In this document: positions 1 through 41,229 of the stretch, in pieces
How positions within the stretch are numbered: the stretch's first letter is position 1
How the letters are laid out: each line of letters starts with the position of its first letter
NCBI GenBank assembly: GCA_017507905.1
Contig: JAFWAA010000027.1
Location: forward strand, 1-41,229
Reading direction: 5' to 3'
Source: Clostridia bacterium
GTDB lineage: Bacteria; Bacillota; Clostridia; Oscillospirales; CAG-272
DNA length: 41,229 nucleotides
The notes under the pieces: generated by a model
Seen by the model: only the letters and a program-made list of their open reading frames with translations
Told to the model about the DNA's origin: nothing
The model's database searches: none
Made by a program: the position numbers and the translations under genes

Positions 1-2
1 AA

Positions 3-35
3 AGCCCATAGCTCCTTGTAAAGAAGCTACGGGCT
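3..35 (-). terminator. Hairpin at window edge, possible terminator
   Basis: Positions 3-13 and 25-35 form an 11-bp inverted repeat. Read as minus-strand RNA it pairs completely with one G-U wobble; read as plus-strand RNA it has an A-C mismatch. This favours a minus-strand structure. The bases after it on the minus strand are TT at the window edge, so the U-tract cannot be judged. It lies beyond the tRNA terminator, so it may be a second terminator or part of something outside the window. Confidence 0.3.
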
Positions 36-81
36 ATATTGATTATTTTAGGTGAATTGTGATGCCGAAATACTCCGTATT

Positions 82-119
82 AAAAAACAAAACGAACTCC
101 GATTTCTCAAAGTTCGTTT
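82..119 (-). terminator. Terminator of tRNA-Ser
   Basis: Inverted repeat 90-98 / 111-119 (AAACGAACT with AGTTCGTTT), followed on the minus strand by TG and six T. It sits about 10 bases beyond the CCA end of the tRNA, as expected for an intrinsic terminator of a single tRNA gene. Confidence 0.8.
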
Positions 120-129
120 TATTTCCTTT

Positions 130-220
130 TGGCGGAGAAGGTGGGATTTGAACCCACGCGACGCGTTAACGCCCTACGAGATTTCGAGTCACGCCTCTTC
201 GACCACTTGAGTACTTCTCC
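130..220 (-). tRNA. tRNA-Ser(CGA)
   Basis: The minus strand gives a 91-nt tRNA with the CCA end encoded. The acceptor stem is GGAGAAG with CTTCTCC, followed by discriminator G. The D-stem is CTC/GAG, the anticodon loop is CTCGAAA (anticodon CGA, reading UCG), the long variable arm typical of serine tRNAs contains GCGTTAACGC, and the T-arm is GTGGG-TTCAAAT-CCCAC. As drawn, the anticodon stem CGTGA/TCTCG has one T-T mismatch in its middle pair. The gene has its own promoter and terminator, so it is transcribed alone. Confidence 0.93.
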
Positions 221-248
221 ATATCCGTTGCACGGATGCAACTTTTGT

Positions 249-277
249 ATTATAACACACTTTCCCTTGGAATGCAA
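249..277 (-). promoter_or_regulatory. Promoter of tRNA-Ser
   Basis: On the minus strand, -35 TTGCAT (272-277) and -10 TATAAT (249-254) are separated by 17 bp. The expected start site leaves a leader of about 20 nt before the tRNA. Confidence 0.75.
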
Positions 278-354
278 GTGGTTTTTTGAATATTTTTTCA
301 AATTTCTTTTTTTCTCTTTTGATCGCATCATTTCGACAACGGGAGTAACATCAT

Positions 355-383
355 TTGACATATTGAAGATTTTATGGTATAAT
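355..383 (+). promoter_or_regulatory. Consensus promoter of the MATE gene
   Basis: TTGACA (355-360), a 17-bp spacer and TATAAT (378-383), with an extended -10 TG at 375-376. This is a perfect sigma-A promoter and predicts strong constitutive expression unless repressed. No obvious operator palindrome overlaps it. Confidence 0.88.
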
Positions 384-454
384 GACGGTATCATCAGGGG
401 ACGGCGTTCACCCCGCAACGCCCCACTCCATAGGAAGAAGGAGATGACCGAACC

Positions 455-1825
455 GTGAGCTCAAAAAGTCTGTCAAAGGACTTTACACAAGGAAATATTG
501 CGCGGCAGCTTTTGCTCTTTGCCCTGCCCTTTATGGCGTCCAACGCACTGCAAGTACTATACAGCACGATCGACATGATCATCGTTGGAGAGTTTGTGGG
601 TACGCCCGGACTCTCGGCCGTTTCACAGAGCAGCCAGATCGTCAATTTTGCCACGATGGTCTGTCTTGGCTTCTCCAATGCGGGACAGGTCCTTCTGGCG
701 CAAGCCCTCGGCGCGAAAAAGCGGAAGGAAATGAACGACATCATCGGCACGCTTTTCACCTGTATTGCCGCGATTGCACTTCTCTTTACCTGCACGATGC
801 TGCTGGCACAGAGCTGGATATTGGATACGATGAAGATCCCCGCGGAGTCCTACTCCATGGCGCGGGATTATCTCGTGATCTGCACCTCGGGACTGATCTT
901 TACGGCAGGCTACAATATGGTGTCCGCGGTCCTGCGCGGCATGGGAGATGCCAAGCGCCCGTTTTTGTTCATTGGTATCACATTTGCCGTCAATCTCGTG
1001 CTTGACATTCTGTTTACCGGGATCCTCGGTTGGGGTGTGGCAGGCGCCGCTTGGGCAACGATCATCGGCCAGGCGGTATCCTTCGTTTTCTCTTTGTTCT
1101 ATCTTTTCCGCAAAAAGGACTTCTTCGGCTTTGATTTTCAAATACAAAGCTTTGCCCCGAAATGGAAATACGTTGGCATGATCGCCGGGCTCGGTACGCC
1201 TATGGCAATTCAATCCGGCTGCATCAATCTTTCCATGCTTGTCGTCAACGCCATGATCAACGAGATCGGCGTTGTGGCCTCTGCAACCTTTGGCGTCGGG
1301 GTCAGGATCGATGACATTGTAAACAAGATCTCGCAGGGGATACAGTACGCCGCCGTCCCGATGATCAGCCAAAACATCGGCGCCGCGAAGCCTGAGCGTG
1401 CAAAGCGGGTGGTTCACGTTGCATGGATCTACTCGGCGGCCTTGACGGTCTTCTTTATGCTGCTGTACGTAACGCTTGGAAAATACCTCTTTATGATCTT
1501 CTCGGACGATCCCCTGGTTCACGGAATGTCCGGCGAGTTTATCCGAGCGATCCTTTGGATGTTCCCTGCCTTTTCCGTCATGCGCGGAAGCGGCGCCTTT
1601 ATCCAGGGCATCGGCAACGCCAAGCTGAGCATGGTTTTGGCCCTCTTGGACGGAGTGGTGCTCCGCATTGGTCTTAGCTGGCTCTTTGGTCTTTTCTTTG
1701 GCTGGGGCTTCTTCGGCTTTGTGCTGGGTTACGGTCTTGCTCCTTACGGATACGCGATCCCAAGCATGATCTACTTCCTGGCCGGAAAATGGCAGAAGCG
1801 AAAGGTCTTGGCGGAAGATATTTGA
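455..1825 (+). CDS. MATE family multidrug/cation antiporter
   Basis: A 456-aa polytopic membrane protein with the usual length and about 12 hydrophobic segments of the multidrug and toxic compound extrusion family (NorM/DinF relatives). It is expected to export drugs or metabolites in exchange for Na+ or H+. Family-like segments are the N-terminal 'IARQLLLFALPFMASNALQ' and the later glycine-rich helices. The start is GTG at 455, with AAGGAG at 438-443 eleven bases upstream. An ATG at 444 opens only a four-codon ORF whose TGA overlaps the GTG. The gene stands alone between a consensus promoter and a strong terminator. The substrate cannot be predicted. Confidence 0.9.
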   Translation: MSSKSLSKDFTQGNIARQLLLFALPFMASNALQVLYSTIDMIIVGEFVGTPGLSAVSQSSQIVNFATMVCLGFSNAGQVLLAQALGAKKRKEMNDIIGTLFTCIAAIALLFTCTMLLAQSWILDTMKIPAESYSMARDYLVICTSGLIFTAGYNMVSAVLRGMGDAKRPFLFIGITFAVNLVLDILFTGILGWGVAGAAWATIIGQAVSFVFSLFYLFRKKDFFGFDFQIQSFAPKWKYVGMIAGLGTPMAIQSGCINLSMLVVNAMINEIGVVASATFGVGVRIDDIVNKISQGIQYAAVPMISQNIGAAKPERAKRVVHVAWIYSAALTVFFMLLYVTLGKYLFMIFSDDPLVHGMSGEFIRAILWMFPAFSVMRGSGAFIQGIGNAKLSMVLALLDGVVLRIGLSWLFGLFFGWGFFGFVLGYGLAPYGYAIPSMIYFLAGKWQKRKVLAEDI

Positions 1826-1836
1826 TTTGCGCGAAT

Positions 1837-1884
1837 AAAAACCCCCGCCCTCCTGCTACGGCAGGAGGGCGGGGATCGTTTTTT
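1837..1884. terminator. Bidirectional terminator, MATE gene and M28 peptidase
   Basis: Perfect 14-bp GC-rich stem 1843-1856 / 1861-1874 with loop TACG. It is followed by TTTTTT on the plus strand (1879-1884) and by TTTTT on the minus strand (complement of 1837-1841). It serves the two convergent genes. Confidence 0.92.
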
Positions 1885-1894
1885 ATCGGCTCGC

Positions 1895-3121
1895 TCACGC
1901 CTTCTTGCGCTTGCGGAGCAGATATTCGTCAAGCAGTTCCTTGACGTTGTCGGGGATCTCTCTTGCGACGGGACACATCACCGCATTCGCCATGCGCGAG
2001 GCAAAGGCCGTGATAAAATCGATGTCCTTTTGCATCTGCTCGGCCTTCATCACGGCCGCCGTATCGTAGCGGTTGTGAATCGGGGCCAGATCCCTTCCCG
2101 CGGCGCGCGCAAAGGAGATCGCCGGCACGCCCTTGTCGGCAAAAGGCGTGGAATCGCTGGAATAAACGTCCTGATAAGCCTTTACCTGGAATCCCAGCTC
2201 ATCGCCAAGATAGCTGACGTAATGCACCAGGGGCTTCTCTGCCGTTGCGCAGGCGATGAACTTGCCCATGATGCAGCCGATCATGTCGAGATTGATCACG
2301 AGCGCTGCGTTCTTCAGCTCCTCCTCATGCTTTTCGCAATAGGCCTTGGAGCCGAGCAGACCGCGCTCCTCGCTTCCGCAGAAGATAAAGCGCATACTGT
2401 ACCGCGGCGTATTCTTGGAGAAATACTCCGCCATGGAAAGAAGTCCAACGCAGCCCGACATATTGTCGTACGCTCCCTGCGAGAGCGAGGTGCTGTCGTA
2501 ATGCGCGGTAAAGAGGATCTGCTGATCGATCTCGCCCTTGACGTCCGCGATGACGTTGTGGGAGCTTCCCTTGTATTCGTCCTGCTTGAGCGTGATCTTC
2601 GCCGTTTTTGCCCCCTTGTTGATGATGGCAACGGCGTCCTTGGCGTTGATGTTGACGCCCGGGATCTTTTCGCCCTTGGACACGTAGGAGCGAAGCTCTC
2701 GCTGGTCAATATCGTGATCGGCAAAATTGACGTTTCCATCGTAAGAGATAAAGCCAACGGCACCATTCTCCAAAAGATCGCGGTATCTCCAATAGCCGAG
2801 ATAGCCGTCAAAGAGGACGATCTTTCCGCGGCAGAGCGAAAGCGAATAGCGATCCCCCTCGGTCAGATAGTAAAGCGGTGCCTCTACCTCGCCGCAGCCT
2901 GCGCAAAGATAGCCTCGGCAAGCGATCTCCTCGCCGTCTACCGTAAGCGATGCCTTTTGAATGGTGGCCATATCCACCTCAAAGTCCTCAAGACGGGCCG
3001 AAAGGCCAAGCTCGGCGCACACGCTCTGCAGATACTTGGCCGTGCGAAGCTCCTCTTGGCTTCCTCCCATGCGTACGTATGCGGTTTCGGTAAAGATCCG
3101 CTCGATCAGCTCCGATTTCAT
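1895..3121 (-). CDS. M28 family metallopeptidase
   Basis: A 408-aa protein of peptidase family M28 (two-zinc aminopeptidases). The visible ligand set is AHYDS (H207, D209), the YDN aspartate (D219), the EE pair at 251-252, D279 in NLDM, and H349 in PIHNRYD. Residues about 80-190 form an inserted region resembling a protease-associated (PA) domain between the N-terminal segment and the catalytic core. I see no signal peptide, so it probably acts in the cytosol on peptides. The ATG at 3121 overlaps the TGA of the upstream gene (ATGA, 4 bp), which fixes the start and implies translational coupling. The tail is lysine/arginine-rich. Confidence 0.88.
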   Translation of the reverse strand: MKSELIERIFTETAYVRMGGSQEELRTAKYLQSVCAELGLSARLEDFEVDMATIQKASLTVDGEEIACRGYLCAGCGEVEAPLYYLTEGDRYSLSLCRGKIVLFDGYLGYWRYRDLLENGAVGFISYDGNVNFADHDIDQRELRSYVSKGEKIPGVNINAKDAVAIINKGAKTAKITLKQDEYKGSSHNVIADVKGEIDQQILFTAHYDSTSLSQGAYDNMSGCVGLLSMAEYFSKNTPRYSMRFIFCGSEERGLLGSKAYCEKHEEELKNAALVINLDMIGCIMGKFIACATAEKPLVHYVSYLGDELGFQVKAYQDVYSSDSTPFADKGVPAISFARAAGRDLAPIHNRYDTAAVMKAEQMQKDIDFITAFASRMANAVMCPVAREIPDNVKELLDEYLLRKRKKA

Positions 3122-3684
3122 GTTTCGTTTTCCTTTCCGTAGTTCCTTTTTTGAATGATGGGTCCGTTTTTCTTGAGCCAGCCGTTCCATTTGCGGTATT
3201 CGGGGCAAACCGAATAGAGCAGCTCGTAAAAGCGCTTGGAGTGGTTCATCTCCCGCCTGTGGCAAAGCTCGTGCGCCACAACGGCGTCCAGCACCTCGGG
3301 CGGTGCAAGCATGAGGAGACAGTTAAAGTTGAGATTGCCGCTTGAGGAGCAGCTTCCCCAACGCGTTTTCTGGTGACGGATCGTAATGCGCCCGTAGCTT
3401 ACGCCAAGGCGCTCGGCGTAATATCGCACGCGACCGGGGATCACGCGCCTTGCACGCTCGGCAAGCGCCAAAAGCTCTTCGTGCGTCAGCGGCTTTACCT
3501 CTGCCATCGCGCGCTCCTTCTCGGCAAGACGGGCAAGCTGCTTCTCGATCCAATCGGTATGCTCAAGCACAAAGCGGCGGATCGCCTCCTCGCGCATTTG
3601 CTTCGGTGCGCGCACGAGCACGCTCCCGTTTTTGATCTGCAGGGAAACCGTTTTGCGGTCGCTTCGCAGGACGGTATAGGTCAC
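3118..3684 (-). CDS. YgjP-like (DUF45) zinc metalloprotease
   Basis: A 188-aa protein of the YgjP/WLM-like metallopeptidase family. The zinc motif HELCH is at residues 138-142 and is preceded by the family's WGSCS segment at 109-113. I chose the GTG at 3684 because AAAGGAGG lies 7 bases upstream; an ATG further upstream (3768) lies against the end of guaB and would add 28 low-complexity residues. The stop overlaps the ATG of the M28 peptidase, so the two putative peptidases are one transcription and translation unit. The physiological substrate of the family is poorly defined. Confidence 0.85.
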   Translation of the reverse strand: MTYTVLRSDRKTVSLQIKNGSVLVRAPKQMREEAIRRFVLEHTDWIEKQLARLAEKERAMAEVKPLTHEELLALAERARRVIPGRVRYYAERLGVSYGRITIRHQKTRWGSCSSSGNLNFNCLLMLAPPEVLDAVVAHELCHRREMNHSKRFYELLYSVCPEYRKWNGWLKKNGPIIQKRNYGKENET

Positions 3685-3716
3685 GTCCTCGCCTCCTTTC
3701 CCCTTTCCCTCCCGGG

Positions 3717-3751
3717 AAAAGATCCCCCTCCGCAGCATAGCGAAGGGGGAT
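3717..3751 (-). terminator. Terminator of guaB
   Basis: Stem 3722-3733 / 3740-3751 (ATCCCCCTTCGC with GCGGAGGGGGAT, including wobble pairs) around a 6-base loop. On the minus strand it is followed by CTTTTCCC. The T-tract is short, so read-through into the YgjP-like gene is possible. Confidence 0.65.
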
Positions 3752-3764
3752 AATTGCACCCGGA

Positions 3765-5292
<1,528 letters not shown>

Positions 5293-5358
5293 CACAAAAT
5301 TTCGTTTTTTTCCGAAAAGCGGGAAAAAGTATAAGCATTATTCTATATTTTATCATCA

Positions 5359-5408
5359 CGCGCACGCGTGCGCGCGCAAAAACGCGCGCAAAAAACGCGC
5401 GCACAAAA
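5359..5408 (-). repeat. CGCGCGCA(n) direct repeats and 16-bp palindrome, likely lnt terminator
   Basis: A perfect palindrome CGCGCACGCGTGCGCG (5359-5374) runs into three near-identical units: 5371-5382, 5383-5395 and 5396-5408, each CGCGCGC followed by an A-rich run. On the minus strand, starting just past the lnt stop, this reads as self-complementary GCGCGC blocks separated by TTTTTT and TTTTT. Adjacent blocks can pair and be followed by a T-run, so it probably terminates lnt transcription. Confidence 0.6.
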
Positions 5409-5410
5409 TC

Positions 5411-7003
5411 TCAGAGCGGATCCTGCGCGTCAAGGCTTTTTCGGTTCCTTTCCCAAAGGAAGGACAGAAGGAGCAAAAGCAGATAAAACGCAAGGCAAAG
5501 ATAAACGAACAGATTGCCGACGGCGCGGTAGAACGTGCCTCCGCAGCCGACGGTCAGGCTTCCCGAAAGGTAGCCCTCCTCAAGGGGCGGAAGAAGCCCG
5601 AGCGTCTCTCCCCTTGCCGTGATCAGCGCGGATACCCCCGTGTTGGCGGCGCGCGCCACGGGAAGCCCATTCTCCACCGCACGCAGGCGAGCCTGCGCCA
5701 TGTGCATATAAACGGCCGCCGAATCGCGGAACCAGGAATCGTTCGTGCCGAGAGCGATCATCTCGGCTCCGTCGCGTGCGGCGTCAAGCGCCAGCACCTC
5801 GTAGATGGAGTCGAAGCAGACCAGGCCCCCGATCTGCGTCCCGTCCACCGTAAACAAATTGGAATCCGTGCCGGGCGTGAGATCCTCCTCCAGCATGGAG
5901 ATATTGGCAAGGAAAGGCAAAAGAGCGGTGATCACGCCGCGCATGGGAACGTACTCGCCAAAGGGGACAAGATGCCGCTTGGCGTAAACGTCCTCGCGAA
6001 TGCTCCCGTCGGGATCGATCTGATAGAGGGCGTTGTATTCCCCGCTTTCGCTCCGATAGATCGCGCCGACGAGCAGCGTTACGCCGCACTCGCGCGCAAG
6101 ATCCGAAACGTACTGCGAATAGAGCGTGCTTTGGTTCAGCGCATACGGGATCGCCGTCTCGGCCCAGACCACGATCTCGGCTCCCTCGGCAGCAGCCTGC
6201 CGCGTAAGACGGGCGTGCACCTCGCGGACGTGCTCCCCCGTGGAGGAGTCCCACTTCTCGTGCGAATCGATATTGCCTTGAATGACGGCAACCGAAACGG
6301 TCTCGCCCTTCTCGGGCAGCGCCATGCGAATGCCGCCGAAAAGGAGCATGGAGAGCACGCAAGCCCCTGCCGTGATCCCGCAAAGCAGAGCGCGCGCTCG
6401 GGAGAGCAGAACGCAGGCAAGCAAGCCGTTGACCAAAAGGATCATAAAGCTGACGAAATACGAGCCGAGAAGCGAGGCGTTCTGCAGAATGGGCAGACAC
6501 TCCACCTGCCCCAGAGCCAGTCTTCCCCAGGGAACGCCCGTCCAGCCAAGCGTCGAGGACCACTCAAAGACCGTCCAAAGCGCGGCAAACACGAAGGGGC
6601 GAAGCATGGGGGCGCGCTGAAAGATCCCCCGTCCCGCAAGAAGGCGGTACAGAAGAAAGACCAAGCCGCCCGGGATCGCCTGCAGGAGCGAAAGGCCAAG
6701 CCAGCCCGCAAGCACGACGCCAACCGAGGCGGCGTTGTCAAGACCGGCAAAATCCAACGGATACAATTGGAAAAACCAATGGTAGATCACAAGGTAATAG
6801 GCGTAGACCGTCAAAAAGCCGTAGCCGTAGGCCTTGCGAAGCGAGACGCCGCGATCCTCAAGCAGGCGGTAAACGCCGAGAAGCATGGGGATCATGGTGA
6901 ACCACTGCAAAAAGCCGATCTGCGGCAGGACCAGGGTAAGAGCGGTCAGGAGTCCGCCCAAAAGCATCAGCAAAAGCGACCTTCGCTGCTCGGATACCGT
7001 CAC
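5411..7003 (-). CDS. lnt: Apolipoprotein N-acyltransferase (Lnt)
   Basis: A 530-aa membrane protein with several hydrophobic segments in the first 220 residues, followed by a nitrilase-fold (CN hydrolase) domain. The catalytic triad matches the Lnt pattern: E282 in WAETAIP, K342 in AKRHLVPFGEY, C396 in GLVCFDS. Family members transfer an acyl chain from phospholipid to the amino group of lipoprotein cysteines. The start is GTG with purine-rich GGGAGGGAAGGA upstream. It lies 40 bases after rluA and is probably co-transcribed with upp-rluA. The family is best known from diderms and Actinobacteria, so its presence here is notable. Confidence 0.92.
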   Translation of the reverse strand: MTVSEQRRSLLLMLLGGLLTALTLVLPQIGFLQWFTMIPMLLGVYRLLEDRGVSLRKAYGYGFLTVYAYYLVIYHWFFQLYPLDFAGLDNAASVGVVLAGWLGLSLLQAIPGGLVFLLYRLLAGRGIFQRAPMLRPFVFAALWTVFEWSSTLGWTGVPWGRLALGQVECLPILQNASLLGSYFVSFMILLVNGLLACVLLSRARALLCGITAGACVLSMLLFGGIRMALPEKGETVSVAVIQGNIDSHEKWDSSTGEHVREVHARLTRQAAAEGAEIVVWAETAIPYALNQSTLYSQYVSDLARECGVTLLVGAIYRSESGEYNALYQIDPDGSIREDVYAKRHLVPFGEYVPMRGVITALLPFLANISMLEEDLTPGTDSNLFTVDGTQIGGLVCFDSIYEVLALDAARDGAEMIALGTNDSWFRDSAAVYMHMAQARLRAVENGLPVARAANTGVSALITARGETLGLLPPLEEGYLSGSLTVGCGGTFYRAVGNLFVYLCLAFYLLLLLLSFLWERNRKSLDAQDPL

Positions 7004-7043
7004 GTTCCTTCCCTCCCTTCGTGATGGTCAGCGCATACGCGTG

Positions 7044-8009
7044 TTATGCGTCTTCAAATTCGGATAAAAACCAGATCTCGCTGCGGTCAAGCGCAAAGCT
7101 TCGTCCGTTCAGATACTGCAAGGCGCCGCTATCCTCCCGAAAGGCAAATTCCAGACGGAAGGCGTAGAGTGCCTGGTGCTTATATCCCTTTTCACGGTCG
7201 TCGCGGTTGACGCCGTATTTTCCGTCTCCCACCAAGGGGTGGCCGATGTGCGCCATGTGGGCGCGGATCTGGTGCGTGCGTCCCGTGACCAGCTCGACCT
7301 CAAGCAGGCTCTTGTCCTCCCGCTCGCTCAGGACGCGGTATTTCGTGATGATCTCCTTAAACCCGGGCTTGCGCACGTCCGAGATCTCCACGAGGTTGTC
7401 CTCGCTGTTCTTTCTGAGCCAGGCCGTAAGCGTGGCGCGACGGGGCTTCGGACAGCCGTGAACGGCACAAAGATAAAACTTGCGCACCTCGTCGTTGCGG
7501 ATCTTCTCGTTCATCACGCGCAGGGCCTCTGCCGTCTTGGCCGCGATCACGATGCCGCCCGTGTTGCGGTCGATGCGGTTGCAGAGCGCGGGCGCAAAGG
7601 ATTGCTCCGCCTCGGGATCGTACTCCCCCTTCTGGGCAAGATAGGCCTTGACGTGCATGATCAGCGTGTTCTCGGCCGCGGCGGTATCCTCGTGCACGAG
7701 AACGCCGGGGCGCTTGTTGAGCAAAAGGATATGCTCGTCCTCATACAGAATATTCAGCTTTGGGCGAATGCGGAAAAGCGCGGACTGATCCGTTTCCGGC
7801 GAGGCAAAGAATTCCTCGCGGATAAAGAGCTGGATCTCGTCTCCCTCACAGAGCATATAGCTCTGCTGGGTACGCGCACGGTTGACCTTGATCTTCTTTG
7901 TGCGAATGTATTTGTAGAGCAAGGACGTGGGAAGCCCCTTGACGGCCTTGGACAGGAACTTGTCCAGCCGCTGTCCTGCATCGTTACGGCCAACGGTAAT
8001 GGATCTCAT
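7044..8009 (-). CDS. RluA/RluD family pseudouridine synthase
   Basis: A 321-aa protein with an N-terminal S4 RNA-binding domain (residues about 12-65) and the RluA-type catalytic domain. The signature CNRIDRNTGG carries the catalytic aspartate at D147. It isomerises uridines in rRNA or tRNA; the exact site cannot be told from sequence. The ATG at 8009 is the first good start, with TTG at 8018 as an alternative. Neither has an adjacent Shine-Dalgarno. The nearest AAGGAG is 47 bases upstream, beyond a GC-rich hairpin. It probably shares a transcript with upp and lnt. Confidence 0.92.
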   Translation of the reverse strand: MRSITVGRNDAGQRLDKFLSKAVKGLPTSLLYKYIRTKKIKVNRARTQQSYMLCEGDEIQLFIREEFFASPETDQSALFRIRPKLNILYEDEHILLLNKRPGVLVHEDTAAAENTLIMHVKAYLAQKGEYDPEAEQSFAPALCNRIDRNTGGIVIAAKTAEALRVMNEKIRNDEVRKFYLCAVHGCPKPRRATLTAWLRKNSEDNLVEISDVRKPGFKEIITKYRVLSEREDKSLLEVELVTGRTHQIRAHMAHIGHPLVGDGKYGVNRDDREKGYKHQALYAFRLEFAFREDSGALQYLNGRSFALDRSEIWFLSEFEDA

Positions 8010-8020
8010 CAGCAACAATG

Positions 8021-8053
8021 GGGGCTGCCGACCGAGGCCGGTGCGGCAGTCCC
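8021..8053 (-). promoter_or_regulatory. Hairpin between the AAGGAG and the start of rluA
   Basis: Arms 8021-8034 and 8039-8053 pair over roughly 13 bp with small interruptions around a loop of AGGC (GGG-CTGCCG-ACCG with CGGT-CGGCAG-CCC). No T-run follows on either strand, so it is unlikely to be a terminator. AAGGAG at 8057-8062 lies immediately 5' of it on the minus strand and the rluA ATG 11 bases 3'. It could bring the two together or control initiation. Confidence 0.5.
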
Positions 8054-8069
8054 ATTCTCCTTGTCAGAT

Positions 8070-8699
8070 TTAGAGTGTACCGAAGATGCGGTCTCCCGCG
8101 TCTCCAAGTCCGGGCAGAATATAGGCGTGATCGTTGAGGCACTCGTCAAGAGCGGCGGCGTAGATATCCACGTCGGGGTGCTCCTCCTGCAGTCTCTTTA
8201 CGCCCTCGGGAGATGCCACAAGGCACATAAAGCGGATCTGCTTGCAGCCGCGCTTCTTGATCATGGTGATGGCATCGGCGGCAGATCCTCCCGTTGCCAG
8301 CATCGGATCGACCAGGATCACGATGCGATCCTCAATGTCGGGCGGAAGCTTGCAGTAATACTCCACCGGCGCGTGCGTTTTCTCGTCGCGGTAAAGACCG
8401 ATGTGGCCCACCTTGGCAACGGGGATCAGACGGAGAAGCCCGTCCACCATACCAAGTCCCGCGCGCAGAATGGGCACGATTGCAAGCTTTTTGCCGCTGA
8501 TCATCTTTGCCTTCATCTTGGTCAGGGGCGTTTCGATGGTAACCTCACCCAGAGGCAGATCTCTCGTCAGCTCGTAGCCCATCAGCATGGCGATCTCCTC
8601 GAGCAGCTCGCGAAAATCCTTGGAGCCCGTCTTCTTGTTGCGCATAATGGAAAGCTTGTGTGTAATCAGGGGATGATCCAGAATATAGAGTTCACTCAT
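8070..8699 (-). CDS. upp: Uracil phosphoribosyltransferase
   Basis: A 209-aa enzyme, exactly the usual family length, that converts uracil and PRPP to UMP in pyrimidine salvage. The PRPP-binding loop [11 protein letters not shown] is at residues 130-140, and the C-terminal [10 protein letters not shown] uracil-binding segment is present. The ATG at 8699 follows AAAGGAGAG. An upstream ATG-less extension would add 44 residues across the promoter and is rejected. It is the first gene of the upp-rluA-lnt run. Confidence 0.98.
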
Positions 8700-8766
8700 G
8701 TTTACCCTCTCCTTTTCCTCATTGAACCGAGCGTTTTCATCGCACGGGGTTTCGGTTGATAAGACC

Positions 8767-8795
8767 ATTATACAACGGATTGCCGTTTTTTTCAA
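8767..8795 (-). promoter_or_regulatory. Promoter of upp
   Basis: On the minus strand, TTGAAA (8790-8795), 17 bp, TATAAT (8767-8772). It is divergent from the mtaB promoter about 40 bp away. Confidence 0.8.
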
Positions 8796-8837
8796 GGGAA
8801 TTTTGCAAAATATCCGTGGCTTTTTTCGCAAAAAACA

Positions 8838-8866
8838 TTTACAAGGGAGAAAAAATATGTTAAAAT
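8838..8866 (+). promoter_or_regulatory. Promoter of mtaB
   Basis: TTTACA (8838-8843), 17 bp, TAAAAT (8861-8866), with extended -10 TG at 8858-8859. Confidence 0.7.
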
Positions 8867-8896
8867 AGATAAGATTATAGGGAAAGGAGCAGAGGC

Positions 8897-10219
8897 ATGC
8901 CGTTTTCTTCGCGAACGGTCGGCATTTATACGCTCGGCTGTAAGGTCAATCAATACGAATCCGAGGCGATCGCCGAGGCCCTTGAGGCACGCGAATTTGC
9001 GCTCTGCGCGCCCACCCTTCCCTGCGATGCCTACGTCATCAACACCTGCACGGTAACGGCGGAATCCGACCGCAAGGCAAGGCAGTTCATTCGCCGCGCC
9101 ATTCATCAAAATCCCCGTGCATTCGTGCTGGTCACGGGCTGTCTTGCCCAGACCCAGCCGCATTCGGTCGCCTCGATCCGCGGTGTGGATTGCGTTTGCG
9201 GAAACACCGAAAAGCTCGCCGTCGTAAGGGAGGCCGAGCGCCTCTTTGCCGAGGGCAAAAAGCCGGAGCAGCCCCGCATCCTGCTCTCGCCCCCCGACGC
9301 CAAGGGCTTTGAGCCGATGTGTATCTCTCGCTTTGACCGCACCCGTGCCTACGTCAAGATCGAGGACGGCTGCGAGAACCACTGCACCTACTGCATCATC
9401 CCCGCGGCGCGCGGAAAAGTGCGTTCCAAGGCGCCCGAGGAGGTGCTTGACGAGGTGCGCCGCCTGACCGAGGGCGGCTGTCGCGAGATCGTTCTGACCG
9501 GCATTGAGACCGCCTCCTACGGCAAGGATCTTGCCAACGGCTACGGCCTTGCCGATCTGCTTGAGGCGGTGGACCGCATCCCCGGGATCGGCCGCATCCG
9601 TCTCGGCTCGCTCGATCCCTCCCTGATGAAGCAATCCTTCGTTGACCGCATCGCGCGCCTTCCCTCGTTGGCGCATCACTTTCACGTTTCCATGCAAAGC
9701 GGCTCCGACCGCATTCTCGCGCTGATGAAGCGCAAGTACAACCGCCAAATGGCTCTGGACGGCATGGAGCGTCTGCGCCGAGCCATGCCCGACGTGCAAT
9801 TCACCACCGACATCATCGTCGGCTTCCCCGGGGAGAGTGAGGAGGACTTCCTCCAAACGGTGGATCTGGCACGCCGCGCACGCTTTTTGATGATCCACGT
9901 CTTTCCCTATTCGGGAAGAAGCGGCACCCCCGCCGCGGGAATGCCCGGGCAGATCCCCACCGAGGAAAAGCGCCGCCGCGTTTCCGCACTCTCGGCCGTT
10001 GCCGCCGAGATCCGCGAGGAGCTGCTTGCCGAAATGCAGGGCAAGACCGTTGAGGTCCTCTTTGAGACCGACGAAAAGGGCTTCAGCCGCGGACACACCG
10101 CAAGCTTTATTGAGGTGCATTGTCCCACCGAGCGCCCGATGCAGGGAGAAACGGGGACAGCCCGCATCACCTCCTGTCGGGAGGGCTTCTGCATCGGTAC
10201 GCTGATCACAAAGTCCTAA
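8897..10219 (+). CDS. mtaB: tRNA t6A37 methylthiotransferase MtaB
   Basis: A 440-aa radical-SAM methylthiotransferase. The N-terminal UPF0004 domain binds one 4Fe-4S cluster through C15 ([10 protein letters not shown]), C51 (NTCTVT) and C82 (TGCLAQ). The radical-SAM cluster motif CENHCTYC gives C159, C163 and C166, and a C-terminal TRAM-like region follows. The LGCKVNQ and NTCTVT wording fits MtaB (converts t6A37 to ms2t6A37 in ANN-reading tRNAs) better than MiaB or RimO. The substrate is made by the pathway of tsaE and tsaB, which lie downstream on the same strand. Confidence 0.93.
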
Positions 10220-10277
10220 CCGCACGTGTAAAAAAACTTCACCCCTCGCAAATCCAAAAGGAAAGGAGAAGATCGCC

Positions 10278-12395
10278 ATGGAAAACAAAGGACTTGTACG
10301 CGGCTTTGGCTCGTACTCGGCCTCGCAGCTCGAAAAGGTGCGCGCCGACCTCGGCATAAGCATGCCGCTGTCTCTTTTGACGCGCTGTGCCACCTACTAC
10401 CGCAACTATCTCAAGCGCGATCCCTCCGTCGAGGAGCTGAAGCTTCTGGATCTCTTTTCCGCACGTCTTGGCACCTCTCCCGACGCCCTTTCCCTGACCG
10501 AGCTTTCCTCGCCCGACGAGTTTGTCCTGGGGACCTATGCAGACTGTCTGCGCAAGAGAAAGACCGTAAAGCCGAATGCCCCCGCGCACCCCTCCCTCAA
10601 GGAGATCGTTGAGATCACGGGAGCCTACCAGGCACGCCTTGGACACAGAAAACCCGAGGATCACAGCGCCGTGCTGATCCCCGAGGATCGCACCGCCTGC
10701 TTTGCCTCCTCGCTTGCCCCCAACTGTCTGTCCATCGTGGGATCTCCCGCACAGCTTCGCGTTTTGCCCGAGGGAACGCGCCGCATAAGCAAGGACGACG
10801 ACCGCATTCTTCTGCTCTCCTCCCCCTCGGAAAGCTCCCCCATACAGTACCAGCTCGCCATCGGTGAGCTGCTCAACGACAAGGAGCTGACCGACCGCCT
10901 CATCGGTCTGCGCACCGTTGGCGCCTACGGCCTGCTCTACGATCTGCTCTTCCTGACCGAAAGCGTTTGGCTTGACGTCTCCTGCCTCTCTCGCGTCCGC
11001 GAGACGGTGCCGCTGAGGCTCCTGGCCGCAGGCTACGCGGGGGACCGCCTGATCCGCGTATCCGCACCCGACGTTCCCACCGTTCTTTCCCTGTGCCGAA
11101 GCTACGGCGTTCGTGCCTCGGTCTTCGGGATCACCACGGCCGACGGCAAGATCCGCATCTCCAATCAGCACAGCCCCGACGTCCTGCTCGATGCCGAGCT
11201 TCTTCGTATGCTCTGCCCCGTAACGCCCTTTGGCGCGCACCTGGCAAGCGAGGATCCCGCAGCTCCGCTGCATATCTCGCATACCTGCGTATACAACGGT
11301 CAGTGCGCTTATCTGGCCGGGGACGCAGCCCCCACGAAGGAGTCGCTCTCCCTGCTTTCCCACGTTCACGCCGGCGGCTACGTGGAGGCAAAGGCCTCTC
11401 CCTTCCTGCAAACCGTTTACGCTACCGTGGCCCCGCTTTGCGCCCTGGCCGTTTCAGGCTGTGGCTTTGGCGAGATCACGCTTCGCCCGAGCATGACCGT
11501 GCCGCCTTTTTCGAAGGACGAGCAAGAAAATGCTTCGGCGACCTCCGCGCTTCTCGGCTTTTATCGCGTGCAATCCGAGCTTGGTATTCACTCGGCGGGC
11601 CTGAGTCTGATCAGCGACGAGCGCGCGCGGACGACCAAATTCTCGGTCTTTGCCGACGCCCTTGGCACATCCTGCCCGAGCCAATTCTCCACGGCGGGAA
11701 CGCGCGTCTACCTCTGGCAGCTCTCGGTGCAGGCAAATGGGCTTCCCGATTTTGCCATGCTCCGCCGCGATCTGAACTTCATCGCGGATCTGCGCCGAAA
11801 GGGCAACCTGCTCAGCGCACGTCTGCTCTGCGAGGAATCCCTGACCGACGGACTGAAGGCTATGCAGAGCGAGGCGCTTTCCTGCCGCATCAAGAACGGC
11901 AGGACCGTGAGCGATCCGCCCTATCGGCTGGCACTGCTCCTGGAGACCAACGTCTTTATCCCGGCCGTGGTGGTCGGTGCCGTTATTCCTGCCCAGAAGA
12001 AGGCCGAAAGCGTCGCTTCTACATCTGCTATCCCCGGCCCCGGGGAGTCGCGCATCTGGTCCGAGCGTCCCGAGATCTCTCTGCTTTCTGCCGCAAACGA
12101 TCTCTCGGCGCAGATCCTGACCGCGATCCTCAACCGCAAGGGAGCAAACGCGCGCCTCTTTACCGCGCAGGGCTCGGAGGAGCTTTCGCGTGCGATCCTC
12201 GGCTCGCAGGTGCTGATCCTGTGCGGCAGGATCTCTCTCCCCAAGACCGCGCAGGTCGACTTTGCCGTGGAAACGTTGCACAAGTCCGGCGGCGTGATCC
12301 TCTCCGTGGGAAGCACCTCGCAGGAGTCGGATTTCTCCTTTGAGGGCGGAATTCCGAGCGACGTTTTGGATAAAATCTGCTCCTTTTCCGAATAA
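10278..12395 (+). CDS. Degenerate PurL-like protein (probable pseudoenzyme)
   Basis: A 705-aa intact ORF with AAAGGAGA upstream of its ATG, 58 bases after mtaB. It aligns collinearly with the genuine PurL of this window. Residues 18-50 match PurL 176-208 without gaps, including KRDP. Residues 424-446 match 750-772 (ALLGxxRxQxELGIxS). Residues 488-529 match 821-862, and 597-628 match 965-996. The catalytic elements are gone. The HCRHT region is replaced, there is no ETHNHPTE counterpart (about 100 residues shorter there), GGKDSM becomes GLSLIS, and the glutaminase cysteine C1070 corresponds to G678. The terminal SHGEGRF part is absent. FGAM synthase activity is therefore unlikely. The fold is inferred; the function is unknown, perhaps scaffolding or ligand sensing. 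Confidence 0.82.
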   Translation: MENKGLVRGFGSYSASQLEKVRADLGISMPLSLLTRCATYYRNYLKRDPSVEELKLLDLFSARLGTSPDALSLTELSSPDEFVLGTYADCLRKRKTVKPNAPAHPSLKEIVEITGAYQARLGHRKPEDHSAVLIPEDRTACFASSLAPNCLSIVGSPAQLRVLPEGTRRISKDDDRILLLSSPSESSPIQYQLAIGELLNDKELTDRLIGLRTVGAYGLLYDLLFLTESVWLDVSCLSRVRETVPLRLLAAGYAGDRLIRVSAPDVPTVLSLCRSYGVRASVFGITTADGKIRISNQHSPDVLLDAELLRMLCPVTPFGAHLASEDPAAPLHISHTCVYNGQCAYLAGDAAPTKESLSLLSHVHAGGYVEAKASPFLQTVYATVAPLCALAVSGCGFGEITLRPSMTVPPFSKDEQENASATSALLGFYRVQSELGIHSAGLSLISDERARTTKFSVFADALGTSCPSQFSTAGTRVYLWQLSVQANGLPDFAMLRRDLNFIADLRRKGNLLSARLLCEESLTDGLKAMQSEALSCRIKNGRTVSDPPYRLALLLETNVFIPAVVVGAVIPAQKKAESVASTSAIPGPGESRIWSERPEISLLSAANDLSAQILTAILNRKGANARLFTAQGSEELSRAILGSQVLILCGRISLPKTAQVDFAVETLHKSGGVILSVGSTSQESDFSFEGGIPSDVLDKICSFSE

Positions 12396-12430
12396 TCTGT
12401 AAAAAAGAAGAAAAAAATTCAAAAAAACTC

Positions 12431-12459
12431 TTGCTTTTTTGAAAAAGGTATGGTATAAT
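12431..12459 (+). promoter_or_regulatory. Promoter of rpmB
   Basis: TTGCTT (12431-12436), 17 bp, TATAAT (12454-12459), with extended -10 TG at 12451-12452. The transcript would carry a leader of about 70 nt. Confidence 0.8.
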
Positions 12460-12533
12460 ACCTCTTGTTGTAAAGTAAAAAAGTGCCGTCCCGGCATGGT
12501 CGGCAAAAGGTTTGTTTTTAGGAGGTGTCAAAA

Positions 12534-12704
12534 ATGGCAAAATGTTGCATCTGTGGCAAAGGCGTTGTGTTCGGTCAGAATGTGTCCCACTCTCACCGCA
12601 AGACCAACAGAACCTGGAAGCCGAATATTCGCAAAGTGAAACTGGAAGGCAGCAAAGCGATCTACGTTTGCTCTCGTTGCCTGCGCACTATGAAGAAAGC
12701 ATAA
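12534..12704 (+). CDS. rpmB: 50S ribosomal protein L28
   Basis: A 56-aa small basic protein of the large ribosomal subunit. It starts MAKCCICGKG and continues with SHSHRKTNRTWKPN, the L28 signature. Four cysteines in two pairs (C4/C7 and C46/C49) make it the zinc-binding (C+) version. The ATG at 12534 follows AGGAGG at 12520-12525. The gene is monocistronic, between its own promoter and a strong terminator. Confidence 0.97.
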   Translation: MAKCCICGKGVVFGQNVSHSHRKTNRTWKPNIRKVKLEGSKAIYVCSRCLRTMKKA

Positions 12705-12728
12705 TTGCAGATCCTGCAATCAAGAATA

Positions 12729-12758
12729 ATGGCAGACACGGCGTGTCTGCCATTTTTT
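12729..12758 (+). terminator. Terminator of rpmB
   Basis: 11-bp stem 12729-12739 / 12743-12753 (ATGGCAGACAC with GTGTCTGCCAT), followed by a run of six T ending at 12758. Confidence 0.93.
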
Positions 12759-12800
12759 CTACCCTCTCGTTTTTTCCATTTCAACGCAAGGAGGTTCCCC

Positions 12801-13022
12801 ATGGAACAGGCAAAGATCGATCGCATCAACGAGCTCGCAAGAAAATCCAAGGAGCAGCCCCTCTCTCCCGAGGAGGCCGCCGAGCAAAAGGCTCTGCGTG
12901 AGGAATATATCGCCGAATTTCGCGCAAGCTTTGGCGGTATTCTCGCCAACACCGTGGTGCAGTATCCCGACGGCAGCAGACGCTCCCTCGAGGACATCAA
13001 AAACGACAAGCAAAAAAAATAA
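12801..13022 (+). CDS. DUF896 / YnzC family protein
   Basis: A 73-aa protein of the DUF896 family (Bacillus YnzC), found almost only in Firmicutes. The family pattern is clear: IDRINELARKSKE, then LSPEEAAEQKALREEYIAEFR, a short helical hairpin. The start is ATG 12801 with AAGGAGG at 12788-12794. It sits just past the rpmB terminator, and I see no separate strong promoter for it, so it may depend on read-through. The molecular function is not established. Confidence 0.9.
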   Translation: MEQAKIDRINELARKSKEQPLSPEEAAEQKALREEYIAEFRASFGGILANTVVQYPDGSRRSLEDIKNDKQKK

Positions 13023-13040
13023 TGTCCTCTCGCCCCACAG

Positions 13041-13062
13041 AAAAAAAGCCCCGCTTGCGGGC
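13041..13062 (-). terminator. Terminator-like hairpin facing the minus strand
   Basis: A short GC-rich hairpin at 13048-13062 (GCCC...GGGC with a bulge), followed on the minus strand by seven T (complement of 13041-13047). No minus-strand gene ends here. It lies immediately upstream of the tsaE -35 box and would stop antisense transcription towards the DUF896 gene. Confidence 0.45.
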
Positions 13063-13069
13063 AAAGGGC

Positions 13070-13098
13070 TTTACAAAAGGGGCAAACTGTGCTATACT
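13070..13098 (+). promoter_or_regulatory. Promoter of tsaE
   Basis: TTTACA (13070-13075), 17 bp, TATACT (13093-13098), with extended -10 TG at 13090-13091. It probably drives tsaE-tsaB-rpiB-ispD-ispF and possibly rpe. Confidence 0.75.
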
Positions 13099-13143
13099 AA
13101 GATAATAAGATAGGAATATTACGGAAGAAAGGAGGCTCTACTC

Positions 13144-13626
13144 TTGAAGCAGCAGGAAATCATCTATACCGCAGACCCCCAAATGACCGAGGAGGTCGGT
13201 GCGCGTCTTGCCAAGCGTATGCAGGAGGACCCCGCCCTGCCCCCCTTCGTGGCGCTCTACGGCGATCTCGGCGTTGGAAAAACCGCCTTCGTCCGCGGAT
13301 TTGCTTCGGTCTTTTCCCCCGCCGCGGCCGTGCGCTCGCCCACCTTTGCTCTGGTACACGAGTATCGGGGAGGCGGCAAGCAGCTCTTCCATTTTGATAT
13401 GTACCGCATCGATTCGGAGGAGGATCTTCTTTCCATCGGCTTTTACGACTATTGGGACAGAAACGGGATCTGCCTTGTCGAATGGAGCGAAAAGATCCCC
13501 TACGCCCTTCCCGAGGCGTATATCCGTGTTCTGATCGAAAAGAACGATCCCTCTTGCCCCGAGAGTCGAAGGATCACTCTGCAAGAGATCCGTGAGGAGT
13601 GTGCACATGAAAATTTTAGCTCTTGA
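13144..13626 (+). CDS. tsaE: tRNA t6A biosynthesis ATPase TsaE
   Basis: A 160-aa P-loop ATPase with Walker A GDLGVGKT at residues 40-47 and the SPTF(A)LVHEY segment typical of the family. It cycles the TsaB-TsaD complex during threonylcarbamoyl transfer to A37 of tRNAs. The start is TTG at 13144, decided by AAAGGAGG at 13128-13135 with an 8-base spacing; no ATG or GTG fits. It overlaps tsaB by 20 bases. Confidence 0.95.
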   Translation: MKQQEIIYTADPQMTEEVGARLAKRMQEDPALPPFVALYGDLGVGKTAFVRGFASVFSPAAAVRSPTFALVHEYRGGGKQLFHFDMYRIDSEEDLLSIGFYDYWDRNGICLVEWSEKIPYALPEAYIRVLIEKNDPSCPESRRITLQEIREECAHENFSS

Positions 13627-14314
13627 CAGTACCGCCACAGCCGCATCCGTCGCGCTTTGCGAGGACGAGCGCCTGCTTGGCGAATACACCATACAAAACG
13701 GAAACACCCACAGCGAAACGCTGTTGCCGATGGTCGAGTCCCTGCTTGGCTTCTTTGGCCTGACCGTGGGGGAGATCGACCTCTTTGCCGTCTCCACGGG
13801 CCCCGGCTCCTTTACGGGCGTCCGCATCGGCGTAGCCACCCTCAAGGGGCTCGCCTTCGGACAGGGCAAATGCTGCATCGGCGTATCCACGCTGGAGGCG
13901 CTGGCCGAAAATCTTGCGCACACGGACGGCTTGGTCTGCCCCGTGATGAACGCGCGCCGCAAGCAGGTCTACACGGCGCTCTTCCGCGCAAGGGACGGAA
14001 AAACCGAGCGTCTGCTTCCCGATTCGGCCATAGCCATCACCGAGCTTGACGCGCTGCTTGAGGCCTACGCCGAGCCGATCCGCCTCGTGGGCGACGGCTA
14101 CGACGTCACGCTCCCGGAGCTGACCCATTCGGTGATCGCCGTTCCCGACCGTCTGCGCAGCCAGAGCGCCTATTCCGTGGCGCAGGTGGCTCGCCGCCTT
14201 TACGCCGCAGGCACCCGCATGACCGACGCCGAGCTTGTGGCCACCTATCTGCGTCCCTCCCAGGCGGAGCGCGAGCGCCGAGAGCGCCTGCAGGCATCCG
14301 CCAAAAAATCCTGA
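13607..14314 (+). CDS. tsaB: tRNA t6A biosynthesis protein TsaB
   Basis: A 235-aa ASKHA-fold protein that pairs with TsaD in the t6A37 synthase. It starts MKILALDSTATAAS, and the segment TGPGSFTGVRIGVATLKGLA is the family hallmark. The ATG at 13607 follows GAGGAG and lies inside the end of tsaE. In many Firmicutes rimI and tsaD follow; here rpiB follows instead, so those partners must be elsewhere. Confidence 0.95.
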   Translation: MKILALDSTATAASVALCEDERLLGEYTIQNGNTHSETLLPMVESLLGFFGLTVGEIDLFAVSTGPGSFTGVRIGVATLKGLAFGQGKCCIGVSTLEALAENLAHTDGLVCPVMNARRKQVYTALFRARDGKTERLLPDSAIAITELDALLEAYAEPIRLVGDGYDVTLPELTHSVIAVPDRLRSQSAYSVAQVARRLYAAGTRMTDAELVATYLRPSQAERERRERLQASAKKS

Positions 14315-14336
14315 ATAGTATTGCGAGGTAACCGTA

Positions 14337-14792
14337 ATGAACAAGAAGATCCTCTCCATCGGCTGCGATCACGCCGCCTATAATCTGAAGCTGAAGCTGA
14401 TCCCTTACCTTGAGGAAAAGGGCTATGAGATCCTGGACGTGGGAACCGACTCCCCCGACAGCTGCGACTATCCCGTGTTTGCCAAGCGCGTTTGTGAGAA
14501 CATTCAAAACGGCGTTTGCGAGCTGGGCATTCTCATTTGCGGAACGGGCATCGGTATGTCCATGGCCGCCAACAAGCACCGCGGCATTCGCGCGGCCGCT
14601 TGCTCGGACACCTTCAGCGCAAGAGCCACCAGACAGCACAACAATGCAAACGTCCTCTGCTTCGGCGAGCGCGTGGTCGGCTACGGCATGGCCTGCGAGC
14701 TGGTCGACGCTTTCCTCGACACCCCCTTTGAGGGTGGAAAGCACCAAAGACGCGTGGATATGCTCACCGCGATCGAGGACGCAGAGAAATAA
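14337..14792 (+). CDS. rpiB: Ribose-5-phosphate isomerase B
   Basis: A 151-aa RpiB/LacAB family sugar-phosphate isomerase that interconverts ribose 5-phosphate and ribulose 5-phosphate. It begins with IGCDHAAYNLK. The catalytic cysteine is C68 in ICGTGIGMSMAANK, and the ARATRQHNNANVLCFGERV segment is conserved. It lies 22 bases after tsaB. Together with rpe downstream it covers two steps of the non-oxidative pentose phosphate pathway. Confidence 0.96.
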   Translation: MNKKILSIGCDHAAYNLKLKLIPYLEEKGYEILDVGTDSPDSCDYPVFAKRVCENIQNGVCELGILICGTGIGMSMAANKHRGIRAAACSDTFSARATRQHNNANVLCFGERVVGYGMACELVDAFLDTPFEGGKHQRRVDMLTAIEDAEK

Positions 14793-14839
14793 TCAAGCAA
14801 ACGCACGCCAATTCTCGTCAGGAAAGGAAGGGAGAGCCC

Positions 14840-15589
14840 ATGAAAACCGATGGAAAGCTTTTCACTCTGCTTGAGGAAACGATCGTCAAGCACCGCACCG
14901 TTGCTATTCTTCTGGCCGCGGGAAGCTCCACCCGTATGGGAAAGGCGCGCAACAAGCAGCTGGAGGTCATCGGCGGTGCCCCCGTGCTTGCGCACAGCCT
15001 TCTGGCCTACCAAAAATGCCCGCTGATCTCCGAGATCATCGTTGCGGCACGTCCCTGCGATTTTGACGCGATCGTTGACCTCGCCAAGACCTATCACATC
15101 TCCAAGCTCCGCCACGTCGTGGCAGGAGGAGCTACGCGCCAGGAATCGGCAGAGCGCGCGCTGGAAAAGCTTGACGCCTCGGCTCGCTATATCGCCGTGG
15201 CCGACGGCGCACGCTGCCTCGTGACGCCCGAGGATATTACGCGCGTTTGCCTGAAGGCCTACCGCAAAAAGGCCGCCAGCGCCGGGCATCTTGTGTCCGA
15301 CACCGTCAAGCGTACAAACGCCGCGGGCGCGGTCAAGGAGACCGTGGACCGCACGGGACTGTGGCAGGCGCAAACGCCGCAGGTCTTTCACGCCTCGCTC
15401 TACCAGGCCGCACTCCTGCGCGCAAGAAGCGACGGCTTTACCGCAACCGACGACAATTCCCTGATCGAGCATCTCGGCTACCGCGTCTACATGGTGGAGT
15501 GCGGCGGTCTGAACCTCAAGATCACCACCCCCGAGGACCTCGCTCTTGCTGAGGCGATCCTGCGTATGCGAGAGGAGGAGAAGGCATGA
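14840..15589 (+). CDS. ispD: 2-C-methyl-D-erythritol 4-phosphate cytidylyltransferase
   Basis: A 249-aa nucleotidyltransferase of the MEP isoprenoid pathway that forms CDP-ME from MEP and CTP. The CTP-binding motif [11 protein letters not shown] is near residue 25, preceded by an extra N-terminal segment of about 20 residues compared with typical members. Downstream are the motifs [12 protein letters not shown] and QTPQVF. Purine-rich GGAAAGGAAGGGAG precedes the ATG. Its TGA overlaps the ATG of ispF (15586-15589), so the two are translationally coupled. Confidence 0.96.
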
Positions 15590-16074
15590 TCCCGAATATC
15601 CGTATCGGACACGGCTACGACGTGCATCGCCTCGTTCCCGACCGCGCACTGATCCTCGGCGGCGTAGAGATCCCCTACGAAAAAGGCCTGCTTGGCCATT
15701 CGGATGCCGACGTGCTGACCCACGCCGTGATGGACGCCCTTCTCGGTGCGCTCGCGCTCGGCGACATCGGAAAGCACTTTCCCGACACCGATCCGCGCTA
15801 TCGGGGAGCCGACAGCCTCTGCCTTGCCAAGGAGGTCTGCGCCCTTTTGCACCGCGAGGGCTGGAGGATCGGGAATATCGACGCCACCGTTCTCGCGCAA
15901 GCGCCAAAGCTTGCCCCACATATTCCGCAGATGCGCAAAAACCTCGCCGCCTGTCTTGGGATCGAGGAGGACCGCGTCAGCGTGAAGGCCACCACCGAGG
16001 AGCATCTCGGCTTTACGGGAGAGGGTCTTGGCATCGCCGCCCACGCCGTTTGCCTGCTTCTCTTTGAGAGCTGA
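15586..16074 (+). CDS. ispF: 2-C-methyl-D-erythritol 2,4-cyclodiphosphate synthase
   Basis: A 162-aa enzyme of the MEP pathway that cyclises CDP-ME-2-phosphate to MEcPP. The metal ligands are D12 and H14 in GHGYDVHRL and H46 in [19 protein letters not shown]. The C-terminal [19 protein letters not shown] motif is complete. The start overlaps the stop of ispD by 4 bp. The 171 bases after it up to rpe hold no clear promoter or hairpin. Confidence 0.97.
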
Positions 16075-16245
16075 TCTATGCAAAGCACCGCAGAGGAACG
16101 GACAACCCTTTGCCAACGTCCCGCATTCTGATGCTCCCTTCCGTCTCCGCGATGCGCCCCTTACTGACAGAGTATGCCCCTTCTGCAAAAAATGACCGTA
16201 TTCTACACGCTTCGCCAACGCTCGTTGTGCGGGAAAGGACACGCC

Positions 16246-16917
16246 ATGATCTATATTGCCCCTTCTCTTCTCTCTGCCGACTTTTCGGATCTTGCCAATG
16301 AGATCCGCCGCGTTTCGGAGGCAGGCGCACAGTACCTGCACCTGGACGTGATGGACGGCGAGTTCGTGCCCAACATCACCTTTGGCGCACCCGTGATCGC
16401 CTCCCTGCGCCGCTGCACGGGAATGGTGTTCGACGTGCATCTGATGATCCGCGAGCCCATTCGCTACATCAAGGATTTTGCCAAGGCGGGCGCTGATCTG
16501 ATCACCTTCCATCTGGAAAGCTGCCAGGATCCCCGCAAGGTCATTCGCGAGATCCGCGAACGCGAGATCCGTTGCGGCATCGCCATCTCGCCCGCGACCC
16601 CCGTCGACCTCGTTCTGCCCTATCTTGAGGAGGTGGACATGGTCCTGATCATGACGGTGGTTCCCGGATTTGGCGGACAAGCGCTGATCCCCTCGTGCCT
16701 GGACAAGGTACGCTTTTTGCGCCGCTATGCCGATCGTCGCGGACTGACGATCGACATTGAGGTGGACGGCGGCATCAAGGAGGACAATATTGCCCTCGCG
16801 ACCGAGGCAGGCGCGAACGTGATCGTTGCCGGCTCGGCCATCTTCGGCTCCAAAAAGCCGCGCTCCGTGATTGAGGCCATGCGCAAGGCCGCCGCCGAGC
16901 ATCCCTTTCGCGGATAA
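16246..16917 (+). CDS. rpe: Ribulose-phosphate 3-epimerase
   Basis: A 223-aa TIM-barrel epimerase interconverting ribulose 5-phosphate and xylulose 5-phosphate. Motifs are IAPSLLSADF at the N-terminus, LHLDVMDGEFVPNITFG, VPGFGGQ and DGGIKEDN. The ATG at 16246 follows GGAAAGGA. An in-frame upstream ATG (16174) would add 24 residues with no family match and was not used. It is separated from ispF by 171 bases and is the last gene of the plus-strand run. Confidence 0.96.
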   Translation: MIYIAPSLLSADFSDLANEIRRVSEAGAQYLHLDVMDGEFVPNITFGAPVIASLRRCTGMVFDVHLMIREPIRYIKDFAKAGADLITFHLESCQDPRKVIREIREREIRCGIAISPATPVDLVLPYLEEVDMVLIMTVVPGFGGQALIPSCLDKVRFLRRYADRRGLTIDIEVDGGIKEDNIALATEAGANVIVAGSAIFGSKKPRSVIEAMRKAAAEHPFRG

Positions 16918-16928
16918 GCAGAAATAGA

Positions 16929-16971
16929 AAGAAGCACAGCAGGAATTCCTTCCTGCTGTGCTTCTTTTTTT
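16929..16971. terminator. Bidirectional terminator, rpe and icd
   Basis: Perfect 17-bp stem 16929-16945 / 16950-16966 with loop TTCC, running into a T-tract on the plus strand (to 16971). On the minus strand it is followed by TTTCTATTTC. It closes both convergent operons. Confidence 0.93.
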
Positions 16972-16975
16972 CGTC

Positions 16976-18193
16976 TTACGCCAGTCTCGTCTCGAGGTTT
17001 TTGCGGATCGCGCTGATGAAATCACGGGAATTGACCGCCGTGGTCTTCGTGCCTTCCACAACAAGGCCCACAAGATCCTTGGTCATGATTCCCTGCTCCA
17101 GCGTGTCGATGCAAGCGCCCTCAAGAGCATCGGCAAAGCGGACAAGGTCGTCAAGACCGTCAAGCTCCCCTCTCTTGCGAAGCGCACCCGACCACGCGTA
17201 GATGGTGGCGATGGGATTGGTGGAGGTGTCCTCCCCCTTCAGGTAGCGGTAATAGTGACGGGTGACCGTGCCGTGTGCGGCCTCGTACTCGTAATTTCCG
17301 TCGGGAGAAACGAGCACCGAGGTCATCATGGCCAGAGAGCCGAAGGCAGTGGAGACCATGTCACTCATCACGTCGCCGTCATAGTTCTTGCACGCCCAGA
17401 TAAAACCGCCCTCGCTGCGGATCACGCGCGCAACGGCATCGTCGATCAGCGTGTAGAAGTAGGTGATCCCTGCCTCCTCAAAGGCTGCCTTGTACTCCTC
17501 GTCATAGATCTCCTGGAAGATCAGCTTGAAGGTCTGGTCGTACTGCTTGGAGATGGTGTCCTTGGTGGAGAACCACAGATCCTGCTTGGTGTTCAGGGCG
17601 TATTGGAAGCAGGAATGCGCAAAGGAACGAATGGAATCGTCCTTGTTGTAGCTTCCCTGCAAAACGCCTGCGCACTCAAAGTCGTAGACCGTCTCGCGGA
17701 AGGTCTCCTTTCCCGTCTTGTCGGTAAAGACAAGCTCCGCCTTTCCCTCTGCGGGAACGCGGTATTCGGTGGCCTTGTAAATGTCGCCGTAGGCGTGACG
17801 TGCGATGGTGATGGGCTTTTTCCAGTTGCGCACGGCGGGACGGATGCTGTCGATGAGAATGGGAGCGCGGAAGACCGTTCCGTCAAGGATCGCGCGAATG
17901 GTGCCGTTCGGGCTCTTCCACATCTGCGAGAGGTTATACTCCTCCACGCGCTGCTTGTTGGGCGTGATGGTGGCACACTTAACGGCAACGCCGTACTTCT
18001 TGGTCGCAAGAGCTGAATCCACCGTAACTTGGTCACCCGTTCTCTCGCGCTCGGGCAGACCGAGGTCGTAATACTCGGTCTTCAGATCGACGAAGGGCAA
18101 AAGAAGCTCGTCCTTGATCATCTGCCAGAGAATTCTGGTCATCTCGTCGCCGTCCATCTCGACCAGCGGCGTTTTCATCATAATCTTATTCAT
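16976..18193 (-). CDS. icd: NADP-dependent isocitrate dehydrogenase (eukaryotic-like type)
   Basis: A 405-aa decarboxylating dehydrogenase that converts isocitrate to 2-oxoglutarate. The sequence ([13 protein letters not shown] at the start, [43 protein letters not shown]) belongs to the homodimeric type shared with mitochondrial and cytosolic NADP-IDH rather than the E. coli type. It is the last gene of the citrate operon, 24 bases after aconitase. It supplies 2-oxoglutarate for glutamate synthesis and yields NADPH. Confidence 0.95.
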
Positions 18194-18217
18194 GGCACTT
18201 GCCTCCTTGAGGAAAAT

Positions 18218-20146
18218 TCAGAGCTGCTTTCCGGTATAGGCCAGAAGGCTTCCCGACTTGAGGATCTCCTTCTGCCGCTCGGTAAAGGCGCAAACGACGG
18301 GGATCTTCTCGCCCGTGGTCTCGTTGCACAGGGTCATGCTTCCGCTATCCATGCCTGCCCAGACGCCGTCGATGGAGAGGACGTCGCCCTGCGATACCTT
18401 ATCGTAGTCCGCAGGATCGGCAAAGGTCAGGGGCATGATGCCCGCGTTGATGAGGTTTGCCACGTGAATGCGCGCAAAGCTCTTGGTGATCACGGCACGA
18501 ACGCCGAGATAGAGCGGCACGAGCGCAGCGTGCTCGCGCGAGGAGCCCTGACCGTAATTCGAGCCGCCGACAACGATGCTCTGCCCTGCGGCCTTGGCAC
18601 GCTCGGGGAAGGTCTTGTCGCAAACGCCGAAGCAGAACTGCGAAAGATACGGAATATTGGAGCGATACGGCAGGATCTTGGCACCGGCAGGCATGATGTG
18701 GTCGGTGGTGATGTTGTCGCCAACCTTAAGCACAAGCTCGGCACGCAGAGAATCCTTTTGCGGATAGCAATCCGGGAATTTTTTGATGTTCGGGCCGCGC
18801 AGGATCTCCAGATCCTTGGCCTCCTCAAGAGGAGCGGGAGGAATAACGGCGCTATCGTCGATGCGGAAGGCCTTGGGCATTTCGATCGCGGGCATTTCGC
18901 CAAGCAGAATGGGATCGGTGATCTCTCCGGTCAGCGCCGCGGCAACTGCGGTCTCGGGGGAGATCAGATAGACCTTTGCGTCTGCCGTTCCGCTTCTTCC
19001 CTCAAAGTTGCGGTTGAAGGTGCGCAGGCTCACGCCGCCCGAATTGGGCGAAAAGCCCATGCCGATGCAAGGACCGCAGGCACACTCCAAAACGCGCGCG
19101 CCGCTGGCCAGAATATCGGTCAGCGCACCGCACTCGGAGAGCATGGAAAGCACCTGCTTGGAGCCGGGCGAGATCGACAGGCTGACGCTTGGAGAAATGG
19201 TCTTTCCCTTGAGGAGAGCCGCCACCTTGAGCATATCCAGGAGCGAGGAATTCGTGCAGGAGCCGATGCAGACCTGGTCCACGCGCGTTCCCTTCAGGCT
19301 CTCCACCGTCACCACGTTGTCGGGACTGTGCGGGCAAGCGATCAGGGGCTTCAAGGCAGAAAGATCAATGTCGATCACGCGATCGTAGACCGCATCGGGA
19401 TCGCTGCAAAGCGGAACGTAATCTTCCTCGCGTCCCTCTGCACGCAAAAAGTCGCGCGTGACCTCGTCCGAGGGGAAGATCGACGTGGTGGCGCCAAGCT
19501 CGGTTCCCATATTGGTAATGGTTGCGCGCTCGGGCACGGAAAGCGTGGCAATTCCCTCGCCTCCCCACTCAATGATGGAGCCGACTCCGCCCTTGACCGA
19601 AAGGATCCGAAGGATCTCAAGGCTGACGTCCTTTGCCGTCACGAAGGGGCGAAACTTTCCGGTCAAGTTGACCTTGATCATCTTGGGCATGGTGATGTAG
19701 TAGGCACCGCCGCCCATGGCAACGGCCACGTCAAGGCCGCCCGCACCAAAGGCCAGCATACCGATGCCGCCGCCCGTGGGCGTGTGGCTGTCCGAGCCGA
19801 TCAGGGTCTTTCCGGGAATGCCGAAGCGCTCCAGGTGGACCTGGTGGCAAATGCCGTTTCCGGGACGGGAGAAATAAATGCCGTGCTTCTTGGCGATCGA
19901 CTGGATAAAGCGGTGATCGTCTGCATTCTCAAAACCGGATTGGAGGGTGTTGTGATCAATATACGCAACGCTTTTCTCGGTGCGTACGCGGTCGATGCCC
20001 ATGGATTCAAACTCCAGGTAGGCCATCGTTCCCGTGGCGTCCTGCGTCAGCGTCTGGTCGATGCGAAGCGCGATCTCACTGCCAACGGTCATTTCTCCGC
20101 TGATCAGGTGTGCCTTGATGATTTTTTGTGCAATGGTAAGTCCCAT
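18218..20146 (-). CDS. Aconitate hydratase (short, Aquifex-type)
   Basis: A 642-aa enzyme that isomerises citrate to isocitrate through a 4Fe-4S cluster. The cluster cysteines are C297 in IGSCTNSS and C357 and C360 in ACGPCIGMG. The substrate-side GSDSHTPTGGGIGMLAFG and FEGRSG segments are present, with a swivelling C-terminal domain carrying GGSNYGQGSSREHAA. At about 640 residues it is the shorter type, not the roughly 900-residue AcnA. The ATG is one base after the GntR stop. Genome context separates it from 3-isopropylmalate dehydratase. Confidence 0.93.
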   Translation of the reverse strand: MGLTIAQKIIKAHLISGEMTVGSEIALRIDQTLTQDATGTMAYLEFESMGIDRVRTEKSVAYIDHNTLQSGFENADDHRFIQSIAKKHGIYFSRPGNGICHQVHLERFGIPGKTLIGSDSHTPTGGGIGMLAFGAGGLDVAVAMGGGAYYITMPKMIKVNLTGKFRPFVTAKDVSLEILRILSVKGGVGSIIEWGGEGIATLSVPERATITNMGTELGATTSIFPSDEVTRDFLRAEGREEDYVPLCSDPDAVYDRVIDIDLSALKPLIACPHSPDNVVTVESLKGTRVDQVCIGSCTNSSLLDMLKVAALLKGKTISPSVSLSISPGSKQVLSMLSECGALTDILASGARVLECACGPCIGMGFSPNSGGVSLRTFNRNFEGRSGTADAKVYLISPETAVAAALTGEITDPILLGEMPAIEMPKAFRIDDSAVIPPAPLEEAKDLEILRGPNIKKFPDCYPQKDSLRAELVLKVGDNITTDHIMPAGAKILPYRSNIPYLSQFCFGVCDKTFPERAKAAGQSIVVGGSNYGQGSSREHAALVPLYLGVRAVITKSFARIHVANLINAGIMPLTFADPADYDKVSQGDVLSIDGVWAGMDSGSMTLCNETTGEKIPVVCAFTERQKEILKSGSLLAYTGKQL

Positions 20147-20147
20147 G

Positions 20148-20795
20148 TTATTCGATTCCTCGATTCAGAATATAGTCACGTGCATGAAGGATATGATCCA
20201 CGGTGTACTTCTCTGCCAGCTGCGGATCTCTCTTTTCGATGGCCTCAAAGATCGCGCGGTGCTCTCTTGCCGACTGCTCGGCGCGGGAGGAATTCTCCAC
20301 CGATACCTTGCGGTATTTCTTGACCTTTTTGTGCAGGGGGATCAGCGCGTCGTTGTAGACCGTGCTTCCGCTGAAGCGGTAGATCAGCTGATGGAAGCGG
20401 CTGTCCATCTGTCTGATGCGGTCGGCGTCTCCCTTGAGGACGTAAAACTCCTGCAATTCAAGCGTCTCGCGCAGCTCCGCGAGCTGCTCGTCGGTGATGC
20501 GCACGGCGGTCTCGGCCGAGACCATGCCCTCAATGCGGATGCGGATATTGAAGATGTCCTCCAGATCCTTTGCGGTAACGCCAAGGACGGTGATGCCCTT
20601 TCCCGTCGTGGAGATGATGTGCTCCTGCTCCAGACGGCTGAGTGCCTCGCGAATGGGGGTACGGCTGACACCGAGATCGCTGACCAGCATCATCTCGGTC
20701 AGCACGGTGCCTCGGGGGTATTTGCCCGAGAGAATATCGTTCTCCAGGCGTTCAAAGACCTTTTCCGCCAGGGATACGTTTCGATGATCTAACAT
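20148..20795 (-). CDS. GntR family (FCD) transcriptional regulator
   Basis: A 215-aa regulator with an N-terminal winged helix at about residues 10-75 (VFERLENDILSGKYPRG, then VSRTPIREALSRLEQE) and a C-terminal all-helical FCD effector domain. FCD members usually bind carboxylic acids. Being encoded between citrate synthase and aconitase, it probably senses a TCA-type acid and autoregulates this operon. The 24-bp palindrome at 22207-22230 over the operon promoter is its best candidate site. The ligand and the sign of control are inferred. Confidence 0.92.
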   Translation of the reverse strand: MLDHRNVSLAEKVFERLENDILSGKYPRGTVLTEMMLVSDLGVSRTPIREALSRLEQEHIISTTGKGITVLGVTAKDLEDIFNIRIRIEGMVSAETAVRITDEQLAELRETLELQEFYVLKGDADRIRQMDSRFHQLIYRFSGSTVYNDALIPLHKKVKKYRKVSVENSSRAEQSAREHRAIFEAIEKRDPQLAEKYTVDHILHARDYILNRGIE

Positions 20796-20809
20796 AAAAA
20801 GCTTCCTCC

Positions 20810-22186
20810 TTACAGTCTGCAGAAGCGTCCGCCCGAAAGCTCCTCGATCTTCTCCTCCAGCTCACCCGTGGAGATCGAGGTCTGACGTCCTGCCTCGTAT
20901 TCGTCGTCGATCCATTTCTTGAGCGAAACCACAAGAGGATCGCGCTTGTCTACGGCCTCGCCCGCCGTGAGTCGGTAGTTCTCGTTGATCCAGTAAGCAA
21001 TTCCTGCAAGTCCAGAGGTCTTACTGATCATGACCGATGCACTGCGGTTGAGGATCTTCTTGGTATCAAAGATGTTGTAGATCTCCTCATCCTTGAGCAG
21101 ACCGTCGGCGTGAATACCCGCACGGGTAACGTTGAAGTTGCGGCCGACGAAGGGGGTCATGGGCGGGATCTCATAGCCCATCTCGTTCTTGAAATAATCC
21201 GCGATCTCGGTGATCACCGTGGGATCCATGCCGTCAAAGGAGCCGCGCAAGGAGGCGTACTCAAAGACCATAGCCTCAAGCGGCACGTTGCCCGTTCGCT
21301 CGCCGATGCCAAGCAAGGAGCAGTTCACGCCGCAGGCGCCGTAGAGCCAGGCCGTGCTTGCATTGGCGACCGCCTTGTAAAAGTCGTTGTGTCCGTGCCA
21401 CTCCAGCATCTCGCTGGGCACGTCGGAATAGTGCTGCAGACCGTAGATAATTCCGGGAACGCTTCTGGGAAGCGCGACCTCGGTGAACGGAATGCCATAG
21501 CCCATGGTATCGCAGGCGCGGATACGCACGGGGATCTTGGCGTCTCTCGACATCTTCATCAGCTCGTTGACGAAGGGCACGACGAAGCCGTAGAAATCCG
21601 CACGCGTAATATCCTCCAGGTGGCAGCGCGGCATAACACCCGCCTCAAAGGCCTCGGCAACCGTTTGCAGATAGTAGTTCATGCACTCCTTACGCGTCAT
21701 CTTCATCTTGTTGAAGATGTGATAGTCGCTGCAGGAGACGAGAATACCCGTCTCGCGAATGCCCAGGTTGCGCACCAGCTTGAAGTCCTCCTTGCTGGCG
21801 CGGATCCACGTGGTGATCTCGGGGAACTTGAGGCCAAGTTCCTGGCACTGTGCAATGGCGTCTCTGTCCTTCTTGCTGTAAACGAAGAACTCGGTCTGAC
21901 GGATGATGCCGTAGGGGCCGCTCAGGCGAGAGAGCATCTTGTACAGATCGACGATCTGCTTGACGGTATACGGCTCGACCGACTGCTGTCCGTCGCGGAA
22001 GGAGGTATCCGTGATCCAGATATCCTCGGGCATGCCCAGCGGCACGCGGCGATGGTTAAAGGCGACGCGCGGAACGTCGGTGTAAGGATAAACGTCGCGG
22101 TAAAGGTTGGGGGTTGCAACGTCCTGCAAGGAATAGCGGTAGCTCTCCTCCTCGAGCAGATTTGACTTCCCGGAAATTTCCAGCAT
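20810..22186 (-). CDS. Probable Re-citrate synthase (HMGL-like family)
   Basis: A 458-aa protein of the HMG-CoA lyase-like/alpha-isopropylmalate synthase family. The metal and catalytic motif is DTSFRDGQQS (from D60) instead of the DTTLRDGEQ of LeuA. H264 and H266 lie in EWHGHNDF, and GERTGN follows. This wording matches Re-citrate synthases known from Clostridium kluyveri. With aconitase and IDH in the same operon, citrate formation from oxaloacetate and acetyl-CoA is much more likely than homocitrate or isopropylmalate synthesis. The ATG at 22186 has AGGAGG 8 bases upstream; an earlier ATG would lie in the promoter region. Confidence 0.88.
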   Translation of the reverse strand: MLEISGKSNLLEEESYRYSLQDVATPNLYRDVYPYTDVPRVAFNHRRVPLGMPEDIWITDTSFRDGQQSVEPYTVKQIVDLYKMLSRLSGPYGIIRQTEFFVYSKKDRDAIAQCQELGLKFPEITTWIRASKEDFKLVRNLGIRETGILVSCSDYHIFNKMKMTRKECMNYYLQTVAEAFEAGVMPRCHLEDITRADFYGFVVPFVNELMKMSRDAKIPVRIRACDTMGYGIPFTEVALPRSVPGIIYGLQHYSDVPSEMLEWHGHNDFYKAVANASTAWLYGACGVNCSLLGIGERTGNVPLEAMVFEYASLRGSFDGMDPTVITEIADYFKNEMGYEIPPMTPFVGRNFNVTRAGIHADGLLKDEEIYNIFDTKKILNRSASVMISKTSGLAGIAYWINENYRLTAGEAVDKRDPLVVSLKKWIDDEYEAGRQTSISTGELEEKIEELSGGRFCRL

Positions 22187-22206
22187 AGCTTGTTCCTCCT
22201 CGAAAA

Positions 22207-22230
22207 TGTATGATTGTATACAATTATACA
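22207..22230. promoter_or_regulatory. 24-bp operator palindrome over the citrate operon promoter
   Basis: TGTAT-g-ATTGTATACAAT-t-ATACA is a 24-bp inverted repeat with a single mismatched pair (22212/22225), centred at 22218/22219. The core TTGTATACAA resembles half-sites of GntR-FCD regulators. It covers the -10 box, so binding would block transcription. The GntR protein encoded in the operon is the likely ligand. Confidence 0.75.
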
Positions 22231-22251
22231 CCTATTCCTGCATTTTGTCAA
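22223..22251 (-). promoter_or_regulatory. Promoter of the citrate operon
   Basis: On the minus strand, TTGACA (22246-22251), 17 bp, TATAAT (22223-22228). It is a perfect consensus overlapped by the operator palindrome. Confidence 0.88.
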
Positions 22252-22314
22252 GAGGATACGCCAAAACCGCTCTTGAAAAAAGCAACAAAAATAAGCAAAA
22301 ATCATGGCAGGCTC

Positions 22315-22342
22315 TTGACACCTTCTCTAAAAATGCTATAAT
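22315..22342 (+). promoter_or_regulatory. Promoter of yfcE
   Basis: TTGACA (22315-22320), 16 bp, TATAAT (22337-22342), with extended -10 TG at 22334-22335. It is divergent from the citrate operon promoter about 65 bp away. Confidence 0.85.
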
Positions 22343-22398
22343 AATTACAGTATAGAAGATCCGTATACGAAATACCCTCTGGAAGGACGGAAAACAGC

Positions 22399-22941
22399 AT
22401 GAAGCTTATGATCGCATCCGATATTCACGGCTCTGCCTATTACGCAAGGCAGCTCCTTGACGCCGAGGCGCGGGAGCAGCCCGACCGCCTGCTTCTCCTT
22501 GGCGATCTGCTCTATCACGGGCCGCGCAACGATCTGCCGCGCGACTATGCCCCAAAGCAGGTGATCGAGATGCTCAATCCCTTATCCGCAAGGCTCCTTT
22601 GCGTCAGGGGAAACTGTGAGGCCGAGGTGGATCAGATGGTGCTCTCCTTCCCCGTTCTTGCCGATTACGCCTGGATCGAGACGGACGGCGTGCGCATCTT
22701 TGCCACGCACGGACACCTCTACGGCGAGGACAATCCCCCTCCCCTCTCCAAGGGCGATTTTCTGCTCTGCGGACACACCCACGTCCCGGCCGTTCGCTCT
22801 CACGGCGATTGGACCTACCTCAATCCCGACTCGGTCTCGATCCCCAAGGAGGGCTCGGCGCACGGCTATATGCTCCTGGAGGGCAGAACGCTTTGCCACA
22901 AGACGCTTGACGGAACGCTTCTTTCCGCGCATACCCTTTGA
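22399..22941 (+). CDS. yfcE: YfcE-type metallophosphodiesterase
   Basis: A 180-aa calcineurin-like phosphoesterase. The dinuclear metal motifs are in order: SDIHGS (D8, H10), GDLLYHGP, RGNCE, ATHGH and CGHTH. Length and the NDLPRDYAPKQV segment fit the YfcE subfamily of phosphodiesterases active on artificial diesters; the natural substrate is unclear. It is monocistronic, with its own promoter and terminator. Confidence 0.93.
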   Translation: MKLMIASDIHGSAYYARQLLDAEAREQPDRLLLLGDLLYHGPRNDLPRDYAPKQVIEMLNPLSARLLCVRGNCEAEVDQMVLSFPVLADYAWIETDGVRIFATHGHLYGEDNPPPLSKGDFLLCGHTHVPAVRSHGDWTYLNPDSVSIPKEGSAHGYMLLEGRTLCHKTLDGTLLSAHTL

Positions 22942-22946
22942 ACAAG

Positions 22947-22986
22947 AAACGGACGGTCTTCCCTTATGGGAGGACAGTCCGTTTTT
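22947..22986 (+). terminator. Terminator of yfcE
   Basis: A long imperfect hairpin: AAACGGAC (22947-22954) pairs with GTCCGTTT, with an inner stem GTCTTCCC/GGGAGGAC and loop TTAT, ending in TTTTT (22982-22986). It may also weakly terminate dinB on the other strand. Confidence 0.85.
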
Positions 22987-22989
22987 GTC

Positions 22990-24237
22990 TTATTTTTTGC
23001 GCTCCGCCTCGAGCTTTGCCCGATGCTTTTTTCCCACGCCGTCACCCGATCCGCAGGAGGCCCTGCCGATGGTGTGATAGCCAAAGCGATTGCGGATCTC
23101 GTCCACCGCACGGTCCACGCGGCGCGCCTTCTCCTTGCCCTCGTCCTCCGAGAACAGAGAGAGCTGCACCTCCTCGCCCTCGCGGCGGATCTCGCCGAGG
23201 GCAACGCCGAGCAGACGCAGAGGGGTGTGCCCGTCCCAAAGCTCCGCAAAAAGAGCGCGCGCCACCGAAAAGATCTCGTCGGTGATGTCGGTTGGTGCGG
23301 TCAGCTTGCGCTGGTGGGAGCTATCCTTGAAGTGATTGGTGCGGATCGTGACCGAGATGCAATAGGCCGAGGCGCGGTCGGCACGCATACGTGAGGCCAC
23401 GCTGTCGGATAAGGCCAGGAGCAGGCGGTTGCCTTCCTCCCAGTCGGTCAGATCGGTGGGAAGCGTTGTGGAGATGCTATATCCCTTCGCCTCCTCGTGC
23501 TCGGCCTGCACGGGAGAAGGATCAATGCCGTTGGCATAGCGGTGAAGATGCTCTCCCTGCTTGTTGCCCAAAAGTGCCTTGAGGGTCTGCTCATCGGTGG
23601 CGGCAAGCTCGCCGATCGTGCGGATAAAGGCCCGCTCCAGCCGCTGTGCGGTGGAGGCACCCACGGTGAAAAGGTCTCTCACGGGCAGCGGATGCATCTT
23701 CTCGCGGATCTCCTCCGCAAACAGCGTATGCACGCGATCGGGCTTTTCAAAGTCGCTTGCCATTTTGGCCAAGAGCTTGTTCGAGCCGATCCCCACGTTG
23801 ACGGTAAAGCCGAGCGTGTCGCGGATCTCGTCCTTGATCCTGTGCGCGATGGCGATCGGATCGGGATAGAGCATCGAGGTTCCGCTCATGTCCAGAAAGC
23901 ACTCGTCAATGGAATACTGCTCCACCACGGGCGCGTATTTTCGGCAGATCGCGAGAAAGGCCTTTGAGCTTTTCTCATAGAGCGCAAAATCCGGCTTGGC
24001 CAGGATCAGCGTCGGGCATTTGCGCAGAGCCTGCGCGATGGGCTCGCCGGTCTGCACGCCGTACGCCTTTGCGGGAATGGACTTGGCCAGGATCACGCCG
24101 GTACGCTTTTCGCGATCGCCGCCGATGGCCGAGGGGAAAAGACGCAGGTCCTGCTTGTCCCCTGCCTGCAATCTGCGAACGGCCTCCCAGGAAAGGAAGG
24201 CGCTGTTGACGTCAATATGAAAGATCAGGCGCTCCAT
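22990..24237 (-). CDS. dinB: DNA polymerase IV (Y family)
   Basis: A 415-aa translesion polymerase. The catalytic acidic residues are D9 (HIDVNSAF) and D111-E112 (YSIDECFLD). The fingers/thumb part and the little-finger domain follow. A beta-clamp binding motif QLSLF lies near residue 360, and the tail is basic. I use the ATG at 24237 (MERLIFHIDVN); the 49 residues upstream read through the promoter. No Firmicute LexA box is visible at the promoter, so SOS control is not evident. Confidence 0.95.
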   Translation of the reverse strand: MERLIFHIDVNSAFLSWEAVRRLQAGDKQDLRLFPSAIGGDREKRTGVILAKSIPAKAYGVQTGEPIAQALRKCPTLILAKPDFALYEKSSKAFLAICRKYAPVVEQYSIDECFLDMSGTSMLYPDPIAIAHRIKDEIRDTLGFTVNVGIGSNKLLAKMASDFEKPDRVHTLFAEEIREKMHPLPVRDLFTVGASTAQRLERAFIRTIGELAATDEQTLKALLGNKQGEHLHRYANGIDPSPVQAEHEEAKGYSISTTLPTDLTDWEEGNRLLLALSDSVASRMRADRASAYCISVTIRTNHFKDSSHQRKLTAPTDITDEIFSVARALFAELWDGHTPLRLLGVALGEIRREGEEVQLSLFSEDEGKEKARRVDRAVDEIRNRFGYHTIGRASCGSGDGVGKKHRAKLEAERKK

Positions 24238-24276
24238 TCTTCCCTCTCCCTTCTGCCCATAGCGGTTTCTGTCTCT

Positions 24277-24305
24277 ATTATAACGGAAGACAGCGAAAAT
24301 GTCAA
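24277..24305 (-). promoter_or_regulatory. Promoter of dinB
   Basis: On the minus strand, TTGACA (24300-24305), 17 bp, TATAAT (24277-24282): a perfect consensus. Confidence 0.85.
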
Positions 24306-24414
24306 TCGGCATTTTCTCCGCTTTGACGGAAACGCATTGCGCATTCACGACACGATGCCTTCTCAAAGGATGAAGCTTTCCCAAAAGATGAAGAAATGAT
24401 AAATTTTACCCCCC

Positions 24415-24443
24415 TTGATTTTTTAGGGAAAATATGGTATACT
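24415..24443 (+). promoter_or_regulatory. Promoter of the lipoprotein gene
   Basis: TTGATT (24415-24420), 17 bp, TATACT (24438-24443), with extended -10 TG at 24435-24436. Confidence 0.72.
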
Positions 24444-24499
24444 GGTCTTGGCGAAACGCCGATCGGAAAACGAAGACCTTACGAAAGGAGCTTACGAAG

Positions 24500-25837
24500 A
24501 TGAAAAAAATCCTGTCTATCCTCTTACTCGGCGCCCTTTTGCTTTTGTGCTTTTCGGGGTGCACAACGCCGACCGATCCCCAAGGCGGGACGGAAACCGA
24601 TCCCGAAAGCACTCCTGTTACCGATGAAACCGACCCTGAAGATCCAAATGAGGATGACCCGGGTGACACAGCATACAAGCTGACCGTCTGTGACTATTGG
24701 GGGTACCTTGTCAATTCTCTGGATGAATACTATGAAGCGGGCGAAGAGGTTGCAGTTACACTTGAATTTTTGTCGGGCCCCTCGGTTGGAATCGAGTTGA
24801 ACGGTGCGTATATCGGCACAAATGCTGATACACAATATAACGGTGTTTATCCGATCATCACCTTTACTATGCCTGCAAAAGATAGCGTTCTTTACACTAC
24901 ACAAAACGGAGATATAGGGTTCGTATCTACCTTTTCACGTGCAGGCTCCGGAAGAGATCCCGATATTTGGAATAACGCATTAAATGTAAGCAAATTAGGC
25001 GAAAGCAATCCTTATAACCTGCCGATATATAAGTTCGATACCTTATCCGACCTTGAAAAATTCAAGAGTGATTTTGGCGGAGAAAGCGGCTTTAATTACG
25101 GCTGGGATGAAGTTCCGTCATTAAATGATGCAACGAAATACTATGATGAAGCTTTCTTTGACCGATATACGCTGATGCTTGTTTATGTAGACGCATCCAG
25201 CGGATCTTATCGGTTTGGCTTCAAGGACATAACGATTGACGGTGGTTATCTCTGTATTCAGGTAGAACAAACAAACAATCCGAAAGTCGGCACAGATGAT
25301 ATGGCTGCCTGGTTTATTACGGTTGCCGTACCCGACAGTATGGTTGAAAACGTTACCGAGATTGATGCTATTTTTGATGCGGACAGCTTTTTGGATCTGC
25401 CGGGAACGAATCTTGAATTTTGGATCGCCGAAAACGTTGACGGCTTTGATTTTTCTTCCCATCAGGAAAAATACGGACTGTTTGGTGGAAAAGAGTATTA
25501 TGGAAAGGGTTACGTTCCAACGACAACCGCGAGTGGGGTGCAGATTGACCCCGAGCATTGCGTTATTTATACGGTAACCTCATATCCGGATTATTCCGAC
25601 AAGGCGCAGCACGTTACAGGGATTTATATTACCGATCCCGAGATCTCGTTTTACGGTATCAGCCTCAATTCGTCATTTGATGACTTTGAGCGTTGCATCA
25701 CACAACAGGGATTTGAAATTACCGAATCAAGCGAGCATCAGCGTACCGCCAGAAAAGGAAAATATTCGATCACCTTTACCAAGAAATGGATCATGATTCG
25801 CGTTGAGGTTGAAAACAAGAACGAGATCATTTTCTAA
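24500..25837 (+). CDS. Lipoprotein of unknown function
   Basis: A 445-aa exported protein not recognised as a known family. A signal peptide with a long hydrophobic run ends in a lipobox FSGC (cysteine at about residue 20). A low-complexity acidic Thr/Pro/Asp/Glu linker of about 35 residues follows, typical of a spacer from membrane to ectodomain. The mature part looks beta-rich, and its last 70 residues (FYGISLNSSFDDFERCI onward) look like a separate small domain. The ATG at 24500 follows AAAGGAG. The gene is clearly AT-richer than its neighbours: two 60-base lines give 33% and 40% GC, against 67% in a line of nfnB. That suggests acquisition or relaxed selection. Confidence 0.8.
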   Translation: MKKILSILLLGALLLLCFSGCTTPTDPQGGTETDPESTPVTDETDPEDPNEDDPGDTAYKLTVCDYWGYLVNSLDEYYEAGEEVAVTLEFLSGPSVGIELNGAYIGTNADTQYNGVYPIITFTMPAKDSVLYTTQNGDIGFVSTFSRAGSGRDPDIWNNALNVSKLGESNPYNLPIYKFDTLSDLEKFKSDFGGESGFNYGWDEVPSLNDATKYYDEAFFDRYTLMLVYVDASSGSYRFGFKDITIDGGYLCIQVEQTNNPKVGTDDMAAWFITVAVPDSMVENVTEIDAIFDADSFLDLPGTNLEFWIAENVDGFDFSSHQEKYGLFGGKEYYGKGYVPTTTASGVQIDPEHCVIYTVTSYPDYSDKAQHVTGIYITDPEISFYGISLNSSFDDFERCITQQGFEITESSEHQRTARKGKYSITFTKKWIMIRVEVENKNEIIF

Positions 25838-25883
25838 GTGCCGGATCGGAACGGATCAACCGTAGTAAAGAAACCGTTTCTTC

Positions 25884-25912
25884 GGGTGCCGCATCGTGCG
25901 GCACCCTTTTTT
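25884..25912 (+). terminator. Terminator of the lipoprotein gene
   Basis: 10-bp stem 25884-25893 / 25897-25906 (GGGTGCCGCA with TGCGGCACCC), followed by six T. Confidence 0.93.
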
Positions 25913-25953
25913 GGTTCAGCACCGCATCGCACCGACTTTCTTTGCTCTTTCTA

Positions 25954-25982
25954 TTGACGGGGGAACGAAAGTGTGCTATAAT
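25954..25982 (+). promoter_or_regulatory. Promoter of nfnAB
   Basis: TTGACG (25954-25959), 17 bp, TATAAT (25977-25982), with extended -10 TG at 25974-25975. Confidence 0.85.
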
Positions 25983-26020
25983 GAAAGGTAATCTCATCGA
26001 CATATACAAGGAGAATTTCC

Positions 26021-26869
26021 ATGTATCGTATCGCACGCAAAAAGATCCTCAATCCAACGGTGATCCAGATGGAGATCGAGGCTCCCCTGGTGGCCAAAAA
26101 GGCAAAGCCCGGACAGTTCATCATCCTGCGCGTCCACGAGGAGGGCGAGCGCATTCCCCTCACGGTGGCAGGCTGCAACCGCGAGGCAGGCACCGTCAAG
26201 ATCATCTTCCAGACCGTTGGCTCCTCTACCCTGCTCCTCAGCAAAAAGAATGAGGGCGACTGCATCGCCGACTTCGTTGGTCCTCTCGGCGTTCCCACGC
26301 ATACCGAGGGAGTCGGCAAGGTCTGCATCGTGGGTGGCGGCGTTGGCTGTGCGATCGCGCTCCCCCTGGCCGAGGAATTCCACCGCCTTGGGGCAAGCGT
26401 CACCTCGATCGTCGGCTTCCGCAACCGCGACCTGGTGATCCTGGAGGAGGAGTTTGCCGCCTGCTCCGACCGCCTGACCGTCATGACCGACGACGGCTCC
26501 TATGCGCGTCAAGGCAACGTTACCCTTCCCTTAAAGGAATACCTCGAGAGCGGAGAGACCTTTGATCTGATCATCGCCATCGGTCCGCTTGTGATGATGA
26601 AATACACCGTCCTCACCGCAAAGCCCTTTGGCGTTCCCGTTACCGTCTCCATGAACCCCATCATGATCGACGGCACGGGCATGTGCGGCGGCTGCCGCCT
26701 GACCTTAAACCGCGACGGCAAGCGCGTGACGCAATTTGCCTGCGTGGACGGTCCCGACTTTAACGGCTACGAGGTGGACTTTGACGAGGCGATGTCGCGC
26801 TCCCGTATGTATGCGGACTTTGAGCGTCACGCCTACGAGCAGACCTGCAATCTTTTTCAGAAAGCGTAA
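26021..26869 (+). CDS. nfnA: Electron-bifurcating transhydrogenase subunit NfnA
   Basis: A 282-aa ferredoxin-NADP reductase-like subunit. It has an N-terminal FAD-binding barrel (IPLTVAG), a nucleotide-binding domain (VGGGVGCAIALPLAEEF) and a C-terminal 2Fe-2S site with D218, C222, C225 and C241 (IDGTGMCGGCR, then FACVDG). With NfnB it couples NADPH, NAD+ and ferredoxin by flavin-based bifurcation. AAGGAG precedes the ATG. Taken alone it resembles PyrK-type or sulfide dehydrogenase alpha subunits; its pairing with the next gene settles the assignment. Confidence 0.92.
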   Translation: MYRIARKKILNPTVIQMEIEAPLVAKKAKPGQFIILRVHEEGERIPLTVAGCNREAGTVKIIFQTVGSSTLLLSKKNEGDCIADFVGPLGVPTHTEGVGKVCIVGGGVGCAIALPLAEEFHRLGASVTSIVGFRNRDLVILEEEFAACSDRLTVMTDDGSYARQGNVTLPLKEYLESGETFDLIIAIGPLVMMKYTVLTAKPFGVPVTVSMNPIMIDGTGMCGGCRLTLNRDGKRVTQFACVDGPDFNGYEVDFDEAMSRSRMYADFERHAYEQTCNLFQKA

Positions 26870-26878
26870 GGAATGAGT

Positions 26879-28288
26879 ATGGCTATTCAACCGAAACGGA
26901 ATCCCATGCCGGTACAAGATCCCAAGGAGCGCGCCCGTAATTTTTCCGAGGTGGCATTGGGCTATACCGTCAAAATGGCCGAGGACGAGGCGAGCCGCTG
27001 CCTTGGCTGCAAGAACGCGCCCTGCGTGACTGCCTGCCCCGTGAACGTGCAGATCCCCGATTTTATTCAAAAGATCAAGGAGGGAAAGCACGAGGAAGCC
27101 TATCAGATCATCAGAGCGACCTCCTCTCTGCCTGCCGTGTGCGGACGCGTTTGTCCGCAGGAGCGCCAGTGCGAGAGCAAATGCACCATGGGCATTAAGT
27201 TTGAGCCCGTGGCCATCGGACGCTTGGAGCGCTTTGCGGCAGACCTGCACAACGCGCAAGTCCTTCCCCCCGAGAAAGCCCCCGTGCAGAACGGACACCG
27301 CGTGGCCATCGTTGGCTCGGGTCCTTCCGGCCTTTCCTGTGCGGGAGATCTGGCGCGTCTCGGCTACGAGGTGACCGTCTTTGAGGCGCTCCACACCGCA
27401 GGCGGCGTGTTGGTCTACGGCATTCCCGAATTTCGCCTTCCCAAGTCCATCGTGGCCAAGGAGGTAGAGTCCCTGCGCGAGATCGGCGTGCGGATCGAGA
27501 CCAACGTGGTCATCGGCAAGACGCTTACCGTAGATGAGCTGTTTGAGGATGGCTTTGAGGCGATCTTTATCGGCTCGGGCGCGGGGCTTCCCAGCTTTAT
27601 GAATATCCCCGGAGAATCGCTCAAGGGCGTTTATTCCGCAAACGAATTTCTCACCCGAAGCAACCTGATGAAGGCCTATGCCGAGAACACCGAGACTCCC
27701 ATTATGAAGGGTGGCCGCGTGGCCGTGATCGGCGGCGGAAACGTGGCCATGGACGCCGCGAGAACCGCACTTCGCCTGGGGGCCGAGGAAGTAAAGATCG
27801 TGTACCGCCGCTCCATGGAGGAGCTTCCCGCAAGAAAGGAAGAGATCGAGCACGCCGAGGAGGAGGGTGTGATCTTCTCCCTGCTCTGCTCGCCCACCGA
27901 GATCCTCGGATATGAAAACCCCACCGATCCGCGCGACCCGAAAAACGGATTCGTCAAGGAAATGCGTTGCATTCGCATGGAGCTTGGCGAGCCGGATGCC
28001 AAGGGACGCCGCCGCCCCGTTCCCGTTGAAGGATCGGAGTTCACCATGCCCGTGGACACGGTGATCATGGCGATCGGCACGTCGCCCAATCCCCTGATCA
28101 AGAGCACCACCAAGGGGCTTGAGGTCAACGCGCGCGGCGGGATCGTGGTCAACGAGGACGGTCTTACCTCGCGCGAGGGCGTTTTTGCCGGAGGCGACGC
28201 CGTGACCGGAGCCGCAACCGTGATCTCCGCGATGGGCGCAGGAAAAACGGCCGCCGCCGCGATCCACGCGTATCTTTCGCAGAAATGA
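26879..28288 (+). CDS. nfnB: Electron-bifurcating transhydrogenase subunit NfnB
   Basis: A 469-aa subunit related to the glutamate synthase small chain. Two N-terminal 4Fe-4S clusters are bound by C41, C44, C49 and C53 and by C88, C92, C98 and C102. An FAD domain (VAIVGSGPSGLSCAGDLA) and an NADPH domain (VAVIGGGNVAMDAARTA) follow. I prefer the ATG at 26879 over the one at 26873, because AAGGA (26868-26872) overlaps the nfnA stop and is 6 bases from the later start but none from the earlier. Without an adjacent large glutamate synthase subunit, NfnB is the better call than GltD. Confidence 0.92.
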   Translation: MAIQPKRNPMPVQDPKERARNFSEVALGYTVKMAEDEASRCLGCKNAPCVTACPVNVQIPDFIQKIKEGKHEEAYQIIRATSSLPAVCGRVCPQERQCESKCTMGIKFEPVAIGRLERFAADLHNAQVLPPEKAPVQNGHRVAIVGSGPSGLSCAGDLARLGYEVTVFEALHTAGGVLVYGIPEFRLPKSIVAKEVESLREIGVRIETNVVIGKTLTVDELFEDGFEAIFIGSGAGLPSFMNIPGESLKGVYSANEFLTRSNLMKAYAENTETPIMKGGRVAVIGGGNVAMDAARTALRLGAEEVKIVYRRSMEELPARKEEIEHAEEEGVIFSLLCSPTEILGYENPTDPRDPKNGFVKEMRCIRMELGEPDAKGRRRPVPVEGSEFTMPVDTVIMAIGTSPNPLIKSTTKGLEVNARGGIVVNEDGLTSREGVFAGGDAVTGAATVISAMGAGKTAAAAIHAYLSQK

Positions 28289-28300
28289 TCACGAAACGAT

Positions 28301-28343
28301 AAAAAAAGGACAGAGAACGAAAAACCGTTCTCTGTCCTTCTTT
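28301..28343. terminator. Bidirectional terminator, nfnB and mscL
   Basis: Perfect 14-bp stem 28306-28319 / 28326-28339 with a 6-base loop. The minus strand continues into seven T (complement of 28301-28307), the plus strand into CTTTAT. It is stronger for mscL. Confidence 0.88.
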
Positions 28344-28349
28344 ATGTGC

Positions 28350-28988
28350 TTATTTCTTCATGGAATCGCGGATCTCGCGCAGGAGAGCGGCCTGCTCGCG
28401 GACGTTTGCATAGAACTCGTCCTTGATCGCCTGCTCTGCGGCAGCCTTCTCTGCTGCTGCGGCAGCCTCTGCGGCAGCCTTGGCATCGGCCTCTGCCTTC
28501 TGTGCGGCGGCCTCGGCCTCCTTCTTGGCGATCTCCTTGGCGTTGAGCTTGCGCTCCATGCCCTTGATCACACGGACCAGCACGAATACGGTGAACGCGA
28601 TGATCAGGAAGTCCAGGATCGACTGCAACCACAGACCGTACTGGATCGAGATCTTGCTGACCTCAACCGCACCCTCTGCGTTCAGCACCTCCTCGCGCAG
28701 GACGTACTCCCACTCGTTGATGCTGACACCGCTGGTGAAGTAGGTAACGAGCGGCGTGATGATCTGCTTGACCAGACCGTTGACGATCGCGTTGAACGCG
28801 GTTGCAACGACCACGGCAACAGCCATATCCAGCACGTTGCCCTTGGTGATAAACTTCTTGAAGTCGGTAAGGAAGCTGACCTTCTCCTTCTTGATCTTTT
28901 CCTTCCTTGCCTTGATCTTTTCCTTCATTTCTCTTTCCTCGCCTTCTCTGATTTTTTCTTCCAGCGCTTCTCTGTCTGCCCGTCCCAT
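28350..28988 (-). CDS. mscL: Large-conductance mechanosensitive channel with extensions
   Basis: A 212-aa MscL, against about 130-150 in typical members. The core starts near residue 40 (FLTDFKKFITKGNVLDMAVAVVVATAFNAIV) and continues to a second membrane helix around 118-142. It ends with the conserved cytoplasmic helix motif (LLREIRDSMKK). There are two unusual parts: about 38 charged residues before the core, and an Ala/Glu/Lys-rich stretch at about 150-195 that lengthens the C-terminal bundle. The ATG at 28988 follows AAAGGAG, so the extension is probably translated; M21 is an alternative without such support. It opens under membrane tension in osmotic downshock. Confidence 0.9.
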   Translation of the reverse strand: MGRADREALEEKIREGEEREMKEKIKARKEKIKKEKVSFLTDFKKFITKGNVLDMAVAVVVATAFNAIVNGLVKQIITPLVTYFTSGVSINEWEYVLREEVLNAEGAVEVSKISIQYGLWLQSILDFLIIAFTVFVLVRVIKGMERKLNAKEIAKKEAEAAAQKAEADAKAAAEAAAAAEKAAAEQAIKDEFYANVREQAALLREIRDSMKK

Positions 28989-29056
28989 TGCAATCTCCTT
29001 TTTGTGTATAATTCAGACGCAACGCAAGCATCGGCAAGCGCCGTCTTGGTATCTTC

Positions 29057-29085
29057 ATTGTACTCCGAAATTCACATTTTGTCAA
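29057..29085 (-). promoter_or_regulatory. Promoter of mscL
   Basis: On the minus strand, TTGACA (29080-29085), 17 bp, TACAAT (29057-29062). I saw no convincing lysA terminator between the lysA stop at 29156 and this promoter. Confidence 0.8.
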
Positions 29086-29155
29086 CAAAAACTTGCGTTT
29101 TTTGCAAAAAAATACACAAAAATCGGGCTTTTTCGGCGAAAAAACGAGAAAACGG

Positions 29156-30475
29156 TCACAGATCGTTTCGGCAAACGTCCTCGGGTGTCTCCCGCTTGAC
29201 GGCAAGATAGCTCTCCCCGCCCCTCAGCATGACCACCGGCGGACGCGGAATGCGGTTGTAATTGGAGGACATGGAATAGTTGTACGCGCCCGTAGTCAAA
29301 ACGGCGAGCAGATCGCCGCGCGCAACCGTCCTTGGCATTCTGACGTTCTCCTGCAGAATGTCTCCGCTCTCGCAGCAGCGTCCCACCACCGAGCAGCGCA
29401 TCGCCTCCTCGGCGTCGGCTTTCTCGGTACGGTTGGCCAGAAGCACGGTATACGGCGAGCGGTAAAGGGCAAAGCGGGGGTTGTCGGTCATTCCGCCGTC
29501 CACCGAAACATAGTTCTTATATCCCGGGATCCTCTTGACCGTGCCCACGGTATAGAGCGTCATGCCCGCCTCGGCCACGATGCTCCGTCCGGGCTCCATG
29601 CGCATCGCGGGAAGATCGATGCCAAGCTCTTCGCACTGCGCGCTTACCGCTTCCCCGATGGCAAGGATATTCTTTTCGATCTCCATAACGGGATCCTCTG
29701 CAAGATAGCGCACGCCAAAGCCGCCGCCAAGGTCCAATTCCTCCGTGACGTATCCGTAGCGCTTTTGCATTTCCGCAACGAAATTCAGCATGATGGCCGC
29801 AGAGCGCAAAAAGACGTCGGCATCAAAGACCTGGGAGCCCACGTGGCAGTGGAAGCCCGACAGGTGCAGGTGCGGAAGCGTGAGCGCGTAGGCGGTGATC
29901 TCCTCGGCCTGTCCCGTTTCGATGGCCGAGCCGAACTTGGAATCCACGTTGCCCGTGGAGACCGCCTCGTAGGTGTGCGGATCAATACCGGGAGTCAGGC
30001 GCAAAAGGATCTTTTGCACCTTTCCCTGCTCGCCCGCGATGCGCTCGATGGCGTCCAGCTCCTCGCGGTTGTCCACCACGAAATAGCCAACGCCGCGCTC
30101 CATGGCGTAAAGGATATCCGCGTCGGTCTTATTGTTGCTGTGGAAATACGCGCGCTCCAGGGGAAAGCCCACCGCGTGTGCGGTGCAGATCTCGCCCACG
30201 GAGACCACGTCAATTCCCATATTCTCCTCCTGCATGATCCGATAGATCTGCTTAAAGGAGGCCGCCTTGCTGGCGTAAAGCGGAAGCGCCTTCTCGCCAA
30301 AGCCCTTGGTCATAGCCTTGCGATAGGTCCTGCATTGCAGGCGGATACGGTCCTCGTCAAGCAGGTAGAGGGGCGTTCCGTAGCGCTCGGCAAGAAGGAC
30401 GGTATCCTGCCCGCCAAGGCAGAGATGATCGCTTTCGTTTACCGAAAGGTTGTCACAAATCAGTTCTTTCATCAT
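29156..30475 (-). CDS. lysA: Diaminopimelate decarboxylase
   Basis: A 439-aa PLP enzyme of the alanine racemase/ODC fold that decarboxylates meso-diaminopimelate to lysine. The PLP lysine is K70 in YASKAASF. HCHVGSQ, LDLGGGFG, EPGRS and CESGD complete the active site. The start is the ATG at 30475, with a second ATG directly after it, and it lies 3 bases beyond the dapB stop. It is the last gene of the riboswitch-controlled operon. Confidence 0.96.
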   Translation of the reverse strand: MMKELICDNLSVNESDHLCLGGQDTVLLAERYGTPLYLLDEDRIRLQCRTYRKAMTKGFGEKALPLYASKAASFKQIYRIMQEENMGIDVVSVGEICTAHAVGFPLERAYFHSNNKTDADILYAMERGVGYFVVDNREELDAIERIAGEQGKVQKILLRLTPGIDPHTYEAVSTGNVDSKFGSAIETGQAEEITAYALTLPHLHLSGFHCHVGSQVFDADVFLRSAAIMLNFVAEMQKRYGYVTEELDLGGGFGVRYLAEDPVMEIEKNILAIGEAVSAQCEELGIDLPAMRMEPGRSIVAEAGMTLYTVGTVKRIPGYKNYVSVDGGMTDNPRFALYRSPYTVLLANRTEKADAEEAMRCSVVGRCCESGDILQENVRMPRTVARGDLLAVLTTGAYNYSMSSNYNRIPRPPVVMLRGGESYLAVKRETPEDVCRNDL

Positions 30476-30478
30476 AGA

Positions 30479-31228
30479 TCAGGGTTCCTCGATCATACGT
30501 TTCATATCATACAGCCCTGCCGGCTTTCCGATCAGAAAATCGGCCGCTGCGATCGCTCCCTCGGCAAAGAGAGCGCGGCTGTGAGCCTCGTGCTTGAGCG
30601 TGATTGTCTGGGAATCCGTCCCAATGATCACCTCGTGCTCGCCCACGATGTTGCCCATACGAATGGCGTGAATGCCGATCTCGTTCTTCTCGCGCTTGGC
30701 TTGACCCGAACGGCCGCAGACCAGCGTTGCGTCCTCACGCACCTCCTGCAATTCTCTGGCGAGAAGCAGAGCGGTTCCGCTGGGAGCGTCCAGCTTTCGG
30801 TTGTGGTGCTTCTCCACGATCTCGATATCCGCCTCGGGAAAGGCCTTTGCGGCGGTTTTTGCCAGCTCCACGAGAAGCGCGATGCCAAGCGACATATTGG
30901 CCGAATGGAAGATCGGGATCACCTCGGCTGCACGGCGGATCCCCTCCGTCTCCTCCTCGGTGTGTCCCGTGGTGGCCAGCACAACGGGGATCTGCTTTTC
31001 CACGGCATACTCCAGCATGGCCGCAGTACCTGCATGGTGTGAAAAGTCAATGATGCAATCGGGGGTCTCTGCAACGGCGCTCCACTCGGTGTAGGTCGGG
31101 AACTCGCGCGTATCCAAGGGCAACAGGTCAAAGCCCGCCACGGGAGTAGCTCCGCGCATACCGTCCAGGGCAAGCCTTGCCACCTCGCGGCCCATGCGTC
31201 CTCCGACGCCGCAAATCAAAATCTTCAT
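30479..31228 (-). CDS. dapB: 4-hydroxy-tetrahydrodipicolinate reductase
   Basis: A 249-aa reductase of diaminopimelate and lysine synthesis. The nucleotide-binding loop GVGGRMGR is at the N-terminus, ATTGHTEEE follows mid-protein, and the catalytic segment EKHHNRKLDAPSGTA is complete. The ATG at 31228 overlaps the TGA of dapA by 4 bp (31225-31228), so translation is coupled. Confidence 0.96.
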   Translation of the reverse strand: MKILICGVGGRMGREVARLALDGMRGATPVAGFDLLPLDTREFPTYTEWSAVAETPDCIIDFSHHAGTAAMLEYAVEKQIPVVLATTGHTEEETEGIRRAAEVIPIFHSANMSLGIALLVELAKTAAKAFPEADIEIVEKHHNRKLDAPSGTALLLARELQEVREDATLVCGRSGQAKREKNEIGIHAIRMGNIVGEHEVIIGTDSQTITLKHEAHSRALFAEGAIAAADFLIGKPAGLYDMKRMIEEP

Positions 31229-32121
31229 ACTTCCTCCGAAATCAAATTCTGCTCCCGCATAAGGTCAAGAAGCTTTGCCTCATTCGCGCTCTCCATGGGC
31301 GTCAGCGGCAGGCGGAGAGAGTTTTCTCCGTAGCCCATCGCCGCCATGGCGGCCTTTACGGGAATGGGGTTCACCTCACAGAACAGCGCGTTGACCAGGG
31401 GCAACAGATCCAGCTGCATCGCCATACTGCCCGCCACGTCGCCCGAAAGGAACTTGTGGCAGATCTCTGACGTCTCCTTGGGCATCAGGTTGGAAAGCAC
31501 CGAGATCACGCCCTTTCCTCCAAGAGAGAGGACGGGGACGATCTGGTCGTCATTTCCCGAATAGATATCCATCTTTCCGCGGACGAGCGAAGCCAGCTCT
31601 GCGATCTGGGAAATGTTGCCGCTGGCCTCCTTGATGGCAACGATGTTCGGATGCTCCGCAAGAGCAGCCGCCGTTGCGGGAAGAATGTTACAGCCCGTTC
31701 TCGAGGGGACGTTGTAAAGAATGATCGGCTTGGTGGAGGCGTCCGCCACCGCGGTAAAGGAGGCGATCAGTCCCTTCTGCGTAGCCTTGTTGTAGTAGGG
31801 CGTGACCAGAAGGATCGCGTCGGCGCCGACCTCGCAGGCATGCTTGGTCAGCTCGATGGCGTAGGCGGTATCGTTGGAGCCCGTTCCCGCGATGATGGGC
31901 ACTCTGCCCTTAGCCGTCTCCACGGCAAAGCGGATCGCCTCGCGATGCTCCTCGTCGGTCAGGGTCGATGCCTCGCCCGTCGTTCCGCAAACGACGATGG
32001 CGTCAATTCCCTGCTCGATCTGCCAGTTGATCAATCTTGCAAATGCCTCATAATCGATCTCGCCGTTGCGAAAGGGCGTGACGATTGCGGTTGCCGCTCC
32101 GGTAAACACAGTGTTTTTCAT
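31225..32121 (-). CDS. dapA: 4-hydroxy-tetrahydrodipicolinate synthase
   Basis: A 298-aa TIM-barrel aldolase condensing pyruvate with aspartate semialdehyde, the first committed step to diaminopimelate and lysine. The Schiff-base lysine is K164 in VAIKEASGN, with Y136 in LYNVPSRTG. GTTGEASTLT is the substrate loop. The ATG at 32121 follows AGAGGATGAG; a longer upstream reading runs through the riboswitch and is rejected. It is the first gene of dapA-dapB-lysA. Confidence 0.97.
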   Translation of the reverse strand: MKNTVFTGAATAIVTPFRNGEIDYEAFARLINWQIEQGIDAIVVCGTTGEASTLTDEEHREAIRFAVETAKGRVPIIAGTGSNDTAYAIELTKHACEVGADAILLVTPYYNKATQKGLIASFTAVADASTKPIILYNVPSRTGCNILPATAAALAEHPNIVAIKEASGNISQIAELASLVRGKMDIYSGNDDQIVPVLSLGGKGVISVLSNLMPKETSEICHKFLSGDVAGSMAMQLDLLPLVNALFCEVNPIPVKAAMAAMGYGENSLRLPLTPMESANEAKLLDLMREQNLISEEV

Positions 32122-32163
32122 GCTTTTCTCATCCTCTTTTCTGGAAATCGTTTTGTAAAAAAG

Positions 32164-32200
32164 AAAAAACAGAGATCGACGCGAAGCTGCGCCCTCTCTG
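32164..32200 (-). terminator. Riboswitch expression-platform terminator
   Basis: On the minus strand, CAGAGA ... TCTCTG (32195-32200 with 32170-32175) encloses a smaller CGC/GCG hairpin and is followed by six T (complement of 32164-32169). It lies between the lysine aptamer and the dapA start, as expected for premature termination when lysine is bound. Confidence 0.8.
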
Positions 32201-32240
32201 CCCCTTCCGCCCGGAATGCCCATAGCGGTCCTTTTGGAAA

Positions 32241-32404
32241 AGTGGATAGCGCTCCGCATCTCTGCGACAACAGGACGGATCTTCTCCGTACTGCCAGAAG
32301 CGATCCTGCGCAAGAACCGTTCTTCGGCACCCGACCCTTTCTCCGCCGCAACGTCCGCGCCGACTTGGCACGGCGGTTACTCTTTTCTGGGTGCGCCTCT
32401 ATCA
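32241..32404 (-). promoter_or_regulatory. Lysine riboswitch (L box)
   Basis: The minus-strand leader begins GATAGAGGCGC and contains in order the L-box consensus pieces: AGAGTA, GAAAGGGTCGG, GGTGCCGAAG, CTGGCAGTACGG, and the closing GGAGCGCTATCC. GATAG (5') pairs with CTATC (3') to form P1. The same block order is found in the Bacillus lysC leader. It sits between the promoter and dapA and controls lysine and diaminopimelate synthesis. I found no T-box signature (AGGGTGGNACCGCG). Confidence 0.87.
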
Positions 32405-32413
32405 TTTTTTGTC

Positions 32414-32442
32414 AGTATATCACAGTTTCGGGCGTTTGTCAA
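32414..32442 (-). promoter_or_regulatory. Promoter of the dapA operon
   Basis: On the minus strand, TTGACA (32437-32442), 17 bp, TATACT (32414-32419). The predicted start lies just before the riboswitch. Confidence 0.85.
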
Positions 32443-32494
32443 TCTTTTTTTCATATTTTTAAGAAGATCCGCAAAAATATTCCCGATGGTGAGC

Positions 32495-32535
32495 AAAAGA
32501 AGAGCGCCCTCTCCCAACAGCTCGGGAGGGGGCGC
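32495..32535 (-). terminator. Terminator of the Na/Pi cotransporter gene
   Basis: Stem 32504-32535 (GCGCCC-CTCCC with GGGAG-GGGCGC, one bulge on each side) around an 8-base loop, followed on the minus strand by TCTTCTTTTG. Confidence 0.78.
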
Positions 32536-32546
32536 GCTTTTTTCGG

Positions 32547-34292
32547 TTATGCACCGAGATATTTGGTCTGATACGCCTCGTATTGCTCCTTGAAATGCGC
32601 ATCGTCTGCGCGGACGGCGCGCAGGGATTCGTGCAGATTGAGATTGCAGTGCATCGCATCGATCACACAGCCCGCCACGTTGGAGCAGTGGTCGGACGTG
32701 CGCTCCAGATTGGTCAGAAGATCCGACCAGATAAAGCCGGCCTCAATGCTGCAGTTCTGCTGCTGCAGACGCAAAATATGCTGGTTGCGCATCCGCTCCT
32801 TAAGACGGTCGATGACCTGCTCCAGAGGCTCAACGCAGTTGGCAGCCTCAAGATCGGAATCGGTGAACGCACGAACGGTCAGCCCGAGGATCTCTCGGAC
32901 GGCATCGCAAAGCGTTTGCAGCTCCCGCTCGGCTTCGGGCGAAAAGCGGATCTTCTTGTCGCGCAGCTCCTCCGAGGATTCCAAAAGGTTTACGGCATGG
33001 TCCGAAATGCGCTCCAGATCTCCGATGATCTTGAGGAGCTTGGTCACCTCGGCACTGTCCTTCTCGCTGATCTGCCTTGTGCTGAGCTTGACGAGATAGG
33101 TTCCGATCACGTCCTCATAGTGGTCGGTCTGCTCCTCGGCCTCGCGGATCGCCTTGGCCAACGCGGGGGTATAGAAGGTCAGGCACTCCAGGCTCTGCTC
33201 CAACGCCTCCGCAGCCGTTTTTGCCATGCGTCCTGCCAGAGAGTGGCACTGCTCGATGGCCACGCTGGGTGCGCTGAGAAGACGCTCGTCCAGCTCGGCA
33301 AAGGTATCCGGCTTATGCGTATCCGGCACGATCTTGTATACCAGCTTCTCCAGAAGCGAGGTCATGGGCAGAAGCAGGACCGTGCAAAGCAGGTTAAAGG
33401 CGGAATGCGCAACGGCAATTCCCGTCATCGAAGCGGCCTCGTCAAAGAGCGGAGGGGCGAAGATCTTGGAGACCAGGACAAATACGCTCAGCCAGATCAC
33501 CGTTCCCAGCACGTTGAAGGAGAGATGCACGAGTGCCGTGCGCTTGGCATTCTTGTTCGTGCCAAAGGAGGAAAGGATCGTGGTAATGCAGGTTCCGATA
33601 TTCTGTCCCATGATGATCGGGATCGCCGCACCGTAGGACACCCTGCCCGTAACGGCCAGAGCCTGCAGAATACCGACCGAGGCAGAGCTGGACTGAATGA
33701 CCGCCGTCAGAAAAGCGCCCGCAAGCACGCCGAGGATCGGATTTTTGAACAGCAGGAAAAGCTCCTGGAAGGCAGGAATATCCTTCAGCCCCGATACCGC
33801 GTCTGTCATGATATTCATGCCGAACATCAGCGTGGCAAAGCCCAAAAGAATGGTTCCGATATCCTGCTTGCGCTTGCTCTTGCAAAACAGATAGAGGACC
33901 ACACCGATCAGCGCCAGGATCGGCGTGAAGGACATGGGCTTGAGCATCTGCACCACGGGATTATTCCCCGAGATGCCGCCAAGGCTAAGCACCCAGGCCG
34001 TCACCGTTGTGCCCACGTTTGCTCCCATGATCACGTTGATCGCCTGACGGAGCGTCATCAGCCCCGAGTTGACGAAGCCGACGATCATGACCGTCGTGGC
34101 GGAGGAGCTTTGAATGATGGCCGTAACGCCAATGCCGGTCAAAAGCCCTGCCGCCTTGTTGGTCGTCAGCTTTCCAAGCATGGATTGCAGACGGTTGCCT
34201 GCGCTTCTCTCCAGCGCCTGCCCCATCACGCTCATGCCGAACAGAAAGAGGCAAAGTCCGCCGATCATCGTCAATGCGTCAAAAAAAGTCAT
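32547..34292 (-). CDS. Na/Pi cotransporter family protein with PhoU-like domain
   Basis: A 581-aa protein. Two Na/Pi-cotransporter (NptA, PF02690-type) repeats each carry a QSSSA motif (IIQSSSATTVM and VIQSSSASVGI) within about eight membrane segments up to residue 310. The C-terminal 250 residues are helical and PhoU-like, with an ERISDHAVNL and ERTSDHCSNV pair of metal/helix motifs. It probably takes up phosphate with sodium. The ATG at 34292 follows AAAGGAG. It lies 87 bases past purL, behind a hairpin, and I see no obvious promoter of its own. Confidence 0.92.
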   Translation of the reverse strand: MTFFDALTMIGGLCLFLFGMSVMGQALERSAGNRLQSMLGKLTTNKAAGLLTGIGVTAIIQSSSATTVMIVGFVNSGLMTLRQAINVIMGANVGTTVTAWVLSLGGISGNNPVVQMLKPMSFTPILALIGVVLYLFCKSKRKQDIGTILLGFATLMFGMNIMTDAVSGLKDIPAFQELFLLFKNPILGVLAGAFLTAVIQSSSASVGILQALAVTGRVSYGAAIPIIMGQNIGTCITTILSSFGTNKNAKRTALVHLSFNVLGTVIWLSVFVLVSKIFAPPLFDEAASMTGIAVAHSAFNLLCTVLLLPMTSLLEKLVYKIVPDTHKPDTFAELDERLLSAPSVAIEQCHSLAGRMAKTAAEALEQSLECLTFYTPALAKAIREAEEQTDHYEDVIGTYLVKLSTRQISEKDSAEVTKLLKIIGDLERISDHAVNLLESSEELRDKKIRFSPEAERELQTLCDAVREILGLTVRAFTDSDLEAANCVEPLEQVIDRLKERMRNQHILRLQQQNCSIEAGFIWSDLLTNLERTSDHCSNVAGCVIDAMHCNLNLHESLRAVRADDAHFKEQYEAYQTKYLGA

Positions 34293-34326
34293 ACGCTCTC
34301 CTTTCTCAAAGGCACTTGCTTTTGGC

Positions 34327-34369
34327 AAAAGCAGGCCGAAGCAAGCCCATTAAGGGGTTGCCCGGCCTG
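34327..34369 (-). terminator. Terminator or attenuator after purL
   Basis: Imperfect stem 34332-34338 / 34363-34369 (CAGGCCG with CGGCCTG), extended inwards by CAA/TTG and CCC/GGG pairs, followed on the minus strand by CTTTTGCC. The short T-tract suggests partial read-through into the phosphate transporter gene. Confidence 0.65.
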
Positions 34370-34379
34370 TTTTCAAGGA

Positions 34380-37300
34380 TCAGTTCTTAAAATAGCTTAC
34401 TGCAGAGCGGAACATTCCGATCTCAAAGTCACCGGGAACGTTCTTGTACAGACCGTTTCCGATACGCTCGGAGTGTCCCATCTTACCGAATACGCGTCCG
34501 TCGGGCGAGGTAATGCCCTCGATGGCGCAAGCGGAGTTGTTGGGATTGAAGCGAATATCCGCGGTGGGATTACCCTCGGCGTCCACGTACTGCGTGGCGA
34601 TCTGTCCGTTGGCGGCAAGCTGTGCGATCAGCTCGTCCGAGGCGAGGAAGCGTCCCTCACCATGCGAGATCGGCACCGTGACGATATCGCCGACGTGACG
34701 CTCTGCCAGCCAAGGAGACTTGACCGAGCAGATGCGCGTGCGCACAAGTCTCGACTGGTGACGTCCAATGGTGTTGTAGGTCAAGGTGGGACAATTCTCG
34801 TCGGTGTCGATGATCCTGCCGTACGGCACAAGGCCCAGCTTGATCAGAGCCTGGAAGCCGTTGCAGATGCCTGCCATCAGACCTCCGCGCTGATCCAGCA
34901 GCTCCGTGACCGACTCCTTGACGGCCGCGTTGCGGAAGAAGGCCGTGATGAACTTGCCCGAGCCGTCCGGCTCGTCACCGCCCGAAAAGCCTCCGGGAAT
35001 GAAGATCATCTGCGCATCCTTCACCTTTGCGGCAAACTCCTCGACCGACTGCGAGATCGCGGCCTTGGAAAGGTTGCGGACCAGGAAGATCTCGGGGTCT
35101 GCTCCCGCGTCGGCCAGAGCCTTTGCGGTATCAAACTCGCAGTTGGTTCCCGGGAATGCGGGGATCAATACCTTGGGTCTTGCCACCTTGATCGCGGCGG
35201 AAACGCGCTTGGTATCCGCATAGGCAAAGGTGGGAATATTCGTCTGCGTCTGCTCGATGTTGCAGGCGTAAACGCCCTCGAGCTTGCCCTCGTAGAGTGC
35301 GTTCAGCTCCGTGACGGAAACCGTCTCGCCGCCAAGCGTGAGGGTATCGCCGTCGGTAAAGAAGCCGACCGTCTGTCCCTCGGTATCGGCGTCCACCTCA
35401 AGCAGGAAGGAGCCGTAGGCATAGCCGAAGATATCCGCCTTGGTGAGCGACGGATCATAGGCAAAGCCAAGTCCGTTGCCAATGCACATCTTGTAGACCG
35501 CCTCGGCAATGCCGCCGTAGGTGGGCGTGTAGGCCGCGTAGACCTTTCCCTGACGCATCAGCGCCGTCACCTTGTCAAAGGTTGCCAAAAGGGACTCTGC
35601 CACGGGCAGTCCGTCCTCGCCGTAGGCGGGAGCAAGCGAGATCAGCTTGTGCCCTGCGGCCTTGGCGTCGTTGGTAACGATCTCGTCGGTCTTTCCCGTG
35701 GTCACGGCGAAGGAGACGAGCGTGGGAGGCACGTTGATCTGCTCGAAGGTGCCCGACATGGAGTCCTTTCCGCCGATCGAGGCGATGCCAAGCTCCAGCT
35801 GTGCGCGGAAAGCGCCAAGGAGGGCCGCCAGAGGCTTGCCCCAGCGCTTGCCGTCCTTCATGGGCTTCTCAAAATACTCCTGGAAGGTCAGGTAAACGTC
35901 CTCAAAGGACGCACCCGTAGCGATCAGCTTGGAGACCGACTCCACAACGGCAAGATAGGCGCTGTGGTAGGGGCTCTGCTCGGCAATATAGGGGTTGTAG
36001 CCCCAAGCCATCAGGGAGCAGGCGTCGGTGTGCTTCTTCTCTACCGAGATCTTATGCACCATTGCCTGAATGGGCGTTTGCTGATGCTTGCCGCCAAAGG
36101 GCATAAGCACGGTTCCCGCGCCGATGGTGGAGTCAAAGCGCTCGGAAAGTCCACGCTTAGAGCAGACGTTCAGATCCGAGACCAATGCGCGATAGCCCTC
36201 GTCGAAGGTCTCGGGGATCTCCTTCTCCGAGAGTGCGGGTGCCGCGGGGGTAACGTCAATGTGCTTCTCTGCACCGTTGGAATTGAGGAACTCGCGGGAG
36301 ACGTCCACGATCCGCACGCCGTTCCAGGTCATGGTCAGACGCGCATCCTCCTTGACCGTGGCAACCACGGTGGCCTCCAGGTTTTCGGAGGCGGCAAGCG
36401 CCAGGAAGCGGTCAACGTCCTTTGCCTCGACCACGACGGCCATTCTCTCCTGCGACTCGGAGATCGCAAGCTCAGTGCCGTCAAGACCGTCGTACTTCTT
36501 GGGTACGGCGTTCAGATCAATGTCCAGACCGTCGGCCAGCTCGCCGATGGCGACCGAAACGCCTCCGGCGCCAAAGTCGTTGCAGCGCTTGATCAGTCGG
36601 CAGGCCTCGGCGTTGCGGAACAGACGCTGGAGCTTGCGCTCCTCGGGTGCATTACCCTTCTGTACCTCGGCACCGCAGGTCTCAAGCGATTGCAGGGTGT
36701 GCGACTTGGAGGAGCCCGTTGCACCGCCGCAGCCGTCGCGTCCCGTGCGTCCGCCAAGAAGGATCACCTTATCTCCGGGCGTCGGGCACTCGCGGCGCAC
36801 GTTCTCCGCAGGAGTGGCGGCGATCACGGCACCGATCTCCATACGCTTTGCGGCATATCCTGCGTGATAGAGCTCGTCCACCTGTCCCGTGGCAAGTCCG
36901 ATCTGGTTTCCGTAGGAGGAATATCCCGCCGCTGCCGTGGTCACAATCTTGCGCTGAGGCAGCTTGCCGGGGATAGTATCGCCCACGGGAACCGTGGGAT
37001 CTGCCGCACCGGTCACGCGCATGGCGGCGTAGACGTAGGAGCGGCCCGAGAGCGGGTCGCGGATCGCGCCGCCGATGCAGGTAGCCGCACCGCCGAAGGG
37101 CTCGATCTCGGTGGGATGGTTGTGGGTCTCATTCTTGAAGAGGAGCAGCCAGGGCTCCTTCTTGCCGTCCACCTCGATCTCCATCTTGACGGTGCAGGCG
37201 TTGATCTCCTCGGACTCGTCCAGCTTTTGCAGCTTTCCGGTCTTCTTGAGATAGCGCGTGGCAAGCGTGGCGATGTCCATGAGGTTAACGGGCTTCGTGC

Positions 37301-38072
37301 GGCCGAGCTCGCGGCGCACGTTGAGATAATCCTGATAGGTCTTTTCCATCATCGGATCGGCAAAGGTCACGCTGTCGATCGTCGTCAGGAAGGTGGTGTG
37401 ACGGCAGTGATCCGACCAATAGGTATCGATCATACGGATCTCGGTGATGGTGGGATCGCGCTTCTCCTCGTCGCGGAAGTAGCCCTGCAGGAACGCGATA
37501 TCGTCGGCGTCCATGGCAAGTCCCTTCTCCTTGACGAAGGCGGCAAGTCCCTCGGCATCCAGTGCCGTAAAGCCGTCGAGGATCTCCACCGTCGTGGGGA
37601 TCTCGGTCTCCAGAGCCAGCGTTTGGGCTTTCTCGAGAGAGGCCTCGCGGCACTCGACGGGGTTGATGACGTATTTCTTGATCTGCGCAAGCTCGCCTTC
37701 ACTCAGCTCTCCGTAGAGCAGATAGACCTTTGCCGTGCGCACGGTGGGACGCTCGCCCTGCGAAAGGATCTGAATGCACTGCGCCGCGCTGTCGGCCCTC
37801 TGGTCGAACTGACCGGGCAGATACTCCACGGCAAACACGGTCGCACCGGTTGCATCAAAGGCATCGCTCACCACGTCCAGCTGAGGCTCGGAAAAGACCT
37901 TTCCCTTGCAATCCTCAAAGAGCGCCTCGTCGATGCTCTCCACGTCGTGGCGGTTGAGAATGCGAACGTCGGTAAGCGAGCGGATTTGCAAGAGATGGCG
38001 GATCTCATCGCGCAAGGAGGAGGCCTCGTGGGCAAGCTCCTTTTTCTTTTCAACGTATACTCTGTAAACCAT
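34380..38072 (-). CDS. purL: Phosphoribosylformylglycinamidine synthase, long single-chain form
   Basis: A 1230-aa FGAM synthase converting FGAR, glutamine and ATP to FGAM. In order: a PurS-like N-terminal region, the linker with DHCRHT (H222-T226), the first AIRS pair with ETHNHPTE (315-322), the second AIRS pair with GGKDSM (767-772), and the glutaminase domain with AGICNGFQ (C1070) and SHGEG (1137 onward). All catalytic parts are present. The size is that of the single-chain type, not split PurS/PurL/PurQ. The start is the ATG at 38072, 23 bases after purD. It is the template against which the PurL-like protein at 10278 can be compared. Confidence 0.97.
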   Translation of the reverse strand: MVYRVYVEKKKELAHEASSLRDEIRHLLQIRSLTDVRILNRHDVESIDEALFEDCKGKVFSEPQLDVVSDAFDATGATVFAVEYLPGQFDQRADSAAQCIQILSQGERPTVRTAKVYLLYGELSEGELAQIKKYVINPVECREASLEKAQTLALETEIPTTVEILDGFTALDAEGLAAFVKEKGLAMDADDIAFLQGYFRDEEKRDPTITEIRMIDTYWSDHCRHTTFLTTIDSVTFADPMMEKTYQDYLNVRRELGRTKPVNLMDIATLATRYLKKTGKLQKLDESEEINACTVKMEIEVDGKKEPWLLLFKNETHNHPTEIEPFGGAATCIGGAIRDPLSGRSYVYAAMRVTGAADPTVPVGDTIPGKLPQRKIVTTAAAGYSSYGNQIGLATGQVDELYHAGYAAKRMEIGAVIAATPAENVRRECPTPGDKVILLGGRTGRDGCGGATGSSKSHTLQSLETCGAEVQKGNAPEERKLQRLFRNAEACRLIKRCNDFGAGGVSVAIGELADGLDIDLNAVPKKYDGLDGTELAISESQERMAVVVEAKDVDRFLALAASENLEATVVATVKEDARLTMTWNGVRIVDVSREFLNSNGAEKHIDVTPAAPALSEKEIPETFDEGYRALVSDLNVCSKRGLSERFDSTIGAGTVLMPFGGKHQQTPIQAMVHKISVEKKHTDACSLMAWGYNPYIAEQSPYHSAYLAVVESVSKLIATGASFEDVYLTFQEYFEKPMKDGKRWGKPLAALLGAFRAQLELGIASIGGKDSMSGTFEQINVPPTLVSFAVTTGKTDEIVTNDAKAAGHKLISLAPAYGEDGLPVAESLLATFDKVTALMRQGKVYAAYTPTYGGIAEAVYKMCIGNGLGFAYDPSLTKADIFGYAYGSFLLEVDADTEGQTVGFFTDGDTLTLGGETVSVTELNALYEGKLEGVYACNIEQTQTNIPTFAYADTKRVSAAIKVARPKVLIPAFPGTNCEFDTAKALADAGADPEIFLVRNLSKAAISQSVEEFAAKVKDAQMIFIPGGFSGGDEPDGSGKFITAFFRNAAVKESVTELLDQRGGLMAGICNGFQALIKLGLVPYGRIIDTDENCPTLTYNTIGRHQSRLVRTRICSVKSPWLAERHVGDIVTVPISHGEGRFLASDELIAQLAANGQIATQYVDAEGNPTADIRFNPNNSACAIEGITSPDGRVFGKMGHSERIGNGLYKNVPGDFEIGMFRSAVSYFKN

Positions 38073-38095
38073 AAGTCAATGCTCCTGCCTTCTCG

Positions 38096-39367
38096 TTATT
38101 TTTGCAACGCGAGCATGGCGCGTGCGCCGATGTCCGAGCGGGTGTAGCCGTTGGCAAAATCCACCCGTCCGACGCGCTCGTAAGCCTTTTGAATGGCGGT
38201 GGGAAGATCGTCGGCAACGGCCGTGACGCCAAGAACGCGTCCGCCTGCACTGACAAGGCCCTCTCCCTCCTGCCTTGCTCCCGCCACGTAGATAAAGCCG
38301 TCGGCATCGTCCTCGGGAAGCGTGAGGGGGCAGCCCGATTCGTATTTTCCGGGATAGCCCTTGGAGGCCATGATCACACAGCAGGCGCTTCCCGCAGAAA
38401 AGCGGACGTCAACGTCGGCAAGCGTGCCGTTCGCGCAGGCCTGCATTACGGTGAGCAGATCGCTCTCCAAAAGAGGCAGGACCACCTGCGTTTCGGGGTC
38501 GCCGAAGCGGCAGTTGTATTCGATGACCTTCGGTCCGTCGGGCGTGAGCATCAGACCAAAGTAGAGGCAACCCTGAAAGGGTCTTCCCTCCGCGTTCATC
38601 GCGGCCACGGTGGGCAGGAAGATGGTCTCCATGCACACCTTGGCGATCTCCTCGGTGTAATAGGGATTGGGGGCAATCGTGCCCATGCCTCCCGTATTGA
38701 GCCCCTGATCGTGATCCAGGGCGCGCTTGTGGTCCATGGAGGAGACCATGGGACGGACGACCTTGCCGTCCGTAAAGGCTAGGACCGAAACCTCGGGACC
38801 GGTGAGGAATTCCTCAATGACGATGCGGGAGCCGCTCTCGCCAAACTGCTTGTCCTCCATCATGGAGCGAACGGCAGACACGGCCTCCTCACGGGTAGAA
38901 GCGATGATCACGCCCTTTCCCAGGGCCAGGCCGTCTGCCTTGATGACCGTGGGAATGGGAGCGCCTTGCAGATAGGCGATCGCCTTCTCTGCCTCGGTAA
39001 AGACCTCGTACCGTGCCGTAGGGATACCGTATTTCTTCATCAAATTCTTGGAAAAGACCTTGCTTCCCTCGATGATGGCCGCATTGGCCCTCGGGCCGAA
39101 GCAAGGGATCCCCTCTGCGTTGAGTGCGTCCACCGCACCCAGCACCAGCGGATCGTCCGGAGCGACCACGGCAAAGTCGATCCTCTCACGCTTTGCAAAA
39201 TCCACGATCGCGGGAATATCCTTGGCGCCGATGGGAACGCAGGTCGCATCCTTGGCAATACCGCCGTTCCCGGGGAGCGCAAAGATCTGCTCGACCGTTG
39301 CGTTCTCCTTCAGCTTTTTGATGATGGCGTGCTCACGGCCGCCACCGCCGACTACCAAAATCTTCAT
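38096..39367 (-). CDS. purD: Phosphoribosylamine-glycine ligase
   Basis: A 423-aa ATP-grasp ligase that makes GAR from phosphoribosylamine, glycine and ATP. It begins MKILVVGGGGREHAI, and has LPGNGGIA, an ATP-grasp centre (IKADGLALGKGV) and YNCRFGDPETQ. Its substrate glycine is produced by glyA just upstream in the operon (21-base gap). Start at the ATG 39367; length is normal. Confidence 0.97.
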   Translation of the reverse strand: MKILVVGGGGREHAIIKKLKENATVEQIFALPGNGGIAKDATCVPIGAKDIPAIVDFAKRERIDFAVVAPDDPLVLGAVDALNAEGIPCFGPRANAAIIEGSKVFSKNLMKKYGIPTARYEVFTEAEKAIAYLQGAPIPTVIKADGLALGKGVIIASTREEAVSAVRSMMEDKQFGESGSRIVIEEFLTGPEVSVLAFTDGKVVRPMVSSMDHKRALDHDQGLNTGGMGTIAPNPYYTEEIAKVCMETIFLPTVAAMNAEGRPFQGCLYFGLMLTPDGPKVIEYNCRFGDPETQVVLPLLESDLLTVMQACANGTLADVDVRFSAGSACCVIMASKGYPGKYESGCPLTLPEDDADGFIYVAGARQEGEGLVSAGGRVLGVTAVADDLPTAIQKAYERVGRVDFANGYTRSDIGARAMLALQK

Positions 39368-39388
39368 GTGTACGCTTCCTTTCGGGTC

Positions 39389-40627
39389 TTACTCGTAAAG
39401 CGGATACTTCTCGCACAAAGCCAGCACCTCGGCGGTGACTCTGTCCTTGTTTGCTTCAAAATCAACGGCAACGTCCTTGAGCCACTTGGCGATCATGCGC
39501 ATCTCGGGCTCCTTGAAGCCGCGCGAAGTGACTGCAGGGGTACCCACGCGGATACCGCTGGTGACGAAGGGCTTTTCGGGATCGTTGGGAATGGCGTTTT
39601 TGTTGACGGTGATGTGCACCTCGTCAAGGCGATGCTCGAACTCCTTGCCCGTAACGTTGAAGGGGCGCAGGTCAATGAGCATCAGGTGGTTGTCGGTGTC
39701 TCCCGAAACGATGCGGAAACCCTCCTCCTTGAGTGCCTCGCAGAGGGTCTTGGCGTTGGCCACGATCTGCCTCTGGTATGCCTTGAACTCGTCGGTCATG
39801 GCCTCGCCGAAGGCAACTGCCTTGGCGGCGATAATGTGCATCAGGGGACCTCCCTGCGTTCCCGGGAAGATGGCCTTGTCGATCTGCTTGGCCAGCTCCT
39901 CGCGGCACAGGATCAGACCGCCGCGCGGTCCGCGGAGCGTCTTGTGCGTGGTGGTGGTGACCACGTCGGCGTAAGGCACGGGGCTGGGATGCAGACCTGC
40001 GGCAACCAGTCCTGCGATGTGCGCCATATCCACCATGTAGTAAGCGCCAACCTCGTCCGCGATCTTGCGGATCTCGGCAAAGTCAATGGTTCTGGAATAT
40101 GCACTTGCACCTGCCACGATCAGCTTGGGCTTGCACTCCAGAGCGATGCGGCGCATTTCCGCATAGTCCAGCATCTCGGTATCGTCCGCCACGCTGTAAG
40201 GAACGACGTTGAAATACTTTCCCGAAATATTGACGGGAGAGCCGTGGGAAAGGTGTCCGCCGTGGGCAAGGTTAAGGCCCATTACGGTGTCACCGGGATT
40301 GAGCAATGCAAAGAATACGGCCAGGTTTGCGCTTGCGCCGCAGTGGGGCTGCACGTTGGCGTGCTCTGCTCCGAAAAGCTTCTTTGCACGCTCGCGGGCA
40401 ATATCCTCCACGACATCCACGTACTGGCATCCGCCGTAGTAGCGCTTTCCGGGAAAGCCCTCGGCGTACTTGTTGGTCAGCACGGTTCCCGCGGCCATCA
40501 GAACGGCCTTGGACACAATATTCTCGGAGGCGATCAGCTCGATGTTCTGTCTCTGGCGGTTCAGCTCCAGCGTACAGGCCTCGTAGACCTCTTTGTCATA
40601 ATTGACCAGCTCATCAAAAAAGTTCAT
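39389..40627 (-). CDS. glyA: Serine hydroxymethyltransferase
   Basis: A 412-aa PLP enzyme that converts serine and tetrahydrofolate to glycine and methylene-THF. The PLP lysine is K229 in [14 protein letters not shown], at the same number as in the E. coli enzyme. IELIASEN and [13 protein letters not shown] are intact. The ATG at 40627 follows AGAGGAG, which abuts the repeat at 40642. Placed between purH and purD it supplies both glycine and the one-carbon units of purine synthesis. Confidence 0.97.
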
Positions 40628-40641
40628 GGGTATTCTCCTCT

Positions 40642-40735
40642 GCGTATTAGTGGTGGAAAAGCCTCATTTCCATGAAGGCCATTGCTATGCGTATTAGTGG
40701 TGGAAAAGTCGCATTCCGGTGAAGGCCATTGCCAT
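40642..40735. repeat. Tandem 47-bp duplication of the purH 3' end
   Basis: Positions 40642-40688 and 40689-40735 are adjacent direct repeats, 41 of 47 bases identical. The second unit is the real end of purH (last codons plus TAA); the first is a copy lying between purH and glyA. Confidence 0.92.
40647..40688 (-). pseudogene. Relic copy of the last purH codons
   Basis: In the same frame as the purH tail this copy reads [13 protein letters not shown]-stop, against [13 protein letters not shown]-stop in the gene. It keeps the stop and MRLFHH but has drifted inside, and it has no start or ribosome site. It is a leftover of tandem duplication, not a gene. Confidence 0.8.
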
Positions 40736-41229
40736 GCCGTACTTGTTGCAGCAATCGATCACGGCGTCGTCGCGGATCGAGCCGCCCGGCTCTGCGATGT
40801 AGGAAACGCCGCTCTTCTTGGCGCGCTCGATGTTGTCGCTGAACGGGAAGAAGGCATCCGAGCCGAGAGATACGCCCGAAAGCGTGGAAAGATATGCGAC
40901 CTGCTCCTCACGGGTGAAGGGCGCGGGCTGCTCGGTAAAGTACTTCTGCCAGTTGCCGTCGGCGCAAACGTCCTCCTCGTTCTGGTTGATGTAGCCGTCG
41001 ATAACGTTGTCTCGGTCGGGACGCTTAAGCGTGGGCAGGAAGGGGAGGTTCAGCACCTTATCGTGCTGACGGAGCTGCCAGGTGTCGGCCTTGCCGCCTG
41101 CCAGACGGGTGCAGTGGATACGGGACTGCTGACCGGCACCTACGCCGATCGCCTGTCCGTCCACTGCATAGCATACGGAGTTGGATTGCGTATATTTTAA
41201 GGTGATGAGCGCGATGATTAAGTCACGCT
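40694..41229 (-). CDS. purH: AICAR formyltransferase (PurH), 5' part outside the window
   Basis: About 178 C-terminal residues are visible, open at the window edge. The sequence runs [58 protein letters not shown], then GGSIRDD and the terminal MRLFHH. These are the hallmarks of the AICAR transformylase domain, which formylates AICAR using 10-formyl-THF. Whether an N-terminal IMP cyclohydrolase domain is fused cannot be seen. Valine and methionine codons near 41164 are internal, not starts. It is the first visible gene of purH-glyA-purD-purL. Confidence 0.92.

Follow-up and report, generated by a model that had tools for sequence, protein, structure and literature searches.

Gammaherpesviruses encode pseudo-FGARATs (vGATs), which the relevant passages of one article describe as PurL/PFAS homologues without key catalytic residues that recruit cellular PFAS to deamidate RIG-I (PMC10820379). 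In the open-licence PMC literature we found no description of a bacterial pseudo-PurL and none of a link between PurL and the tRNA methylthiotransferase MtaB. Here we analyse a stretch of 41,229 nucleotides from a Clostridia bacterium (assembly GCA_017507905.1, contig JAFWAA010000027.1; referred to as the window) that encodes, next to mtaB, a protein of 705 aa denoted X, as well as a PurL with all motifs at a distant position (Table 1). The window also contains a lysine riboswitch (32239-32409, minus strand) that adjoins a gene of the DHDPS family, and dapB and a gene for a PLP decarboxylase lie further along. Related genomes and loci are denoted by G and L numbers, respectively.

Table 1. Features of the window related to X, and the basis of each assignment.
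Feature	Coordinates	Strand	Basis
mtaB, tRNA methylthiotransferase; ancestral neighbour of purL (putative); directly 5' of X	8897..10219	+	profile match, locus comparison
X, putative PurL-derived pseudoenzyme, 705 aa	10278..12395	+	open frame, TIGR01857 match, profile-profile alignment, shuffle control
X residues 5-130 = PurL 163-290, linker domain and next helices; RDP-EL-LD kept, HCRHT lost	10290..10667	+	profile alignment
X residues 190-320 = about PurL 484-614, first AIRS half, C-terminal lobe	10845..11237	+	Pfam, profile alignment
X residues 369-570 = about PurL 708-918, second AIRS half; GGKDSM lost, LGxYRxQxELG kept	11382..11987	+	profile alignment
X residues 589-685 = about PurL 957-1077, first half of glutaminase; catalytic Cys lost	12042..12332	+	profile alignment
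presumably rpmB, ribosomal protein L28; 3' of X	12534..12704	+	sequence inspection
DUF896 protein, far boundary of the X site	12705..13022	+	Pfam
tsaE	13144..13626	+	Pfam
PurL, 1230 aa, all motifs; presumed replacement copy	34380..38072	-	TIGR01857, motif search
purD, adjoins the window PurL	38096..39367	-	gene annotation of the window

Relation of X to PurL

The frame of X runs over 705 codons without a stop, is immediately preceded by a ribosome site (AAGGAGAAG) and resembles other genes of the window in composition, with GC and GC3 of 0.62 and 0.76 (mtaB: 0.62 and 0.77; window PurL: 0.61 and 0.78). The model TIGR01857 (FGAM synthase) matches X with an E-value of 3.5e-7 and 28.2 bits, short of its curated cut-off of 1057 bits; 21 of 25 X members match it at E ≤ 0.001, with P0001 far under the cut-off. 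X-like proteins could be misnamed FGAM synthase by annotation. Pfam assigns AIRS_C alone to X, with an E-value of 0.024 that remains under the Pfam cut-off, and yields no match with E ≤ 0.01 for any of 25 X members. The kinship with PurL would therefore have been missed had Pfam been used alone. Searches of PDB sequences with X or an X profile returned no match to PurL. A PurL profile scores 50.6 bits against X, the top score among 500 shuffles of X being 1.1, and hhalign aligns 27 X sequences with 16 PurL sequences (including the degenerate copy of G117 described below) with probability 100 and an E-value of 1.3e-43, along a single co-linear path that connects X 5-685 with PurL 163-1077. A chance likeness is ruled out by the shuffles together with hhalign. 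As judged from this alignment, X and PurL are of common descent, with their domains in co-linear order.

X lacks the N-terminal domain of PurL (residues 1-162), the greater part of PurL 290-434, where THNHP lies, and the glutaminase domain beyond its first half. None of HCRHT, THNHP, GGKDSM and the glutaminase Cys (PurL 1070) is present in X, nor is HGEG of the glutaminase, where the second half of the domain is missing. The linker domain and the helices following it (X 5-130) are among the best conserved parts of the protein. Across the genus, 58 positions of X are conserved, 38 with the PurL consensus residue and 20 with another residue, suggesting that the scaffold has been retained and the active site has not. 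K93, R430 and R496 are polar, invariant or nearly so, and unlike the PurL consensus. X is, on the evidence of its alignments, a PurL relative without catalytic motifs: homology without catalytic residues, one mark of a pseudoenzyme, is found in X, and the second mark, maintenance by selection, is found inside the genus only.

These results bear on several claims of a first-pass annotation of the same DNA. The four blocks it shared out between X and PurL (starting at 18/176, 424/750, 488/821 and 597/965) all lie on the hhalign path in the same register, the loss of HCRHT, THNHP, GGKDSM and the glutaminase Cys is borne out by alignment and motif search, and its description of an open frame of 705 codons with a ribosome site and neighbour-like GC stands. 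The designation of X as full-length was wrong, as PurL 163-1077 is covered with a large gap.

Distribution and selection

The 26 loci of the genus besides the window were chosen by their match to X, as were those of G051, G058, G035, G039, G048 and G059. A further 80 loci (L071-L150) were hand-picked from mtaB matches and comprise 17 with an X-type protein, 13 with a full-size linked PurL, 49 with neither, and one without downstream sequence. In total, 113 loci contain mtaB, and 112 have a downstream frame. Tested per locus were the largest frame starting no more than 700 bases from mtaB and the tails of over-long mtaB frames, a test to which a relocated X is invisible. The genomes are mostly incomplete and derive from metagenome or other assemblies; related assemblies are metagenomes (Clostridia, Clostridiales, Oscillospiraceae), several of them of ruminant gut origin. 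Alignment A1 holds 25 of the 27 genus sequences, excluding the broken copy of G012 and the contig-cut copy of G015; alignment A3 excludes L152 (stops) and L170 (short match).

X is found in 27 of the 35 genomes of the genus. Of the proposed gene order mtaB-X-rpmB, the first part is found in all 27 loci, with X directly after mtaB, and DUF896 and tsaE follow X in 19 of them. The contig ends within about 1 kb of X in five loci (G006, G012, G015, G026 and G029), and DUF896 and tsaE were not found in the stretch fetched for G002, G014 and G028. In G011, G021 and G033 the rpmB/DUF896/tsaE block stands directly after mtaB, a clean loss of X. X has probably been lost in G024 too, where mtaB lies near a contig end and the roughly 290 bases left after it match the rpmB stretch. 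The contig of G001 stops inside mtaB, and G004, G010 and G027 have only weaker matches to the mtaB family. X is dispensable, having been lost by three or four members of the genus.

Outside the genus, 21 further X-type proteins follow mtaB, 20 in the same family and a weak one (G078) in another; G128 and G078 were recovered solely through an iterated profile. The 48 X-type proteins range from 378 to 980 aa (G012, with 542 aa, is counted by the larger part of its interrupted frame). None contains any of the five catalytic motifs searched, so that the loss of motifs is common to all 48. When 295 genomes of the order were searched with a strict cut-off, X-type proteins were returned from the window's family only, although weak members escape at this setting (G105 and G157, known from the locus comparison, were not returned). 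The sole match outside the family, a frame of 1253 aa in G218, looks like an ordinary PurL. No X was found beside mtaB in G036, G101, G153, G162, G163 and G180, near relatives of X-bearing genera.

Selection was estimated from dN/dS ratios of loci within the genus. Between the window and its nearest relative G008 (84% identity), dN/dS of X is 0.18 (bootstrap 0.14-0.23), with values of 0.05-0.14 for six neighbouring genes. Six pairs among G006, G014, G017 and G028, in none of which a PurL was found, give 0.20-0.32 for X and 0.11-0.19 for mtaB, rough values at a dS of X of 1.1-1.5. In all seven pairs compared with mtaB (G020-G034 included) the estimate for X is the higher one, once by only 0.20 versus 0.19, and the bootstrap ranges are separate in three pairs, touching in one and overlapping in three. 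In 282 of 300 pairs of the genus dS exceeds 1.5 or is saturated. Internal stops are absent from 26 of the 27 genus copies at identities of 27-84%, the contig-cut copy of G015 among them, and the copy of G012 has two in-frame stops. The single stops scored in G006, G007, G014, G028 and G030 arise where the profile match runs beyond the end of the frame. X is constrained, as a rule less than its neighbour genes. A neutral pseudogene, the outcome against which dN/dS and broken frames had been proposed as a check, is ruled out for the genus by the dN/dS of 0.18 and by the constraint in genomes without PurL.

X is also retained in assemblies in which enzymes of purine synthesis were not found. PurL was not found in seven of the 27 X-bearing genomes of the genus (G006, G014, G015, G017, G019, G028 and G031). 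In G014, G017, G028 and G031 the match to the PurF model is confined to the first 200-odd model positions, and we take the matching frames, of 611-635 aa, to be GlmS; G006 shows no match to the PurF model at all, and longer matches are present in G015 and G019. The assemblies are incomplete (G014 95%, G028 92%, G031 84%, G017 71% and G006 61%), and all of these cases may go back to one loss event. That X occurs in assemblies with no detectable PurL or PurF counts against its being a partner of either protein. Neither a PurL match nor a full PurF match was obtained for G011, G014, G017, G021, G028, G031 and G033, which are possibly purine auxotrophs.

The mtaB-linked purL and the origin of X

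A full-size PurL is encoded directly after mtaB in 15 of the 112 loci, ten from the window's family (G048, G059, G103, G106, G107, G108, G113, G117, G119 and G126) and one from each of five other families (G066, G067, G092, G206 and G064). HCRHT, THNHP and GGKDSM are kept in 14 of the 15 copies. Since purL follows mtaB in 14 loci of six families, the order mtaB-purL looks ancestral. The linked copy of G117 (1367 aa) spans the whole PurL profile, to which G117 itself contributes a sequence; it has lost THNHP, the glutaminase Cys and HGEG and has kept HCRH and GGKDSM. A second, normal PurL is encoded elsewhere in that genome. A separate observation concerns the linked PurL of G064 (L150, 1284 aa), the sole PurL match in its genome at E ≤ 1e-30: the three synthase motifs are kept, the elbow reads GLGGGFQ without Cys, and HGEG is replaced by YGEG. 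L150 is apparently a glutaminase-dead PurL.

A separate PurL was found in each of the 21 genomes with an X-type protein outside the genus, in two of them as a partial match only. The nine genomes of the family with an intact linked PurL are without a second full copy, with an extra fragment of 118 aa in G106; the search for second copies left out G092 and G206. A tree was built from 43 complete or almost complete proteins, the partial PurL of G010 being dropped. In it the window-type PurL forms a clade of 24 tips (support 100) to which other families also contribute; the linked copy of G117 and the nine intact linked copies of the family fall outside. The linked PurL of G206 is an exception and sits inside this clade. 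When X is included in the tree, its members sit on long branches that fail to group together, leaving the attachment of X unplaced. The PurL copies of G002, G023, G026 and G032 (L174 and L171-L173) sit on another branch of the clade, beside G072 from another family, which suggests that PurL has been replaced horizontally more than once in a single genus.

The simplest account is that PurL was replaced more than once and that X is what became of the old linked copy. An origin of X from a displaced mtaB-linked purL is very probable, and the window PurL, located beside purD, looks like a newcomer. The relationship given by the first-pass annotation, namely that X is a paralogue of the genuine PurL of the window, is thereby reversed, with X at the old purL site. 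Of the non-catalytic paralogue it proposed, two points hold, namely that X is related to PurL but lacks the catalytic residues and that purifying selection acts on it in the genus.

Proposed function and comparison with known systems

We propose that a second PurL took over FGAM synthesis in the window's lineage, and that the old mtaB-linked purL was then retired, lost its catalytic motifs and became X. X would have been retained as a non-catalytic binding protein, scaffold or regulator, still folded as linker and AIRS core with half a glutaminase, and its conserved surfaces would be formed by the helices of the linker and by the segments LGxYRxQxELG and GLPDFxxLR. We consider it probable that X is the old linked purL, retired after replacement and kept as a pseudoenzyme, and equally probable that X has a selected non-catalytic function. 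The leading candidate for a partner, put forward tentatively, would be MtaB, because mtaB and X abut and because G058 (L058 4977-7670, plus strand, in a 71%-complete assembly) encodes MtaB and an X-type protein in one open frame of 897 aa. The distance correlation of X and MtaB is not specific (partial r of 0.38, versus 0.59 for lnt). The order mtaB-X is inherited from mtaB-purL, hence adjacency says little about a shared function, and the earlier suggestion of a tie to the translation-gene neighbours is weakened. A more speculative version, which we regard as rather doubtful, is that the displaced PurL became an accessory to tRNA modification by MtaB, or to another translation-linked process, and outlived the purine pathway, with related genera keeping a domain-by-domain series that begins with the full-length pseudo-PurL of G117 and runs down to cores of some 450 aa.

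X might also be a slowly eroding relic, with selection acting only against misfolded products or disturbance of the mtaB operon. The graded lengths of 378-980 aa, the patchy absence with three or four clean losses, the stops in G012 and the point estimates of dN/dS above those of mtaB in every pair are compatible with erosion; the upper bound of 0.23 on dN/dS, the intact frames of 26 of 27 divergent copies, the 20 conserved positions that depart from the PurL consensus and the continued constraint in genomes without detectable PurL argue against it, and we consider a relic unlikely. Pseudoenzymes often regulate active relatives, and X is homologous to PurL and accompanied by a PurL match in 20 of the 27 X-bearing genomes of the genus. 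A role as partner or regulator of PurL or PurF, as suggested in the first-pass annotation, is nevertheless not supported, and has the slightest chance of the readings considered, because X is retained and still constrained where neither protein is detectable, including the largely complete assemblies of G014 and G028.

A lineage-specific duplicate of the window PurL that landed beside mtaB by chance would agree with the shared TIGR01857 type, the unsettled attachment point of X and the position of the linked G206 PurL inside the window-type clade. Against such a duplicate, purL occupies the site after mtaB in six families and the full-length degenerate copy of G117 falls outside the window-type clade, which makes it highly improbable. 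The invariant or nearly invariant K93, R430 and R496 could hint at a new catalytic activity on the AIRS scaffold, but large parts of the ATP/FGAR region are missing, and the length spread between genera makes a common active site hard to keep; we deem this very improbable. The preferred reading thus remains the retired, mtaB-linked purL kept for a non-catalytic role.

Pseudoenzymes are usually viewed as end products. In these gut bacteria the steps seem to be preserved: a working enzyme at the site, a full-length protein that has lost most motifs, shortened proteins of widely varying size, and clean removal of the gene. As X survives where PurL and PurF were not found, the purpose of a dead metabolic enzyme becomes a testable question.

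Among known systems, MtaB (tRNA ms2t6A methylthiotransferase) is the gene neighbour of X in the fetched X-type loci, with the one in-frame fusion in G058, and as a radical SAM protein belongs to a family other than that of X. The nearest named parallel, likened by description in the passages cited above, is vGAT, both being PurL homologues without key catalytic residues. vGAT is viral, whereas X is bacterial and retained in assemblies without detectable PurL; with seven such assemblies in the genus, recruitment of an active PurL cannot be the only mode of X. PurL of the TIGR01857 type differs from X in its catalytic motifs, its N-terminal domain and its length (1230 versus 705 aa), and shares with it a co-linear series of domains made up of the linker, the two AIRS halves and the first glutaminase half, as well as, for the linked PurL of other genera, the position of the gene.
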